Positions 1 to 64,000 of a stretch of DNA of 64,000 nucleotides are shown here, in pieces. The stretch is from the NCBI RefSeq assembly GCF_000466385.1, contig NZ_KE952827.1:13796-77795 (forward strand). Direction: 5' to 3'. The first letter of the stretch is position 1. Each line of letters starts with the position of its first letter. The notes below the pieces were generated by a model, which was not told where the DNA came from, did no database searches, and was given only the letters and a program-made list of their open reading frames with translations. The translations under genes were made by a program, and so were the position numbers. Origin of the DNA: Aneurinibacillus aneurinilyticus ATCC 12856 (GTDB taxonomy: Bacteria > Bacillota > Bacilli > Aneurinibacillales > Aneurinibacillaceae).

Positions 1-23
1 TGACGATCCACTCTGGATCATAC

Positions 24-44
24 TGGATAATCAATACCCTTGAT
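24..44. repeat. Copy of an intergenic palindromic repeat, cut by the window start
   Basis: TGGATAATCAA-Y-ACCCTTGAT matches 20 of 21 bases at 43108-43128. There it forms the right half of a 12-bp perfect inverted repeat. The window opens with TGA, which fits the end of the missing left arm. Confidence 0.5.
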
Positions 45-45
45 T

Positions 46-177
46 TTACAATTTATTTTTTTTGGCAAACTGGTTATCCATCCAAACAGCACACTTCCAA
101 ATGAGAACTGCACTAACAATTAAGGCTACACCAATAATTATCAATTGAATCGGATGCTCTGTAATCTTTAATCTCAT
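46..177 (-). CDS. Small single-pass membrane protein, 43 aa
   Basis: This short ORF has a strong Shine-Dalgarno, GGAGG eight bases before the ATG. The product has a charged N-terminus (MRLKITEHP), one hydrophobic segment of about 20 residues (IIIGVALIVSAVLI) and a basic C-terminal tail ending KKNKL, so it is probably a single-pass membrane peptide. I do not recognise the family. It lies 3' of the MFS gene on the same strand, after a 120-base gap. The clear SD and the TM segment support it as a real gene; its function is unknown. Confidence 0.55.
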   Translation of the reverse strand: MRLKITEHPIQLIIIGVALIVSAVLIWKCAVWMDNQFAKKNKL

Positions 178-297
178 GAGGCTTACCTCCTTGATTAAAG
201 CCTTTCCTTTATAATTAAGAACTAACCCTGTTTTACCATGCTATTATAGCAAAAGTATAACGGTATCCTCCTCTGCAAAGCGTAATATGCTTAGCTT

Positions 298-1548
298 CTA
301 TCTAACTCGTTCTTTTTTAGATACAAGGATTGAGAAAACGCTTCCTTTTACAGGCGGTTTGCCCGGAGGCTTAATCGCAAACAGTGAAAGAATCGCGGCA
401 ACTATACACACTACAGTAACTGAAAAGAATAATGTTTTATGGGAAAATTTTATTAAAAAGGCAAAGACGGGCGGTCCAAGCGCTACACCGATAAACCGTG
501 CACTATTATATAAAGAAGTAATGGTTCCCCGTTCTTCTTCCCCAAACCCTTGTGTAATTAAAGCATCGAGGCTAGGAAGCGCTGCGCCTATTCCAATCCC
601 GCTTAAAGAAAGCGCAAAGATCAAGATGTAGACGCTATTGGAGAAGCTTATCCAGAGTATACTCCCGGATAAGAGCAACATCCCTGAAAACGCAATCCAT
701 TTCATTATTGTTTTATTCTCGCCGATAATTTTTCCCGTAATGTAAGACGTAATACATAGTGCTGCTAAAGGGATGGCCAGAATCAGCCCCTTCATTACTC
801 CTTCAATTTTGTACTGACTTTCTAATATAGATGATAAATGAAAAAGAACGCCAAACAAAACAAACATCGAAATACAGCCAATGGAAAAAATGGCGTACAA
901 CCAACGTCCTTCAGTTTTAAAAATATATGCAATAGATGCTTTAAAGGCTTTAAAATCCTTGGGCTCTTTTTTCTCTTTTGGTGTTTTCACAAAAAAAGCT
1001 ACGAGCAATGCAGAAATCAAGCAGAAAACAAGCGTAGCAAAAAAGGGGACATACCATAGGAGTGATGCTAAGAAAGCCCCTAAAACGGGACTTAATACTT
1101 TACCAAACGTATTGGATGTTTCAATAAATCCAAGTCCTGCACTTACTTCACTCTTGCTTCGGAACATATCTCCGATAAGCGGCATGACGATAGGAAAAGC
1201 ACCTGCCGCGCCTATTCCCTGCAGTAAACGGCCTACAAGAATCATGAAATAAGGATGGGACATTTTCCAGGCCGCCCATCCTGACAAAAGACCTCCCAGA
1301 CCAGCAATAATTAAACCGGGAATAATAATTACTTTTCGTCCCATTCTATCGGAAAGAAACCCTGCTATTGGAATGAAAAGAATAGCTACTACAGAATAAA
1401 CAGTAATAATCATGCTGGCCTGCAATGGAGAAATCGCCAATTTTTTCTCCATAATAGGCAGGACGGGAATGAGCATCGAATTCCCCAATGTCATGACAAG
1501 CGGAATGGATGCAATAGAAATTAAATCCCATGTTTTTTTATCGTCCAT
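298..1548 (-). CDS. MFS efflux transporter (YmfD/bacillibactin-exporter-like)
   Basis: The 416-residue protein is a major facilitator superfamily transporter of typical length. It has about 12 hydrophobic segments and the loop-2/3 signature GFLSDRMGRK at about residues 62-71, which marks the DHA1 drug:proton antiporter type. A second signature is GRLLQGIGAAGAFP. It starts at an ATG after CAGGAG. The product should sit in the cytoplasmic membrane and export a small molecule by proton antiport. It resembles B. subtilis YmfD, but the substrate cannot be read from sequence. It is not in an obvious operon. The basic C-terminus (SKKERVR) is ordinary. Family assignment is safe; substrate is unknown. 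Confidence 0.85.
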   Translation of the reverse strand: MDDKKTWDLISIASIPLVMTLGNSMLIPVLPIMEKKLAISPLQASMIITVYSVVAILFIPIAGFLSDRMGRKVIIIPGLIIAGLGGLLSGWAAWKMSHPYFMILVGRLLQGIGAAGAFPIVMPLIGDMFRSKSEVSAGLGFIETSNTFGKVLSPVLGAFLASLLWYVPFFATLVFCLISALLVAFFVKTPKEKKEPKDFKAFKASIAYIFKTEGRWLYAIFSIGCISMFVLFGVLFHLSSILESQYKIEGVMKGLILAIPLAALCITSYITGKIIGENKTIMKWIAFSGMLLLSGSILWISFSNSVYILIFALSLSGIGIGAALPSLDALITQGFGEEERGTITSLYNSARFIGVALGPPVFAFLIKFSHKTLFFSVTVVCIVAAILSLFAIKPPGKPPVKGSVFSILVSKKERVR

Positions 1549-1591
1549 GATATTCTCCTGCTATCCTTTTATGAATTCTAACCATCCGCAC

Positions 1592-1777
1592 TTACTGCCA
1601 GTACAAAAATTGATAATCGTTTTCTCGACTTGTTGCTTCCTCGTCTGTTTGGATATCTACGCTTGCAGTAAGACTTAATGGTTCAGCATTCATTCGTTCG
1701 TTTATATATTGATTTTTATCCTGAGCAAATTGATTTGTAAGAAGAGACGCAGTTTTTGTTTTTTGCTTTTTCTCCAT
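1592..1777 (-). CDS. Small hydrophilic protein of unknown function, 61 aa
   Basis: A 61-residue ORF on the same strand as the MFS gene, 43 bases upstream of it. The product starts MEKKQKTKTASLL and is polar and rich in N, Q, E and T. It has no cysteine and no membrane segment, and ends YQFLYWQ. A GGGTGG ribosome-binding sequence lies about 10 bases before the ATG. Composition is reminiscent of small spore or coat-associated proteins, but I recognise no family and claim none. It could be translated from the same mRNA as the transporter. Confidence 0.5.
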   Translation of the reverse strand: MEKKQKTKTASLLTNQFAQDKNQYINERMNAEPLSLTASVDIQTDEEATSRENDYQFLYWQ

Positions 1778-1880
1778 TAGTCATCGCCACCCTTTCTGTA
1801 TTAGGATTCCACAGTTAGAAAATTTAATGCCTATATGATGTTTTGCTTTTTTCATGGCTGTTCACCTTTTCTGACACAAG

Positions 1881-1910
1881 AAAGCCTCCCACTCATATTG
1901 GGAGGCTTTT
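1881..1910. terminator. Strong hairpin, probable terminator
   Basis: AAGCCTCCCA / TGGGAGGCTT is a perfect 10-bp stem with a 7-base loop, followed by TTTT on the plus strand and TTTCTT on the minus strand. No convincing gene ends at it on either side, so what it terminates is unclear. Confidence 0.5.
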
Positions 1911-2213
1911 GGCCCTGCTTGCTTTTCGGATTAATAATATGTTGGGTATGGATGCAGTTACGCCCGCACCAGTTTTTTGTTATACTGCTCATTTATAATT
2001 CATACAATAAAACAACAAGTATTAATGAAAAACGGGTTGAATATTATGTCTCAAGAGTGTTGATTATTTCTTTCTAAAGCGTTAAGAAAAGAGCATTTGC
2101 TGAGAGCGCAATACCAGGAAATACAGCTTTCCCCAGCCGAACTTCCCCTGATTGGTCAACCTTTCACTCTTATCGCTTTTTATTTATCACTATTTGTAAG
2201 GAGTGATCTGGTT

Positions 2214-2891
2214 ATGTACGCAAATAAAAAAGACCAAAGTATAGGGTTACTGTTAAAAGCATTGCTAAAAGAGCGCTCATTGTCTATGCGTAAGCTCAGT
2301 GCACTTACAGGAATCGACACAGCCACTATTTCACGAATTGCAAACGACAAACAGCAGGCAAAACCTGAGCACCTGCAACAATTCGCTCATCACCTTGGTG
2401 TCCCTGCATATAAATTATTTAAAGCTGCAGGCTTTAATTTCGAAATGCAACCAGAACAGCAACACTCAGATATTCATGCTTCAGTGGATACGATTCAAGA
2501 AATTCTTGCATCTTCCAATTTATTTGATCAACAGTATACAACAGAACGGGTTCAGCAAGAATTGACCAAATACGAGAAGTATGCGTTGACCGAGGAAGGC
2601 AAACGCATTATCATGGAAGAATTTCAAGCAAAAGTCGATCAAGTAAGCGGCGCTGGACCGTTTATCGATCAACTGAAGCTTATGCATAAACTTTTTTGCA
2701 AGAATAAAATGACACTAGAAGAACGCTCTATAATAGGAAGTGCATTATTGTACTTTGTCTTATCTGCGGACATTATACCCGATTATGTTTTTCCGTTTGG
2801 CTATCTTGATGATGCCATCGCCGTCCAACTTGTATTAAATCGACTTCCACAAATAAAAGCTACTGCTCAGCAAGGTGATAATCAGTTATAA
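2214..2891 (+). CDS. HTH (XRE-type) regulator with C-terminal DUF1232 (YkvA-like) domain
   Basis: The start is the ATG at 2214, because AAGGAG lies 10 bases upstream and the conserved protein begins MYANKKDQS; the frame is open further upstream. Residues about 10-65 form a Cro/C1-type helix-turn-helix (SMRKLSALTGID...ISRIANDKQQ). The C-terminal part (about 165-215) contains the DUF1232/YkvA signature SADIIPDYVFPFGYLDD, a short amphipathic, membrane-associating module. The family therefore joins DNA binding to a membrane-linked domain; its target is unknown. The gene is monocistronic and converges on the signal peptidase gene. Confidence 0.8.
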   Translation: MYANKKDQSIGLLLKALLKERSLSMRKLSALTGIDTATISRIANDKQQAKPEHLQQFAHHLGVPAYKLFKAAGFNFEMQPEQQHSDIHASVDTIQEILASSNLFDQQYTTERVQQELTKYEKYALTEEGKRIIMEEFQAKVDQVSGAGPFIDQLKLMHKLFCKNKMTLEERSIIGSALLYFVLSADIIPDYVFPFGYLDDAIAVQLVLNRLPQIKATAQQGDNQL

Positions 2892-2929
2892 GAAAGGAGA
2901 GCATGGAATCACGCCCGCTCTCCCTTCTT
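2890..2929. terminator. Hairpin between convergent genes
   Basis: AAGAAAGGAGAGC pairs with GCTCTCCCTTCTT (12 of 13 bases) across a 14-base loop, between the HTH gene and the convergent signal peptidase gene. The minus side runs into TTTCTTATA, so it probably serves the signal peptidase mRNA as well. Confidence 0.5.
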
Positions 2930-2973
2930 GCTACACCATATAACAGCCAGCTTCAGTGTCTGATACTGCGTTG

Positions 2974-3528
2974 TTATGGCCATTTCTTAATACCCATCAA
3001 ATGATCAAGAGGAATAAAACCAATGTTTCTACTATCATTGCTATTATTTCGATTATCCCCCATCACAAAAATATGGTTATCTGGAACAACCCATTTTCTA
3101 TCTGACTCAAAATCCATGGTTTCTTTAATATAAGGCTCCTGTATTGCCTCTCCATTTCGGTACACCTTGTGATCTTTAAATTCTAATACGTCTCCTGGCT
3201 TACCAATCACTCTTTTTACATAAAAGATTTCTTCGTTTGTATTCCCGTTTATAAGTTGAAAAAACGGATGCTCTACGATGTTATCTTTAAAAGTACGCTC
3301 CCTGTTAACACGACTGTCAATAACAACGATATCACCGTAGTCGGGAAGGTTGGAAAAGGTATGCGATAGTTTTGAAACATATATTCGCTCCTGATCATGC
3401 AGAGTAGGATCCATGGAATGCCCTTCCACCTTATAAGGTTGAAAAACAAAGATGCTAATAAATATGGATAAGATGAAGCCAATCCCAATTGGCCCCATCC
3501 AGCTTCTAAGCTCTTTTACAACTTTCAT
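2974..3528 (-). CDS. sipS: Signal peptidase I
   Basis: A type I signal peptidase of 184 aa. It cleaves signal peptides from secreted proteins at the outer face of the membrane. One N-terminal TM segment (about 14-30) anchors it. The catalytic serine is in GHSMDPT (Ser38), the general-base lysine in YVKRVIGKPGD (Lys105), and the C-terminal box E signature is MGDNRNNSNDSR. I place the start at the internal ATG (MKVVKELRS), preceded by GGGAGG; the longer frame adds 11 non-conserved residues. The Ser-Lys distance is about 67 residues, longer than in B. subtilis SipS, because of an insertion around NRERTFKDNIVEHPFF. The symbol marks the family; which paralogue it is cannot be told. Confidence 0.9.
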   Translation of the reverse strand: MKVVKELRSWMGPIGIGFILSIFISIFVFQPYKVEGHSMDPTLHDQERIYVSKLSHTFSNLPDYGDIVVIDSRVNRERTFKDNIVEHPFFQLINGNTNEEIFYVKRVIGKPGDVLEFKDHKVYRNGEAIQEPYIKETMDFESDRKWVVPDNHIFVMGDNRNNSNDSRNIGFIPLDHLMGIKKWP

Positions 3529-3630
3529 AAAGACGGATGCCTCCCTTATTTCGATAAACATATTCTACCATATATTTGAACTGCCCCCACTTACCTGACG
3601 GTTGAAGCAGGAGATTTAGGAAAAAGAGGA

Positions 3631-3660
3631 ATGTGTCGATTTATCCAATCAGATGTATAT
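3631..3660. repeat. 30-bp dispersed repeat, copy 1
   Basis: ATGTGTCGATTTATC followed by C/A-AATC-A/G-GATGTATAT matches 28 of 30 bases at 42144-42173. This copy lies in the 112-base gap downstream of mutL. No coding role is seen. Confidence 0.55.
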
Positions 3661-3673
3661 GTGTGCCCAATGC

Positions 3674-5671
3674 CTACATCACTCTTTTGAACATCTTCTC
3701 AATATCGTATGTTGAGAAATGAATAATAATCGGACGACCATGCGGGCACGTAAACGGACTGCTCGTCCGACGCAATCGCTCAATAAGAGCCTCTATCTCG
3801 GCATGGTTCAAGTAACGGTTTGCCTTGATAGCGGCCTTGCACGACATCGTAATGGCAGCCGCTTCGCGCAGCTTCACCACATCGATTCCTTTCTTCGACG
3901 TGAGGACCATATCTACCATTTCCCGTAGAATTCCCTCTTCTTCCCCCCGTGGCAGCCAGCGCGGATGGGAGCGAATAATATAACTGTTCGTTCCAAACGG
4001 TTCCATATGCACACCTACACGTTCAAACCATTCACGCCCTTCATCTACTGCAGCTGCTTCAGCTGCTGTCAGCTCCAGCGTAATCGGGATAAGCAGTTCC
4101 TGACTCTCTATGGCTTCTTCGTGCAGTTTGTTAAGAAAGTATTCATAAAAAATGCGCTCCTGTGCGGCATGCTGGTCAATCATGAACATTCCATCCTGAT
4201 TCTGTGCCAAAATATATGTGCCATGCAATTGACCGAGTGCATACATCTCCGGCACGCGCAAATTACGAGCTTCCTCTTTCCTCTCGTAACCCGCTGGGTC
4301 TTGCTCCTCATGCTCGACTGATGATGAAACTTGTGGCGCTGTAGCAGGTTCATCCATTGTGCTTGCCGTTTCCTGATGCTCTGCGACATAGTCTGAGCCC
4401 GGTTCTGTATGATATAGGCTCGCCTCTGCCTCCTTCTCCTCTTGCTCTAAGCTAGAAGCGGAAAAATCGGGCAGCTCCCACCGGTTTCCTGTTTCCGTAG
4501 CCCCAACGCTATCTTCTTTTTGCCCTTCTGCTCGTTCTGTCCTCCATTCCGGATCAGGTGCAGAAACCAAGCGTTTTTCTTCTTTATCCGGTACGAATAG
4601 CGTCCAATCCATAGATGCCTGATATTCATTGTTCTTCGGACGTGGACCAGCCGACTCATTCCGGCCTGGTTCCGGAATGAGTCGCTGACCGCTCCACACC
4701 TGCTTGACTTCTCGCTCCACGAACGCATACAGCTCCTGGTCTTTGCTGAAACGGACCTCAAGTTTGGCCGGGTGCACATTCACATCAACCAGCGTCGGCT
4801 CCATCTCAAGCGAAAGCACCGCAATCGGATATCTGTTAATCGGCAACAAGGTATGGTAACCGCGTAGAATCGCATTCGTCAGTCCCATGCTTCGTATATA
4901 GCGTCCATTAATCAATGTCGAAATGTATGAGCGACTTGCCCGGGTGATTTCCGGTTTGGCAAGATACCCGGACAATCTGAAATCAAGCGATTCCGCTTCG
5001 ATCTGAACCATGCTGCGAGCAAGATTCATACCGTACACTGCCGCAATGACATGAAGCAGTTGGCCGTCTCCTGATGTACGCAATAATTGCTTCTGATTAT
5101 GTGTAAGCAGAAATGCAATATTCGGATGTGACAGCGCTAAACGATTCATTACATCAGAAACATGACCGACTTCCGTATGGATGGTTTTCATATACTTCAA
5201 ACGGGCCGGTGTATTGTAGAATAAATCTGATATAACAACCTCAGTGCCGCGGGGGAATGCAACCGGTTCGCAAACTTCTTCTGTCCCTCCCGAAATACGG
5301 ATGCGTGTACCGCCCTGCTCACCCCGGGCCGTACTCTTAATTTCCGTTCGCGAAACAGCCGCAATACTTGGCAATGCTTCACCCCGAAATCCTAGCGTGC
5401 GGATATGAGACAGATCACGCTCCCGTTTCAGCTTGCTGGTAGCATGCCGCTCAAATGCCAAACGGCAATCCGCCTCCACCATGCCACATCCGTTATCTAC
5501 TACGCGAATGGAAGTTAAACCGCCTTCCTCCAAATGCACTTCGATGCGGGTGCTCCCTGCATCAATCGCATTTTCTACCAACTCCTTCACAACAGAGGCC
5601 GGCCGCTCAACCACTTCACCAGCCGCAATCAAATTGGCTAATTGGGTATCCATTACCTGAATGTTTGCCAC
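3674..5671 (-). CDS. mutL: DNA mismatch repair endonuclease MutL
   Basis: MutL, about 665 aa, is the matchmaker and nicking endonuclease of mismatch repair, recruited by MutS. The GHKL ATPase part shows AAGEVVERPASVVKELVENAIDAG and DNGCGM (motifs I-II), then LGFRGEAL (motif III). An acidic variable linker covers about 330-475. The C-terminal endonuclease motif DQHAAQERIFYE and the metal-binding CPHGRP are both present, so the nicking-competent class is predicted. I prefer the GTG start (MANIQVMDTQLAN): AGGAGG lies 8 bases before it but only 2 bases before the ATG six bases upstream. It follows mutS by 24 bases and is surely co-transcribed with it. Confidence 0.95.
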   Translation of the reverse strand: MANIQVMDTQLANLIAAGEVVERPASVVKELVENAIDAGSTRIEVHLEEGGLTSIRVVDNGCGMVEADCRLAFERHATSKLKRERDLSHIRTLGFRGEALPSIAAVSRTEIKSTARGEQGGTRIRISGGTEEVCEPVAFPRGTEVVISDLFYNTPARLKYMKTIHTEVGHVSDVMNRLALSHPNIAFLLTHNQKQLLRTSGDGQLLHVIAAVYGMNLARSMVQIEAESLDFRLSGYLAKPEITRASRSYISTLINGRYIRSMGLTNAILRGYHTLLPINRYPIAVLSLEMEPTLVDVNVHPAKLEVRFSKDQELYAFVEREVKQVWSGQRLIPEPGRNESAGPRPKNNEYQASMDWTLFVPDKEEKRLVSAPDPEWRTERAEGQKEDSVGATETGNRWELPDFSASSLEQEEKEAEASLYHTEPGSDYVAEHQETASTMDEPATAPQVSSSVEHEEQDPAGYERKEEARNLRVPEMYALGQLHGTYILAQNQDGMFMIDQHAAQERIFYEYFLNKLHEEAIESQELLIPITLELTAAEAAAVDEGREWFERVGVHMEPFGTNSYIIRSHPRWLPRGEEEGILREMVDMVLTSKKGIDVVKLREAAAITMSCKAAIKANRYLNHAEIEALIERLRRTSSPFTCPHGRPIIIHFSTYDIEKMFKRVM

Positions 5672-5695
5672 GGACATCCCCTCCTCGCTTATCCG

Positions 5696-8416
5696 TTACA
5701 TATGTTGCTTTAACTCAAACAAAAAGTTCATCGCCTGCATCGGCGTCATATTCAATAAGTCCGCTTCACGCAATTTTTTCAGAGCCTTTTCTTCCGTCTT
5801 GTTTACTCCAGGTCTGTCAGCCTTTTTCTCCTGAACAGACCGTACCGGTTCACCAAAAAGGTTAAGCTGTTCGACTTCTTCCACTACCTCGACTGCACCA
5901 ACCGATACAGGCTCCCGTACAAGAGTAATCTGGGGTTCCGCTACCGGAGCATTCTCCTTTAGCCGGTGCAGTTCTCCATCCTCTGACACAACCTCCCGGG
6001 CGACTGCCCCTTCATATTCATCCAGCAACTGATTGGCCCGTTCAATGATGCGTGAAGGCAGCCCTGCAATTTGAGCGCAATAAATACCGTAGCTCTTGTC
6101 CGCTGGACCGTGAACGAGTTTACGCAGGAAAATAACATTGTCCTCTGTTTCATTAACGGCCATATGGAAGTTTTTCAGGCGGTCAAGCGTCGCTTCAAGA
6201 TGCGACAATTCATGATAATGCGTGGAGACAAGCGTCTTACAGCCAATATCATTATGCAGGTACTCAATAACAGCTTGTGCGATGGACATTCCTTCCGAAG
6301 TGGAAGTGCCTCGGCCCAGTTCATCAATGATGACGAGGCTGCGTTCACCCGCATTTGACAGCGTAACTTCAATCTCTTTCATTTCAACCATAAATGTACT
6401 CTGACCGCCTACCAAATCATCTGCTGCCCCAATCCGGGTAAAGATGCGATCAACCGGTGTTACCTGCACGAATTCTGCCGGTACGAAGCTGCCTATCTGC
6501 GCCATAATGACAATTAGCGCCACCTGACGCATATATGTGCTTTTCCCGGCCATGTTCGGACCGGTAATCAACAAAATTTGCTGCTCGGTACCAAGTTCAG
6601 TGTCATTCGGCACAAAGGGCTCGCCACGCAGCACTGCTTCTACAACTGGATGGCGGCCATCCCGAATTACAAGCGGCCCATCTACCAGTATTTCCGGCTT
6701 CACATAGCGGTTATCCTGAGCCACAGTGGCAAACGATTGGAGTACGTCTACCGTTGCTACCTGCACAGCCAATGTTTGCAATCGTTTCACCTGATGTGCA
6801 ATTCTTTCCCTAATTTCTACAAACAGCTGGTATTCCAATTCGGAGCGTTTCTCTTCCGCCTCCAGAATGAGCGCTTCCTTTTCTTTCAGCTCCGGTGTAA
6901 TAAAGCGCTCGGCATTAGCCAATGTTTGCTTGCGCTCATAGCGCCCCTCCGGGAGCGCAGCAAGGTTTGCTTTAGTAACTTCAATATAATAACCGAATAC
7001 TTTGTTGTATCCGACCTTTAGAGAGCGAATGCCCGTCACTTGCCGTTCCTGCTGTTCCAATCCGGCAATCCATTGTTTACCTTCACGGCTGGCTGTGCGC
7101 AGCTTGTCCAAATAATCATGATAACCTTCTTTAATTAACCCGCCTTCTTTGATAACAATCGGCGGGTCGTCAACAATACCCGTATCAATCATATTAATAA
7201 TATCCGGACAATGGTCTAGCCGGCCTGCCACATCTCGCAATGCTTCCGAGCTGCCAGCCAGCTCACGGAGCGTGCGTTTAAGCATCGGTATTGACTGTAG
7301 CGAGGATTTCAGCTGGACTAAATCCCTTGGGCTTGCTGTACCGTATGCAATACGTCCGGCCAAACGTTCCAAGTCATATACTTCTTTTAGACTGGTGCGC
7401 AGTTCATCTCGTGCCAGCCACCCATCCAGAAGCGCTTGTACTGCTTCCTGACGGCGTTCAATCTCTGCTTTGCTAAGAAGCGGCTTGTCAATCCAGCGAC
7501 GCAGAAGCCTTCCGCCCATAGCAGTCACCGTCTGATCCAGCAGCCATAGCAGTGAACCTTTCTTCGACTTCTCTCGAATAGTCTCTACCAGTTCAAGATT
7601 GCGTCGTGTAAATTGATCGAGTACCATAAAAGCAGCTGCTTCATACAGATTCACCCGATGCAAATGATCGAGTGAACGCTTTTGGGTCTCTTTTAGATAC
7701 GACAGTAGGCCGCGGGACGCCGCAAGCATTGCCGGCGTGCTTTCCCGTCCACACTTCACATCGCTGAACAAGGCGGCAAACCCTGCTTGTGTGTCCTCCT
7801 TCATATCCATATCTACGGAACGCTTTGTTACAACGATAGAGTACAAGGCCAACTGTTCGGATAGCTCTTCGTCCTCCAGCGTTTCTTCTCCGGTAAGTAG
7901 CACAAGTTCTGATGGGCGATACTGCATAATCTCATCGAACAGTTGCGATTGGGTCGGCACTTCCGTTACATGAAATTCGCCGGTAGAAATATCACATGCA
8001 GCAAGCGCAAACGCCGCATTACACATAAGCGCCGAAAGCAAATAGTTATTTTCCTTATCCTGCAGAAGCTTCCCTTCCATAACCGTGCCTGGTGTAATAA
8101 CGCGGGTTACTTCCCTACGCACTACACCTTTAGCTTGCTTCGGATCTTCCACCTGTTCACAAATCGCAACCTTATAGCCCTTCTCGATTAACTGGGCGAT
8201 GTATGTATCTACCGAATGATGCGGCACACCGCACATCGGAATGCGTTCTTCGCCGCCCCCTTCACGTCCAGTCAGCGTAATTTCCAATTCCCGCGACGCG
8301 GTCAGCGCGTCCTCAAAGAAAAGCTCATAGAAATCGCCCAACCGAAAGAATAAAAAAGCATCCTTGTACTGGGCTTTGATTGCGAGGTATTGCTGAATCA
8401 TGGGGGTATATTTCAT
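5696..8416 (-). CDS. mutS: DNA mismatch repair protein MutS
   Basis: MutS, about 906 aa, recognises mismatches and small loops and recruits MutL. The N-terminal mismatch-binding domain has FFRLGDFYELFFED, with the Phe-X-Glu-type wedge region. The core and lever domains contain FGYYIEVTK. The ABC ATPase domain has Walker A GPNMAGKST and Walker B IIDELGRGTST. The C-terminus is longer than in B. subtilis (858 aa) and ends with a LLNMTPMQAMNFLFELK helix, typical of the MutL/tetramerisation end. I choose the ATG giving MKYTPMIQQYL, with AGGAGAG about 10 bases upstream. An earlier in-frame ATG at 8458 overlaps the stop of the upstream gene (TAATG) but lacks its own SD. Confidence 0.95.
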   Translation of the reverse strand: MKYTPMIQQYLAIKAQYKDAFLFFRLGDFYELFFEDALTASRELEITLTGREGGGEERIPMCGVPHHSVDTYIAQLIEKGYKVAICEQVEDPKQAKGVVRREVTRVITPGTVMEGKLLQDKENNYLLSALMCNAAFALAACDISTGEFHVTEVPTQSQLFDEIMQYRPSELVLLTGEETLEDEELSEQLALYSIVVTKRSVDMDMKEDTQAGFAALFSDVKCGRESTPAMLAASRGLLSYLKETQKRSLDHLHRVNLYEAAAFMVLDQFTRRNLELVETIREKSKKGSLLWLLDQTVTAMGGRLLRRWIDKPLLSKAEIERRQEAVQALLDGWLARDELRTSLKEVYDLERLAGRIAYGTASPRDLVQLKSSLQSIPMLKRTLRELAGSSEALRDVAGRLDHCPDIINMIDTGIVDDPPIVIKEGGLIKEGYHDYLDKLRTASREGKQWIAGLEQQERQVTGIRSLKVGYNKVFGYYIEVTKANLAALPEGRYERKQTLANAERFITPELKEKEALILEAEEKRSELEYQLFVEIRERIAHQVKRLQTLAVQVATVDVLQSFATVAQDNRYVKPEILVDGPLVIRDGRHPVVEAVLRGEPFVPNDTELGTEQQILLITGPNMAGKSTYMRQVALIVIMAQIGSFVPAEFVQVTPVDRIFTRIGAADDLVGGQSTFMVEMKEIEVTLSNAGERSLVIIDELGRGTSTSEGMSIAQAVIEYLHNDIGCKTLVSTHYHELSHLEATLDRLKNFHMAVNETEDNVIFLRKLVHGPADKSYGIYCAQIAGLPSRIIERANQLLDEYEGAVAREVVSEDGELHRLKENAPVAEPQITLVREPVSVGAVEVVEEVEQLNLFGEPVRSVQEKKADRPGVNKTEEKALKKLREADLLNMTPMQAMNFLFELKQHM

Positions 8417-8457
8417 AACGTTTTTTCTCTCCTGTACTGGCATTTTCTCTTCTATCA

Positions 8458-9903
8458 TTATAACACACTGTGTTCGTATGCTCGACGAGAAACAGATGAT
8501 TCCGGCTGAAACGGCGGCAGCTTCCAGACAGGCCGGATATCCGAATATTCATCCCACTGAGTCCGAGATAGGATGTGCTGTGCGAACGGTTCTAAATACA
8601 TAGCATAATGCGCATACATTTCCGTTTCACGCAATTCATCCCACAAGCGGGGAACAAGCGGAAACAATGTATCACGATCGCCATGGTAGAAGGCATGGTG
8701 CAGCTCCTGATTCAGGAATGGCCGTGTCCGAAGCTCCCTGTATGACAGAGCGATTAGATGACTTAATGCCAACACGCCACGCGTCACTTTAGGGGACACA
8801 AGAAAACTTGGCAGTGTTCGATATTCAAATCCACCGTGGAACTGATAGCGCATATCTCCCAATTGTCCATAACGTGGTCTGCGGGCAAGCGAACGAGGAC
8901 TTTCCAGCATAAATACAGACAGTGCCAAATATCCATCCAAGGCACGCAACCATTGCGCATTCGGTACAGCTCCGCTGAAATGGATATGACCGCCAATCGG
9001 ATACCCGGTCAAAGGCATGCCTCCTGCTACCCATTCGATATGCGGTGAACCTGTTTTCCGAATGGCTATCATCATCGTGCGGTACAGATTACGAAACAGC
9101 TCCCTGGCATCAGCCGCGGGATCTGGCCGCAGCTCCGCCAACGGGCGAAGCTTCTTCGTCTCGTCGCCCCGCATACAGACACGATCACAACCGACCGGCC
9201 CTTCCTTCGGAAAGCAATCGGAAGCCAGCACCAAATTCCCCGCCTGATTGCGAAGTATAAATTCTATATCAGCTCCCAGCATAATGGGCGTATCAGAGGC
9301 ACAATACTCCCGGCAGAAATTTTCAATACGGGAAATAAACTTTCGGGCTAATGTGCGGGTCATGTGAAAAGTAGTAGCGACATTAAGTACCCGCATCGTT
9401 CCATGCATATCAACACCCAAATAAACCGCCGCAAAGTCCAGTCCCAATGTGTACACACTCCGGATTGCGTATTGTTTAAGGCGGCGAATTTCTCTTGTTT
9501 TCTGCTCGGGGTCTATCTCTTCGTATCTGTCCTCTCCTTCTTTAACACGGTTATTCAACCAGAGACGACGTCCAGACGAACGATACAGACTAATCATATC
9601 CTGCTGAAATACAATCGCGATATAGCGGCGTATCGTGGCTGTAGCAGACGTGTCAGCTATGCCATGAGGGATTCCGCTATCGGAAAGCATTCTGGCTGCA
9701 ATGGTAGAATCGGAGGCATTCGCAATCGCTTCCTTTCCGTTTAACACTACCGTATATCGCTCACAAGCGGAAAGCCCTGCTTCGCCCCATTGCACCACGA
9801 AATCCGGCTGTTCAGTTACAAAAGGTCCATATTTTCCCAACCATAGATCAAGCAAGGGTGCATCGGGAACATTCGCCTGACTGTACAGCAGAAAACAAGT
9901 CAT
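8458..9903 (-). CDS. Amidoligase-like (phiEco32-type COOH-NH2 ligase) domain protein
   Basis: A 481-residue protein. From about residue 205 it resembles the ATP-grasp-like COOH-NH2 amidoligase family first noted in phage phiEco32: an acidic motif in IMLGADIEFILRNQ, an arginine/acid patch AELRPDPAADARELFRNLYRTM, and the signature GGHIHFSGAVP. The N-terminal 190 residues are family-specific. Such enzymes are predicted to form amide bonds between carboxyl and amino groups, as in peptide tags or cross-links; no substrate is known here. It lies between cotE and mutS, where B. subtilis has nothing, and its stop overlaps a possible mutS ATG. The position suggests, but does not show, a spore-coat or cell-wall role. 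Confidence 0.6.
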   Translation of the reverse strand: MTCFLLYSQANVPDAPLLDLWLGKYGPFVTEQPDFVVQWGEAGLSACERYTVVLNGKEAIANASDSTIAARMLSDSGIPHGIADTSATATIRRYIAIVFQQDMISLYRSSGRRLWLNNRVKEGEDRYEEIDPEQKTREIRRLKQYAIRSVYTLGLDFAAVYLGVDMHGTMRVLNVATTFHMTRTLARKFISRIENFCREYCASDTPIMLGADIEFILRNQAGNLVLASDCFPKEGPVGCDRVCMRGDETKKLRPLAELRPDPAADARELFRNLYRTMMIAIRKTGSPHIEWVAGGMPLTGYPIGGHIHFSGAVPNAQWLRALDGYLALSVFMLESPRSLARRPRYGQLGDMRYQFHGGFEYRTLPSFLVSPKVTRGVLALSHLIALSYRELRTRPFLNQELHHAFYHGDRDTLFPLVPRLWDELRETEMYAHYAMYLEPFAQHILSRTQWDEYSDIRPVWKLPPFQPESSVSRRAYEHSVL

Positions 9904-9933
9904 ACTTCAGCTTCCTTTCCTGTAAAATAGCCC

Positions 9934-9963
9934 AAAAAGAAAAAGGGAGGATGTTCCCCTCCC
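9934..9963 (-). terminator. Rho-independent terminator after cotE
   Basis: On the minus strand GGGAGG-GGAACAT-CCTCCC is followed by TTTTTCTTTTT, right after the cotE stop codon and before the amidoligase gene. The amidoligase-mutS-mutL genes therefore probably have their own promoter or rely on read-through. Confidence 0.8.
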
Positions 9964-9987
9964 ACGGTTATCGTTTTGCATGTGCCG

Positions 9988-10308
9988 TTAATCCAGGAAG
10001 GAGTCTGGATCAAGGTCTGCGAAATCATCCAGCTCCTCAAAGTCGTCGGTAAAGACATCGTCTTTTTCCCCGTCATCGCAAATATCGCAAACCCAGACGC
10101 ACAGCTTCGTCTCTCCGACGATTTCCACCGTGTATTCACGTTCTACCGTAACTACGATTCCACCACCAGGTCTTATCTTGGCTTCCACACAGTTTGGTTC
10201 CTGCGTTACACGCGCCGTTACTTCCACATCTCCACGCAAATTCGGGTCATAGTAGGAAAGGGGAACGACTTCGACAAACTTAGCGGTATCCTTCAACACG
10301 GTGGTCTC
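9988..10308 (-). CDS. cotE: CotE, C-terminal part (3' segment of a split gene)
   Basis: This is the last 106 codons of the outer spore coat morphogenetic protein CotE, cut from its 5' part by a 4,010-bp element. Going 5' to 3' the frame reads ETTVLKDTAKFVEVVPLSYYDPN and then the CotE hallmarks RVTQEPNCVEA and VEIVGETKLCVWVC, ending in an Asp/Glu-rich tail (DDFEELDDFADLDPDSFLD), like B. subtilis CotE. Upstream in frame, AATAACAACACA precedes it and is in turn preceded by a TAG stop inside the element. The segment has no start codon with an SD of its own, so it should be silent unless joined to 14317-14552. CotE directs outer-coat assembly around the forespore from the mother cell. Confidence 0.9.
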   Translation of the reverse strand, partial: ETTVLKDTAKFVEVVPLSYYDPNLRGDVEVTARVTQEPNCVEAKIRPGGGIVVTVEREYTVEIVGETKLCVWVCDICDDGEKDDVFTDDFEELDDFADLDPDSFLD

Positions 10309-10327
10309 TGTGTTGTTATTCTAATTG
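10289..10327. other. Left hybrid attachment site of the cotE element
   Basis: The junction holds the direct repeat TCTGTGTTGTT (10307-10317, plus strand), also at 14317-14327. On the chromosome side lies one attB-type arm, TGTTGAAGGA on the minus strand (10298-10289). On the element side lies one attP-type arm, CAATTAGAATA on the minus strand (10327-10317). Both arms begin ten positions from the same centre, between 10307 and 10308 (GA on the minus strand), the likely crossover dinucleotide. Confidence 0.8.
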
Positions 10328-10375
10328 TATAAGATAAGCTCGCGGACATCTTCACTCGTGCTTGAACAAAAACAA

Positions 10376-10427
10376 AAAGCCTGACCGTCCACCCTGTTTC
10401 CCATAACAGGATACTAAGCCAGGCTTT
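10376..10427 (-). terminator. Terminator after the element's chemoreceptor gene
   Basis: On the minus strand AAAGCCTG pairs with CAGGCTTT, followed by TTGTTTTTG. A second nested stem (CCTGTT/AACAGG) fills the loop. It isolates the chemoreceptor transcript from the downstream cotE segment. Confidence 0.7.
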
Positions 10428-10441
10428 ATATTAAATCGCGC

Positions 10442-12178
10442 CTAGAGAGTAAACTTACGAAGCTCTTCATGCAGGTTTTTGGACAAGTCTGCCATTTCGC
10501 ATGCACTCGCAGCGATTTCCTGTACGGTAGCCAACTGCTCTTCCGCTGCGGCCGCTACTTCCTGTGATGCGGATGAAGCTTCCTGAATGATGGTCGCAAT
10601 CTTCTGGATTCCCTGCAGTACATTCTCTACCGTTCCGTTCATATTCTCCAGCATTTCCTTCATGTTCCGTGAGTCTATCTCCGTTACCCGAACATGCTCG
10701 ACAATCGCATCCAGTGACTCCCCACCCTGACGAATCATTTGCACCTGTTGCCCGACAGCCTGCTGGCTATGCCGCATAGAACGCATGGTTACTTCAGTTT
10801 CCTGCTGTATAGCCTGTGCAAGTGTTGTAATCATTCCCGCTGCTGTGTTTGTCTGTTCTGCCAATTTCCGCACTTCATTGGCTACGACAGCGAATCCGCG
10901 GCCATGTTCGCCAGCACGGGATGCCTCAATGGTTGCATTTAACGCCAGTAAATTCGTCTGGCTGGAGATGTCCGTAATAACAGTAATAATATTACTGATT
11001 TCGACGGAACGGTGTACAAGCTGTTCCATTGTTTTACAAGCTTTTTCTACAGCCTCCGAAATAGCAGGAAGATATTCTATCGCTTGCTGAATCGCCTGCT
11101 GCCCTTCATTTGAAATGGTAACCGCAGCTAATGCGTTTTTCATATTGCGTTCGGCCTGTTCTTTACCGGAAGCAACAAATTCGCTTGCCTTTCCCATCAT
11201 TCGAACAATCTCTTCAGCCTGATCGCTCTGCCTGTTGCTTCCTTCCGCCACTTCCTGAATAGTCTGGGCAACACGTGTGGATGTATGCTCCGACTGTTCA
11301 GTCGCTTGCGACAGGTGTTCTGCCGCAGCAGCCACATGATCAACCATTTGCTGTACTTGACGCAGAAAGCTTGCCAGTGTATCTTCCATTACTTGAAACG
11401 AATGCGCCAATTTGCCTACTTCATCATTGCGTTTCTTGAATACGCCCTCTTTTTCAATTTGAATCGAAAAATCACCGGCCGCAATTTTTTCGGCTGTCTC
11501 TGTTACAACACGAAGCGGACGTAAACTTTTGCGCAAGAAGAACGCAAACAGAACAATAGAACCAACAATCAACAGTATGCTTGTCATCAAAAAAGCCGGG
11601 AGGGCAGAAGAAATCACTTCTTTAATAAGACTCGTAACAAATGGAGCGCTTACATCAACCTCTAACAAGCCGATAACCTGTCCGGTCTCATCTTTAATTG
11701 GGACGATAGCCGGTAAATAATCACCGTACTTTTCATCTCGAACAATACTGCTTCCTATTTTTTTTCCTTGAAATATTTGTGACGCCTCTGCATAGCTCAG
11801 CACTTCAGTCGATTCTCCAATCGGGGAAGTAACGTCCGATCCTTTGGGCTGTCCATCAATCATAATATTTAATTCATTCTTGCCCAGCGCTATCGTACAA
11901 ACATACAAGGCACCGATTTTTTCCCGTACATCGTTTAATGTATTTCGTATATTCCAATAGTCTTCATTTTCTACCGGGTTGGCAAGGAATCGTTTATATG
12001 CCTGCACGTCCACATACTTTACTGCGTTTTCAGCAATTTGTATACTGTTCTCTGCTACTGTCTGCTCTACAGCTTCCATAACACCTCGGTAAGAAAAAAA
12101 GGCACTAATTCCTACTACAAGAACGACAAGCACAGTAGAAAGCAGCGAAATTTTCCCCCGTAACCCCACATATTTCAC
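10442..12178 (-). CDS. Methyl-accepting chemotaxis protein carried by the element
   Basis: A 578-residue transmembrane chemoreceptor. Residues about 10-30 form TM1. Residues 31-190 are an extracytoplasmic ligand-binding region of single-Cache-like length ([18 protein letters not shown] near its end). Residues 191-214 are TM2, followed by a HAMP domain (about 215-270) and a long methyl-accepting coiled coil with the conserved tip sequence [26 protein letters not shown]. It should signal through CheA/CheW. The start is GTG (MKYVGLRGK) after AAAAGG. It is cargo of the cotE element and is unusual there: a motility sensor in a segment probably lost from the mother cell during sporulation. The ligand is unknown. 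I found no convincing sigma-D promoter. Confidence 0.9.
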
Positions 12179-12493
12179 ACACCTTTTCCGTCAGATTATT
12201 CATACCTTGGCGAAAGATAGCTCCGCTCTTTAGTTATATAATGTAGATTTTTACAGTTGCAAACTCAATGCCAAATAAACGCAATATATTAATATTGAAA
12301 ACAACCAACTTAAAGAGAAAGGTTCTTTTATACCTAGTTCTTTATGTCCTTCCCTATCGGTTTATAACAAAATATACAAGCCAAAATTCATAATACAAAA
12401 ATGTTAAGCAGGGTAATTGGCAGCAAAAAACTATGCAAAGAAACATACATTATTCAAAAAGGAATAAAAAGCAGGCGCAAACCTGCCTTTTGC
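12179..12493. other. AT-rich gap inside the element
   Basis: These 315 bases lie between the recombinase stop and the chemoreceptor start. They hold the recombinase terminator (12466-12489) and, by position, the chemoreceptor promoter. TTGCAA followed about 16 bases on by TATATA on the minus strand is a weak sigma-A candidate. No ORF with an SD was seen. Confidence 0.5.
12466..12489 (-). terminator. Terminator after the recombinase gene
   Basis: On the minus strand GCAGG-TTTGCG-CCTGC is followed by TTTTTATTCC, directly after the recombinase stop codon. Confidence 0.65.
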
Positions 12494-14035
12494 TTAGTTA
12501 TACAAATCAAACGTAAATTTTATACTCGTAATCGTTGTTTTATCATATATATCAATTCGTTCAATCAGCTTATGGAACAAAGCACGCAGATGCTGAATGT
12601 CATCCATCGTAATTTTATGGCGCTTATCCAGCACTTCTTCTAGCGTGTATTTCTTTGATCCTGTTTTCTTGCTCTCTTCAATTTGCTTATGAACAGCTAT
12701 TACCTGCTGCTCTATCGCTTGAATTTGATTTTTTAGTACAGATAGAACCTCACGTAGCACGTCTTGCTCAAGCACATCACTGTTTGTAGCGGCATGTACC
12801 TGCTTCTTCTGCAGCTTTCTTTTTTGTTCCACTAATAACTGTAATTTTTCCGTAAGTGTAGTGATTTTTATCTGATTACGCGAAATCAAAAACCGTTTTG
12901 GAGATTTCTTAATTTCATTCATCAGCAATTCAAAAAGCTCCTTCTCCAATGCTTTCGCCGGAACCGGGTCATGTACACAGGCAGATTTTCCATATTTATG
13001 ATTGCGGCCGCATTTGTAATAACGGTAATGGTAGTTCTCATTGTCAGGCTTTGTGGAACGAATAGATACCATTCCCGCACCGCACCTGGCACAATATAAA
13101 ATACCGGACAACGGATATTTGGCCCGATTCGAGGTTTTCCCTACTTTTTCCTGTCTTTCCCTCATAATCTCTTGCGCTTGTAAAAATAAGCTTCGCTTAA
13201 TAATTGCTGGATGTGCATCTTTTGCGACGATTGGATTTCCCGTTTCAATATACTTTCTATTTTTTTTGATTAGATTTTGATTTGCATCATAGACCCGCTC
13301 CAGCTTTGCACGTCTCGTTCCATACACCACGTCACCTACATAGGCTCTATTTTCCAGTATTCTCCGAATCGTAGCCTGCTGAAACGGATTGTTGTTAACT
13401 GTTTTGTAGCCTTTTTCATTTAATCGATTCGCTATGGCTAATGTACCTATCCGCTCATGCACATACCAATGAAAAATTAAGCGTATCACTTCTGCCTGAA
13501 TATCATCGATCTCCAATCGATGTGTTTCACAATCGCGCCGATACCCAAACGGAATTTTAGAAGCCGGCCACTTTCCGGAACGCGCTTTTTCGCGAAATCC
13601 GGCCGATACCCTACTGCTAATGCGCTCAGACTCTATTTCGGCCATGAAGTTGCTAATCTTGAATAAAAGCTTGGATTCAGCTCTTTTTGAATCGTACCCA
13701 TCATTTGATCGGATTCTAACTCCAGACGCTTCGAGAATCCTTACGATTTTCAGGTTCTCTTCTTCATCGCGTCCCATACGTGTAATCTCTTTAAACAGAA
13801 CTACTTTAAAAATTCCCTTTTTAGCATCCTCAAGAAGTCGCTTCATTGCCGGTCGTTCCAATATTGTCGTATAGTATCCGCTATAACCTTCATCTATATA
13901 TACAAGCTTTGCATCGGTATAATAATCTGTCGTAAAGTTTCGGCACATATAATCTTTCATTAATGAAATTTGGTGGTCAATGGAGTCTCCCTGCTGATCA
14001 GTGGAAACCCTCGCATAGATGGCAACAGGTATCAT
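12494..14035 (-). CDS. Large serine recombinase of the cotE element
   Basis: A large serine site-specific recombinase of about 513 aa, the SpoIVCA/phage-integrase class. The catalytic resolvase domain (about 1-150) contains IYARVSTDQQGDSIDHQ, with nucleophile Ser11, and KEITRMGRD and FMAEIESERIS. The Recombinase domain follows (about 165-270; IPFGYRRD...GTLAIANRLNEKGY). A zinc ribbon has CARCGAGM and YKCGRNHKYGKSAC, then a long coiled coil (about 390-470) typical of this class. It should cut at attL/attR 10308 and 14318 and restore cotE. The start is uncertain: MIPVAIYARVS has GGGTGAT just upstream, but an in-frame ATG at 14074 overlaps the stop of the preceding ORF as ATGA and would add 13 residues. 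Confidence 0.93.
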   Translation of the reverse strand: MIPVAIYARVSTDQQGDSIDHQISLMKDYMCRNFTTDYYTDAKLVYIDEGYSGYYTTILERPAMKRLLEDAKKGIFKVVLFKEITRMGRDEEENLKIVRILEASGVRIRSNDGYDSKRAESKLLFKISNFMAEIESERISSRVSAGFREKARSGKWPASKIPFGYRRDCETHRLEIDDIQAEVIRLIFHWYVHERIGTLAIANRLNEKGYKTVNNNPFQQATIRRILENRAYVGDVVYGTRRAKLERVYDANQNLIKKNRKYIETGNPIVAKDAHPAIIKRSLFLQAQEIMRERQEKVGKTSNRAKYPLSGILYCARCGAGMVSIRSTKPDNENYHYRYYKCGRNHKYGKSACVHDPVPAKALEKELFELLMNEIKKSPKRFLISRNQIKITTLTEKLQLLVEQKRKLQKKQVHAATNSDVLEQDVLREVLSVLKNQIQAIEQQVIAVHKQIEESKKTGSKKYTLEEVLDKRHKITMDDIQHLRALFHKLIERIDIYDKTTITSIKFTFDLYN

Positions 14036-14070
14036 CTCATCACCCTTTAATCCGAATGTAAAAAAGACCG

Positions 14071-14202
14071 TCATTCCGACGGTTCAATTATTTCTACTTC
14101 GACATCATCTCCGTATTTTTCTTTATGGAAAAGAATAATCTGTTCAATGAAGTATGCTGAGATCGGCTCCTTGCCATATTCGACGGTAAGAATTCGAATC
14201 AT
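14071..14202 (-). CDS. 43-aa ORF coupled to the recombinase (candidate directionality factor)
   Basis: This short ORF (MIRILTVEYGKEPISAYFI, ending EIIEPSE) is acidic, has no cysteine and ends with a TGA that overlaps the ATG at 14074 in the recombinase frame, so the two are likely translationally coupled. GGTGAT, the same SD-like sequence seen before the recombinase, stands four bases before the ATG; another ATG at 14208 would add two residues. I recognise no family. Small proteins next to serine recombinases often are recombination directionality factors (SprB of SPbeta is 58 aa), so that role is possible, but it is inferred only from position and size. Confidence 0.55.
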   Translation of the reverse strand: MIRILTVEYGKEPISAYFIEQIILFHKEKYGDDVEVEIIEPSE

Positions 14203-14219
14203 GAGCATCACCCGATACT

Positions 14220-14249
14220 ATCTGTATGAAGCAGGACGCAGTAAAATAT
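14220..14249 (-). promoter_or_regulatory. Putative sigma-E-type promoter for the small ORF and recombinase
   Basis: On the minus strand ATATT (14249-14245) and CATACAGAT (14228-14220) resemble the -35 (ATATT) and -10 (CATACA) of mother-cell sigma-E promoters. The spacer is 16 bases, slightly long. The transcript would begin just before the SD of the 43-codon ORF, giving a very short leader. The fit is partial and untested. Confidence 0.4.
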
Positions 14250-14297
14250 CTTGTACGCATTTCTGCCGCCTGTACTTATTTTTTGCAGTTCTTCTTG

Positions 14298-14336
14298 CAA
14301 TTAGGATACGTTCATATCTGTGTTGTTGTTGTAGGA
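14298..14336. other. Right hybrid attachment site of the cotE element
   Basis: Direct repeat TCTGTGTTGTT at 14317-14327 (plus strand). The element-side arm is TATCCTAATTG on the minus strand (14308-14298), inverted partner of the left element arm (10 of 11 bases). The chromosome-side arm is TCCTACAACA on the minus strand (14336-14327), inverted partner of the left chromosome arm (9 of 10). The shared centre lies between 14317 and 14318. Confidence 0.8.
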
Positions 14337-14552
14337 ATACCAAATGTTGATTTCGTACGTTCCACTCACCTCGACTGTCTCGCCTACCTTGTCAGCCCGG
14401 TATGTGTGGTTAATTACCCAAGCTCCCAGGATAGTGACCGTTTTGTGGGATGGGGTAACGGTATGGGTGGCTTCGGAAAACTTGCGTCCTCGGCCACAAA
14501 CGGCTTTGGTGACGATTTCCCGAGCCTGCTTCTCTTTATTTGTACTCGACAT
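14301..14552 (-). CDS. cotE: CotE, N-terminal part (5' segment of a split gene)
   Basis: The 5' part of the outer-coat morphogenetic gene. The ATG at 14552 has GGAGGAGGT eight bases upstream. The product begins MSSTNKEKQAREIVTKAV and has the conserved CotE blocks GRGRKFSEATHTVTP, LGAWVINHTY and GTYEINIWYSY. Codons 1-78 (through NNNT) are true cotE. Then the frame enters the element, reads DMNVS and stops, so an unexcised chromosome would yield an 83-residue truncated CotE. Joined to 10308-9988 it gives 184 aa; B. subtilis CotE has 181. The flanking genes (miaB-ricA before, mutS-mutL after) are those of B. subtilis cotE, which confirms identity. Confidence 0.93.
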   Translation of the reverse strand: MSSTNKEKQAREIVTKAVCGRGRKFSEATHTVTPSHKTVTILGAWVINHTYRADKVGETVEVSGTYEINIWYSYNNNTDMNVS

Positions 14553-14584
14553 GTTGTTACCTCCTCCATACAACGTTTCCCTAC

Positions 14585-14700
14585 ATTTGTATGCAGGGCA
14601 ATCATCACGGGTGCAACACAAAGTGCTACAAGCCGCCTATATCGCCCTGATCAGCACCACAACTGATAATCCATAAATATGCAGGGCAAGCGCCCGGGGT
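14585..14700 (-). promoter_or_regulatory. Duplicated mother-cell-type promoter-like elements upstream of cotE
   Basis: Two similar blocks on the minus strand each read GCACC, 16 bases, then CATA, with TTGCCCTG directly before CATA: -35-like ACC at 14612-14610 with -10-like CATACAAAT at 14593-14585, and ACC at 14700-14698 with CATATTTAT at 14681-14673. AC plus 16-17 bases plus CATA is the sigma-K pattern, and CATACA also fits sigma-E. In B. subtilis cotE has successive mother-cell promoters. The distal half of each -10 fits poorly, so this is a suggestion. Confidence 0.4.
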
Positions 14701-14769
14701 GCTTGGGTATAAAGTATAAGCATTGCAAGGGAACTTGCTTGCTTTCAAACAAAAACTTTCTTAATCCAT

Positions 14770-14801
14770 AAAAAAAGACGAGAAACAAACGTTCCCGTCT
14801 T
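14770..14801 (-). terminator. Terminator after ricA
   Basis: On the minus strand AAGACGGGAA pairs with TTTCTCGTCTT and runs into TTTTTTT. It ends the miaB-ricA transcript before cotE. Confidence 0.7.
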
Positions 14802-14854
14802 CTTAGTTTTTATCTTTTTTATTTTTCTATTGTGACCTTTTCGCCCGGTTCAGT

Positions 14855-15322
14855 TTAATGGCCGCAACCACTGCTTCCGCAGCCATTCACACCTTCAGGC
14901 TTTGCCTTCGGATATCCCGTCTCATTGTATAGCGGATCACCACCGGTAGAGACAATAATATTCTCGGATACTTTATTGGCGATAACACTTGTAACAATCT
15001 GCAGCAATTCATTAATATCCTGCTGCGTCTGTTTGAACTCAAGCACAATTGGAATCGAATCGAGTTCGTCCTGCAGCGTGTCGATTTCCTGTTCAAGCAC
15101 CGGAATTTCCTCATAACGGCGACTGTGCTCTAGTTTAACAATTTGTTTCTGCTTTTGTTTAATTTTAGCGATTAATCCTTGCACCCGGGCATTGGCGCTG
15201 ATTTTTTTCTCGGCCTGCTTAAAACGCTCTACTTCTTCTGAGTTCGCGATTAGCGTGGCCAGTTCTTTTGCCTGCCCCATAATGGACGAATAATCAAATG
15301 TACGTTCCTGCTTCTCTTCCAT
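14855..15322 (-). CDS. ricA: RicA (YmcA), subunit of the RNase Y specificity complex
   Basis: A YlbF/YmcA-family protein of about 155 aa. With RicF (YlbF) and RicT (YaaT) it forms the Ric complex, which binds Fe-S clusters and steers RNase Y processing; in B. subtilis it is needed for sporulation, competence and biofilms. The sequence is a helical hairpin with a coiled coil (IAKIKQKQKQIVKLEHSRRYEE) and the family block SIPIVLEFKQTQQDINELLQIV, then STGGDPLYNETGYPK. The cysteine-bearing tail GCGSSGCGH fits the cluster ligands known at the RicA C-terminus. I choose the ATG at 15322, eight bases after GAGGTG; one at 15328 overlaps the miaB stop. It is co-transcribed with miaB. Confidence 0.88.
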   Translation of the reverse strand: MEEKQERTFDYSSIMGQAKELATLIANSEEVERFKQAEKKISANARVQGLIAKIKQKQKQIVKLEHSRRYEEIPVLEQEIDTLQDELDSIPIVLEFKQTQQDINELLQIVTSVIANKVSENIIVSTGGDPLYNETGYPKAKPEGVNGCGSSGCGH

Positions 15323-15327
15323 CAGCA

Positions 15328-16851
15328 TTACACCTCTACTTTGGCTACCACTTCACCATATAATGTCCACGTTTGCGGCTCTATTATTTTAACATGAATC
15401 AGTTGGCCAACACAGTCCTCCGAACCTTTAAAATGCACAATTTTGTTCGTTCGTGTGCGTCCGGTCATCATCTCTGGATTATTTTTGCTTGGTCCCTCTA
15501 CCAATAACTCAAGCACTTGCCCGCGTAACGCTTCATTCTTTTCACGTCCCAAGCGATTCACCAATGCAATCAATCTCTGCAGACGGTCCTTTTTCTCTTG
15601 CTCGGTCACATTGTCTTCCATGCTGGCAGCCGGTGTACCGTGACGTAGTGAATAGATGAACGTATAAGCGGAATCAAAGCCCACTTCTTCTACAAGCGAC
15701 AGCGTTTCCTGGAATTGCTCCTCTGTCTCACCCGGGAAACCTACGATAATGTCCGTAGTCAACACAACATCAGGAATCGCTTTCTTGATCTTGCTCACTA
15801 ATTCAAGATAGTGTTCACGTGTATACTTACGTGCCATTTTCTTAAGAACCTCGCTGCTTCCCGATTGCACCGGAAGATGGATATGCTCAACAAGGTTTCC
15901 TTTCTTTGCAAGCACTTCAATCAAGCGATCATCAAAGTCGCGTGGATGGCTCGTCGTAAAGCGGATACGCGGCACATCAATTTTCTGGATTTCATCCATC
16001 AAATCACCAAAGCCGTACTCTATATCTATAAAATCCTTACCGTATGCATTAACATTTTGACCAAGTAAGAAAATCTCTTTATATCCTTGACGTGCCAAAT
16101 CACGCACCTCAGCGATAACATCCTCCGGACGACGGCTCCGCTCTTTACCACGTGTATACGGTACAATACAGTACGTACAGAACTTATCGCAGCCATACAT
16201 AATGTTTACCCATGCACGCAGCCCTTCTTTTCGTACTTTCGGCACATTCTCAACCACGTCGCCCTCTTTCGACCATACTTCAACAACCATTTCTTTATTG
16301 AAGAACGCATCCCGCACTAATACAGGCAAACGATGAATGTTATGCGTACCAAAAATCAAATCGACATGCTGGTAGCTCTTAAGAATACGGTTAACAACCG
16401 CCTCTTCTTGCGACATGCAGCCGCATACCCCAAGAATGAGTTCCGGTTTTTCTTTTTTGAGATGCTTCAGGCGGCCTAGCTCGCCGAACACTTTGTCCTC
16501 TGCATTTTCACGAATGGCACATGTATTGAACAAAATAACATCTGCTTCTCTCTCATCTTCTGTTGCCTCAAAGCTCATCGCTTGCAACAAACCGGTAATC
16601 GTTTCGGTATCATGTTCATTCGCCTGACAACCATATGTTCGAATCAGGAACGTACGACCTTTACCCAGTTCGCGCAAATCATCAGCTATGCCTTCAAACT
16701 CATTGTATGCGATGCCGTTTTTCGTTCGCTTCTTGGCGTCTTTCATGCTTGGTGCCGTACCAACGAAGTATTGACTATAGTCCTTCTCCTTCTTCGGAGC
16801 GGATTTTAAGTCCACGGAAGAAGATGCGTTATTTTTTACTCCTTGTGTCAT
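15328..16851 (-). CDS. miaB: tRNA-2-methylthio-N6-dimethylallyladenosine synthase MiaB
   Basis: A radical-SAM methylthiotransferase, 507 aa, that converts i6A37 to ms2i6A37 in tRNAs reading UNN codons. An N-terminal UPF0004 domain begins at about residue 66 ([14 protein letters not shown]), with cysteines also in [10 protein letters not shown] and GVCGCMSQ for the auxiliary cluster. The radical-SAM CxxxCxxC is in [19 protein letters not shown]-terminal TRAM domain follows (about 440-507). The 60-residue N-terminal extension is typical of Bacillales MiaB (YmcB). SD AGGAGG stands before the ATG. The stop overlaps the upstream ricA ATG as TAATG. Confidence 0.95.
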
Positions 16852-17052
16852 ACAAACCTCCTGAAAAATAATAGTATAATACGATAAGAATTATACAAAA
16901 CTGTAGCTTTAAAAACAAAGGAAAAGTCAACAAACCATTAAGTATAATATAAAATGGTGTTGTAAAAAAAGGAAGGCTTATTAATTTTATTTTAATTATA
17001 CGCAGTATTTTAATACTATATATTCCATTCGCAAATACATCATACACCATGC

Positions 17053-17077
17053 CAAAAAAGCCGCCTGACCGGCGGCT
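17053..17077 (-). terminator. Terminator after cheX
   Basis: On the minus strand AGCCGCC-GGTCA-GGCGGCT is followed by TTTTTT, right after the cheX stop codon. Confidence 0.85.
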
Positions 17078-17083
17078 CGTTTT

Positions 17084-17542
17084 CTATGCTTGCTGTGCAC
17101 TGATATGCACCATAATTTCATTCTCTTCCACTTGAAACGGAATACTGATAAACCTATGTACGGAACGAAATTTGCTTTCACCTTCATTAATAATCGGCGG
17201 AGTGATGTTCACCTCATATCCGCTATTTATTAATTCCGTACAGCAAGCTGCTCCGACCCAATTCCCAAATTCGGAAAATGCGCTCCAGCCCATGTCATCG
17301 ATTTCCTGTACTTCCATACCGCCAAACATTTTGCCGATAATGGCACAAACCGATTTCTGTGTCATACCAAGAATTAAATCTACCTTCAGCGTTCCTGTCA
17401 TACCTACAATGACAGACACTTGCCCGGAAAATATCGGGTTCATCTGCATCGATGGCTTGCCCGGCATCACCTGCATGCCCAGATGATTTTCCAATACGCC
17501 ACGCGTACCGGACAAAATCGCATTGATCTGATTTGCCTGCAT
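17084..17542 (-). CDS. cheX: CheX-family chemotaxis phosphatase
   Basis: A 152-residue protein of the CheC/CheX/FliY fold that dephosphorylates CheY-P. The active-site pattern E-x2-N is in FSEFGNWVGAA (about residue 90). The rest shows the typical alternation of SVIVGMTGTLKVDLILGM and a C-terminal sheet (FRSVHRFISIPF). It has one E-N pair, as in CheX, not two. It lies 27 bases downstream of a cheY-like gene, forming a two-gene unit apart from a main che/fla operon, with its own terminator. It probably tunes signal decay of that CheY. Confidence 0.82.
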   Translation of the reverse strand: MQANQINAILSGTRGVLENHLGMQVMPGKPSMQMNPIFSGQVSVIVGMTGTLKVDLILGMTQKSVCAIIGKMFGGMEVQEIDDMGWSAFSEFGNWVGAACCTELINSGYEVNITPPIINEGESKFRSVHRFISIPFQVEENEIMVHISAQQA

Positions 17543-17569
17543 ACCTCCCCATCTCCCTACCTTATATTG

Positions 17570-17932
17570 TTACGCAAGAACTTTTTTGATGGCTTCAATT
17601 ACCCGCTCTTCCTGAAACGGTTTAACGATAAAATCACGGGCACCAGCCTGAATCGCCTGTACAACCATGTTCTGCTGTCCCATAGCCGAACACATAATAA
17701 TTTTTGCACTCGGGTCCATCTGGCGAATCGCCTTTACCGCTTCGATACCGTCCATCTCAGGCATAGTAATATCCATCGTAACAAGATCAGGGGAAACCTG
17801 CTTGTACTTCTCTACTGCTTCTGCACCGTTGGCTGCTTCATCTGCCACCGTATATCCATGCTTTGTCAAAAAGCCTTTAATCATCATTCGCATAAAAGAT
17901 GCGTCATCTACTATCAAAATGCGTTTGCTCAT
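17570..17932 (-). CDS. cheY: CheY-type single-domain response regulator
   Basis: A 120-residue receiver domain. The acidic pocket is Asp9-Asp10, the phosphoacceptor Asp54 (VTMDITMPEMDG), the switch Ser82 (IIMCSAMG) and Lys104 (FIVKPF). There is no output domain, so it acts by protein contact, in chemotaxis on the flagellar switch. It is closest in style to Bacillales CheY (MSKRILIVDDASFMR). SD AGGAGG-like sequences precede the ATG. It is paired with the cheX phosphatase gene downstream. The partner kinase is not in the window. Confidence 0.88.
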   Translation of the reverse strand: MSKRILIVDDASFMRMMIKGFLTKHGYTVADEAANGAEAVEKYKQVSPDLVTMDITMPEMDGIEAVKAIRQMDPSAKIIMCSAMGQQNMVVQAIQAGARDFIVKPFQEERVIEAIKKVLA

Positions 17933-18190
17933 CTTCTTTCCTCCTTGAGCCTTAGATTCCCACTATGTTTCCATAATGCCTATGTATCCCAATAATATGT
18001 TACTAGGCAATTATACCCAGTTATTTGAAATGTTTCAACCAAAAAAAATACAAATAAAAATCAAAGTTAAAAATTCGATATATGTTTTGCCCATGCCGCT
18101 TATTGGCTAAGCAATGAAAATATTAACACCCATGCGGCTTCTTCAGGCGGATATACTACATATACGCCCCGAAAAAACCTGGAGGTGACC

Positions 18191-18397
18191 ATGATGCCAA
18201 ATAACCATGACATTTTCCGCAACAAACGGGACTTTGCTCGTGCCGAATTTTCTACGGAGTTGTATAAGCCACCCGGAAAACCGCGCGCCCGGGAAGCACA
18301 TACGCAAGCTCACCAATCAACTCCACATAATGCCGGCTTTAAAAACATCAAAGTACCTTTTCAGCAGAAAGCGGGTCTACCAGGAAACCGGGCATAA
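18191..18397 (+). CDS. Small basic protein of unknown function, 68 aa
   Basis: The ORF starts at ATG 18191 (or 18194), after a perfect GGAGGTGA. The product begins MMPNNHDIFRNKRDFARAEF and is hydrophilic and basic, with many Pro, His, Arg and Lys, and no membrane segment. I recognise no family. It is transcribed alone on the plus strand, convergent with mnmM, and is followed at once by a G6/C6 hairpin. The SD and the terminator make it a likely real gene; the small polar composition would suit a spore-associated protein, but that is a guess. Confidence 0.55.
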   Translation: MMPNNHDIFRNKRDFARAEFSTELYKPPGKPRAREAHTQAHQSTPHNAGFKNIKVPFQQKAGLPGNRA

Positions 18398-18404
18398 AAT
18401 AAAT

Positions 18405-18433
18405 GGGGGGCACGCACATACGTACCCCCCTTT
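18405..18433. terminator. Bidirectional terminator between convergent genes
   Basis: GGGGGG and CCCCCC are separated by 14 bases that extend the stem (CACG/CGTA). TTTG follows on the plus side and ATTTATTTTAT on the minus side. Confidence 0.7.
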
Positions 18434-18441
18434 GCTATGTA

Positions 18442-19026
18442 TTATTTTTTCTCGACAGCCAAAATATAAGGTGGACGGTTATCTGGATTGATGTATTCAT
18501 ATTTCAGCACAAGATAATCACGGGTAGAAAGCGTTCGCATATAGCATTCTAATGCCTCCGCTTCTTGTTCTCCCCCCGCATGCCCTACATAAACAACAAG
18601 CAAAACCATGCCGCCTGATATAAGGCGTGAAAGTGCGGCCTGAACAGCTTCAAGTGTAGAATCGGCTTGTGTAATAATGTGTTTATCTGATCCGGGCAAA
18701 TATCCCAAGTTGAAAATCGCAGCCTGAATCGGCTCATCGCTTTCGGCAATAGCTGTATGGGAAGCATGATGCAGTTCCACCCGATCGCTATATCCAGCGG
18801 AGCTTAGACGTGATTCTGTAGCCTGGATCGCCGAATTCTGCACATCATAGGCGTGCACCCGTCCTGTATCGCCGACCAGCTCTGCAAGAAATAATGTATC
18901 GTACCCATTGCCGGCGGTTGCATCAATGACCGTGTCGCCTGCTTTTACTCTCTCTGCTAATAATTGGTGTGCCATCTCTGTTATGCGTGGCAATCGAGCG
19001 GTTTTATGTGTATGTCCGGTACTCAT
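18442..19026 (-). CDS. mnmM: tRNA (mnm5s2U34) methyltransferase MnmM (YtqB)
   Basis: A SAM-dependent methyltransferase of 194 aa in the YtqB family. YtqB has been identified as MnmM, which performs the last methylation to mnm5s2U34 in tRNAs of Gram-positive bacteria. The SAM-binding motif I is DATAGNGYDTLFLAE (about 36-50) and motif II has VHAYDVQ. FNLGYLPGSDK is the family's catalytic loop. It overlaps the upstream hydrolase gene by four bases (ATGA), so the two are coupled. Identification rests on these motifs and length. Confidence 0.82.
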   Translation of the reverse strand: MSTGHTHKTARLPRITEMAHQLLAERVKAGDTVIDATAGNGYDTLFLAELVGDTGRVHAYDVQNSAIQATESRLSSAGYSDRVELHHASHTAIAESDEPIQAAIFNLGYLPGSDKHIITQADSTLEAVQAALSRLISGGMVLLVVYVGHAGGEQEAEALECYMRTLSTRDYLVLKYEYINPDNRPPYILAVEKK

Positions 19027-19763
19027 AGCTCAATTACCTGTCCAATGTCTGCAAGCTGCCAGGTTCCGGTAAATCCACCAGTAGCCGCTTCTTTTTCATA
19101 AGCAGTGCGATCAATATCTGGTGACAGATGAGTAATCAAGAGCTGCTTAACTCCGAGGCGCTGTGCTGTTTGTGCTGCTTCCCGAGCTGACAAATGACCA
19201 CGCTTCCCCTTAGGTAAATACGCTTCAATGAATGTGGCTTCGCAGATAAATAAATCACATCCGTCTGCAAATCCATACCAATTCGTTTCCGGTCCTGTAT
19301 CGGCTCCGTATACGATCGTTCTCTTGCCATCTGTAATTTTCATCGCATAGCAAAGCAGAGGATGGTCCGTCCGCAGGAAAGAAAATTCAACGCCTGCAAT
19401 CGTTAGCGTATCTTTTTCTTTAACTGTACGAAGTTGAGTATACTTTTGATAATTCATTTTTTTAGCCCAGTCTTGCGGTTCTGCTGGCCCAAATATTGGC
19501 ATCGTCCCGCTTCGTTTTCTAAAAATTTCGGCCATCATAACACCATACTGTAGAATCGGCATGTCGCAAATATGGTCATGATGATAATGCGACAATACAA
19601 CAGCCGTTAGCTCCTCGATATGAATGTGTTTCATCATCTGAGCATAAACACCGCTACCACAATCAATTAAAATCTTGCCTTGCGCGGTTTCCAATAAATA
19701 GCCGGGGGTTGCACCTCCCGGACCTGGAGTCGGTGATTGGTGCCCCAACACAGTAAGCTTCAT
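19023..19763 (-). CDS. MBL-fold metal-dependent hydrolase (YhfI/RNase Z-like)
   Basis: A 246-residue metallo-beta-lactamase fold protein. The metal motif is LSHYHHDHICD (HxHxDH type), with further ligands in RTDHP, YGADTG and LLITHLSPD, and GHLSAREAA. This resembles B. subtilis YhfI and the RNase Z-like ribonuclease/phosphodiesterase branch. The substrate is unknown. I use the internal ATG (MKLTVLGHQSPTPG) because GAAAGGAAGG lies just upstream and the extra 30 residues of the longer frame are not conserved in character. It is co-transcribed with mnmM. Confidence 0.75.
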   Translation of the reverse strand: MKLTVLGHQSPTPGPGGATPGYLLETAQGKILIDCGSGVYAQMMKHIHIEELTAVVLSHYHHDHICDMPILQYGVMMAEIFRKRSGTMPIFGPAEPQDWAKKMNYQKYTQLRTVKEKDTLTIAGVEFSFLRTDHPLLCYAMKITDGKRTIVYGADTGPETNWYGFADGCDLFICEATFIEAYLPKGKRGHLSAREAAQTAQRLGVKQLLITHLSPDIDRTAYEKEAATGGFTGTWQLADIGQVIEL

Positions 19764-19826
19764 ATCTTTTCCTTCCTTTCGGTCGGTTTTCGTACATATA
19801 AATATAATAGCAGAAAGTTGGCCCAC

Positions 19827-19860
19827 AAAAAAACACCGATTGCCATACAGCAATCGGTGT
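19827..19860 (-). terminator. Terminator after korB
   Basis: A perfect 11-bp stem ACACCGATTGC/GCAATCGGTGT with a 6-base loop is followed by TTTTTTT on the minus strand. It lies between the korAB unit and the MBL gene. Confidence 0.9.
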
Positions 19861-19873
19861 ATCTATTGTTTGC

Positions 19874-20740
19874 TTACATAAATTCAGCCATAAGCTGTTG
19901 GAATTTCGCTTCTTCGATTGTCAGGTCTTGTTTTACAAGTCCTTCCTCTTTGAAGCCAGCAACCATGCTTTCATATGAATCACGGTCTTTGTTCTGGTAA
20001 ATCAGACCGTTCACCAGACCATCTGTTTCCATCAGCACACGCATTGCCGCAATGCGGTCATGCGCATCATAGCCTTCCACATCGCTCAGATTCTTCACAT
20101 GCTCTTTGAACCAGTCGTACGTATTTACTTTGTTAAATGTAACGCACGGGCTGAATACGTTGATAAGCGAGAATCCTTTATGTTTCAGACCTTGCTCGAT
20201 TAGGCTGGTCATGCCTTTCAAATCGCTGGACATCGTCTGCGCCACGAAAGTTGCACCAGCTGCAAGCGCCAGCTCAAGCGGCTTCATGGACGGTTCAATG
20301 GAACCTTTCGGTGTAGACTTTGTTACAAAGCCTTCAGCCGAACGCGGAGATGTTTGCCCTTTTGTCAGGCCGTAAATTTGGTTGTCCATAACAATATATG
20401 TGATATCCATGTTGCGACGAATCGCATGGATGGTATGACTCATGCCAATTGCAAAACCGTCTCCGTCACCGCCAGATGCGATAACTGTTAGTTCACGGTT
20501 TGCCATTTTCAGACCTTGCGCAATCGGAAGCGAACGTCCGTGAATACCGTGTACACCATATGCATTAATGTAACCGGAGATACGACCGGAACATCCAATA
20601 CCGGAGACAACGGCGAGATTTTCAGGTTCAAGCCCTACGCTTGCTGCGGCGCGCTGAATCGCTGCCTGTACAGAGAAGTCGCCGCATCCTGGACACCAGT
20701 TTGGTTTAACACTATTGCGGAAATCCTTAAATGTTGCCAT
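19874..20740 (-). CDS. korB: 2-oxoacid:ferredoxin oxidoreductase, beta subunit
   Basis: A 288-residue thiamine-diphosphate-binding beta subunit of a 2-oxoglutarate/2-oxoacid:ferredoxin oxidoreductase. KPNWCPGCGDF near the N-terminus carries Fe-S ligand cysteines. GIGCSGRISGY and GDGDGFAIGMSH...MDNQIYGLTKGQ form the ThDP/Mg site. It decarboxylates a 2-oxoacid to acyl-CoA and passes electrons to ferredoxin. The start ATG is two bases beyond the korA stop, with AAGGAG upstream. It pairs with korA in one transcript. Confidence 0.9.
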   Translation of the reverse strand: MATFKDFRNSVKPNWCPGCGDFSVQAAIQRAAASVGLEPENLAVVSGIGCSGRISGYINAYGVHGIHGRSLPIAQGLKMANRELTVIASGGDGDGFAIGMSHTIHAIRRNMDITYIVMDNQIYGLTKGQTSPRSAEGFVTKSTPKGSIEPSMKPLELALAAGATFVAQTMSSDLKGMTSLIEQGLKHKGFSLINVFSPCVTFNKVNTYDWFKEHVKNLSDVEGYDAHDRIAAMRVLMETDGLVNGLIYQNKDRDSYESMVAGFKEEGLVKQDLTIEEAKFQQLMAEFM

Positions 20741-20741
20741 C

Positions 20742-22478
20742 TTACAACAGCTCCTTGCATTTATTGTAGATTTCGCCAGGGAGGAATGGATTACCATCAT
20801 ATTTCAGAACACTGTTGATTTTCTCGGCCATTCCTACGTGCAGTTTGAGCTGGTCCGTCAATTGACCTGTTGCATTGTGCTCGATAACGACTACTTTTTT
20901 CGCTTTTTCCATCAGTTCCTTCATTTCGTCTGCAGGGAATGGATGAATCAAACGAACATGAGCCTGATTTACTTTCACGCCTTCAGCAGCAAGACGCTCT
21001 TTTGCTTCAGAAATCGCACCACGAATACCGCCCATAGCTACAACAAGCAGATCCGCTTCTTCATGCGGAGCATCTTTGTATACCGGCGTATCCACTTTCA
21101 AATTATCAAGCTTACGCAGACGCTTATCCATTTGTTTCACGCGGATAACCGGGTCCTCTGTTGGACGTCCCGTATCTGTATGCTCAACGCCTGTCACGTG
21201 ATGAATTCCATGTTTTTGTCCCGGAATAACACGTGGCGAGATGCCATCTTCCGTTACTTCATAGCGCTTAAACATTTCGCCTTCAGTTTCTGGAAGCTCC
21301 TGTCCGCCCATATATTTACCGCGGCGGATTTCTACGCGGCTCTGATCAAGCGGTTCTACTGTTTGCTTACCAAGAGATAGCTGTAAGTCTGTCAACAAGA
21401 TGACAGGGACTTGGTACTCTTCCGCAATATTGAATGCTTCTACTGCATCATAAAATGCTTCTTCTGCCGTACTTGGTGCCAGTACCACTTTCGGAATTTC
21501 ACCATGTGTATTATAAATCATTGCGTTTACGTCAGATTGCTCTTGTTTTGTCGGCATCCCCGTGGACGGACCACCACGCTGTGTATTAACAACAACGAGC
21601 GGTGTTTCTGTAATACCCGCAAGCCCAATCGCTTCAGCCATCAGAGAAAGACCAGGACCTGCCGAAGCAGTCAATGTACGAACGCCACCATAGTTGGCAC
21701 CAATAGCCATCGTTACAGCAGCAATTTCATCCTCGGTCTGAATCACGGTGCCACCGAATTCAGGCAGCTTCTTAACCAGATATTCCATTACTTCGGAAGC
21801 CGGAGTAATAGGATAAGCCGGCATGAAGCGGCAACCTGCGGCAAGTGCTCCCATTGCGATAGCATCGTTTCCGATCATGAACATGCGTTTCTTGCCATCT
21901 GCGGCTTCTAAACGCAAGTCTTCAATCGGACCGCCTGCTTCTTTATTTACATACTCGGCACCGCGTGCGATTGCCTCCATATTTTTCTCAACCACTTTTT
22001 GGCCTTTCTTACCAAACAGCTCTTCCACCACTTCTGCGAAGGATTCAGCCGGCAGGCCTAAAAGAGCACTGGAAGCACCAATCGCTACCATGTTTTTCAT
22101 AAGAGACGTTCCGAGTTCCTCGGCAATCTCAGTAAAAGGTACAGAGAATAGACGAACGTCCGCTCCCTCAGGTGCTTTCGGATTGAACTTGGCATCTCCA
22201 ATGATAACGCCGCCTTTACGAAGCTCCGGGCTGTTCACATCGATTGTCTCTTGGTCAAATGCCACAAGAATATCGAGGTTGTCCGAAATTCCGCCCAGCG
22301 GCTTTGTGCTTACACGAATCTTATTATTCGTATGCCCACCTTTAATACGGGAAGAAAAATGGCGATAACCATACAAGTAATACCCGAGGCGATTCAACGC
22401 AATCGCGAAAATCTCGCCCGTACTGTCAATCCCTTCACCTTGCTGTCCTCCAACTTTCCAGGAAAGTTGACTAATCAT
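20742..22478 (-). CDS. korA: 2-oxoacid:ferredoxin oxidoreductase, alpha (gamma-alpha fused) subunit
   Basis: A 578-residue subunit with an N-terminal gamma domain (WKVGGQQGEGIDSTGEIFA) fused to the pyrimidine-binding alpha domain (MPAYPITPASEVMEYL, AGPGLSLMAEAIGLAG). The C-terminal domain (LLVVAMGGIRGAI) completes the fold. The likely substrate is 2-oxoglutarate, as in Bacillales KorAB, though a pyruvate preference cannot be excluded. I start at MISQLSWKVGG, preceded by AAGGGGTGG; the longer frame adds 20 residues without conservation. It forms the first gene of the korA-korB operon. Confidence 0.9.
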   Translation of the reverse strand: MISQLSWKVGGQQGEGIDSTGEIFAIALNRLGYYLYGYRHFSSRIKGGHTNNKIRVSTKPLGGISDNLDILVAFDQETIDVNSPELRKGGVIIGDAKFNPKAPEGADVRLFSVPFTEIAEELGTSLMKNMVAIGASSALLGLPAESFAEVVEELFGKKGQKVVEKNMEAIARGAEYVNKEAGGPIEDLRLEAADGKKRMFMIGNDAIAMGALAAGCRFMPAYPITPASEVMEYLVKKLPEFGGTVIQTEDEIAAVTMAIGANYGGVRTLTASAGPGLSLMAEAIGLAGITETPLVVVNTQRGGPSTGMPTKQEQSDVNAMIYNTHGEIPKVVLAPSTAEEAFYDAVEAFNIAEEYQVPVILLTDLQLSLGKQTVEPLDQSRVEIRRGKYMGGQELPETEGEMFKRYEVTEDGISPRVIPGQKHGIHHVTGVEHTDTGRPTEDPVIRVKQMDKRLRKLDNLKVDTPVYKDAPHEEADLLVVAMGGIRGAISEAKERLAAEGVKVNQAHVRLIHPFPADEMKELMEKAKKVVVIEHNATGQLTDQLKLHVGMAEKINSVLKYDGNPFLPGEIYNKCKELL

Positions 22479-22737
22479 GAACTCCACCCCTTCAAAGACG
22501 ATAGATTGCTCGTTCTTTTCAGCTGAAAAGTGTACCATTTCTTAAACAGATACACCACAGTTTTGAGCCCTCTTCCATTTGTCAGGTCACCTACTATATA
22601 TGTATCTATTTAAAAAATATGAACAAATTGTGTACTTCAAACTTTATTCATTGTAGTCCTCTCTACTATAAAAAGCAACCCTTCACCCAACATTTCTTAA
22701 ATAAAATTACCGCTCCTCGACATGTCCGAAAAAAACG

Positions 22738-22776
22738 CAGAAAAAAAGCCTGCTTATTCGCAAGGAATAAACAGGC
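22738..22776 (-). terminator. Terminator after spoVS
   Basis: On the minus strand GCCTGTTTATTC-CTTGC-GAATAAGCAGGC, a stem of about 12 bp, is followed by TTTTTTT. Confidence 0.85.
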
Positions 22777-22808
22777 ACAGCTGATGAAAGTTCAATGTGG
22801 CTCTTCAA

Positions 22809-23069
22809 TTATCGAGGTTCAACAATCAACTTAATTGCAGTTCGTTCTTCGCCCTCAATAAGAATATCCGTGAAGGCAGGGATACAAATAAGATCAACAC
22901 CACTAGGTGCTACGAACCCTCGTGCAATCGCTACTGCTTTAATTGCTTGGTTAAGTGCGCCCGCACCGATGGCTTGAAGCTCAGCTGCGCCGCGTTCCCT
23001 CAGAACGCCGGCCAGGGCACCAGCGACAGAATTGGGATTGGATTTTGCTGAAACCTTTAATACCTCCAT
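22809..23069 (-). CDS. spoVS: Stage V sporulation protein S
   Basis: An 86-residue SpoVS, an almost invariant Alba-fold protein. It starts MEVLKVSAKSNPNSVAGALAG and contains GAGALNQAIKAVAIARGFV. In B. subtilis it acts at late engulfment and coat/cortex stages, probably as a nucleic-acid-binding regulator. The start has AAGGAGG eight bases upstream; a longer frame is possible but not conserved. A sigma-H-type promoter lies upstream and a terminator downstream, so it is its own transcription unit, as in B. subtilis. Confidence 0.95.
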   Translation of the reverse strand: MEVLKVSAKSNPNSVAGALAGVLRERGAAELQAIGAGALNQAIKAVAIARGFVAPSGVDLICIPAFTDILIEGEERTAIKLIVEPR

Positions 23070-23112
23070 CTCAAGTACCTCCTTAGATAGATTGATAATT
23101 ACCACAATTACT

Positions 23113-23142
23113 CTATTCGGCGAAGGTACAATTCATTCCTGT
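23113..23142 (-). promoter_or_regulatory. Sigma-H promoter of spoVS
   Basis: On the minus strand ACAGGAATG (-35, 23142-23134), 12 bases, then GCCGAATAG (-10, 23121-23113). This matches the sigma-H consensus RnAGGAwww-N11-12-RnnGAATww at nearly all fixed positions. B. subtilis spoVS is known to be sigma-H dependent. The predicted start site lies about 40 bases before the ATG. Confidence 0.75.
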
Positions 23143-23187
23143 TCAATGGAATTTTAACAGAAAAACGGGCTGGAAATTCTAAAATAA

Positions 23188-23985
23188 TTACTCCATGAAT
23201 GGATGATCTTCATCAATAATAATGCGCTGAATAGAGTTGGCACGTCCGGTGTTTTTTTCCATATCAATTATTACCCCGTTTAATTGCGGTTTAAGCATGG
23301 CAACTTCGAAACGAACAGGCAATCCGGTTAAAAATTTTTTCAAAACCGCTTCACGATCCATTCCTAGAATACTATCGCGCGGACCGACCATACCGACATC
23401 TGATAAGTAGGCTGTTCCACCGGGCAGAATTCGCTCATCTGCGGTCTGTACATGCGTATGGGTGCCAACCACGGCACTCACTTTTCCATTAAGAAACCAT
23501 CCCATAGCCTGCTTCTCCGAGGTTGCTTCCGCATGCATATCAACAAAGATATATGGCGTACGTTTCTTTACCTGTTCAACAATTTTTTCTACCGTGCGAA
23601 ACGGGCAATCCGACGGAGGTAAAAATGTTCGTCCTTGCAGGTTAATAACAGCTAACTCACCACCAAGCGTTGCCTTTACGAACGTATATCCTCTTCCCGG
23701 TGTTCCTTCAGGAAAATTTGCGGGACGCACCATACGAGGTTCATTATCAATAAAGTCAAACACTTCTTTGTTATCAAATGAATGGTTGCCGAGGGTGATC
23801 GCCCCTGCACCCCACTCGAAAAACTCATTCGCAATTTTTTGGGTAATTCCCCGTCCAGATGCTGCATTTTCTCCGTTCACTACTGTAACATGTGGATTGT
23901 ACTTCTTCTTAAGGCGTGGCAGCATTTCCTTAAGCATGTCCCGACCAGGTGATCCCACCACGTCACCAATAAATAAAAGTCTCAT
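23188..23985 (-). CDS. ymdB: YmdB-family metallophosphoesterase
   Basis: A 265-residue calcineurin-like phosphoesterase (TIGR00282). It acts on 2',3'-cyclic nucleotides in vitro and affects biofilm and late developmental decisions in B. subtilis. Metal-binding blocks are FIGDVVGSPGRDM, NGENAASGRGI, LGNHSFDN, FVDMHAEATSEK and VVGTHTHVQTAD. The start MRLLFIGD has AAAGGAG upstream; the frame is open 11 codons earlier. It lies between rny and spoVS, as in B. subtilis. Confidence 0.92.
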   Translation of the reverse strand: MRLLFIGDVVGSPGRDMLKEMLPRLKKKYNPHVTVVNGENAASGRGITQKIANEFFEWGAGAITLGNHSFDNKEVFDFIDNEPRMVRPANFPEGTPGRGYTFVKATLGGELAVINLQGRTFLPPSDCPFRTVEKIVEQVKKRTPYIFVDMHAEATSEKQAMGWFLNGKVSAVVGTHTHVQTADERILPGGTAYLSDVGMVGPRDSILGMDREAVLKKFLTGLPVRFEVAMLKPQLNGVIIDMEKNTGRANSIQRIIIDEDHPFME

Positions 23986-24015
23986 ATGCCTAGCTCCTTT
24001 CTCATTCAAAGCAAA

Positions 24016-24050
24016 CAAAAGCTTCTGCCGATCACTCGGAGAAGCTTTTG
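24016..24050 (-). terminator. Hairpin terminator after rny
   Basis: CAAAAGCTTCT pairs with GAAGCTTTTG, with an inner CCGA/TCGG stem, just after the rny stop on the minus strand, then TTTTG. ymdB begins about 30 bases downstream, so partial read-through is possible. Confidence 0.7.
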
Positions 24051-24054
24051 TGTT

Positions 24055-25596
24055 TTATTTTGCATATTCAACTGCCCGCGTCTCTCGTATAACGGTGACT
24101 TTAATATGTCCCGGGTAGTCGAGCTCGCTTTCGATTTTCTTCGTAATATCGCGTGCCAGGCGATGCGCTTCCAAATCATCAACTTGGTCCGGCTTCACCA
24201 TAATCCGGATTTCACGACCTGCCTGGATTGCGTACGATTTCTCAACGCCATCGAATGATTCGGAGATCTCCTCCAGTTTTTCCAGACGGCGGATGTACGT
24301 TTCCAACGTTTCACGGCGCGCTCCTGGACGTGCAGCGGATAATGCATCAGCTGCAGCCACCAGCATTGCGATAACCGATGTTGGTTCACAGTCTCCATGA
24401 TGTGAGGCAATTCCGTTGATAACAATTGGATGCTCTTTATATTTTTTCGCTAATTCTACCCCAATTTCAACATGTGAGCCTTCAACTTCATGGTCGATCG
24501 CCTTGCCGATATCATGCAAAAGACCTGCACGTTTTGCAAGCATCTGATCTTCGCCCAACTCTGCGGCCATTAATCCGCATAGATGCGATACTTCAATAGA
24601 ATGCTTCAGCACGTTTTGTCCGTAACTCGTACGGTACTTCAAGCGACCAAGAATTTTGATGAGATCGGGATGCAGTCCATGAATTCCTGTCTCAAACGTA
24701 GCCTGCTCGCCATATTCACGGATGCGTTCATCCACTTCACGACGCGCTTTCTCAACCATTTCTTCAATGCGCGCAGGATGGATACGACCATCTGCCACAA
24801 GCTTCTCCAGTGCGGTTCGTGCGATTTCACGACGAACGGGATCAAAACCGGATAAAATGACGGCTTCTGGAGTATCATCAATAATTAAATCGATACCAGT
24901 AAGTGTCTCCAGAGCACGGATATTACGACCTTCACGACCAATAATCCGTCCTTTCATTTCGTCATTCGGCAACGAAACAACAGATACGGTCGTTTCGGCC
25001 ACATGGTCCGCGGCACAGCGTTGAATGGCCGTAGTAATAATGTGGCGGGCTTTCTTCTCCGCTTCTTCCTTCGCCTGCTGTTCGATGTCTTTTGCCAGCA
25101 TGGCAGCCTCATGGCGCGCTTCATCTTCTACTTGCTGCAGAATAATACCGCGTGCCTCTTCGCGTGTCAGACTCGAAATCCGTTCCAATTCAGTTACTTG
25201 AGCTTGCATAAGTTCTTCCGTTTTCGCATACATTTGATTAATTGCCTGCTCACGGCGCTCAAGCTCTGTTTCTTTACGCTCGTACATTTCTGTCTTCCGG
25301 TCAAGCGATTCCTCTTTTTGCAGTACGCGTTTCTCAAGGCGCTGAATCTCGTTTCGTCTCTCGCGTAATTCCTTCTCGGCATCCGTTCGTAGCTTATGCA
25401 CTTCGTCTTTCGCCTCAAGCACTTTTTCTTTCTTTAGTGCTTCCGCTTCTTTCTCAGCTTTGTCTACAATTTGACGTGCGGCTTCTTCCGCGCTTGAAAT
25501 TTTCGCCTCGGCCAATGATTTACGAACAAAATAACCAATTACCGCTCCGACCACCAGAGATGCAAGTGCAATGAGAATTACAGGTACTAAGTTCAT
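24055..25596 (-). CDS. rny: Ribonuclease Y
   Basis: A 513-residue membrane-anchored endoribonuclease that starts decay of many mRNAs. An N-terminal TM helix ([23 protein letters not shown]) is followed by a long coiled coil (about 30-200), a KH domain ([17 protein letters not shown]) and an HD domain with [12 protein letters not shown] and ASHHGD. The start MNLVPVIL has GGAGGTGA 8 bases upstream. Its specificity partner RicA is also in this window. Confidence 0.96.
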
Positions 25597-25670
25597 CTTT
25601 CTGTCACCTCCTTGCATCTGAGGTCTTTCTTCACTTTTTTCCCTTTTTTTAAGAACTATCAGGTTTAGTT

Positions 25671-25697
25671 AAAAAACGAGATCGAACACTCGATCTC
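25671..25697 (-). terminator. Terminator after recX
   Basis: GAGATCGA-GTGT-TCGATCTC, a perfect 8-bp stem, is followed by GTTTTTT on the minus strand. It separates recA-recX from rny. Confidence 0.8.
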
Positions 25698-25825
25698 TCC
25701 TATGCAAAACCTATTCGTATACTCTCATCGAGGCTAGCGAAAAGATAGAGGACCACGATAAAGAAAGAATATACAAGTCCATTTTGCCATCATACCGCAG
25801 GAATGTCAAGAATGGGCAATTCGTA

Positions 25826-26491
25826 TTACACTCCCTCATCCAGCTTATCATTTTTGAGTTTTTCGAGCGTTTTTTTGATGATATCATGCGAAAAACCTTT
25901 TCGTTGCAGAAAAGGTCCCACTTTATTCCGCATCCCCTGGAAAGAATCAAAATGCTGGTGTGCGTATTTTTTACGTGCAAGTACTAGGCAGGCTGCCTCC
26001 TCATCCCCTTGTTCGATCCCTGCAAGCGCGGCTTCAATATCATCTGGGTCAATGCCCCTTGCCTGAAGCTCCTGACGCAACAAGTGTCTGCCTCGTGGCT
26101 TTAGTCGGAGCCTTTCTTCCACCCACAAACGGGCATATTCCTTGTCATCAATATATTTCCGTTCAATAAATCCTGTAACGGCCTCCTCGGCAGCGAGAAT
26201 TGGAAAACCTTTTGCCAACAAATATTTTCGTACTTCTTCTGCTGTACGCGGCCTGTGACTAATATAATTCAGCCCGTATTGAACCGCCCGGTTTTTCTCT
26301 TCCGCTTCGAGCAATTCTTTCATATCCGCCTCATCAAGTTCACACCCTTTACTCAGTCTATATTTAATTAGCACGTCTTCATGAATGGCGAAAGCATACT
26401 CACCATTAAGATATACATTGATGCGATGCTTATTTTTTTTCTGGCGCTCCAAACGTGTAATCATGCTCGGATTACGATTTTCTTCACCCAA
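25826..26491 (-). CDS. recX: Regulatory protein RecX
   Basis: RecX, about 221 aa, binds RecA filaments and limits their activity. It has three-helix repeats with the motifs LLAKGFP...AVTGFIERKYIDDKEYARLWVE and RHLLRQELQARGI. I place the start at TTG 26491 (MGEENRNPSMITRLERQ), because GGAGG stands 8 bases before it; the ATG at MITRLERQ has no SD. It follows recA by about 230 bases and a hairpin. Confidence 0.88.
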   Translation of the reverse strand: MGEENRNPSMITRLERQKKNKHRINVYLNGEYAFAIHEDVLIKYRLSKGCELDEADMKELLEAEEKNRAVQYGLNYISHRPRTAEEVRKYLLAKGFPILAAEEAVTGFIERKYIDDKEYARLWVEERLRLKPRGRHLLRQELQARGIDPDDIEAALAGIEQGDEEAACLVLARKKYAHQHFDSFQGMRNKVGPFLQRKGFSHDIIKKTLEKLKNDKLDEGV

Positions 26492-26649
26492 CTGCCATCC
26501 CTCCCGTATACATATCAAGGTTGATTCTATTATAAAAAAACTTGCGAACGTTGTCGGTCTTCTTCACCCGTCGTTTCATGCGCTCCATATAGGATAAAAA
26601 ATAGATGCTGCTTTTCTTCTTTACAATGGCATTTACTTTCTTATCCATT

Positions 26650-26697
26650 AAAAAAGAAAGTTCACCAGCCTTGTCATAAGCCGGCAAACTTTCTTTA
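26650..26697 (-). terminator. Terminator (attenuator) after recA
   Basis: On the minus strand AAAGAAAGTT with an inner GCCGGC pairs with GCTGGTGAACTTTCTTT and runs into TTTTT. recX lies downstream, so recX may be expressed by read-through. Confidence 0.75.
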
Positions 26698-26722
26698 TCA
26701 TCAACACGTGACAGAAAGGCGT

Positions 26723-27778
26723 TTATTCAAAATCCAGCACAAACTCTTCGTCCTTGTTATCCTGATCAGCCGGTGGCAAAGACACTGTCTGATCCAGATT
26801 GTAATGTTCACGGATTTTCAATTCAATCGCGTGCGCGATATCCGGGTTTTCTTTAAGAAATTGCTTGGAGTTCTCACGGCCTTGTCCAAGGCGCTCCTCG
26901 TTATAAGAATACCATGCACCACTCTTGTTCACGATATCAAGCTCTGTACCGATATCCAGCAGGCTTCCTTCGCGGGAAATACCTTCACCGTACATAATGT
27001 CCACTTCAGAAATTTTAAATGGAGGCGCCACTTTATTCTTCACGACTTTAATCTTTGTGCGATTTCCTACCATGTCATTTCCTTGCTTCAGCGTCTCAAC
27101 GCGACGCACATCAAGCCGAACGCTGGAGTAAAACTTCAGTGCCCGTCCGCCCGGTGTAGTTTCCGGATTTCCGAACATAACGCCAACCTTTTCGCGAAGC
27201 TGGTTGATGAAAATAGCAATGGTTTTAGATTTGTTAATAGCGCCTGCAAGCTTTCGTAAAGCTTGGGACATCAAACGTGCCTGCAAACCAACGTGCGAAT
27301 CACCCATCTCTCCTTCAATCTCTGCTTTTGGAACAAGGGCAGCTACCGAGTCGACAACAATAATGTCAATCGCACCAGAGCGCACCAGCGCTTCCGCAAT
27401 TTCAAGTGCTTGTTCACCCGTATCAGGCTGGGATAACAGCAGCTCGTCAATATTAACACCAAGCTTCCCCGCATATACCGGATCAAGTGCATGCTCTGCA
27501 TCAATAAACGCAGCGGTGCCTCCTGTCTTTTGCACTTCAGCAATTGCGTGCAATGCTACCGTCGTCTTACCTGAAGATTCAGGACCGTAAATTTCGATAA
27601 TCCGTCCACGTGGGTATCCTCCGATACCAAGTGCGATATCAAGCGCAATGGATCCGCTAGATACAGTAGATACCTGCTGTGTCGCGGCCATTTCTCCCAG
27701 TTTCATTACGGAACCCTTACCAAATTGTTTCTCGATTTGGCGCAGGGCCATATCTAAAGCAGCTTTGCGATCGGACAA
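26723..27778 (-). CDS. recA: Recombinase RecA
   Basis: RecA, 351 aa, forms ATP-dependent filaments on single-stranded DNA for strand exchange and triggers LexA self-cleavage. Walker A is GPESSGKTT. Walker B is [11 protein letters not shown]2 is [28 protein letters not shown]. The acidic tail is [13 protein letters not shown] choose the TTG start ([12 protein letters not shown]): AAGGGAG lies 8 bases before it and other Bacillales RecA proteins begin at this point. ATGs at 27784 and 27796 are possible but sit too close to the SD. It has a sigma-A promoter and LexA box upstream. Confidence 0.97.
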
Positions 27779-27846
27779 AGCCATCGCTCCCTTCATTTAT
27801 ATTCATAATCAACCATTGTTGTTTAAGTATCTCTTCGACGTATTTT

Positions 27847-27899
27847 ATTGTACCTCTTTTTTTGTCGTTTGCCAAGCATTTTTTACGAACATTTATTCG
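27847..27899 (-). promoter_or_regulatory. recA promoter with LexA (SOS) box
   Basis: On the minus strand -35 TTGGCA (27875-27870), 17 bases, -10 TACAAT (27852-27847). Directly upstream CGAATAAATGTTCG (27899-27886) matches the Bacillus LexA/DinR box CGAAC-N4-GTTCG with one change in the fixed bases. The box ends 10 bases before the -35. LexA control of recA is the established arrangement in this group. Confidence 0.75.
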
Positions 27900-27933
27900 C
27901 TTTTGTTTTTATTTTACATTTTTTTACACATAA

Positions 27934-27964
27934 TTGTCAACCATAACTATTTTAAAGTTGACAA
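27934..27964 (+). promoter_or_regulatory. BirA operator of the bioYDA operon
   Basis: TTGTCAAC and GTTGACAA form a perfect 8-bp inverted repeat separated by 15 bases. This is the architecture of the Bacillus BirA site (TTGTTAACC-N15-GGTTAACAA class). It lies 44 bases upstream of bioY, so biotin-loaded BirA should shut off uptake and synthesis together. It stands back to back with the recA promoter. Confidence 0.85.
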
Positions 27965-28007
27965 TAAAACCTCATTCCTTTTACTCTGGAACAAAGGAGG
28001 AATGATG

Positions 28008-28595
28008 ATGAAACAAAAAACGGCAGCACCGACTATCGGGCTAATTCTGGCCGCTATGTTCGCTTCGCTTACCGCAATTGGTGCCTTTATTAAGGTTCCG
28101 GTCCCTTTTGTTCCATTTACGCTGCAAATCCTATTCGTCTACTTTGCAGGATCGCTGCTTGGCAGTCGGGTAGGCGCACTAAGCCAACTCGTCTACCTCA
28201 TCGTAGGTCTTGTAGGAGTACCCGTATTTACGGAAGGTGGAGGCATCGGCTATGTACTAAAACCCACATTCGGCTATCTGGTAGGCTTTGTTCTAGCCAG
28301 CTATGCCATTGGTCGGCTTATCGAACGAACAGAAAATCCGACATGGAGCGATTTCGTTATTGCTCATTTTACCGGCTTGCTGCTTGTATACGGGGCGGGC
28401 ACCGTATATCTATATGTTGCAATGAACGTACTTATCGGCAAAGCATTTACAGTCTGGCAAACATTTCTGTACGGATTTCTGCTTGCTGTACCGGGTGATA
28501 TCGTTCTCTGTCTTATCGCTTCTGTCATCGCGGTAAAAGTACATAAACAAATTTACCCATTAAAACATCGGTTACGAGGAGAGATAAAAGCATGA
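28008..28595 (+). CDS. bioY: Biotin transporter BioY
   Basis: A 195-residue integral membrane S component for biotin uptake, working alone or with an ECF energizing module. About six hydrophobic segments are present, with the family signature VPVPFVPFTLQILFVYFAG near the N-terminus and GGIGYVLKPTFGYLVGF. Three ATGs lie in tandem; the third (28008) has AAAGGAGG at the best spacing. It is the first gene of bioY-bioD-bioA under a BirA operator and overlaps bioD by four bases (ATGA). Confidence 0.93.
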   Translation: MKQKTAAPTIGLILAAMFASLTAIGAFIKVPVPFVPFTLQILFVYFAGSLLGSRVGALSQLVYLIVGLVGVPVFTEGGGIGYVLKPTFGYLVGFVLASYAIGRLIERTENPTWSDFVIAHFTGLLLVYGAGTVYLYVAMNVLIGKAFTVWQTFLYGFLLAVPGDIVLCLIASVIAVKVHKQIYPLKHRLRGEIKA

Positions 28596-29365
28596 AACAA
28601 GGACACGCTTTGTTTGTTACGGGAACGGATACAGGCATCGGTAAAACGATGATTACCGCTTGCTTGACCGCACTCCTTGCCAGATGCGAATACGATGCGG
28701 TTCCTTACAAACCGATACAGAGCGGCGGTATTCGCATGGGCGACACACTTATTGCTGAAGATGTAGCATTCTATCAATCCATTCATCCATTGCCGTATGG
28801 ACAAGATGAGCTTTGCACCTATTGTATGGAACCCGCCGTGTCGCCGCATCTGGCAGCACAGCAAACCAAAGTATTCATTGATCCGGACTGTATTGCCCGC
28901 CAGCTTCAGATTTTACGTAAAAATCATGATTTTGTAGTCGTCGAAGGGGCAGGGGGATTAGCTGTTCCCCTATACGAAAGCGAACAGGGCATATATATGA
29001 CAGACGATTTGATTACACATCTGCATCTTCCCCTGCTGCTTGTTACCCATCCTGGGCTCGGCACAATCAACCATACGGTGTTAACAGTAAAATACGCACA
29101 AGCACACGGTATCCCTATCCTCGGATTCATCGTGAACTACATGCCACAACAGCCGAACAGCATGGAACGGGACAATGTGCGTATGATAAGCGAGTTAACC
29201 GGTCTGCCTGTGCTCGGCTCTTTTCCGCAGATTACTGATACTGCACCGGAAGCACTTCGGATGCAGCTGGATGAATTACGCACACACATTAACCTTGCGC
29301 TGCTCCTTGAACGCTTAGAACAGGCGGAAGCAGAACTTTTGCAAATAAAACGTATGGAGGAATGA
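28592..29365 (+). CDS. bioD: Dethiobiotin synthetase
   Basis: A 257-residue ATP-dependent dethiobiotin synthase that closes the ureido ring of diaminopelargonate with CO2. The P-loop is [21 protein letters not shown] and [12 protein letters not shown] are substrate and Mg motifs. It is slightly longer than E. coli BioD, with an extra C-terminal helix ([17 protein letters not shown]). It is coupled by ATGA overlap to bioY and overlaps the start of bioA. Confidence 0.94.
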
Positions 29366-29367
29366 AA

Positions 29368-30753
29368 ATGACTGTATCGATTCGCGATCTGGAAGCATGG
29401 GATAAAGAGTACGTATGGCACCCTTTTACACAAATGAAAGCGTACCGCCGGGAGAAGCCGCTAATTATCGAACATGGCGAGGGAAGCTATCTGTATGATA
29501 TTGAGGGAAAAAAATATCTTGACGGCTATTCTTCTCTCTGGGTTAATATACACGGCCACAATCATCCGGAACTTAATGCGGCCCTTGCTGAACAGGCAGG
29601 CAAAATCGCACACTCAACATTGCTCGGAGCCGCTAATGTTCCATCTGTACTGCTAGCCAAAAAACTGGTGGATAGCACACCAACGAACTTGACGAAGGTT
29701 TTTTATTCCGATTCCGGTTCCACCTCTGTAGAAATCGCCTTAAAAATGGCTTATCAGTACTGGCAACTGAAAGATCCGGTACGCTTCGCCGGAAAGAAAA
29801 ACACATTCATTTCATTGCGTGAAGCATATCACGGTGATACGATCGGTTCGGTCAGCGTAGGGGGCATGGAAACGTTCCATCACATTTTCCATCCCCTCCT
29901 TTTTAAGCGGCTGGAAACCCCCGCACCGTATACGTACCGCTTGACGGAGAACAACGACGAAGAAGCATGTAAAGCAATGTGCCTTGATTCGCTCGAAGCA
30001 ATACTAATGGAGTCGCACGATGAAGTGGCTGGCCTAATTATCGAACCGCTCGTACAAGGAGCCGCGGGAATGATTACTGCACCAGCCGGCTTTCTGCGCG
30101 GTGTTCGCGAATTATGTACCCGCTATAATGTATTGATGATTGCCGATGAAGTAGCTGTAGGTTTCGGGCGAACAGGCACGTTATTCGCTTGTGAACAGGA
30201 ACAAGTCGAACCGGATTTTCTCTGTATAGCAAAAGGGCTTACAGCCGGATATTTACCGCTGGCCGCAACGCTCACTACAGAGGAAATATTCGAAGCTTTC
30301 CTCGGTGAACCGGAGGAGTTGCGCACATTCTTCCATGGTCATACATACACAGGAAACCAGCTCGCCTGTGCAGTAGCACTCAAAAATATTGAACTCATTG
30401 AACGTGAAGGTCTGCTGGCCACCCTACCAAATAAAATTGAGTTTCTTGCACAAAAGCTTCTGCTGTTCCGTGAATTGCCTCATGTAGGAGATGTGCGGCA
30501 GCAAGGGATGATGATAGGCATTGAACTCGTACAGGACAAAGCAAGCAAAAAAACATTTCCTGCGCAAATGCAGGTGGAACATCAAGTTATTCTGCACGCG
30601 CGCATGAATGGAGCGATTATTCGCCCCTTAGGCCCGGTGATCGTATTGATGCCCATTCTATCAATGAGTATGGAAGAGTTGGGACAATTGATTGATATTA
30701 CATACGAAGCGATCTCAGCTGTTACTTCACAAGCATACGCTTTACAAAAATAA
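29368..30753 (+). CDS. bioA: Adenosylmethionine-8-amino-7-oxononanoate aminotransferase
   Basis: A 461-residue class III PLP aminotransferase that makes 7,8-diaminopelargonate using SAM as amino donor. [16 protein letters not shown] at the N-terminus is the BioA signature. [17 protein letters not shown] binds PLP phosphate and [15 protein letters not shown] carries the PLP lysine. I use ATG 29368, seven bases after GGAGG; ATG 29362 sits on the SD. bioB, bioF and bioW are not in the window, so the early steps are encoded elsewhere or precursor is imported. Confidence 0.95.
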
Positions 30754-30794
30754 TCACTGGCACATCCATTACTTGTATACAGATATACAGACAT

Positions 30795-30840
30795 CAAAAA
30801 AGCCCTTCCACTTGTTCAAAAAGCGGAAGGGCTCTTCTTT
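30795..30840. terminator. Bidirectional terminator between bioA and the helicase gene
   Basis: AGCCCTTCC/GGAAGGGCT with an inner ACTT/AAAG pairing. CTTCTTTT follows on the plus side and TTTTTTGATG on the minus side. Confidence 0.85.
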
Positions 30841-30856
30841 TCGTGTCTACAATAAA

Positions 30857-32437
30857 TTAACGCTTAGAACGCGGCTTGGCAGGCTCGATGTTGACCCTTT
30901 TTCCCTTAATGCGGGAATGCCGGAGCGATTCATATACGAACGGGGCAATCTCCTGGTCTACTTCAATAAACGTGAAATTCTCAAAAATATCGATACGGCC
31001 AATCGTCTTACTGGAGGTACCAACCAATTCGGAGATTTCTTTCACTAAATCCGGTGGACGTACATCAAGACTGCGGCCAATGTTCATGAAGAAGCGAACT
31101 TTGCCTTTGGATGCGCCTGTATCACCAAAGTCATACATTTCTTCCTCAGCAGAAGAAATAGAAGGTGCAAATGCAAGCGAGAGAGCCGCAGCCGTCACTT
31201 TCTCCAGCGGATATTCTTCTTTAAGCTGTGTCACCACTTCCAGGAATGGCGTCATGTCTTCGTCACCTTCCACCAAAGCAATCAACTGCTCTTTCCAGAT
31301 GCTCTGCTGGCGTTCCATTACTTCTTCAATGGACGGAACATTACGTGACTCAAGGGAGGTTTTAGAGATTTTCTCAATGGTACGCAATTGTTTCATTTCA
31401 CGAGGTGTTACAAGCGTCATCGCGATTCCTTTACGACCGGCACGCCCTGTTCGACCGATGCGGTGCACATAACTTTCCGGATCCTGAGGGATATCATAGT
31501 TCACTACGTGAGAAACATTACCTACATCGATACCGCGTGCAGCTACATCAGTAGCAACAAGTAATTCAATTGATGAGTCGCGGAACGATTGCATGACTTT
31601 ATCGCGTTGAGCTTGACTTAAATCTCCATGCAGCCCACTTGCGAGATAGCCGCGCTCTTGCAGTGCTTCGGTTAGCTCGTCCACCCCACGTTTTGTGCGG
31701 CAGAATACGATACCTAGTTCAATTTCCTCGCTATCAAGGATTCGGCACAAGCTTTCAAGCTTGCTACGTTCAAATACTTTATAGTATACCTGCTCGATTG
31801 TTGGTGCAGTTACTTCCTTACGGCTAATCGCGACTGTTTCTGGATTGTTCATATACTTACGGGACAGGCGCATAATTTCCTGTGGCATCGTTGCGGAGAA
31901 GAGAAGGGTCTGACGTTCGGTCGACGTTTCTTTGATAATAGCCTCGATGTCTTCCTGAAAGCCCATGTCAAGCATTTCGTCTGCCTCATCAAGCACCAGC
32001 ATGCTCACTTGATCAAGACGAAGCGTTTTGCGGCGCAGGTGATCAAGCACCCGGCCCGGTGTGCCAATAACGACCTGCACACCTTGTTTTAACGCACGAA
32101 TCTGGTGGCCGATAGACTGGCCGCCATATATAGGCAGTGTACGTACACGTTTGTATTTAGCTATTTTACGTAATTCACCTGACACTTGAATCGCGAGTTC
32201 ACGTGTCGGCGTAAGCACAATTGCTTGTACAACATTACGGTTTGTTATTTTTTCAATCAGCGGAAGACCGAACGCAGCCGTTTTGCCTGTTCCAGTCTGT
32301 GCCTGACCAACCAAGTCACCGCCTTCAAGAATTTTCGGAATACATTGTTCCTGAATCGGTGACGGCTCCTCGAAGCCCATATCATGAATGGCTTGTTGGA
32401 TTGTTTTATGCAAAGCAAAATCAGAGAAATGTGCCAT
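30857..32437 (-). CDS. DEAD-box RNA helicase with C-terminal DbpA-type RNA-binding domain
   Basis: A 526-residue ATP-dependent RNA helicase. Q motif FEEPSPIQEQ, Walker A AQTGTGKT, DEAD box VLDEADEMLDM, SAT motif and HRIGRTGRAGRKG are all in order. The C-terminal 75 residues (VRFFMNIGRSLDVRPPDLVKEI...) form a DbpA-like RRM, known in DbpA/YxiN-type helicases to bind 23S rRNA or structured RNA. It probably works in ribosome assembly or mRNA decay. It resembles CshA/DeaD; orthology is not certain. The start follows the cinA stop directly (TAAATG). Confidence 0.88.
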   Translation of the reverse strand: MAHFSDFALHKTIQQAIHDMGFEEPSPIQEQCIPKILEGGDLVGQAQTGTGKTAAFGLPLIEKITNRNVVQAIVLTPTRELAIQVSGELRKIAKYKRVRTLPIYGGQSIGHQIRALKQGVQVVIGTPGRVLDHLRRKTLRLDQVSMLVLDEADEMLDMGFQEDIEAIIKETSTERQTLLFSATMPQEIMRLSRKYMNNPETVAISRKEVTAPTIEQVYYKVFERSKLESLCRILDSEEIELGIVFCRTKRGVDELTEALQERGYLASGLHGDLSQAQRDKVMQSFRDSSIELLVATDVAARGIDVGNVSHVVNYDIPQDPESYVHRIGRTGRAGRKGIAMTLVTPREMKQLRTIEKISKTSLESRNVPSIEEVMERQQSIWKEQLIALVEGDEDMTPFLEVVTQLKEEYPLEKVTAAALSLAFAPSISSAEEEMYDFGDTGASKGKVRFFMNIGRSLDVRPPDLVKEISELVGTSSKTIGRIDIFENFTFIEVDQEIAPFVYESLRHSRIKGKRVNIEPAKPRSKR

Positions 32438-33682
32438 TTAAAAACCACCTTTTTTTATTCGTTCAAGCATCGTAAAAATTGCATGTTTTGCTGCACGGGA
32501 CTGAATAGCGCTCCGCTGTCCCGATAGGCGAAATGTCTTAACTTGTGTCTGTGTGCCATCCGCTACTCCGATATAGACCAGACCTACAGGCTTATCTTCT
32601 GAAGCAACAGGTCCGGCTTCACCTGTAATGGATACACCATATGTACTACCAAGCCGCAGGCGAACTTCCTCTGCCAGTATATGGGCGGTTTCCTCACTCA
32701 CTGCACCTGCCTGTGTCAATATATCCTTGGGAACAGCCAGCAAATGGTGCTTCACATCATTCGTATAACAAACAATGGAACCTTTTAACATTGCAGAGCT
32801 TCCCGGAACAGAGGTTACCATATGGCTCACCAATCCCCCAGTAATGCTTTCAGCAAACGCTACTGTCTTTTTCTGCCCAATCAATTCCCGTACCAGCACA
32901 GATTCAAGCGAATCATCATCATACCCATAAATAAATTCGCCCACACGCCCTTCAATCTTCTGCTCAATAACCTGAATCATCTCTTCAGCTTCCGATATAT
33001 GTTTTGCTTTCGCAGTAAGGCGCAGCGTTACTTCGCCTTCTTTCGCCAACGGTGCAATTGTCGGATTGGATTGTGCGTCAATCAAGTCCATTAATTCTTC
33101 TTCAAGCGCCGACTCTCCAATACCGAAGAAACGCAGAACTTTTGAGTGTACAACATACTGATCACTAATAAGTGAGAGCAAGTGCGGCAAGCCATATGTG
33201 GTAAACATCGGATATAGCTCGCGCGGCGGTCCAGGCAGCATCATAAGATATTTGCCTTTGTGCTCGATAACCATACCAGGTGCCATGCCATGATCATTCG
33301 GCAATACCTTGCTTCCCTCAACTACTAATGCCTGCTTACGATTATTTTCCGTCATTTTAATACCACGACGATCAAAGTAAGCAACAATGTGATCCAATGC
33401 CGTTTCATCGTGTACAAGCGGCCGATGAACCGCCCGGGCGACCGTTTCTTTCGTCAAATCATCCTTCGTAGGCCCGAGCCCTCCAGAGAAAATAATCAGG
33501 TCCGAGCGCGTAAACGCTTCTTCGATTAGCCGATAGAGACGATCCGCATTGTCGCCCACCACAGTATGGTAATACACTCCAATACCAACTTCGGCAAGCT
33601 TTTGCGAAAGAAACTGTGCGTTCGTGTTAGCGATTTGCCCAAGCAACAGTTCCGTTCCCACCGCAATAATCTCTGCTTTCAT
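32438..33682 (-). CDS. cinA: CinA family nicotinamide-nucleotide amidase/pyrophosphatase
   Basis: CinA, 414 aa, combines an N-terminal MoaB/MogA-like COG1058 domain (EIIAVGTELLLGQIANTNA, FSGGLGPTKDDLTKE) with a C-terminal NMN deamidase domain (AESITGGLVSHMVTSVPG, GYDDDS, SITGEAGP). In B. subtilis it is a competence-induced gene just upstream of recA; here recA lies farther downstream, beyond the helicase and bio genes. The start MKAEIIAVG has AAGGAG at good spacing. Confidence 0.92.
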   Translation of the reverse strand: MKAEIIAVGTELLLGQIANTNAQFLSQKLAEVGIGVYYHTVVGDNADRLYRLIEEAFTRSDLIIFSGGLGPTKDDLTKETVARAVHRPLVHDETALDHIVAYFDRRGIKMTENNRKQALVVEGSKVLPNDHGMAPGMVIEHKGKYLMMLPGPPRELYPMFTTYGLPHLLSLISDQYVVHSKVLRFFGIGESALEEELMDLIDAQSNPTIAPLAKEGEVTLRLTAKAKHISEAEEMIQVIEQKIEGRVGEFIYGYDDDSLESVLVRELIGQKKTVAFAESITGGLVSHMVTSVPGSSAMLKGSIVCYTNDVKHHLLAVPKDILTQAGAVSEETAHILAEEVRLRLGSTYGVSITGEAGPVASEDKPVGLVYIGVADGTQTQVKTFRLSGQRSAIQSRAAKHAIFTMLERIKKGGF

Positions 33683-33731
33683 AAGCAAACTCCTTCCAAA
33701 TAAGTCACCCACCAAATATGATGGATGAACA

Positions 33732-34310
33732 CTAAGCAAGCGGAATGACCTTTTTGTTCTTCAGAAAGTATTCTACACCGGAGACAATGGTCATAATGAC
33801 TGCAGCCCATACCATAATTGTTGCAAAAGGGAAGTGCCATGTTTCAAACGGGAAATTCTGCAGGATTAATGCAGCAACGGCTACAATCTGTAGCACGGTT
33901 TTCCATTTCCCCAGCTTGCTTGCGGCAATAACCAGACCTTCCGCAGCCGCTACCAGACGTAATCCGGTCACAGCAAACTCGCGACTGATAATCACTACCG
34001 CTACCCAGGCATCCAGGCGCTGCATCTCCACAAGCGAAATCAACACAGCGGAGATAAGTAGCTTATCTGCCAACGGATCGAGAAATTTGCCCAAATTGGT
34101 CACCATCTTGCGTGAACGGGCAATATATCCATCTAGGCCGTCTGTTATGGCGGCAATAATGAAGACGATTGCAGCAATACATTCGCTATATGTAATATGA
34201 ACGCCCCCGACTTTAAACGATCCGAGATTATCAAACTGGACGAGCAGAAAAATCATAACCACTGGCACGAGGAAAATTCGTGCCAGCGTAATCCGGTTGG
34301 CTAGGTTCAA
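33732..34310 (-). CDS. pgsA: CDP-diacylglycerol-glycerol-3-phosphate 3-phosphatidyltransferase
   Basis: A 192-residue membrane enzyme that makes phosphatidylglycerophosphate, the precursor of phosphatidylglycerol and cardiolipin. The CDP-alcohol phosphotransferase motif is complete: DGLDGYIARSRKMVTNLGKFLDPLADK (D-x2-DG-x2-AR-x8-G-x3-D-x3-D). About five hydrophobic segments are visible. It directly follows rimO with no gap and precedes cinA by about 50 bases. Confidence 0.95.
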   Translation of the reverse strand: MNLANRITLARIFLVPVVMIFLLVQFDNLGSFKVGGVHITYSECIAAIVFIIAAITDGLDGYIARSRKMVTNLGKFLDPLADKLLISAVLISLVEMQRLDAWVAVVIISREFAVTGLRLVAAAEGLVIAASKLGKWKTVLQIVAVAALILQNFPFETWHFPFATIMVWAAVIMTIVSGVEYFLKNKKVIPLA

Positions 34311-35651
34311 CTACATAACCTCCCCCGCAAGGTCAAAATCGTATGAATGAGTAATGTGTACGGAAACAATCTGCCCTAATTCTCCCCTATATCCGGTTAC
34401 GAAGACTTCACCGTCAATTTCCCCTGCATCATATTGGGAACGCCCGATGTATACATCATTTTTGCCATCGTAGCCTTCAATAAGAACCGGAACCACTTTT
34501 CCGACGAATCGGCCGTTACGTTCGTTCGCAACCTCACGCTGTACCTCCATAAGCTCGTTGGCACGGCGTTCAATCACATCCTGCGGAATTTGATCGTTTA
34601 ACCGTGCCGCCGCGGTATCCTCTTCTTGAGAATAGGTGAATACGCCGAGGCGATCAAACTGGACTTCGCGCAAAAATGCTTTAAGATTTTGGAACTCTTC
34701 TTCCGTCTCCCCGGGAAATCCGACAATAATCGAAGTCCGAAGCGCAACATCCGGTACAGCTTCGCGAATTTTAGCAATAAGCTCACGCGTATCACGCTGA
34801 CGCCCAGGACGCAACATACGTTTTAGTACACGATCTTCGCTGTGCTGCAGCGGCATGTCCACATACTTACACACTTTTGGATTAGAAGCAAACTCTTCAA
34901 TCAGTTCGTCCGTAAAGTATCCAGGGTACGCATAATGAAGGCGAATCCATTCGATACCTTCCACTTTGGATACTTCATGCAAAAGCTTATGCAACACGCG
35001 CTCGCCGTAAATATCGAAACCATAGTTGGTCGAATCCTGAGCAATTAAGTTGACTTCTTTAACGCCCTGTGCCGCCAGCTCCTTCGCTTCGGCCACAATT
35101 GACTCAATTGTACGGCTACGAAAGGCCCCGCGCAATTGGGGAATAATACAGAAGGTACACTTATTGTCGCATCCTTCTGCAATTTTGATATAAGCAGAAT
35201 ACGTTCCTTTCTCTACTTTACGCCGTGCAACGTTCTCATAAGAGAATGCCGGATTACCAACAAAAATCGGTTTTTTGCCAGCCAATGAATCTTCGATAAT
35301 CTGATTGATTTTATCAAAATCGCCAGTTCCGACAATGCCGTCAATTTCCGGCATCTCCTCCATAAGCACTTCTTTATAGCGCTGAGTCAGGCATCCTGCT
35401 ACGATAAGAGACTTGAGATTGCCGCTTTCTTTCAAATCAGCTACTTCTAAAATTGTATTCACCGATTCCTCTTTCGCAGCATCAATAAAGCCGCAAGTAT
35501 TAACGATTACAACATCGGCCTCCTGCGGATTATCTATGAGAATGTAGCCTCGTTCATCGATAAGTTGTGACATAATATCTGAGTCGACGACGTTTTTCTC
35601 GCACCCGAGCGTTATGATCGCTACTTTCTCTGCTGTTGCTGTCTTATCCAC
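34311..35651 (-). CDS. rimO: Ribosomal protein S12 methylthiotransferase RimO
   Basis: A 446-residue radical-SAM methylthiotransferase that modifies the conserved aspartate of ribosomal protein S12. The UPF0004 domain has ITLGCEKNVVDSD, VNTCGFIDAAKEES and VAGCLTQRY. The radical-SAM motif is AEGCDNKCTFCIIPQLRG. A TRAM domain ends the protein. The start is GTG (MDKTATAEK), seven bases after GGAGG. Its relative MiaB is also in the window. Confidence 0.94.
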   Translation of the reverse strand: MDKTATAEKVAIITLGCEKNVVDSDIMSQLIDERGYILIDNPQEADVVIVNTCGFIDAAKEESVNTILEVADLKESGNLKSLIVAGCLTQRYKEVLMEEMPEIDGIVGTGDFDKINQIIEDSLAGKKPIFVGNPAFSYENVARRKVEKGTYSAYIKIAEGCDNKCTFCIIPQLRGAFRSRTIESIVAEAKELAAQGVKEVNLIAQDSTNYGFDIYGERVLHKLLHEVSKVEGIEWIRLHYAYPGYFTDELIEEFASNPKVCKYVDMPLQHSEDRVLKRMLRPGRQRDTRELIAKIREAVPDVALRTSIIVGFPGETEEEFQNLKAFLREVQFDRLGVFTYSQEEDTAAARLNDQIPQDVIERRANELMEVQREVANERNGRFVGKVVPVLIEGYDGKNDVYIGRSQYDAGEIDGEVFVTGYRGELGQIVSVHITHSYDFDLAGEVM

Positions 35652-35727
35652 TCTGTTTCCTCCGTCCAGTAGACAAAAGTGTCTAATTTTCCACTTATCA
35701 GTATAATATACTGAAAAAAAGGTGTCA

Positions 35728-35753
35728 AAAGAAAAGCCCCTGAAAATCCAGGG
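35728..35753 (-). terminator. Terminator after rodZ
   Basis: On the minus strand CCCTG-GATTTT-CAGGG is followed by GCTTTTCTTTT, immediately after the rodZ stop. Confidence 0.7.
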
Positions 35754-35755
35754 AC

Positions 35756-36619
35756 TTACTTACGCACAATCTTAATTCGTTGTGAACCACTTGTCTGCTT
35801 CGCTGTCGATGTATCGATCGCCTGCCCATTCACCAGGACTTCTACATCACGTGCCCGTACAATACGCAGCAGCGCTTCATTGCCTTGGTCCTGCGGCACT
35901 TCGAACGTCACGCTTTGCCCCTCTTTGAGCGTTTGCTGACCAATGGTGCCTTTTTCACCAGTAATATCCATCCAATGGTCGCCGGATTTAGCCGTAACTT
36001 TAACTGTAATTTTGTCTGCTCCTGTTAATTCAAAGTTCATTGTCGAGCCAGTTTTCGGCAGCTGGGAAACTTTGCCTGAGGCAGCAGGCTGCTGAGCCGG
36101 TTGCTGGGCTGGTTGCTGTTTTGTATCCGGAGTTTCCGGCGGTGGAACAATAATATCTTTTTTCTGTTCTTTTGATACATTCTCTTTTGGTACTGGCGGT
36201 ACAGGCTGTTCCTTGTTTTTTGAAAAATAGTATATAGATGCCCATACGACTCCGATGACAAGAATGGCAAACAGGTACAGAAGAATTCTTGATACCCATT
36301 TACTTCCGTCGCCTTTCTCCTTGCTTGCCTGTCGATTCTGTCTAAGCGGTGGCGGCGCTTCTTCCACCTTCGGAGGCTCTGGCAATTCGGAAGCATATTG
36401 GCTAATCAGCTCATCTGCATCTAATCCAACGGCCTCCGCATAGCTTTTTATAAAAGCTCGTACATAAAATTGGCCGGGAAGCACTTCAAAATTCCCGTTC
36501 TCAATCGCTTCCAGGTAACGTCGTTGTATTTTTGTTACCTCCTGTATTTCAGCAAGCGACTTTCCTTTCTCCTGTCTGGCTTTTCGTAACACTTCTGCGA
36601 GCTCAGACAAATCATCCAC
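35756..36619 (-). CDS. rodZ: RodZ-like cell-shape protein (YmfM)
   Basis: A 287-residue bitopic membrane protein. Residues about 5-75 are a RodZ-type helix-turn-helix that contacts MreB (LAEVLRKARQEKGKSLAEIQEVTKI, FYVRAFIKSYAEAVGLD). One TM helix lies at about 110-130 (ILLYLFAILVIGVVW). A Pro/Gln-rich linker carries QQPAQQPAQQPA. The outer DUF4115 domain is at about 190-285. RodZ helps maintain rod shape and MreB organisation. It lies between ymfK and rimO-pgsA, the usual neighbourhood. Confidence 0.88.
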   Translation of the reverse strand: MDDLSELAEVLRKARQEKGKSLAEIQEVTKIQRRYLEAIENGNFEVLPGQFYVRAFIKSYAEAVGLDADELISQYASELPEPPKVEEAPPPLRQNRQASKEKGDGSKWVSRILLYLFAILVIGVVWASIYYFSKNKEQPVPPVPKENVSKEQKKDIIVPPPETPDTKQQPAQQPAQQPAASGKVSQLPKTGSTMNFELTGADKITVKVTAKSGDHWMDITGEKGTIGQQTLKEGQSVTFEVPQDQGNEALLRIVRARDVEVLVNGQAIDTSTAKQTSGSQRIKIVRK

Positions 36620-36641
36620 CTCCTGCCCTCTCCGGTTTTAT

Positions 36642-37442
36642 TCATGGAATGTCAAATCCGGAGAATCCTGTTTCTACGTTTTCGTATGTAATTTCTTCAT
36701 CGGGATGGTTACGCAACTCAATAACATAGTCAAAGTCTGCTATATCATATTCCGTCTCCCGTACAAAAATATCAGGGTGCTCAATCACTTTCGTATATGG
36801 CATACGCAAAATCTCTCGCATCAACATGGCATGCCGCTCGGTACTGCGCATTGTAGAAACAATGCCGTCAATCAGGTATACATGCTGCTTTCCGTTCATT
36901 TCTTCTACGGTCAGCTGATTCCGTACAGTTTGACGTAGCAGTGTAGAGGAAATGAATGTCCAGCGCTTATTGGCGGATACGCAGGCAGCGACGGTAGATT
37001 CAGTCTTGCCGACGCGTGGCATTCCGCGAATACCGATTAGCTGGTTACCTTCCCGCTTAAAGATTTCGGCCATAAAATCGACCAAAACCCCGATTTCTTC
37101 ACGCACAAAACGAAAGGTTTTTTTGTCTTCCGCATCCCGTTCAATATAACGGCCATGACGCACCGCAAGCAAATCTAGTATTGTAGGCTGGCGCAACTTG
37201 CGCAGCGTTATATTATCAACTTTCTCTAATATACTGCCCAATAATTCGATTTTCTTTGCATCATCAGTTTGAATCAACATGCCACGGCGGCGATTAATCG
37301 TTCCATTCAGGGATTCCACTCCGTTGATCGTAACGATGTTAATGGCTAGCATTCCAAGGATGGAAGCGACATCTCCCAATAGTCCGGGCCGATTTTTATG
37401 AATTTCGTATTCAAGATACCAATCTTGCTTCTCTGTTTCCAT
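36642..37442 (-). CDS. ymfK: YmfK family protein (DUF3388)
   Basis: A 266-residue conserved Bacillales protein. The N-terminus looks like an ACT-type regulatory domain (YEIHKNRPGLLGDVASILGMLAINI). The middle contains a P-loop-like GMPRVGKTES at about residues 139-148 and the hydrophobic strand VYLIDGIVS. No function is established to my knowledge. It is placed as in B. subtilis, between ymfJ and rodZ. Confidence 0.82.
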   Translation of the reverse strand: METEKQDWYLEYEIHKNRPGLLGDVASILGMLAINIVTINGVESLNGTINRRRGMLIQTDDAKKIELLGSILEKVDNITLRKLRQPTILDLLAVRHGRYIERDAEDKKTFRFVREEIGVLVDFMAEIFKREGNQLIGIRGMPRVGKTESTVAACVSANKRWTFISSTLLRQTVRNQLTVEEMNGKQHVYLIDGIVSTMRSTERHAMLMREILRMPYTKVIEHPDIFVRETEYDIADFDYVIELRNHPDEEITYENVETGFSGFDIP

Positions 37443-37554
37443 CTTGAGTATAACGCCCTTTCCCCGCTTGATTCTTCCATAACGACACTATTCTACACTA
37501 AAAAATGAAATTCTTCCAACATAAAAAACGCGTTTGTATAAAAAAACACGAAAA

Positions 37555-37583
37555 AAGGAAAAATCCCCTCCAAGCAAGAGGGG
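37555..37583 (-). terminator. Terminator after ymfJ
   Basis: On the minus strand CCCCTC-TTGCTTG-GAGGGG is followed by ATTTTTCC and further T-rich sequence. Confidence 0.75.
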
Positions 37584-37595
37584 AAGAACAAAAGG

Positions 37596-37850
37596 TTACT
37601 GTTTTTTGTTCTGTACAAAATTAACCATGGCACCCGCCATAGCTTGGCGTTGTTCTTCGTTACCAGCATCCCAAAGCTCTTTCAGGAGGCGCTCCTGTTC
37701 ATTTTTAGGATCTACATGATTGGATAGATAGTTACCGATTTGATATGCCATATTTTCCATCGTTTCTTGCTCCATACCGCTGCTCGCCGCCTGCGCTACA
37801 CGGCTTGCTAAGAATGATTTCCAATCTTGAAAGTTTTCCAGGACTGACAT
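37596..37850 (-). CDS. ymfJ: YmfJ family protein (DUF3243)
   Basis: An 84-residue small helical protein (MSVLENFQDWKSFLASRV...MVNFVQNKKQ) of the DUF3243 family, present next to ymfI/ymfK in many Bacillales. GGAGG lies 7 bases before the ATG; the frame extends upstream without conservation. Function is unknown. Confidence 0.85.
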   Translation of the reverse strand: MSVLENFQDWKSFLASRVAQAASSGMEQETMENMAYQIGNYLSNHVDPKNEQERLLKELWDAGNEEQRQAMAGAMVNFVQNKKQ

Positions 37851-37972
37851 GTCGTATTCCTCCTTCATGATCATGTGAAGGGCATTCTGCCTTCTACGTT
37901 TAACATGCATCACTCAGAGGCGTTTTATGCATATATGTCTAACCGTTCACTACCTGTCCTTATTTTGCTTCG

Positions 37973-38707
37973 TTAGCAGTACCAAGCCCCATTCGGGCTA
38001 ATAATCTGTCCATTGATATATCCAGCTTCATCACTAACAAGAAACGCAGCCAAAGCAGCAATTTCCTCAGGTGTTCCCATACGACCGGCAGGAATATCTT
38101 CGACTATTGCATGTAGTTCGTCATCGTTAAATGAATTCGTCATCATATCGGTACGAATCAATCCGGGTGCAATGCAATTTACTGTAATTCCAGAAGGTGC
38201 TACCTCCTTGGCCAGCGCCTTCGTAAAGGAGATGACCGCCCCTTTTGCGGTTGAGTATAATACCTCATAACTGGCGCCGGTCATCCCCCAAATAGACGAT
38301 ACTGTAATAATGCGTCCAAAGCGCTGACGTACCATATGAGAAAGCGCAAGCCGGGTGCAGAAAAATGGTGCCCGTACATGGATATTCATAATTTTCTCCC
38401 ATTCTTCCGCAGTTACATCCTGAATCATGCCATAGGCATCCACCCCTGCGCTAAGCACAAGCACGTCCGGCGCCTGCGGCAATTGGCTGTACAAGCTCTC
38501 CGCTCCGTCGGCAGCAGCCAGGTCGGCCCTTGCAAGTGATACAATTACCCCTTCCAATCGGCATTGCTCCGCCAGTCGCTCCGCTTCCTGTGCCGAAGCA
38601 TGATAATGCAGTGTCAAATCATATCCGTTCCTGGCAAGCTTCAAGGCAATAGCGGCTCCAATGCCTCGGCTTGCGCCGGTTATGCAGGCATACTTATGCT
38701 GTTTCAA
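37973..38707 (-). CDS. ymfI: SDR family reductase YmfI (EF-P 5-aminopentanone reductase)
   Basis: A 244-residue short-chain dehydrogenase/reductase. The NAD(P) motif is TGASRGIGAAIALKLA. The catalytic Ser is in SSIWGMTG and Tyr-Lys in YSTAKGA. FabG-like in sequence. In B. subtilis YmfI reduces the 5-aminopentanone group on elongation factor P to 5-aminopentanol; position next to ymfH/ymfF supports this name over a fatty-acid role. The start is TTG after a GA-rich SD. Confidence 0.8.
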   Translation of the reverse strand: MKQHKYACITGASRGIGAAIALKLARNGYDLTLHYHASAQEAERLAEQCRLEGVIVSLARADLAAADGAESLYSQLPQAPDVLVLSAGVDAYGMIQDVTAEEWEKIMNIHVRAPFFCTRLALSHMVRQRFGRIITVSSIWGMTGASYEVLYSTAKGAVISFTKALAKEVAPSGITVNCIAPGLIRTDMMTNSFNDDELHAIVEDIPAGRMGTPEEIAALAAFLVSDEAGYINGQIISPNGAWYC

Positions 38708-38732
38708 CCTCTCCCTCTCCCGTCTACATCCA

Positions 38733-40019
38733 TTACTGCTCAGGCGAAGTTACAATGGACACCGAGAATTGATTAAAATCAATATGCTCTTTCAATCGCG
38801 CACTCACATCTTCAAACGTCATCGCTTCAAGAATATCGGCGCGGGCGAACAAATCAGTGCCCCCGAATCGATATTTCGTAAAAGAATTGGCAATAAATTC
38901 GACAGAATTGAGCGCTCGCAGAAACTCCCCGGTTTTTTTCTTTTTCGAAAGCGTAAACGCTTCTTCATCAATCCCCTGTGCTAGCACACTTTTTAATTCA
39001 GTATCAACCATGGATACTAATGCATCCGGATCCTTTGTGTCACCGCCAATCATGGAAAAGCCATACTGGGGTTCGCCTGAATAGTCAGCCCCGAACCCGC
39101 TATTAATCAATCCAGCGTCATACAGCTTTTGATACAAATCGGAACTCGGACTAAACAAAATATCAAGCAAAACTTCCGTGGCCACTTCCCGTTTTAATAG
39201 TTCCTCTCCTGTCAAACCGACCTGTTTATCCTTAAATCCGAACAAACACTTCGGAATACCGACGGGCAGGTGAACAACGGATCGTTGCCGGGCCACAGTA
39301 GCAGGTTCATCGGGATAGAAGCGTTCTATCGGCGCCTGCTTATCATACGCCTTTTTAGCCTGATTCTGCCGCACAAGCTCCATCATCTCCTCCGGTTCTA
39401 CCGCCCCTACGATAAATAGGAGCATATTGGACGGGTGATAAAATGTTTCATAGCATTCATAGAGAAGCTCTTTCGTAATCTTACTAATCGATTCAACTGT
39501 GCCAGCGATATCGATTTTCACTGGATGATGATGATAGTAGTTGGCAATTAGTCCAAAATAGACACGCCAATCCGCATCATCATCATACATGCGAATTTCC
39601 TGACCGATAATTCCTTTCTCTTTCTCTACATTTTCATCAGTAAAATAAGGTTTCTGCACAAAATTAAGCAATGTTTCTACATTGCGGGCTACATCCTGTG
39701 TGCTTGAAAACAAGTAGGCTGTACGATCAAAGCTTGTAAATGCATTAGCCGAGGCTCCATGGGCTGCAAATTCCGCAAATACGTCCCCTTCTTCCTCTTC
39801 AAACATTTTATGCTCAAGAAAGTGTGCGATGCCGTCCGGTACTTTTAACCGTTCTTTACCGGGAACCCGAAATTCATTATCGATTGAGCCGTAACGGGTT
39901 GTGAACGTTGCATACGTTTTGCTGAACCCTGATTTTGGAAGAATGTACACTTCCAGACCATTGTCAAGCTGTTCATAATATAGTGTTTCATTCAGCCGTT
40001 CGTACCGTTTCGTTTTCAT
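38733..40019 (-). CDS. ymfH: M16-family zinc peptidase YmfH
   Basis: A 428-residue pitrilysin/M16 peptidase half. The inverted zinc motif HxxEH is intact in IAHFLEHKMFEEEEGD, with a downstream acidic ligand region (ENVEKEKGIIGQEIRMYDDD), so this is the catalytic member of the pair. It overlaps ymfF by four bases (ATGA) and has GGAGG seven bases upstream. The substrate is unknown; related pairs act on peptides in cyclic peptide export or processing. Confidence 0.88.
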   Translation of the reverse strand: MKTKRYERLNETLYYEQLDNGLEVYILPKSGFSKTYATFTTRYGSIDNEFRVPGKERLKVPDGIAHFLEHKMFEEEEGDVFAEFAAHGASANAFTSFDRTAYLFSSTQDVARNVETLLNFVQKPYFTDENVEKEKGIIGQEIRMYDDDADWRVYFGLIANYYHHHPVKIDIAGTVESISKITKELLYECYETFYHPSNMLLFIVGAVEPEEMMELVRQNQAKKAYDKQAPIERFYPDEPATVARQRSVVHLPVGIPKCLFGFKDKQVGLTGEELLKREVATEVLLDILFSPSSDLYQKLYDAGLINSGFGADYSGEPQYGFSMIGGDTKDPDALVSMVDTELKSVLAQGIDEEAFTLSKKKKTGEFLRALNSVEFIANSFTKYRFGGTDLFARADILEAMTFEDVSARLKEHIDFNQFSVSIVTSPEQ

Positions 40020-41299
40020 TTCGCCTCCTCCTTGCCACACAGGAAATAGATTGTATCAATTTCCACCTTTTGTGCTACCCGTGCGATATCTTCTTTTGTG
40101 GTCCGGGAAATCCCGTCCAGAATCTCTTCCAATGAACGACGACGACCTGACAGGCGTCCATTATAATCCATGCTGGCAATCGCAGCCGCACTGTCGCGTG
40201 TCTCGCGAAGCTGATTCGTAAGCATCGCTTTCGTCTGATTTAATTCAATATCTGTAATTTCACCACGTTTCATCATGTCCAGCTGCTCCTTGATGATGGT
40301 GAGCGCTTGCTCGTAGTTAGCCGTTTCAATCCCAGACATAATCATGCAAAGCCCCTTCTGGGTTTCAAGCTGTGATACCGCATAATAAGCAAGCGATGCT
40401 TTTTCCCGTACGTTCATAAACAGTTTGGAGTGCGGAAATCCTCCCAGCACGCCGTTATACATCATGAGGTGCACGTAATCATTATCCGCATATCCAATTT
40501 GCGTTCGCATACCGATGTTCAGCTTGCCCTGGGCAACGCTCATCTCTTCCGTAACCGTGTGCTCTTTCGTTACAGCCTTTTTGTATGTTGTCGGCGGCAC
40601 TTTCTTTGTGCCTGAAGCTGTAAGGGGAATATACTTGTGCAAATAGCTCGCTGCCTCATCAGGCTGTACATCCCCGATTACATACATATCGACCGGATAC
40701 GAAGACAACACGTCCTGATAGAAGGCATACAAATCTTCTGGAGTAATCTGTGGAATCTGTTCACGAATACCGTACGCGAGAAGGCGGTACGGTTCTTCCT
40801 TGCACATCTCTTCGGTTAAACGCTGGTTAGCGTACCGCATTTTATCGTCGATTAATCCTTCAATTCGCTTGGTAAGTGTTTCTTTTTCCAGTTCAACTAC
40901 TTTTTTTGCAAATGCTCCGCTTTCCAAAAGCGGGCGCGTTAATACTTCACCTAAAAAACGGATTCCTTCTTCAAGCAACGGCCTGGAGTCGGCCAGGAAT
41001 TTTTCATTGGCAATCTCAAGATAGAGCTGAATAATTTGCTTCTCGCCACGTTTCATAACTCCGGCGTTGAAAATAGCTCCGTATAAAGAATCTAAGTGGC
41101 GCTGCAATTGCGCCGGGTTCGGATATTGTTCCGTTCCACGCTGCAATACATTGGGCAATAAGGCACCTTTAGTGACCAGCTCCTCCGTAAGCGGCAGTTG
41201 GATATGTACGAGAATAGTCGTCGTTTTAAACTTTTGCGTCGGCAAAATATGAACGCCTATCCCCTCTTGTTCATGGCTAATAAACGATAATTCGTTCAT
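40016..41299 (-). CDS. ymfF: M16-family inactive partner YmfF
   Basis: A 427-residue M16-fold protein. At the position of the zinc motif it reads LLPNVLQRGTEQYPN, so HxxEH is missing. By analogy with M16 heterodimers it probably gives the substrate-binding half of the YmfH complex. C-terminal blocks GFPHSKLFMNVREKASLAYYAVS are conserved. ymfF and ymfH are translationally coupled. SD AAAGGAG precedes the ATG. Confidence 0.85.
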   Translation of the reverse strand: MNELSFISHEQEGIGVHILPTQKFKTTTILVHIQLPLTEELVTKGALLPNVLQRGTEQYPNPAQLQRHLDSLYGAIFNAGVMKRGEKQIIQLYLEIANEKFLADSRPLLEEGIRFLGEVLTRPLLESGAFAKKVVELEKETLTKRIEGLIDDKMRYANQRLTEEMCKEEPYRLLAYGIREQIPQITPEDLYAFYQDVLSSYPVDMYVIGDVQPDEAASYLHKYIPLTASGTKKVPPTTYKKAVTKEHTVTEEMSVAQGKLNIGMRTQIGYADNDYVHLMMYNGVLGGFPHSKLFMNVREKASLAYYAVSQLETQKGLCMIMSGIETANYEQALTIIKEQLDMMKRGEITDIELNQTKAMLTNQLRETRDSAAAIASMDYNGRLSGRRRSLEEILDGISRTTKEDIARVAQKVEIDTIYFLCGKEEAK

Positions 41300-41360
41300 G
41301 CGTTCGCTCCTTTCCGCTTTCCTTCTATTGTACCCGATTTAACAAACGATACCAACCACG

Positions 41361-41522
41361 CTACATATCGGATTCATATACATGTCTTTCCTCCTGCTTG
41401 CTTTCCTCATCGGTCATCGCATGAAAGCGGCCGCACATCCCATCCAAACATAACATACCCGTAAGATTTGAGTCCTGGTACGGCATCCCTTGGTCACTTC
41501 CGCAATATGGACATTTCCACAT
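41361..41522 (-). CDS. Small zinc-ribbon-like protein, 53 aa
   Basis: A short ORF with GGAG seven bases before the ATG. It begins MWKCPYCGSDQG and continues to LCLDGMCGRFH, giving CxxC followed about 20 residues later by C-x4-C, a pattern that could bind one zinc. The C-terminus is acidic and helical. I recognise no named family. It lies upstream of ymfF on the same strand (62 bases) and may be co-transcribed. Confidence 0.65.
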   Translation of the reverse strand: MWKCPYCGSDQGMPYQDSNLTGMLCLDGMCGRFHAMTDEESKQEERHVYESDM

Positions 41523-41665
41523 AAATAAACTCCTTTCTGTATCTCCTGCTTAGCTACCAAACCTATATGCTATTAGTCTGCACGCCAAAAGAAATTTATA
41601 TGATTTGAAATTGCATAGCCCGCCCAAAATACGCACACATCATCATCAAAGCATGGTGCCTAACA

Positions 41666-41698
41666 CAAAAAAACTGCCTTCACAATAAGAAGACAGCT
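41666..41698 (-). terminator. Terminator after the 62-aa small gene
   Basis: On the minus strand CTGTCTTC-TTATTGT-GAAGGCAG, with one G-T pair, is followed by TTTTTTTG. Confidence 0.8.
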
Positions 41699-41707
41699 TT
41701 TTTATCA

Positions 41708-41896
41708 TTATCGCCCTGTATGCGTTAGAGGTGTTGCCATAATGAGAGAGTCCAGCATTCGAATCCATCCGTGAGCCGCACATACATCCGCTTCCGCTTC
41801 GATTAAGTCTTCCGTTGTGTTGAGCAATCTGGCAAGTTCCGGAACATCAACTCTCCCTTTTTCCCACACAATTTGCAAAAACTCGTTTCGAAACAT
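41708..41896 (-). CDS. Small protein of unknown function, 62 aa
   Basis: The ATG at 41896 has GGAGG seven bases upstream. The product (MFRNEFLQIVWEKGRVDVP...) has a short winged-helix-like pattern (VPELARLLNTTEDLIEAEADVCAAHGWIRML), which might be a minimal DNA-binding fold. No family is recognised. A clear terminator follows, so it is a stand-alone gene. Confidence 0.55.
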   Translation of the reverse strand: MFRNEFLQIVWEKGRVDVPELARLLNTTEDLIEAEADVCAAHGWIRMLDSLIMATPLTHTGR

Positions 41897-42143
41897 GGCA
41901 ATGCCTCCTTTTTCCTTTGCTTGCTTAGTATGTTCATTATACACGTTTGTTCCGGTATATTTTGTCTAATTCTGTCATCTAATCCAGAAGAAATTTTCGT
42001 TCTCATCCGGCAAAAAGACGCATATTTTTCGGAGATAAACTAGAGGAGGACATCCTAGCTTTTCTACAAAGCTGTGGACAAGAAGAATCGAAACTTCATA
42101 AATTACACTTGACTTCCTTCTTTTCCTACCTCCCACCACAAAC

Positions 42144-42173
42144 ATGTGTCGATTTATCAAATCGGATGTATAT
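42144..42173. repeat. 30-bp dispersed repeat, copy 2
   Basis: 28 of 30 bases equal the sequence at 3631-3660. In this copy the centre CGATTT-ATC-AAATCG is a small perfect palindrome. Confidence 0.55.
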
Positions 42174-42182
42174 AAAAGTAAA

Positions 42183-42205
42183 GAAACCGCGTTGAACGCG
42201 GTTTC
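42183..42205 (-). terminator. Terminator after the sulfurtransferase gene
   Basis: GAAACCGCGTT/AACGCGGTTTC, a nearly loopless 11-bp inverted repeat, is followed by TTTACTTTT on the minus strand. Confidence 0.75.
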
Positions 42206-42213
42206 TTCGTTAC

Positions 42214-43050
42214 TTACTCTTGATCTTTAGCGATCTTATTTTCTTCATACGTAATCCAATCGCTCCAGCTTCCCGGATACAATCTTGCATTCTTATAGCC
42301 GAGACGTTCAAGCGCGAACAGGTTGGCGCAGGCTGTAACACCTGATCCGCAGTACACAATCACTTCCCGATCCTGCGGCAATGCAGCAAAATGCTTGCGC
42401 AGCGCCTCCTCATCTTTTAACTTTCCATTCTCATCAATAACCTTCTGCCAGTCATAGTTCACTGCGCCTGGAATATGTCCTCCAACAGGGTCAATTGTTT
42501 CTGCTTCGCCCGTATAACGGTTGTGTGCACGGGAATCTATGAGCACCGCCCGTTCCTTGTCCATGCTTTGCCGTACATCTTCCATACTACGTATCCATTC
42601 CTCCTGCACATGCGGCTCATATATCATCTGTACAGGGGCGGGAATTTCATGTGTAACCGGATATTCGGCCGCCTTCCATGCGCCGTATCCGCCATCGAGC
42701 AAAGCTACATGCTTATGGCCGATGTATTTCAGTACCCAGTAAGCCCGGGCTGCCATCGCCCCTCCTTGAGCATCATATAAAATAATGGATGTATCATTGC
42801 CTATTCCCATTCCACCTAGCTTGGACGCGAATACATGCGCCTGTGGCCAGGGATGACGACCGCCATGTTCTGCTTTTGGTGCCGACAAATCCTTCTCTAA
42901 ATCAAAATAGCGTGCACCAGGAATATGTTCCTCTTCATACGCCTCTCTTCCTTTGTCCGGGCTGCCAAGTACAAAGCGGCAATCTGCTACGGCAAGATTT
43001 GCGTCATATAAATGTTCCTTAAGCCATGAAGCCGAAACGAGCGTATCCAT
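42214..43050 (-). CDS. Two-domain sulfurtransferase (rhodanese-like, SseA type)
   Basis: A 278-residue protein with two rhodanese domains. The first (1-125) lacks the catalytic cysteine. The second has the active loop VYCGSGVTACAN, with the persulfide cysteine in CGSGVTA, the type of thiosulfate or 3-mercaptopyruvate sulfurtransferases. N-terminal CRFVLGSPDKGREAYEEEHIPGARYFDLE is typical. It moves sulfane sulfur to thiols or cyanide in the cytoplasm. It is transcribed alone. Confidence 0.88.
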   Translation of the reverse strand: MDTLVSASWLKEHLYDANLAVADCRFVLGSPDKGREAYEEEHIPGARYFDLEKDLSAPKAEHGGRHPWPQAHVFASKLGGMGIGNDTSIILYDAQGGAMAARAYWVLKYIGHKHVALLDGGYGAWKAAEYPVTHEIPAPVQMIYEPHVQEEWIRSMEDVRQSMDKERAVLIDSRAHNRYTGEAETIDPVGGHIPGAVNYDWQKVIDENGKLKDEEALRKHFAALPQDREVIVYCGSGVTACANLFALERLGYKNARLYPGSWSDWITYEENKIAKDQE

Positions 43051-43085
43051 CGTACTCTCCTCCTTTTCCCTCCATCTATGGATAC

Positions 43086-43126
43086 CAAGGGTGTTGAATG
43101 TTCAAAGTGGATAATCAACACCCTTG
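43086..43126. repeat. Intergenic palindromic (REP-like) element
   Basis: CAAGGGTGTTGA and TCAACACCCTTG form a perfect 12-bp inverted repeat with a 17-base loop, but without a T-tract on either side. The right arm and its flank recur at 24-44. It lies between the crotonase and sulfurtransferase genes and may stabilise 3' ends. Confidence 0.6.
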
Positions 43127-43133
43127 ATATGTA

Positions 43134-43919
43134 CTATTCGCCGCTAAACACCGGCCTACGCTTTTCCTTAAATGCTTGTACACCTTCACGATGATCCGCT
43201 GTGGCTGCCATGACGGCCTGCGTGTTTCGCTCCATCTCCAGCATGGCCTCCAAATCAGCCGTAAGTGCCTGGTTCGCCAGCCTTTTAATCATGGCATACG
43301 TGCGGGAAGGCCCTTTTGCTAACTGTATCGCTAACTTTTGCGCTTCTTCCATTACTGTATCCGTCGGATAAATTTCGTTTACCAAACCCCACTCTTGCGC
43401 TTTTGTCGCAGAAAGTGCTTTACCGGTAAATAGCATCTCCTTTGCACGGTACGTACCGAGTGTACGCGGCAGGAAAAACATCCCGCCTCCATCAGCTACA
43501 AGCCCGATTTGTGCAAATCCAGCTGAGAACTTCGCATCCTCCGATGCCAGAATCAGGTCACAGGCAAGGGCAAGACAAATCCCTGCACCGGCTGCGTAGC
43601 CATGTACAGCCGCAATAATCGGCTTCTCTAGCTTATTCATGGACCGAACAAGGTAATTCAACTTGCCTACAAAATCATGGATGTCAAGCGGTGTAAATTC
43701 GCTCATGCTTTTTACGTCTCCGCCTGCACAAAAAGCCCGTCCCGCCCCTGAGATGACAAGCGCTCTCACTTCCTCATTACGCCCAGCCTCCTCCATAGCC
43801 TGTATTAGTCCATCCAGCATTTCTTCACTGTAAGCATTTAACACTTCAGGCCGCTGCAAAATGACCGACATGACTCCTTGTTCGACCTCAAAACGAACCA
43901 CAGACGTTTGCACACTCAT
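43134..43919 (-). CDS. Enoyl-CoA hydratase/isomerase (crotonase; PaaG-like)
   Basis: A 261-residue crotonase-fold enzyme. The oxyanion-hole blocks are SGAGRAFCAGGDVKSM and AAVHGYAAGAGICLALACD. At the second catalytic position it has IGLVADGGGMFFLPR, with Asp rather than Glu, as in PaaG-type isomerases; the first glutamate of classical hydratases appears absent. So isomerase or ring-opening chemistry on acyl-CoA is more likely than simple hydration. The substrate is unknown. It is divergent from ppdK and alone on its transcript. Confidence 0.82.
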   Translation of the reverse strand: MSVQTSVVRFEVEQGVMSVILQRPEVLNAYSEEMLDGLIQAMEEAGRNEEVRALVISGAGRAFCAGGDVKSMSEFTPLDIHDFVGKLNYLVRSMNKLEKPIIAAVHGYAAGAGICLALACDLILASEDAKFSAGFAQIGLVADGGGMFFLPRTLGTYRAKEMLFTGKALSATKAQEWGLVNEIYPTDTVMEEAQKLAIQLAKGPSRTYAMIKRLANQALTADLEAMLEMERNTQAVMAATADHREGVQAFKEKRRPVFSGE

Positions 43920-44131
43920 ACGTGCTGCCTCCTCTTCTTTTTGCAGGATTTTTTATACCTGGAGCGAAATGGAATAGTTATACATGCAATTTTCATTACT
44001 GAATCATTAGAATTTACTGTTTTTTATCGTAGCAGACGATTGTAAATAAAGTCAATGTTTGTTCACAAACCTTTCTGTATGACTTACTATAATAAGAAGA
44101 AAGTACGCTATAACATGCAGGTAAACAAATC

Positions 44132-44160
44132 GGAGGTGTGCGCCATATCCGGCGACAATG
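44132..44160 (+). promoter_or_regulatory. Unusual ppdK translation start region
   Basis: GGAGG (44132-44136) lies 21 bases before ATG 44158, too far for a normal SD. Between them CGCC-ATATCC-GGCG (44141-44154) can form a 4-bp GC stem. If folded, the effective spacing becomes 7 bases. A -10-like TATAAT is at 44088-44093, and GTTTG-TTCA-CAAAC (44057-44070) is a small inverted repeat near the -35 region. Confidence 0.45.
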
Positions 44161-46809
44161 ATGAGCGAGAAATACGTATATTTATTCCATGAAGGCAACG
44201 CAAGCATGAATGAACTCCTTGGGCGAAAGGGCGCCAATCTAGCAGAAATGAGTGCGCTTGGCCTGCCTGTCCCTCCTGGATTTACGATTACTACAAGTGC
44301 CTGCCGCCGTTTTTATGATGAAGGCAAAACCATTCACCCTGATATTGTCCGGGACATCTATCATGCTCTTCACACGCTAGAGGAAACATCGGGCAAACGA
44401 TTCGGCCATCCGAGCAATCCGCTTCTCGTATCGGTCCGTTCCGGTTCATCCACATCCATGCCTGGTATGATGGATACTATCCTGAATTTAGGTCTTAACG
44501 ATTATACGGTCGCTGCTCTCATCAAGCATAAAGAGAATAAGCATTTTGCATATGATTCATACCGTCGCTTCATTCAGATGTTCAGCTCTATCGTGCTTGG
44601 CATAAATGATAGTCTGTTCGAAGATGAACTAGAGAAAGTAAAGCGGCAAGCGAACGTGAAACAGGATTCCCAGCTTACTCCTGATCATCTGCTTGATTTA
44701 ATCTTAATCTATAAAGAAATCGTCCTGAAAGAAACGGGGCACAAATTCCCTCAGGACCCGAAACAGCAGCTCCTCGCAGCCATTGGTGCTGTGTTCGATT
44801 CATGGTACAATCCACGAGCGACATTCTATCGTCGTATTCATAAGATTCCTGATCATATCGGTACCGCTGTCACAATTCAGCAGATGGTATTTGGCAATCT
44901 CGGCTCGAATTCAGGTACAGGCATTGCGTTTACCCGGCATCCTTCTACAGGAGAAAACGAGCTATTCGGGGAATTCATGTTCAATGCGCAAGGCGAGGAT
45001 ATTGTTGCAGGCATCCGTACACCACAACCAATGACTGTACTAAAGGAACGGTTGCCGGAAACATTCGACCAATTCGATAAAATTGCCTGCAATCTTGAGA
45101 AGCATTACCGCGATGTACAGGATATAGAATTTACTGTAGAGGAAGGCGATTTATATGTGCTACAGACGCGTTCAGCCAAACGAACAGCAGAAGCTAACAT
45201 TAAAATCGCGGTGGATATGGCAAACGAAGGAGTCATTGGACGTGAAGAAGCGATTATGCGCGTCGATCCGGCTGCCATCGCTCCACTCATGCAACACACC
45301 ATCGATCCAACCGCCGAGCTAAACGTTATTGGAAAAGGGCTTGATGCTAGCTCCGGCGCTGCAACCGGTATTATCGTATTCGACGCGGAAGAGGCAGAAC
45401 GCCAGCACCGCACCGGCCACTCTGTCATTCTTGTACGTCAGGAGACAACACCTGAAGATATCCACGGCATTCTAGCCAGCGCAGGTGTATTGACTACCCG
45501 GGGTGGCGTTACGAGCCACGCTGCCGTTGTAGCCCGCGATTTGGGCACTCCATCTGTTGTCGGTTGTGAGTCCTTTAAGGTGGATATGGAGCAGCGTGAG
45601 TTGCATACTGACACTGTCATATTGAAAGAAGGAGACATTATTACCATTTGCGGTTCAACTGGACGGGTTATCCTGGGAGAAGTCCCACTCGTGCCCCCGA
45701 AGTTCTCCAAAGAGTTCTGCACGCTTCTAGAATGGGCAAATGAGTTCAAGACGATGCGTGTGTACAGCAGTGTCAACACACCGCAGGAAGCGGAGCTAGC
45801 GCGCAAGATGGGCGCGGAGGGCGTCGGCTTGTGCCGAACCGAGTTGATGTTCATGGATCCGGAACGCCTGCCAAGGGTAACACGCATGATACTTGCCCGA
45901 AATCAGCGCGAACGAAAAAAGGCATTGAATGAATTAATCCCTATGCAAAAATATGATTTTCACGGAATTTTTCGGGCCATGGCAGGTAAACAGGTCACTA
46001 TCCGTCTCATCGATCCGCCACTGCATGAATTCCTGCCGAATCCATCGGCACTCGCGCTGGAATTGGAACGCGCACGCGTGGCAGGCGATACAAAACTAAT
46101 AGAAGAAAAAGAAGCTCTCCAGCAGCGCATAGAGATGCTTCATGAACTGAATCCATCATTTGGGCACCGCGGCTGCCGCATAGGCATCACATACCCGGAA
46201 ATCTATGAAATACAGACACGTGCTATCGCCGAGGCGGCACTCGAACTGAAAGCGGAAGGCCTGGAGGTGTATCCGCGCATCATTGTGCCACTCGTAAGCG
46301 ACTGGCGTGAAATGAAAAAGGTACGGGAAACCGTAGAAGAAACATTGCAGCAAGTATTTAGCATATACCGTGACCGAATCGACGTCCCAATCGGTGTATT
46401 CATCGAGTTGCCACGCGCATGTATGACAGCGGATAAAATAGCGCAATATGCCGATTTCATTACGTTTGGTACGAATGATTTGACACAATCAGCCTACGGT
46501 TTCAGCCGGGATGATGCAGAGGGCAAGTACCTGGCATACTATCTGGACAATAATATTCTGCCGGAAAATCCATTCGTATACCTTGATACGGAAGGTGTTG
46601 GACGATTGATTGAAATCGCAATGGAACAGGGGCGTAAGAATAAGCCAAACTTAAAAACTGGCGTATGTGGAGAACATACGAGCGAGAAAGATTCCGTACT
46701 CTTCCTGCAAAACGTTGGTATGAACTTTATTTCCTCTGTTCCACAACGGATCCCTAGCGCTAGAATCGCCGCTGCACAGGCAGCCATCCGAACACGATTG
46801 CGTTTATAA
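44158..46809 (+). CDS. ppdK: Pyruvate, phosphate dikinase
   Basis: PPDK, 883 aa, interconverts pyruvate + ATP + Pi and PEP + AMP + PPi. The N-terminal ATP-grasp domain begins LLGRKGANLAEMSALGLPVPPGF, with VSVRSGSSTSMPGMMDTILNLG. The swivelling phosphohistidine domain has TRGGVTSHAAVVARDLGTP, with the catalytic His. The C-terminal PEP-binding barrel has GLCRTELMF, FGTNDLTQ and the active-site Cys in TGVCGEHTSE. Full length and intact. It lies alone on the plus strand in a minus-strand region. It probably serves gluconeogenesis or PPi-linked glycolysis. Confidence 0.96.
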   Translation: MMSEKYVYLFHEGNASMNELLGRKGANLAEMSALGLPVPPGFTITTSACRRFYDEGKTIHPDIVRDIYHALHTLEETSGKRFGHPSNPLLVSVRSGSSTSMPGMMDTILNLGLNDYTVAALIKHKENKHFAYDSYRRFIQMFSSIVLGINDSLFEDELEKVKRQANVKQDSQLTPDHLLDLILIYKEIVLKETGHKFPQDPKQQLLAAIGAVFDSWYNPRATFYRRIHKIPDHIGTAVTIQQMVFGNLGSNSGTGIAFTRHPSTGENELFGEFMFNAQGEDIVAGIRTPQPMTVLKERLPETFDQFDKIACNLEKHYRDVQDIEFTVEEGDLYVLQTRSAKRTAEANIKIAVDMANEGVIGREEAIMRVDPAAIAPLMQHTIDPTAELNVIGKGLDASSGAATGIIVFDAEEAERQHRTGHSVILVRQETTPEDIHGILASAGVLTTRGGVTSHAAVVARDLGTPSVVGCESFKVDMEQRELHTDTVILKEGDIITICGSTGRVILGEVPLVPPKFSKEFCTLLEWANEFKTMRVYSSVNTPQEAELARKMGAEGVGLCRTELMFMDPERLPRVTRMILARNQRERKKALNELIPMQKYDFHGIFRAMAGKQVTIRLIDPPLHEFLPNPSALALELERARVAGDTKLIEEKEALQQRIEMLHELNPSFGHRGCRIGITYPEIYEIQTRAIAEAALELKAEGLEVYPRIIVPLVSDWREMKKVRETVEETLQQVFSIYRDRIDVPIGVFIELPRACMTADKIAQYADFITFGTNDLTQSAYGFSRDDAEGKYLAYYLDNNILPENPFVYLDTEGVGRLIEIAMEQGRKNKPNLKTGVCGEHTSEKDSVLFLQNVGMNFISSVPQRIPSARIAAAQAAIRTRLRL

Positions 46810-46941
46810 AATAAAATTTCCAACAGCAAAGTCTTATTATCGTTTGGATTAAGATAAAGCAAATATGGAAATAAGAAAAACTTGCCCATTTTTAAGTAGT
46901 ACGCCTGGCAGAAAGCAGACCCCGCTTTCTTATCCAATAAT

Positions 46942-46975
46942 AAAGAGACAGGGCATATGTCAGCCCTGTCTCTTT
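46942..46975. terminator. Bidirectional terminator between ppdK and the 137-aa gene
   Basis: AAAGAGACAGGGC and GCCCTGTCTCTTT form a perfect 13-bp stem with an 8-base loop. TTTTTATTT follows on the plus side and TTTATTATT on the minus side. Confidence 0.9.
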
Positions 46976-47389
46976 TTATTTCTCCGCTAGCGGCTTTAAT
47001 TCAAAACCTTCTTCAAAAAGCTGCGCATATCGGATTTCAGGAAAATCAACATCTGTATGCGTGTAATAACGAGTGTCGATAACGATGCGACCGTCTTCCG
47101 TAAAACCAAGATTATCGAGATACTGCTTAGCCTCTACAAGCCGTTTTTGAATATCCGTCCATGACTCGAACTGCCAGCAAATCTCCAGTTTGTCATTAAA
47201 TACGCTGAAATGCACACCCGTCTCAGTTAAAAACGGTGCAACTTTCGTATGCATGATATCGCCGCTCCAGACAATGATATCCCCGTTCTTCAGCAAAATG
47301 CCACGCGCATACTTTTCATCGCGATAAATACTCTTCGCATCGCGCCGCGTCGGATTTGTATATAAAAACAAATCATCCAGATTCCCCAT
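46976..47389 (-). CDS. Protein of unknown function, 137 aa
   Basis: A 137-residue soluble protein (MGNLDDLFLYTNPTRRD...FELKPLAEK) of mixed alpha/beta composition. No cysteine motif, membrane segment or signal peptide is seen; a single W-G-type loop IIVWSGDIMHTKVAPF is notable. I do not recognise the family. It lies 21 bases downstream of dnaD and ends in the strong terminator, so it is the last gene of the asnS-dnaD unit, where B. subtilis has nth. Confidence 0.7.
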   Translation of the reverse strand: MGNLDDLFLYTNPTRRDAKSIYRDEKYARGILLKNGDIIVWSGDIMHTKVAPFLTETGVHFSVFNDKLEICWQFESWTDIQKRLVEAKQYLDNLGFTEDGRIVIDTRYYTHTDVDFPEIRYAQLFEEGFELKPLAEK

Positions 47390-47410
47390 TGAAAGCTTCC
47401 TCCATTAAAC

Positions 47411-48160
47411 TTATGAATCCGTTTCTTCTTCCAGCCAATTATAAAACGGAAATTCTTGCGGCAACGCCCCAGACGCCGCTGCGGTAGACAGGCCCTGCGG
47501 CAGCGTCTGTCCGCTCCGCTGCTGATGTTTGCGGAATTTCAAACTATATTCCCGTGCCTGCTTCGGCGTTCGAATGTTATTGCGGTGCCACTCAAACAAA
47601 ATGCGATCAATATAGCGAAAAAACAACTTACCGGAGATAACCGCTTCCCTCAGCGCTGCTATAATCAACGCTTCACTGTAACCATCCTGATCAATCCACA
47701 TAGCCAAATTCTCGCACTCAATCGGCGATAGGGGCCGTCCGAATTCTTCTTCAAACATGGCATACAGATTCTTCACGCTTCCGCTCGTTCTCGCTGCATC
47801 CGGTATATCCTCCGATATAACCTTTCCTTCCAGACAAGCAATCACTTTCTTATGTAATGGCGTAAAGCAATACCACTCTGAACGAACGCGCGTTGACGGG
47901 TCCACTGTCTCTTCAATCGAAATATACCCTTGTTGCACGAGCCTTTGTATCCGTTTTATCACTACGGATGCCTCTGTAGACAACCTTTCCTCCAGCTCAT
48001 GCATGGTCGGAAACGGCTTCCCTTCCGATTTAAAAGCGAGGAGATGAATAATAATCATCATCTCTTCATCCAGTAATCCAATTTGCCTGTAATGCTGTAA
48101 AAGCAGATTGGGCAGCGAAGTTGTCCCCGCTTCCAGCATCTGTAATAAGACGTCACTCAT
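47411..48160 (-). CDS. dnaD: DNA replication initiation protein DnaD
   Basis: DnaD, 249 aa, acts with DnaB and DnaI in primosome loading of the replicative helicase and remodels DNA. The N-terminal winged-helix domain (about 10-110) has LLLQHYRQIGLLDEEMMIIIHLLAF. The C-terminal DnaD domain (about 128-205) has the tail motif YIDRILFEWHRNNIRTPKQA. It follows asnS, as in B. subtilis. Confidence 0.94.
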   Translation of the reverse strand: MSDVLLQMLEAGTTSLPNLLLQHYRQIGLLDEEMMIIIHLLAFKSEGKPFPTMHELEERLSTEASVVIKRIQRLVQQGYISIEETVDPSTRVRSEWYCFTPLHKKVIACLEGKVISEDIPDAARTSGSVKNLYAMFEEEFGRPLSPIECENLAMWIDQDGYSEALIIAALREAVISGKLFFRYIDRILFEWHRNNIRTPKQAREYSLKFRKHQQRSGQTLPQGLSTAAASGALPQEFPFYNWLEEETDS

Positions 48161-48248
48161 CGAAATCCACCTCTCATGTATGAACGATTATAACAGGATA
48201 CATCCGACAAGTTTAGTCTTGTAAAAGTTGCATTTTTCCTTTATGGCC

Positions 48249-49538
48249 TTATGGATAGAGACGGTTCAAAAGACGCGGGAATGGAATGGTTTCCCGTACA
48301 TGCTCCGTACCGCAAATCCAACCCACGGTGCGTTCCAGGCCAAGCCCGAAGCCGGAGTGAGGAACTGAGCCGTACTTACGCAGATCAAGATACCATTGAT
48401 ATGCTTGTGGATTAAGATCATGTTCTTCATATCTTTTCTTCATAAGGTCTACATCATCGATCCGCTGACTGCCACCGATAATCTCACCATATCCTTCCGG
48501 TGCAATCAAATCAGCGCACAGGGCAACATCCGGGTTGGCTGGGTCCGGCTTCATGTAGAAAGCTTTAATACTGGTCGGATAATGAGTAATAAATACCGGC
48601 TTATCGAACTTTTCGGCGATTGCTGTCTCATGCGGCGCACCAAAATCTTCGCCCCACTGAATTTCATGTCCATCTTTCTGCAGCATTTCGATCGCTTCTG
48701 TATAAGTAATGCGCGGAAACGGTGCTTTCACATTCTCAAGCTTGCTTGTATCACGTCCAAGGCGTTTTAAAGCAAGAGGACAATTCTTTAATACATACTG
48801 CACAACATAACTGACGAAATCCTCTTGGATGCGCAAGCTCTCTTCATGGTCAACAAATGCCATCTCCGGCTCGATCATCCAGAATTCGATTAAATGACGG
48901 CGCGTCTTCGACTTTTCCGCACGGAACGTCGGACCAAACGAGAATACCCGGCCAAATGCCATCGCTGCAGCTTCCATGTATAACTGCCCGCTTTGAGATA
49001 AGTACGCCTCCTCATCAAAATATTGGGTATGGAACAAGGTAGTCGTTCCTTCCGCCGAGGTTGGTGTTAAAATCGGCGGGTCCACTTTATAGAAGCCACG
49101 CTCTTTAAAGAATTCATATACTGCTTGAATGACGGCTGAACGAATAGAAAGAACGGCCTGCTGACGCATGGACCTAATCCAGAGATGACGGTGATCCATC
49201 AGGAATTCTACTCCGTGCTCTTTTTTGGTAATCGGATATTCCTCTGCAATATGAATGGGTTCTACACCTGTTACCGTAAGCTCATACCCCGATTTAGCCC
49301 GTTCATCTTCACGAACAACGCCAGTAACATATAGTGAGCTTTCCTGTGTGAGCGATTTAGCTGCATCCCATATTTCCGGCGTCACTTCCTCTTTAACCAC
49401 TACCCCTTGAATGAAACCGGTTCCATCACGTAGCTGCAAAAATTGAATTTTACCGCTTGAACGCTTATTAAACAGCCAGGCTCCAAGCCTTACCTCTTCT
49501 CCTACGTGCTTTCCGATTTGAGCAATCGTTGTCAGCAT
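48249..49538 (-). CDS. asnS: Asparaginyl-tRNA synthetase
   Basis: A 429-residue class IIb aminoacyl-tRNA synthetase. An OB-fold anticodon-binding domain (15-105; [26 protein letters not shown]) precedes the catalytic core with motif 2 ([25 protein letters not shown]) and motif 3 ([15 protein letters not shown]). The C-terminus ends [20 protein letters not shown] precedes the ATG. No T-box leader is visible upstream. It forms a unit with dnaD. Confidence 0.95.
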
Positions 49539-49867
49539 ATTTTCATCCTTCCTTCGTATATAATGATAAAATTGTGTATATAGAATGTTATGGATAAAAG
49601 AAGATAAACCTACAGAATTATACTACCCTGTTTATCGTTTTGCAAATGCTCCTGCTCCTTTTTTTTCGACAGTAATTCACAAGAATTTCTCAGCCTCAGG
49701 GCGGAGGTACGAGGAGTTGAATATTGGTACAATAACTATATCATATACAGTATTTTCATGAAGGGTGGGTCACAAAAAAGAAAGAAAAAATTTGGAATGA
49801 ATGCGCAAAATCGGTGGTAAATATCTTATATCATTCCATTCTATTGTAGAAAGTAGGAGATGCGGCG
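49539..49867. other. AT-rich divergent intergenic region
   Basis: 329 bases between asnS (minus) and the secreted-protein gene (plus), holding both promoters by position. I see no T-box features (no GGGTGG-ACCGCG on the asnS strand), no hairpin of note and no ORF beyond a 20-codon run at about 49758. Confidence 0.5.
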
Positions 49868-50404
49868 ATGAAATTTTCTAGAAAACTCGCGGCCTTTGTT
49901 CTGACGCTCGGCATTATCGGCGTAGCCAGCGCTTCAATTTTTACACAACCAGACGTGCATGCAGATGATAGTGCGCTTCCTGAACAATCTGCGCAACAAA
50001 CCGCTTCTGCTCCGGCACCGGAACAGAATTCCCAACCGGTCGCTTCTGATACATATACTAATGAAGCACTGGGCTTTTCTCTTCGGCTGCCTGATTCATG
50101 GATAGGCAATTATACTGTAGAGCAGGTAGAGAAGAACATTGATGGATTCCCTGCCGCTATTTTTTCTAATCCAAAGCACTCATTCGAACTTATGGAAATC
50201 GCGAAAATTCCTGTCCACGTATGGCAATCTGAAGGCTATGATGATTCCCTTTATATGAAACTGGCCGAGCAAAACGATACCATATATGCAGCACTATTCC
50301 CATCGGAAACACTGTATGAAGGAGATCAGGAAGTTACCGAGATAACGGATATGCTAAATGAAATGTTCCAACAAATCAAAACTACATTTAGCGTGACACA
50401 ATAG
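49868..50404 (+). CDS. Secreted protein of unknown function, 178 aa
   Basis: A protein with a signal peptide: basic MKFSRK, a hydrophobic core and a likely cleavage near VHADDSA. A Pro/Gln/Ala-rich linker follows (about 35-60), then a compact domain from YTNEALGFSLRLPDSWIGNY that resembles the short PsbP/DUF-type domains of secreted Bacillales proteins. There is no lipobox cysteine, so release from the membrane is expected. The start has GGAG 8 bases upstream. A terminator follows. The function is unknown. Confidence 0.75.
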   Translation: MKFSRKLAAFVLTLGIIGVASASIFTQPDVHADDSALPEQSAQQTASAPAPEQNSQPVASDTYTNEALGFSLRLPDSWIGNYTVEQVEKNIDGFPAAIFSNPKHSFELMEIAKIPVHVWQSEGYDDSLYMKLAEQNDTIYAALFPSETLYEGDQEVTEITDMLNEMFQQIKTTFSVTQ

Positions 50405-50415
50405 AGTTATAGAAG

Positions 50416-50440
50416 AAGCGGCATCATATGTCGCTTTTTT
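50416..50440 (+). terminator. Terminator after the secreted-protein gene
   Basis: AAGCGGCAT/ATGTCGCTT with one G-T pair and a 3-base loop is followed by TTTTTTATTTTTT. Confidence 0.8.
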
Positions 50441-50522
50441 ATTTTTTATATTTACTGATGAAAAAAAGAGTATTTCGGATAAGATATGAAGTACTTGAAT
50501 ACATACCGTATTCACACAAAGC

Positions 50523-50573
50523 AGGCCATCCCCTCCCGATTGCATAACAGGAAAAGATGGCCTATACTTTTTT
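50523..50573 (+). terminator. Second hairpin between convergent genes
   Basis: AGGCCATC pairs with GATGGCCT across a 25-base loop, and TTTTTT follows on the plus strand. On the minus strand, which carries aspB, only GCTTTG follows, so it is a weaker stop for aspB. Confidence 0.45.
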
Positions 50574-50585
50574 GTCCTGACTTCT

Positions 50586-51764
50586 TTAGCTTTCTTCTAC
50601 GAACTTTTTAATACGGGCAATACCTTTTTCTAATTGTTCCAAAGAAGTTGCATAAGAAATACGAATATGATTCGGCGCGCCGAAACCGGAACCCGGGATA
50701 AGCGCTACGTATTCTTTTTCCAGCAGATCCTGGGCCCATTCATCCACGTCGGTATAGCCGCCTTTTTTCATTGCTTCGCTTACGTTGGCAAATAGATAGA
50801 AGGCTCCCTTCGGTTCTACACAATGAATGCCTTCGATTTCATTCATCAGTTTCACGACCGCTTTACGGCGTTTATCGAATTCGGCCTTCATCATCTCCAG
50901 CGGCTCCTGTGAGCCTTCGAGCGCCGCTAGTGCACCATATTGCGCAAATGTCGTTGGGTTGGACGTGCTATGACTGGACAGGTTCGTCATCGCTTTAATA
51001 AGCGCTTCGTTTCCTGCTGCATAGCCAATTCGCCAGCCTGTCATGGAATACGGCTTAGACATACCATTGATAACGACTGTTAAATCGTACGCTTCCGGAC
51101 TCAGACTTGCAATACTTACATGCTCACGTCCGTCATAAATCAATTTTTCATAAATTTCATCGGACACCATCAGGATTTGCTTCTCGATGCAGACCTGCGC
51201 CAATCCCTCTAACTCTTCACGCGTATATACGCTACCTGTTGGGTTGCTCGGCGAGTTAATAATAACTGCACGTGTCCTATTTGTAATGGCCGCACGTAGC
51301 TGGTCCGGTGTAATTTTGAATTCGTTCGCTTCAGCCCCTTCAACGAATACCGGCACACCATCTGCCAAAGTAATCATCTCTGGATAGCTAACCCAATATG
51401 GAATCGGTACGATGACTTCATCGCCCGGATCTACAATTGCCTGGAACAAGTTATAAAGCGCATGCTTCGCTCCGTTACATACAACGACTTGTGAAGGCTT
51501 ATATGTAATATTGTTATCGCGCGCCAGCTTCTCGCAGATCGCTTTCTTCAGTTCTACAATACCGGCAGCAGCCGTATATTTTGTCTGACCCTCTTCCATC
51601 GCTTTTACTGCAGCGTCGATAATATGCTGCGGCGTATTGAAATCCGGTTCTCCGGCTCCCAGTCCAACCACGTCATATCCTTCGCTACGCAACTCTTTTG
51701 CTTTTGCAGTAATGGCGAGCGTCTTGGACGGTGTAATTTGTGCCACGCGCTTCGCTAATTTCAT
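50586..51764 (-). CDS. aspB: Aspartate aminotransferase
   Basis: A 392-residue class I aminotransferase of the I-gamma (Bacillus/Thermus) type, moving the amino group between aspartate and 2-oxoglutarate. PLP-binding blocks are SPSNPTG and SDEIYEKLIYDG; the Schiff-base lysine is in VINGMSKPYSMTGWRIGYAAG. The start MKLAKRVAQI has GGAGG at 7 bases. It is followed farther down by asnS, so aspartate and asparagine use are neighbours, as in B. subtilis. Confidence 0.94.
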   Translation of the reverse strand: MKLAKRVAQITPSKTLAITAKAKELRSEGYDVVGLGAGEPDFNTPQHIIDAAVKAMEEGQTKYTAAAGIVELKKAICEKLARDNNITYKPSQVVVCNGAKHALYNLFQAIVDPGDEVIVPIPYWVSYPEMITLADGVPVFVEGAEANEFKITPDQLRAAITNRTRAVIINSPSNPTGSVYTREELEGLAQVCIEKQILMVSDEIYEKLIYDGREHVSIASLSPEAYDLTVVINGMSKPYSMTGWRIGYAAGNEALIKAMTNLSSHSTSNPTTFAQYGALAALEGSQEPLEMMKAEFDKRRKAVVKLMNEIEGIHCVEPKGAFYLFANVSEAMKKGGYTDVDEWAQDLLEKEYVALIPGSGFGAPNHIRISYATSLEQLEKGIARIKKFVEES

Positions 51765-52004
51765 AAGTGCTCCTCCTCTGCTTCCTACAAACATCTACAT
51801 TATTTTGTTTTTTCAATACCTTTTCATTTTACAACTCTTATATTAAAAAGGGAAGGAGAGATGCCCATAGCTCCATAATATTATAGGTCCATGAAAGAAA
51901 AAGCGAAAAAAATACAGACCTTGTTTTTCGATGTTGCTCTTATTATAAAAAGGATAACCCGAAACCATTCGGATTATCCTTGTGTTATCTGCTTTATCCC
52001 GATC

Positions 52005-52047
52005 TAACGGGGCAGTAAGCCTCCTCTAATGGAAGGCTTTACTTTAT
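52005..52047. repeat. Dispersed 3'-end repeat, copy A
   Basis: TAACGGGGCAGTAA at one end and CTTTACTTTAT at the other enclose a hairpin (AGTAA-GCCT.../...AGGC-TTTACT). The element covers the stop codon of the FtsH-like gene. Its ends match copy B at 56513-56605, with a different interior. Confidence 0.6.
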
Positions 52048-53573
52048 GCTTTCATACGTCGAGCCTCAATTTCTTCGACCTTGCTCTGCTTTGGAAGCGC
52101 ACGGGCTTCTTCAAGCATGATACGAAATTGTTCGCCGTTCAATACTTCTTCACTTAGCAAATGATCAAGCGCATGCCGGAACACCGCAAAGTGCTCCGTT
52201 AGCACTTTACGCGTGCTATCAAGCAGGTCATTTAAAATACGCTGACGTTCTTCATGCAACGCTTCTTTTCCGACCATATCCATCTTCACGATTCCGAGCC
52301 TTGACAGTCCGCTGTCAATAATCGTATTCACTAAATGCAACGCCTGTTCAAAGTCGTTGCGCGAGCCGGTACTGCGCCCCCCGTACAGCATCTCTTCCGC
52401 CACCGCGCCACCGAGCGCAATCATAATCTGTTGCTCAAGATTCTCAAGTGTATATAAGTAGCGATCCTGCTGCGGGCTTTGACGCACGTAACCCAATGCC
52501 TGTCCGCGTGGACGCAGCGATACTTGCGATACGGATAACGGGCGTACCACTTCAGATACAATAGCATGACCAAGTTCATGATTGGCTACGCGTTCTCTCT
52601 CTTCCGCGGTTGATTCGCGATCCGTTTGCTCGCCCATCATTACTTTATCAATAGCATGGGAGAAGTGACTCTGGGTAATCACTTTACTTTTGTCGCGGAA
52701 CGCATAAATTGCCGCTTCATTGGTTACACTTTCTAACTGAGCACCAGAAAAGTTAAACGTATCCCGCGCAATAGCCTCAATATTTACATCATCAGCAAGC
52801 GGTTTGTTTTTCACATGAATCTCAAGGATTTGCTTGCGTGCTTTCATATCTGGCAGATCAACCACGATTTGACGGTCAAAACGTCCTGGGCGCAGCAACG
52901 CATCATCAAGCATGTCCGCCCGATTGGTGGCAGCAATCATCAAAACGCGCGGATGCTCAGACGTTGTAATCCCATCCATTTCCGTCAATAGCTGGTTCAG
53001 CGTCTGATCATATTCGCGGTGCTGACTGCCTTCACGCTTGCCACCAAGCACATCGATTTCATCGATAAAAATAATAGCGCTCTCCTGATTGTTCTTTTCC
53101 GCCTTCTGCTTTGCTTCCTTGAAAAGATCACGAATGCGTTGTGCACCGACCCCAACATACATCTCTACAAACTGGGAACCGGAAGCGGCAACAAACGCAG
53201 AATTTGTATAGTTGGCGGCCGCTTTGGCCATAAGAGTCTTTCCTGTTCCCGGAGGTCCGGTCAGCAGAAGGCCCTTCAATGGGCGAATGCCGTACTCTTT
53301 CAGCGTGTCTTTGTGAATCAGAAAGTCAAGCGCCTCTCTCAGCTCTTTTTTCGCGCGTTCTTGACCACCGATTTGGTTAAATTTCACTTTTGTCTTAGGC
53401 GTTTCTACCGTAGTTTTTTTCTGACTAATAGACATGCCACCCTGTCTCATCACAAAAAAAACTAGAAAACTGATAATCATCGCGGCAATAATCAACGGAG
53501 CCACATTCACGCCGATGAAAACGAGAAACGCGATCATAACCGGGATTACACCGATGATTATTTCTTTACCCAT
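52044..53573 (-). CDS. FtsH-like membrane AAA+ zinc protease
   Basis: A 509-residue protein of FtsH architecture but with a short N-terminus. Two closely spaced TM segments (about 4-24 and 26-43) lack the usual extracytoplasmic domain. The AAA+ module has Walker A GPPGTGKT, Walker B IIFIDEIDVLGG and ATNRADMLDDALLRPGRFDR. The M41 peptidase site HELGH (VANHELGHAIVSE) is intact. It probably degrades membrane or forespore/mother-cell proteins besides the housekeeping FtsH. It overlaps by 8 bases a gene for a membrane-anchored partner protein. Confidence 0.85.
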   Translation of the reverse strand: MGKEIIIGVIPVMIAFLVFIGVNVAPLIIAAMIISFLVFFVMRQGGMSISQKKTTVETPKTKVKFNQIGGQERAKKELREALDFLIHKDTLKEYGIRPLKGLLLTGPPGTGKTLMAKAAANYTNSAFVAASGSQFVEMYVGVGAQRIRDLFKEAKQKAEKNNQESAIIFIDEIDVLGGKREGSQHREYDQTLNQLLTEMDGITTSEHPRVLMIAATNRADMLDDALLRPGRFDRQIVVDLPDMKARKQILEIHVKNKPLADDVNIEAIARDTFNFSGAQLESVTNEAAIYAFRDKSKVITQSHFSHAIDKVMMGEQTDRESTAEERERVANHELGHAIVSEVVRPLSVSQVSLRPRGQALGYVRQSPQQDRYLYTLENLEQQIMIALGGAVAEEMLYGGRSTGSRNDFEQALHLVNTIIDSGLSRLGIVKMDMVGKEALHEERQRILNDLLDSTRKVLTEHFAVFRHALDHLLSEEVLNGEQFRIMLEEARALPKQSKVEEIEARRMKA

Positions 53574-54087
53574 TCCGGCTCACCTCTCGTTCACGCGGCA
53601 ATACCGCATAATACGGGCTCTTGCCGTCATTTAAGTAAATATATACATACTGATCGTCCATATAGGAGCTAACATTTTTCAATTGATGTTTCTGTTTGAT
53701 TTGATTCAAAACGCCGGGAATCTTTGAATACGTGTGAAGTTCCATTGCTTCGGCAATAGCGAATGCGTTCTCATCCCATATCTTCTTAAGGCTTTTGTTC
53801 GGAGAGTCAAATTCTATTTTGACCGATTTACCATTGGCTTTCTCAGAGGCGATTTTCTTTACTTTTTTGTAATCATCTGCAAATTTATCAGAATTGTTAA
53901 ACGACACATTCAGAGTGATCGCATCACGTGCGATTGTAACGTCATTAAGCTTTACACCTTGCATGGTGGCAATTTCTTTGGAGATTGGTTTTTTCACAAA
54001 TTGATTCTGAAATACATACCAACCCCCAAACAACAGCAAACTACTGAATAAAACAGATAAAAAGATGGGCAATGGGCGTACTTTCAT
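53566..54087 (-). CDS. Membrane-anchored protein, probable partner of the FtsH-like protease
   Basis: A 173-residue protein: one TM segment (about 7-26, LPIFLSVLFSSLLLFGGWYVF), then a soluble extracytoplasmic-looking domain rich in Lys, ending LNDGKSPYYAVLPREREVSRNG. No family is recognised. Its 3' end overlaps the protease gene start by 8 bases, so the two are translationally linked. It may supply the outer domain that the short FtsH-like protein lacks; that is inference. Confidence 0.7.
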   Translation of the reverse strand: MKVRPLPIFLSVLFSSLLLFGGWYVFQNQFVKKPISKEIATMQGVKLNDVTIARDAITLNVSFNNSDKFADDYKKVKKIASEKANGKSVKIEFDSPNKSLKKIWDENAFAIAEAMELHTYSKIPGVLNQIKQKHQLKNVSSYMDDQYVYIYLNDGKSPYYAVLPREREVSRNG

Positions 54088-54211
54088 TCTCTACCCACCC
54101 CTTTCTACAGAAGTGATATATTGTTTGTATATCACGTAGTATATCATAAATATGTTGGTTATGGGATAAGCGTTTTTTTCCTTCACAAAAAAGACAAGCT
54201 TCTGCGTGAAA

Positions 54212-54244
54212 AACAAAAAATAGAGCGAAGATTCTCTCCGCTCC
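54212..54244 (-). terminator. Terminator after tseB
   Basis: On the minus strand GAGCG-GAGAGAATCTT-CGCTC is followed by TATTTTTTG. Confidence 0.7.
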
Positions 54245-54264
54245 ATTGTATCATGTTTCTTCTT

Positions 54265-54744
54265 TTACGTATTCATCTTCGGCAGTTTATAGCGTTTCAT
54301 CAACTTACCATTATACATATCAATGTAATAATAGTAGAAATCATTCCCCTCGGTGAACAGTACTTCCCATACTTTCTTATTATCTTGCTTAGCAGGAATG
54401 ATATGGGAAAGTTGCATATTCGGATGGTCTTTGTTCAACGCTTTAAGTACGTTTTCTTTTGGAATAAGGCGCGACATTTTCTCTACCTCTCCTTGATCTC
54501 CATGAAACCAAGCAACCAGCTTTTCGCCACTTTCCGTTTTTCCTTCAACCACAATATAATCCTGCTTACCATAATACGTATTCACAAAGGTTACTTCGTT
54601 CATCTGCGTTCGCGTCAACGCCAGTTCAGACCCTTTTTCTTTTATTGCCCGTTGCTGTCCTTGCAGGTGCAAATACACTGCCAAAACTGAGCACAGCACA
54701 AGCATAACCAACGCAAGCACCCCATATAACCACGATTTTTTCAT
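54265..54744 (-). CDS. tseB: TseB (YpmB), cell-wall elongation regulator
   Basis: A 159-residue membrane-anchored protein with one N-terminal TM helix (YGVLALVMLVLCSVLAVYLHL) and two PepSY-like repeats (DUF5590 then PepSY: LPKENV-type helix, WEVLFTEGNDFYYYYIDMYNGKLMKRY). TseB of B. subtilis (YpmB) regulates elongasome PBP activity. The neighbourhood (dinG, aspB, asnS) matches ypmB. It is a single-gene unit with its own terminator. Confidence 0.85.
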   Translation of the reverse strand: MKKSWLYGVLALVMLVLCSVLAVYLHLQGQQRAIKEKGSELALTRTQMNEVTFVNTYYGKQDYIVVEGKTESGEKLVAWFHGDQGEVEKMSRLIPKENVLKALNKDHPNMQLSHIIPAKQDNKKVWEVLFTEGNDFYYYYIDMYNGKLMKRYKLPKMNT

Positions 54745-54883
54745 TCAAGTTCCCTTACCTGTATTTCATATTTGTGTAGCATGCCTTTCACGTCTAATGA
54801 CGGAAGAGTCATCAAAAAATGCTAAACATACTGCCCAGTCTCCCGGAAATACTAATCGTACGCGCAGGAGGAGGTGAGCGTGC

Positions 54884-55063
54884 GTGAAGCAGCCGCACCT
54901 TGCGCACCCTTTTGAACAATTGCCGGATGAAGTAGCAAGGCTGCTCGCGGATGAACGGAACCCATCATGGATGCTTCTTTCTTCTCCATACCGATGCGGG
55001 GAAGAGATGGGGGTTGCATCATTCCGCCAGCCTAACCTTCATTCTTGGATTACTATGGAATAG
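54884..55063 (+). CDS. Small protein of unknown function, 59 aa (GTG start)
   Basis: Starting at GTG, with the very strong SD AGGAGGAGGTGA seven bases upstream, this ORF encodes a peptide beginning MKQPHLAHPFEQLPDEVARL and ending HSWITME. It has an amphipathic helix and one cysteine. No family is recognised. It is on the plus strand, opposite to its neighbours, and a clear plus-strand terminator lies 60 bases after its stop. SD and terminator together support a real transcription unit. Confidence 0.5.
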   Translation: MKQPHLAHPFEQLPDEVARLLADERNPSWMLLSSPYRCGEEMGVASFRQPNLHSWITME

Positions 55064-55123
55064 CCGCAGTCACGGCGGTGATTGTAATTTAATTCCCCTA
55101 CCTATCCATCTCATTCTTATTTT

Positions 55124-55158
55124 CCCTGCCATACACAGCAGGGATTTTTTTATTTTTT
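55124..55158 (+). terminator. Plus-strand terminator downstream of the 59-aa ORF
   Basis: CCCTGC-CATACACA-GCAGGG is followed by ATTTTTTTATTTTTT. The minus side has no T-tract, so it serves plus-strand transcription, overlapping the end of the minus-strand amidohydrolase gene. Confidence 0.8.
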
Positions 55159-56499
55159 CTCCAGCAATTCAAACATACGGTTTGCATTCTCGATTACTGT
55201 TTCTTCCTCCATCGTGAGGCACTTGCCGTCTTTAACCAGCTGCACCCCTTGAACATATACGTCCGTTACATCTCGGCCACTTGCCGAATAAACGACATGC
55301 GAGATCGGGTCGTTCGCCGGTTGGAAATACACATCATGTGAATTAAGCATAATGAAATCCGCCTGCTTGCCTACCTCAAGCGATCCGATTTGTTCGTCCA
55401 TAAAAATGGCTTCTGCTCCGTAAATCGTCGCCATGCGCAACGCTTCAGACGCCGGAACGAGCACCGGATTTTGGCGGTGACCCTTATGAAGCAGCGCCAC
55501 CATCCTCATCTCTTCAAACAAGTCCAGATTATTGTTGCTAGCTGAACTATCCGTGCCAAGCGAGACGCAGATACCGCGCTCCATCATGTCCGGCACACGG
55601 GCAATACCGCTGCCAAGCTTCAAATTGCTGATAGGGTTATGCGATACTTTGACATCATACTTGGCGAGAATGTCCAGTTCTTCATCTGTTAAATGTACAG
55701 CGTGTGCTACAAGTGTTGGACGATTGAACACGCCAAGCTTCTCTAAATGGGCAACTGGACGTGCACCATAATCATCTACATTTTGTTGTACTTCCCATTC
55801 CGTTTCGGACATATGGATATGCACAGGTAAATCCAATTCATGGGCACGCGCAACAATTCGCTCTATGTAATCCGGCGGGCACGTATAGGCTCCATGTGGC
55901 GACATCATCGTCATGATACGTCCATTCGCGGTTCCGTTCCATTTAGCGGCGAACGCACTCGCCTCTTCCAGCTTCTTGGTTTGCTCTTCCGCTGAACATA
56001 AGCCGATGACTCCGCGGCACAAACGAGCACGCATTCCAGATGCGGTAACCAATTCTGCCACCATATCCATATGGTCATACATATCGACAAACGTCGTTGT
56101 ACCTGTCTTCAGCATCTCGATAATAGACAACGAAGTACCCCAACGCACATGTTCTTCTGTAAATTGGGCCTCAAGCGGCCACATTTTAGTCTCCAACCAC
56201 TCTTGAAGCGGAAGGTCATCCGCATAGCCACGCAGCAGTGACATAGCGGTATGTCCGTGTGTATTTACAAGCCCAGGCATCACAATACGACCTTTAGCAT
56301 CGATTACCTCTTCATATGCATCAAGTTTATCCGGCGTCTGTCCGACATACGTTAACACACCGTTGTCAAAAGCGATGGCGCCATCATAAATTACTTGATT
56401 CGTTTGGTTGACAGTCAACACTGTCGCATGTATAACGATTGTTTTCATAGGGCATAGAGCACACTGGCCCCCAGTGCGCCTTTCCTCCTTATTCTTCAT
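55150..56499 (-). CDS. mtaD: 5'-methylthioadenosine/S-adenosylhomocysteine deaminase-type amidohydrolase
   Basis: A 449-residue amidohydrolase. The metal motif is GLVNTHGHTAMSLLRGYADD; further ligands are in HIHMSETEWEV, LVAHAVHLTDEE and SLGTDSSASNNNLDLFEEM. These define the TrzN/MtaD subgroup that deaminates methylthioadenosine and SAH to the inosine forms; other adenosine-like substrates are possible. Two starts are possible: MKNKEERRT, with TTAAGGCGG upstream (used here), or the inner MKTIVIHATVL at 56448, which has a weaker SD. Confidence 0.85.
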   Translation of the reverse strand: MKNKEERRTGGQCALCPMKTIVIHATVLTVNQTNQVIYDGAIAFDNGVLTYVGQTPDKLDAYEEVIDAKGRIVMPGLVNTHGHTAMSLLRGYADDLPLQEWLETKMWPLEAQFTEEHVRWGTSLSIIEMLKTGTTTFVDMYDHMDMVAELVTASGMRARLCRGVIGLCSAEEQTKKLEEASAFAAKWNGTANGRIMTMMSPHGAYTCPPDYIERIVARAHELDLPVHIHMSETEWEVQQNVDDYGARPVAHLEKLGVFNRPTLVAHAVHLTDEELDILAKYDVKVSHNPISNLKLGSGIARVPDMMERGICVSLGTDSSASNNNLDLFEEMRMVALLHKGHRQNPVLVPASEALRMATIYGAEAIFMDEQIGSLEVGKQADFIMLNSHDVYFQPANDPISHVVYSASGRDVTDVYVQGVQLVKDGKCLTMEEETVIENANRMFELLEKK

Positions 56500-56512
56500 T
56501 TTTATTCCGCCT

Positions 56513-56605
56513 TAACGGGCAGTAACTCCCCTATCCCAAGACTTAGAGGGATTAGAAAAGTTTAGGTGGGGGATGCGGCCCCCTCCGAGTAAAGTTTTAC
56601 TTTAT
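56513..56605. repeat. Dispersed 3'-end repeat, copy B
   Basis: TAACGGGCAGTAA at one end and TTTTACTTTAT at the other, as in copy A at 52005-52047, but with a longer interior that has its own G5/C5 stem (GGGGG-ATGCGG-CCCCC class). It covers the rex stop codon and the space before the mtaD SD. Confidence 0.6.
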
Positions 56606-57219
56606 AAATAATACGCCAAGCTATGCAGCTCCATTGTAACATCTGCATCATGGACACGTACCCATTCCGGTACACGCAGGTTAGTAGGCGCAAAATTCAA
56701 AATACCAGCCACTCCCGCATCCACTAGGTGCTCGACCACCGACTGTGCCGCATCCGCCGGCACAGCAATAATACCAATGCGGATATCTTTCTCTTTAACT
56801 GTTTGTGCCAGTTCTTCGAGCGGCTGAATGGTTAAGTTTGCAATTTTTTTGCCGACCTTCATCGGATCGGCGTCAAAAATTGAAATAATCTTCATGTTAT
56901 CCTTTAAGTACGCATTATAGTTGCTAATGGCATGCCCGAGATGTCCCGCACCGACCAGCAGCACATTAACCTGCCGGTCAAGCTTGAGAATGCTTTTGAT
57001 TTTTTCCACTAAATAATTAACTTCGTAGCCTATTCCTTTTCGGCCGAATTCACCGAAGTAGGCAAGGTCCTTGCGAATTTGTGCCGGGTTTAAATCAAGC
57101 GCTTCACCAAGCTGATGCGATGAAACCGTACGAACGTTCATTGCCTTTAAACTATTTAAATATCGCAAATAAACGGGAAGCCTTTTAACAACGGCTTCGG
57201 AAATCTTTGGCACTTTCAC
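56602..57219 (-). CDS. rex: Redox-sensing transcriptional repressor Rex
   Basis: A 205-residue Rex. The N-terminal winged helix (1-80) has SSHQLGEALDLNPAQIRKDLAYFGEFGRKGIGY. The Rossmann domain has GAGHLGHAISNY for NADH/NAD+ binding, and a C-terminal swap helix ends ELHSLAYYL. It represses fermentation and respiration genes until the NADH/NAD+ ratio rises. Full length. No Rex site was seen near it. Confidence 0.96.
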   Translation of the reverse strand: MKVPKISEAVVKRLPVYLRYLNSLKAMNVRTVSSHQLGEALDLNPAQIRKDLAYFGEFGRKGIGYEVNYLVEKIKSILKLDRQVNVLLVGAGHLGHAISNYNAYLKDNMKIISIFDADPMKVGKKIANLTIQPLEELAQTVKEKDIRIGIIAVPADAAQSVVEHLVDAGVAGILNFAPTNLRVPEWVRVHDADVTMELHSLAYYL

Positions 57220-57295
57220 TCTCGGTCCTCTCCTTCTTACCTATATCCCACTTATTAGAAATTCTTTTGCGTGCTTGCTTTTGCAATATTCTATT

Positions 57296-60148
57296 CTATG
57301 CAAGCCAATCAGAAATCTCCGAAAGCAATTGTCCTGTCGGCTGGATGAGCACGTTCGTCTCAGGTAAGGATTTAAGGAATACCCTTCCGTAACGCGCATC
57401 AATAACACGCCTGTCATAAATAAGCACAATGCCTCGGTCCGTACTCGTACGGACAAGTCGGCCAAACCCCTGTTTGAACCGGATAACCGCCTGCGGAACG
57501 GACAGCTGCATAAATGGGTTCTTCTTCTGCTCTTCAAGCTGCTGGTTACGCGCTTCAACGAGCGGATGATTCGGCGGCACGAAAGGAAGTCGGACAATAG
57601 CCAGACAGGACAGATCCTCTCCTGGAATGTCCACCCCTTCCCAGAAGCTGCTTGTGCCGAGCAGCACACAGGCAGGAAGTGAACGGAACTGTTTGGTCAG
57701 TTTGCTGCGGCTCGTGCCATCCATTCCGTGACCAAGCACAGTGATATCCGCTTCCTTCAATCTTTCCTTCAACGGTTCATATACATTACGAAGCATTGCA
57801 TACGATGTGAACAGTACAAGCATACGCCCTTTTGTCGTTACGGCTACTTGCGACAAGGAATCAATTAACGCCTCTATAAAGTGACGCTCGGTTGCTCCTT
57901 TGATATTCGGTATTTCACTTGGGATACATACGAGCGTCTGTTTTTTGTAATTAAAAGGAGAAGCAAGCACCGCGGTATCCACGCTGTCTTCCCTCAATAA
58001 ATCAGCAAGCCCGAACCTCTCAGTCGCATAGGCGAAAGAGGAATTAACGCTTAGTGTCGCGGAAGTAAGGATTACGCTCTCTTTTTTATCAAAAAATTGT
58101 TCGCGCAGCAGGCTAGATACATCGATCGGCACCCGATGCAAAAAGATGTTTTTACGTGTGCTACGTGTATCCAGTTCAATCCAGTACACATGGTCTTCAT
58201 CCTCTGTTAATAGCATATCATGCAGCAAGGAAGCATATTCGAGACAATCCTTAACCATCCCGTTTAAATCGGTCACAAGGCTCTTCATGCCCAAAGGCAC
58301 ATCGTCACCGTGGATATTGGCATAAATCGCCTCCAACTTTTTTCCAATAGCAAGCAATAAATCTACGCTGTTGCGCACGGCTGAGACTACGGCGCGTCCC
58401 CAGCGATCCCTAAGATTTTCCTGCTTGTAACGCATAACGGTATGCCCGATTTCTTCGCCTTCCTTTGCCCTCTGATGTGACCATTGGTACAACAGAGTAT
58501 ACATCTCACGAACGGTCTCTTTCCCTTCGCGTATCTGCTGATAAGCAGTCTCGATAGCATGCTTGCTCTCTTCATAGCTAGCTTCGCTCCATCCGCGTAC
58601 AGCCTCTTCAACCTCTTCGAGAAGCCCTACTCCCCGGTCCGGATGCAATCGGTGTAACATCCCTTCCAGCTGATAAGAGGAAATCGAGTCCCCAAGGTGG
58701 CGGCTCGCCACATCATCAAAATGGTGTGCTTCATCAATTACCGCATATTTATAGGAAGGAATAATCCGATGCTCAGCACCCATATCTGTGAATAGGAGCG
58801 AATGATTCGTTACGATGACCTCAGCTTGTTGCGCTTTACGCCGTGCCTGATGGTAGTAGCAGCGCGAGAACCACGGACACTGACGATTCAAGCATGAACC
58901 AGCATCGCTTTGCACCTGCTTCCAGTATACCTGACCGCCGGAAGGTAGGCTTAACTCTTCCATATCCCCTGTCTCCGTCTCCGTCAGCCAAACGAGCATC
59001 TGCGATTTGCTGAGCTGCACATCATAGTTATCGTGCTCCTCCTGCAAACTATGTGAAAACTTTCGCAGACATAGATAATTATTCCTGCCTTTTAATACAG
59101 AAATACGGGGCGCATCATTGCTAAAAATCGCTTGCAAAATCGGTAAATCGCGCGAATACATCTGTTCCTGCAACTGAATGGTATGTGTTGAGATGACAAC
59201 CGTCTCTTCCTGTTGCTTGGCCCAGAATACAGCCGGAATCAAGTATGCAAGCGATTTTCCTGTTCCTGTTCCTGCTTCAATCATAAGATGGCGGCCGGAA
59301 TCAAACGAATCGTATACTTGCTTCATCATCGTAACCTGGGCAGGGCGCAACTCGAATCCCGGCATATGCTCTTTCAACATGCCCCGTTCCCCAAATAAAG
59401 CATCCACAAAATCGTCGAAATCCATCGTCTCTTCGAGAGAACGGCCAGAATTTTTTTCGACTGTTTTTCGCTTCTTTAGGCAAATCTGATGCACAACTTC
59501 CAAATCCACAGCTGGTTCATATGCTCCCTGGCGAATCTTCTGCTGCTCAATATCAGATAGAAGCGTTTGTACATCAGAATGAAACGGCCGGCTTACCCGC
59601 TGAAGTTGCTGAAGGGTAACAAGCGGCATGCTCTCCAATTTACCAAGCAGGTGCAGCAGAATACGGGCTGTCGCTTCCGCATCGGAATCAGCCTGATGCG
59701 GCCGATCGTGCATGATATCGAGCCCGACAGATAAGTCAGAGAGCCGATATCCTTCCTGGCCTGGTAACAGCAAACGCGACAGTTCTACCGTGTCAAGGAG
59801 CGGCCCCGTAAACGGACGGTATCCGGCTTCATGCAACGCATTTTGCAAAAATGATAAATCGAAAAAAACATTATGAGCTACAAAGGTAGCTCCGTCTAGC
59901 AGCTTTAGCAACGAAGGTAGTGCATCTTCGATAGGTGGAGCATCCGCTACCATCTCATCATTGATGCCTGTCAATTTTTCTATAAAGGGGGGAATATCGA
60001 CCCGCGGATTAACCAACGTAGAGAAACGTTCGGTAATTTCTCCATCACGAACGAGAACGGCGCCGATCTGTATAATCCTGTCTCCCTCTTTTGGCCGATT
60101 GCCTGTTGTTTCAAAATCGACCACAACAAAAGTGTTCAAATGCTTCAC
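57296..60148 (-). CDS. dinG: DinG-family helicase with N-terminal 3'-5' exonuclease domain
   Basis: A 950-residue protein. Residues 1-170 form a DEDD exonuclease like DnaQ epsilon (FVVVDFETTGNRPKEGDRIIQIGA, HNVFFDLSFLQ, HQADSDAEATA). A superfamily-2 XPD/DinG-type helicase follows: Walker A EAGTGTGKS, DEAH VIDEAHHFDD, and the last motif VIRFKQGFGRLVRTSTDRG. Cysteines in NNYLCLRKF and CLNRQCPWFSRC (C-x4-C-x5-C) match the spacing of Fe-S ligands in E. coli DinG. The start is GTG (MKHLNTFVVVD) after GGAAGAG. It lies near the pan genes, as in B. subtilis. Confidence 0.92.
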   Translation of the reverse strand: MKHLNTFVVVDFETTGNRPKEGDRIIQIGAVLVRDGEITERFSTLVNPRVDIPPFIEKLTGINDEMVADAPPIEDALPSLLKLLDGATFVAHNVFFDLSFLQNALHEAGYRPFTGPLLDTVELSRLLLPGQEGYRLSDLSVGLDIMHDRPHQADSDAEATARILLHLLGKLESMPLVTLQQLQRVSRPFHSDVQTLLSDIEQQKIRQGAYEPAVDLEVVHQICLKKRKTVEKNSGRSLEETMDFDDFVDALFGERGMLKEHMPGFELRPAQVTMMKQVYDSFDSGRHLMIEAGTGTGKSLAYLIPAVFWAKQQEETVVISTHTIQLQEQMYSRDLPILQAIFSNDAPRISVLKGRNNYLCLRKFSHSLQEEHDNYDVQLSKSQMLVWLTETETGDMEELSLPSGGQVYWKQVQSDAGSCLNRQCPWFSRCYYHQARRKAQQAEVIVTNHSLLFTDMGAEHRIIPSYKYAVIDEAHHFDDVASRHLGDSISSYQLEGMLHRLHPDRGVGLLEEVEEAVRGWSEASYEESKHAIETAYQQIREGKETVREMYTLLYQWSHQRAKEGEEIGHTVMRYKQENLRDRWGRAVVSAVRNSVDLLLAIGKKLEAIYANIHGDDVPLGMKSLVTDLNGMVKDCLEYASLLHDMLLTEDEDHVYWIELDTRSTRKNIFLHRVPIDVSSLLREQFFDKKESVILTSATLSVNSSFAYATERFGLADLLREDSVDTAVLASPFNYKKQTLVCIPSEIPNIKGATERHFIEALIDSLSQVAVTTKGRMLVLFTSYAMLRNVYEPLKERLKEADITVLGHGMDGTSRSKLTKQFRSLPACVLLGTSSFWEGVDIPGEDLSCLAIVRLPFVPPNHPLVEARNQQLEEQKKNPFMQLSVPQAVIRFKQGFGRLVRTSTDRGIVLIYDRRVIDARYGRVFLKSLPETNVLIQPTGQLLSEISDWLA

Positions 60149-60227
60149 CTCAAACTCTTCCGCTTCATCACGTTTTCGCAGACAAGGATCCACTTATTAT
60201 TTTCTATTACTTACGAAGGAAGTGCAA

Positions 60228-60262
60228 TAAAAAAAAAGAAAAACCGGCTTTTACGGAGCCGG
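60228..60262 (-). terminator. Terminator after the TPR gene
   Basis: On the minus strand CCGGC-TCCGTAAAA-GCCGG is followed by TTTTTCTTTTTTTTT. It starts at the stop codon of the TPR gene. Confidence 0.85.
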
Positions 60263-61660
60263 CATCCACTCTTTCCATCGTTCGTACGCCTCTTCGTATG
60301 CGCCATCAGTGTAGTGTAAAAGCCCAGCATACAAGCCGCTTTCCCGAATGCCACCCGCCGCATGACTTGCTGAAAAATGCGGTAGCGCTTCTTCTCGCTT
60401 ACCCTGAAGCAAAAGAACCCGTCCTTGCAAATAATGCCCCAGCGTACGCACATGCCCGGCTTCCGCAGCCAGCAAACCATCAACCAACGCCTGCGCTTCC
60501 GGGATTCGCTGCTGCTTAAGCAACGTCTCTACCATTCCCGCCCAGGCCAGCGGCTGGTTATATTTTCGTGCAATACGCTCAAATATACGCCCCGCACGCA
60601 CATGCTCTCCCTCATAAAGTAGCATCCATGCATACGAACAGGCATAATCCGGCTGTTCCGGAGCCAGTGTCAAAGCACATTTTAAACAGGAAAGTGCCTG
60701 TTCTACCTGTCCGTTCTGCCATAATGACCAGCCCAGACCATGCCAAACAGAGGGATCATTTCGATAATCAGGCAGCAACTCCCGATAACAACGAGCCGCG
60801 TCCGCAAATCGCTCCAGTTGTTCGTATGTACAAGCAATCCTTTTACGATGTCTTGCCTGACGTGCAATTCCCTCCGCCCGTCTCAGCAATCTGCAGGCTT
60901 CCTCCATCTGTTTGCTTTTGGCGTGGCTGGCGCCCGCAAGAAGCAACACTTCCACATCATCCTTTTCTTTTTCCAAAAACAAGGCACACACTGCCGCAGC
61001 TTCTTTGTACCTCCCGAGCTGATATAAGGTTAATGCCTGATTGTATGCTGCATCCGTTAAATCTGGAAATGCAGCAAGAGCATGCTCAAACCAAAGCAAT
61101 CCTTGTTCCGCATTGTTTTCCACTGCGGAAATGCAACCCAATGCATTATACGAAGCAGCACGGATAAAAGCATGCTCACACGTTTCACTAAGCAGGCGGA
61201 ACTGCCGGTACGCCATGTCCAGTCGTCCTAACATGAAAAAGCCAAAAGCAAGATATAAACGGGCCACAGCAACATCGGGCGCTTCTTCGATTACCTGATT
61301 GAACGATTCGACCGCTTCCCGGTACATAGATAACATAAAATAGCCCTGTCCCCGACGGAATTGGGCAGCTAACGGATATGGCAGATAAATCTCCTGCACG
61401 TCTTCTGTTTCCCCATCCGCTGATTGTAGCTCTGAGGTGCCACAGGATTCCTCATCCTCCATGTTTTCGAACATACGCTGAACTTCCACCAGCTGCTCTT
61501 CAAAGTTCAGCCATTCCTCCACTACCTTATCGCTAATTTGGCGCAATTGCAGAACAGTATGATACAGCTTTGTCTTCTCCTCTTCCTGCGCCATCGCCAT
61601 GCGTTCCTTAATCTTCCCGATCCTCTCATTCAACCCGGCAAAATAATAGGACAGTAGCAT
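60251..61660 (-). CDS. Tetratricopeptide-repeat protein
   Basis: A 469-residue cytoplasmic protein. An N-terminal coiled coil (about 10-80, LRQISDKVVEEWLNFEEQLVEVQRMFENM) is followed by about ten TPR units, e.g. YREAVESFNQVIEEAPDVAVARLYLAFGFFMLGRLDMAYR and VWHGLGWSLWQNGQVEQALSCLKCALTLAPEQPDYA. Such proteins are scaffolds; the partner is unknown. The ATG at 61660 has AAAGGTGG seven bases upstream. It sits between panD and dinG, where B. subtilis has nothing. Confidence 0.8.
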   Translation of the reverse strand: MLLSYYFAGLNERIGKIKERMAMAQEEEKTKLYHTVLQLRQISDKVVEEWLNFEEQLVEVQRMFENMEDEESCGTSELQSADGETEDVQEIYLPYPLAAQFRRGQGYFMLSMYREAVESFNQVIEEAPDVAVARLYLAFGFFMLGRLDMAYRQFRLLSETCEHAFIRAASYNALGCISAVENNAEQGLLWFEHALAAFPDLTDAAYNQALTLYQLGRYKEAAAVCALFLEKEKDDVEVLLLAGASHAKSKQMEEACRLLRRAEGIARQARHRKRIACTYEQLERFADAARCYRELLPDYRNDPSVWHGLGWSLWQNGQVEQALSCLKCALTLAPEQPDYACSYAWMLLYEGEHVRAGRIFERIARKYNQPLAWAGMVETLLKQQRIPEAQALVDGLLAAEAGHVRTLGHYLQGRVLLLQGKREEALPHFSASHAAGGIRESGLYAGLLHYTDGAYEEAYERWKEWMPAP

Positions 61661-61788
61661 GCTTCCGCCACCTTTCACGTCAACGGTTATATAGTTTCAG
61701 TGTGGCACAAAGGCAGGATAATTATAAAAACAAATAAGAAAAAGAAATGTTTGGCATACGTTCCGTTCGTTCTTCAAGTGATACGATC

Positions 61789-61825
61789 AAAAGGAAGGGC
61801 AGAACTGTGTCCCGCCCTTCCTTTT
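61789..61825 (-). terminator. Terminator of the panBCD operon
   Basis: AAAAGGAAGGGC/GCCCTTCCTTTT, a perfect 12-bp stem with a 13-base loop, ends with CCTTTTGATC on the minus strand, directly downstream of panD. Confidence 0.85.
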
Positions 61826-61846
61826 ACATTTTATTTCGCTTTGTAT

Positions 61847-62230
61847 TCAATAAATCGTAGCGTGAATTTCTTCACCAAGCATTTCGACGATGCGATTATT
61901 TTCATCCATAATGGCGACTTTCGGCTGGTGTGTTTTGACTTCCTCTTCACTCATCATAGCGTAAGAAATAATGATAACAACATCACCCGGCTGTACAAGG
62001 CGAGCCGCCGCACCGTTGAGACAAATCACACCGCTGCCACGCTCTCCTTCAATTACATATGTTTCCAGACGAGCTCCGTTATTATTATTCACAATCTGCA
62101 CTTTTTCGTTGGGCAAAATATCTACCGCATCCATAATATTGCGGTCAATGGTGATGCTTCCAACATAATTCAGATTGGCTTCCGTGACGGTTGCCCGATG
62201 GATTTTTGCTTTCATCATCGTACGGAACAT
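61847..62230 (-). CDS. panD: Aspartate 1-decarboxylase
   Basis: A 127-residue pyruvoyl enzyme that makes beta-alanine from aspartate for pantothenate. The self-cleavage site is Gly24-Ser25 in [38 protein letters not shown] is the conserved core. It overlaps panC by 16 bases and closes the operon. Confidence 0.96.
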
Positions 62231-63084
62231 GCTGCTTCCTCCTGACTTGCCGCAAGTATAATGTTATCGATAAGGCGTGTATGTCCAAAGCGAACTGCAA
62301 GTGCGACAATACAATCTCCACGCAGCTCTTCTATCGGCATAAGCCCAGGATAAGTGCGAAGCTCAATATAATCAATGCTTGCCAGCGGGCTTTCTTGGAT
62401 GACCTTCTCTATAGCTGTACGCAATGTCTTTACGTTTCGCTCACCTAATCCGACCATACTCTGCACTTGCTGTAAAGCACGCGATAGGACAAGCGCTTGT
62501 TCTCTTTCTTCTGGCGATAAATACACGTTGCGGGAACTGAGGGCAAGCCCGTCTGCCTCGCGTATAATCGGACATGGTACCACTTCTACCGGCATGTTCA
62601 AGTCGCGGACCATTTGCATCACGACCGCTATTTGCTGTGCATCTTTCATACCAAAAAATGCATAATCCGGTTGTACAATATTGAAGAGCTTAGCCACTAC
62701 TGTAGTCACGCCGTCGAAGTGACCTGGACGGGATGCGCCGCACATCGATTCGGTAATGTCTTGTACGGAAACAGTGGTTTTGCTCCCAGACGGGTACATC
62801 TCTTCTACCGGCGGAAAAAACAAAATATCCACACCGCGTGATTCGGCAAGATGACTGTCTCTTTCAAGATCACGCGGATAATTCTCCAAATCTTCATGAG
62901 GGCCGAATTGCAGCGGATTAACAAAAATGCTCATCACAACTACATCAGCTGTCTCTTTCGCCTTATCAACCAAACTTAGATGCCCTTCATGCAAATATCC
63001 CATCGTCGGAACAAATCCGATCGTTTGTGGACGTACTTCTTTTAGGGAAGCGCGTAGCTCTTGAATGGAGGAAACCGTTCTCAT
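62215..63084 (-). CDS. panC: Pantothenate synthetase
   Basis: A 289-residue pantoate-beta-alanine ligase. The HIGH-type motif is [14 protein letters not shown] and the KMSKS-like loop is [44 protein letters not shown] is the conserved central block. It overlaps panB by four bases (ATGA) and panD by 16, so all three are coupled. Confidence 0.97.
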
Positions 63085-63938
63085 ATTTTGACACCTTCTC
63101 CGTATAATCTCTCCAACATTTCTTCCTTCATCGTAAAAGTATGTTCATCCTGCGGAAACGCCCCGCACCGCACCTCACCTGCATACTGTGTAATCGCCTG
63201 TTTGATTAGGCTACCGGCATCCCCATATTTCTTGACGAACTTCGGCACATGCTCACTGCCATAAGACAGTATATCGTGGTATACCAATACTTGCCCGTCA
63301 CAACCAGCACCAGCGCCAATGCCAATGGTCGGGATAGAAAGCCTGTGTGACATGAGTTCTGCCAACTGCTTGGGTACGCATTCCATCACAAGGGCGAACG
63401 CACCCGCTTCTTCAAGCGCCAAGGCATCGTCAAGCAGTTTTTGTGCAGCTTCCGGCGTTTTTCCCTGTACTTTGTAGCCTCCCAGTTGATGAACGGATTG
63501 TGGCGTTAGCCCGATATGTCCCACTACCGGGATACCTGCCTGCGTACAGCGGCGCACAAGCGGTACAAGCTCTGCTCCTCCTTCAATTTTAACTGCTTTC
63601 GCTAATCCTTCCTGCATGATACGTCCAGCATTCCGCAATGCTTCTTCAACCGTGCCATGATAAGTAAGAAACGGCATGTCCGTAACAACAAACGCACGCT
63701 TGGCCCCTCGCGTAACCGCTTTCGTATGATGGATCATGTCTTCGAGAGTCACAGGCACCGTCGACTCATAACCAAGCACCACCATACCGAGTGAATCTCC
63801 GACGAGAATCATATCAATGCCGGCTTCGTCAGCTAATTTGGCAGACGGATAATCATACGCAGTCAACATGACAATGCGCTGGCCTTCCCGTTTCATTTCT
63901 TTTATAGATGCGGTCGTAATTGGTGAATTTCCTGCCAT
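63081..63938 (-). CDS. panB: 3-methyl-2-oxobutanoate hydroxymethyltransferase
   Basis: PanB, 285 aa, uses 5,10-methylenetetrahydrofolate to make ketopantoate. A TIM barrel with Mg ligands in [16 protein letters not shown], plus [14 protein letters not shown] and [19 protein letters not shown] use the ATG giving MAGNSPITT, seven bases after GGAGG; an ATG two codons earlier is too near the SD. It is the first gene of panB-panC-panD in the window; birA may lie upstream outside the window. Confidence 0.96.
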
Positions 63939-64000
63939 TTTCATTCCTCCCTGACGCTTTGAGCGATTTGGTAAGAATAAGGCTCGTTAAAGGCATATAA

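Follow-up and report, generated by a model that had tools for sequence, protein, structure and literature searches.

A small phage-free element with a large serine recombinase splits cotE in Aneurinibacillus aneurinilyticus: a candidate skin-type rearrangement

Introduction

Interrupted sporulation genes have been described in open-access papers for sigK, spoVFB, spoVR, spsM, gerE, kamA and yabG, and those elements whose architecture resembles the one presented here are excised during sporulation (PMC5595907, PMC4191935). In skin of Bacillus subtilis (skr-spoIVCA) a small directionality-factor ORF lies immediately upstream of the large serine recombinase (LSR) and a mother-cell gene is interrupted and restored in frame (PMC6957869), with counterparts here in a candidate factor ORF and in the split cotE, but skin targets sigK and is a phage-derived element of 48 kb, whereas our element has 4 kb and the recombinase as its only phage-type gene. 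The gin element in gerE of B. cereus ATCC 10987 is likewise not phage-derived, has a short core with inverted repeats and is excised by the LSR GirC together with the 42-aa factor GirX (PMC5595907); it differs in its length of 28.6 kb, its three recombinases and its target. SPbeta in spsM of B. subtilis (SprA/SprB) provides the nearest solved LSR structures and a small sporulation-specific factor, the 58-aa SprB, that is transcribed apart from the recombinase (PMC4191935), but it is a large active prophage and SprB shows no detectable sequence similarity to the small ORF described below. Also vfbin (spoVFB), vrin (spoVR), phi3T (kamA) and yin (yabG) carry recombinases and are located inside mother-cell sporulation genes (PMC4191935, PMC6957869, PMC10747680), yet they are prophage-like and have other target genes in other species.

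The DNA analysed here is a stretch of 64,000 nucleotides from A. aneurinilyticus ATCC 12856 (the window), in which cotE is interrupted on the minus strand by an element of 4,010 bp. CotE is the director of outer-coat assembly in B. subtilis. With an element inside its gene, coat formation would hinge on a rearrangement of the DNA, and a coat-assembly gene would join the targets published so far. Our reading, to which we give a probability of roughly 0.8, is that of a minimal phage-free skin-type element that would be excised in the mother cell by its LSR and a small protein.

Results and Discussion

A first-pass annotation had claimed that cotE is split by a 4,010-bp element and that joining yields a frame of 184 codons, and both statements could be confirmed. 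The N-terminal segment matches positions 2-74 of the Pfam CotE profile (E 1e-36), the C-terminal segment matches positions 72-175 (E 4e-26) on the same strand, the element size is exact when counted from crossover to crossover and the rejoined cotE is an uninterrupted frame. The ends given for the 5' segment (14552-14317) also stand, but not its description as codons 1-78, as codon 78 ends at 14319 and positions 14318-14317 are already the start of codon 79:

14317..14552, minus strand: cotE 5' segment, codons 1-78 and the GA of codon 79 (Pfam CotE, rejoining)
9988..10308, minus strand: cotE 3' segment, codon 79 (GAG) to stop (Pfam CotE, rejoining)
10307..14316, minus strand: cotE-intervening element, 4,010 bp

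No other CotE was found in the 5.31-Mb genome, so that a second intact cotE, which the annotation had named as an argument against its own reading, does not come into play. The flanking genes had been described as those of B. subtilis. This holds for ricA (Com_YlbF) upstream, where by inspection miaB is also located, and for mutS, followed by mutL, downstream, but a COOH.NH2-ligase gene is inserted between cotE and mutS. This gene (window 8458-9903) belongs to the phage phiEco32-like COOH.NH2 ligase family; B. subtilis is not known to have such a gene at that place.

To see how relatives compare, we used a family sample of 11 genomes, all of them with CotE and two genera showing the split. Including the window genome, cotE is split at the same codon in five of the 11 (four genomes of Aneurinibacillus and one of a second genus) and intact in the other six; with four other genomes split at that codon the position is more than chance. 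The elements measure 4,010 bp in the window genome, 10,923 bp in G003 and 17,158 bp in G006, and in these three genomes both halves of cotE lie on one contig in the same orientation. In G005 (A. thermoaerophilus L 420-91, same genus group) and G007 (A. tyrosinisolvens LL-002) the halves are found on separate contigs, so that their linkage is unproven, a point against the excision model, and in G005 ricA does not adjoin the cotE 5' half. The check for an uninterrupted cotE in related genomes, as proposed with the annotation, turned out in its favour: intact relatives carry the rejoined sequence, and in G002, the nearest of them by sequence (94% identity in the region compared), the undisturbed site reads exactly as the rejoined one. 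The split relatives carry different elements at the same base. Outside the family no interrupted cotE was seen in a class sample of 399 genomes, 269 of them with CotE; an apparent split in G080 was rejected, as it is one continuous frame.

Within the 17-kb element of G006 a type I CRISPR-Cas system is encoded (Cas1, Cas2, Cas3 and Cas7 by Pfam, with 28 occurrences of a repeat), as is an aldehyde dehydrogenase. In G005, by inspection only, one cotE half has aromatic-degradation-like genes as neighbours on its contig; the other half, on its own contig, is accompanied by FHA, phosphatase, kinase and VgrG-like genes.

The annotation had also reported an 11-bp direct repeat at both breaks. The repeat, AACAACACAGA at 14327-14317 and 10317-10307, is indeed present but is longer than the true core, as in the other four elements attL and attR have no more than about 2-5 bp in common at this place. 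In an ungapped alignment of attL and attR from all five elements the letters common to every pair are GA, with which the codon for Glu-79 begins. Within the 11-bp core of the window GA is also the best centre of symmetry with 16 symmetric positions, compared to at most 10 for any other dinucleotide; the repeat here is thus a short core with extra similarity. Together, att symmetry and the five-element comparison place the crossover at GA, 14318-14317 and 10308-10307:

14317..14327, minus strand: attL copy of AACAACACAGA, crossover dinucleotide GA at 14318-14317
14296..14303, minus strand: attL inverted arm TAATTGCA, 13 bp from GA
10307..10317, minus strand: attR copy of the 11-bp repeat, crossover dinucleotide GA at 10308-10307
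10322..10329, minus strand: attR inverted arm TACAATTA, 13 bp from GA

In each of the five attP sites reconstructed in this way the arms TACAATTA and TAATTG(T/C)A flank GA at a distance of 13 bp, with the second arm reading TAATTGAT in G005. Over the five elements 90 of 150 positions of this dyad are symmetric, a value reached by none of 20,000 arm shuffles, and cutting at GA followed by rejoining gives an uninterrupted CotE in each of the five split genomes. Neither an excised attP (circle) nor a joined cotE occurs in the assemblies, which we read as neutral.

Besides the cotE segments the element contains three genes only, a small ORF (described below), the LSR and a gene for a methyl-accepting chemotaxis protein (MCP):

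12494..14035, minus strand: large serine recombinase, 513 aa, with Resolvase, Recombinase and Zn_ribbon_recom domains
10442..12178, minus strand: methyl-accepting chemotaxis protein, 578 aa, cargo

The three domains bear out the annotation, which had named a large serine recombinase. The LSR is intact in all five split genomes (513-516 aa, 62-76% identical to that of the window), and among 15 related genomes of the order, which are not independent trials, it is present in 5/5 with a split and 0/10 with an intact cotE. Its nearest solved structures are YokA (SprA) of SPbeta and a YokA-YotN (SprA-SprB) fusion. The LSR matches a PHROGs integrase family, its best full-length match in phage records being 31% identical, and a scan of IMG/VR gave no relatives. 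MCP relatives (54-55% identical) are found in the cotE elements of G003 and G006. Phage structural or replication genes, which besides an integrase would mark a prophage, are lacking in the element. With skin-type elements it shares the interrupted mother-cell sporulation gene, the frame restored by precise joining, an LSR of its own and bounding att sites whose short core is flanked by inverted arms; under the strict definition, with sigK as target, it falls outside, as its target is cotE.

An insertion that simply destroyed cotE and left two decaying remnants might be tolerated, since cotE mutants still sporulate: in B. subtilis the gene is not required for viable spores. However, neither half contains a stop or frameshift in any of the five split genomes, and recombinase, small ORF and att arms are all intact. 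Conservation of the cotE halves extends to the protein level. Between the split genomes G003 and G006, 9 nonsynonymous and 22 synonymous differences separate the 3' halves (Fisher p = 8e-10), and 3 and 7 separate the 5' halves (p = 0.002). Both halves of cotE as well as the LSR and the 43-codon ORF are under purifying selection, which speaks against a dead insertion, a reading that we regard as very improbable; decay of the halves had been named beforehand as an observation that would speak against a rearrangement. As a promoter or start of its own is not evident for the 3' half, its selection implies that it is still expressed within CotE. This presumes that the element was already present in the common ancestor of G003 and G006, which is likely because MCP, small ORF, LSR and aldehyde dehydrogenase are common to both. 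Even less credible than a dead insertion is a function of the halves as two separately made polypeptides in the absence of rearrangement. Both halves are open frames, and an in-frame GTG occurs in the 3' one, but this GTG has no evident ribosome-binding site, the split falls inside one Pfam domain and the codons gained at the 5' break vary between genomes.

For a directionality factor of the proposed excision the small ORF just upstream of the LSR is the natural candidate, because skr is located upstream of spoIVCA and GirX and SprB are similarly small. The features of this region and of the cotE upstream region are:

14071..14202, minus strand: small ORF of 43 codons, candidate recombination directionality factor (conservation, selection, predicted fold)
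14067..14083, minus strand: terminator-like hairpin between small ORF and LSR
14220..14256, minus strand: conserved block GTACAAGATATT...CATACAGAT upstream of the small ORF, putative mother-cell promoter region
14585..14614, minus strand: conserved box GCACCC...CATACAAAT upstream of cotE, putative promoter (cotE-upstream alignment)
14673..14701, minus strand: second conserved box CACCCC...CATATTTAT upstream of cotE, putative promoter (cotE-upstream alignment)

The small ORF is kept in all five cotE elements, with a transposase-like gene between it and the LSR in G003. Five LSRs of more distant kinship, namely a second copy each in G003 and G006 and the single copies of G123, G176 and G117, likewise have a similar small ORF directly upstream. 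The product of the small ORF is predicted to adopt a beta-alpha-beta fold (mean pLDDT 81, from only three sequences). No relation to YotN/SprB or any solved protein was found by sequence or fold, and the lack of detectable kinship to a known directionality factor counts against the excision model.

The block upstream of the small ORF, GTACAAGATAT...CATA, can be aligned in four elements, with a departing -10 in G007, and its -10 form CATANNNAT is common to this block and both conserved boxes upstream of cotE. In B. subtilis cotE has a sigma-E (P1) and a sigma-K promoter (P2) (PMC517825). Agreement of the block with the sigma-E and sigma-K consensus is partial, which together with the departure in G007 again counts against the excision model and makes its assignment as a mother-cell promoter a weak one; a sigma-70 promoter scan gave matches no commoner than in shuffles. 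The hairpin between small ORF and LSR is reminiscent of SPbeta, where sprB is transcribed alone in sporulation.

Distant relatives of this LSR/small-ORF pair split two further genes, yhbH in two genomes and an IDEAL-domain gene in one, and joining restores the frame each time. In G176 and G117 the pair is located just before the C-terminal part of yhbH (DUF444), while the N-terminal part is found about 54 kb (G176) and 15.5 kb (G117) upstream on the same strand and contig:

G176:C10:12941-68423: split yhbH locus
G117:C1:2926801-2943320: split yhbH locus

In both genomes the rejoined yhbH reads ...AMMDTSGSMGVFEKY..., and the attP of the G117 element has the arms TTTAGTTAATTA and TAATTAACTAAA 13 bp from the central dinucleotide; G176 is less clean, and in G117 the 3' part of yhbH is shorter than normal. 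In B. subtilis DUF444/yhbH is near a SpoIIID-bound region (PMC517825). In G006 a second LSR of the family splits the small IDEAL-domain gene with an element of 4,407 bp (locus L047, 3070-7477), and joining at ATAAAGGTAA restores the frame; the 13-2-13 dyad was sought at this element and not found. For the second LSR of G003 the 5' part of an IDEAL-domain gene was not found in the stretch examined.

Taken together, the excision model builds on the splits of one codon by different elements and the rejoined sequence in intact relatives, on the attP dyad in all five elements, on the co-occurrence of LSR and split cotE and the selection on both halves, on the conserved small ORF placed beside the LSR like skr of skin (PMC6957869), and on the LSR relatives in yhbH and the IDEAL-domain gene with their restorable frames. 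In this model cotE would serve as attachment gene of a small phage-free integrative element, which the LSR would have integrated at GA in codon 79. In the sporulating mother cell the LSR, with the 43-aa protein as putative directionality factor, would then recombine attL with attR, releasing a circle of 4,010 bp and leaving a seamless cotE of 184 codons for transcription by the mother cell, and the genome of the forespore would retain the element.

The main competitor is a mobile island that merely targets cotE and is excised at a low, unregulated rate without any developmental programme, leaving most sporulating cells without CotE. In its favour, proof of presence extends to the LSR and the att sites only, the evidence for a promoter is weak, the site is intact in six members of the family, and one LSR relative resides in the IDEAL-domain gene, which has no known sporulation role. 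On the other hand, the 3' half of cotE is under strong selection though interrupted, the same LSR family also picked yhbH, a sporulation gene, and precedents of the same layout are timed to sporulation (PMC4191935, PMC5595907, PMC6957869). We consider this island unlikely, if less so than a dead insertion, and prefer regulated excision in the mother cell.

It might even be, as a tentative idea that we hold somewhat less probable than its opposite, that the LSR/small-ORF pair is the core of phage-free islands of Bacilli specialised in genes of the terminal mother cell, with cotE (Aneurinibacillus), yhbH (two genomes of another family) and the IDEAL-domain gene as targets. Such islands would exchange their cargo freely (chemoreceptor, CRISPR-Cas, catabolic genes) and persist through the spore, since the dying cell would be the only one that they leave.

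A full-text search of open-access papers gave no description of a cotE or yhbH element, in line with the earlier statement that none was known for cotE. We rate as new here cotE as target, the small phage-free element and a recombination unit that has, as far as we found, no described relative. With 4 kb, one recombinase and a putative 43-aa factor the element is a compact system for probing the timing of such elements, and five species with different elements at one identical base, together with the yhbH relatives, offer a natural series for asking why mobile DNA favours mother-cell genes.

Two minor observations concern the same gene families. An LSR relative with a small ORF is located in G123:C15:118000-131000, where its end adjoins an Hsp20-like gene, and G006 has, beside an intact yhbH elsewhere, a further C-terminal piece of yhbH, interrupted by three stop codons, at G006:C1:2383057-2383452.
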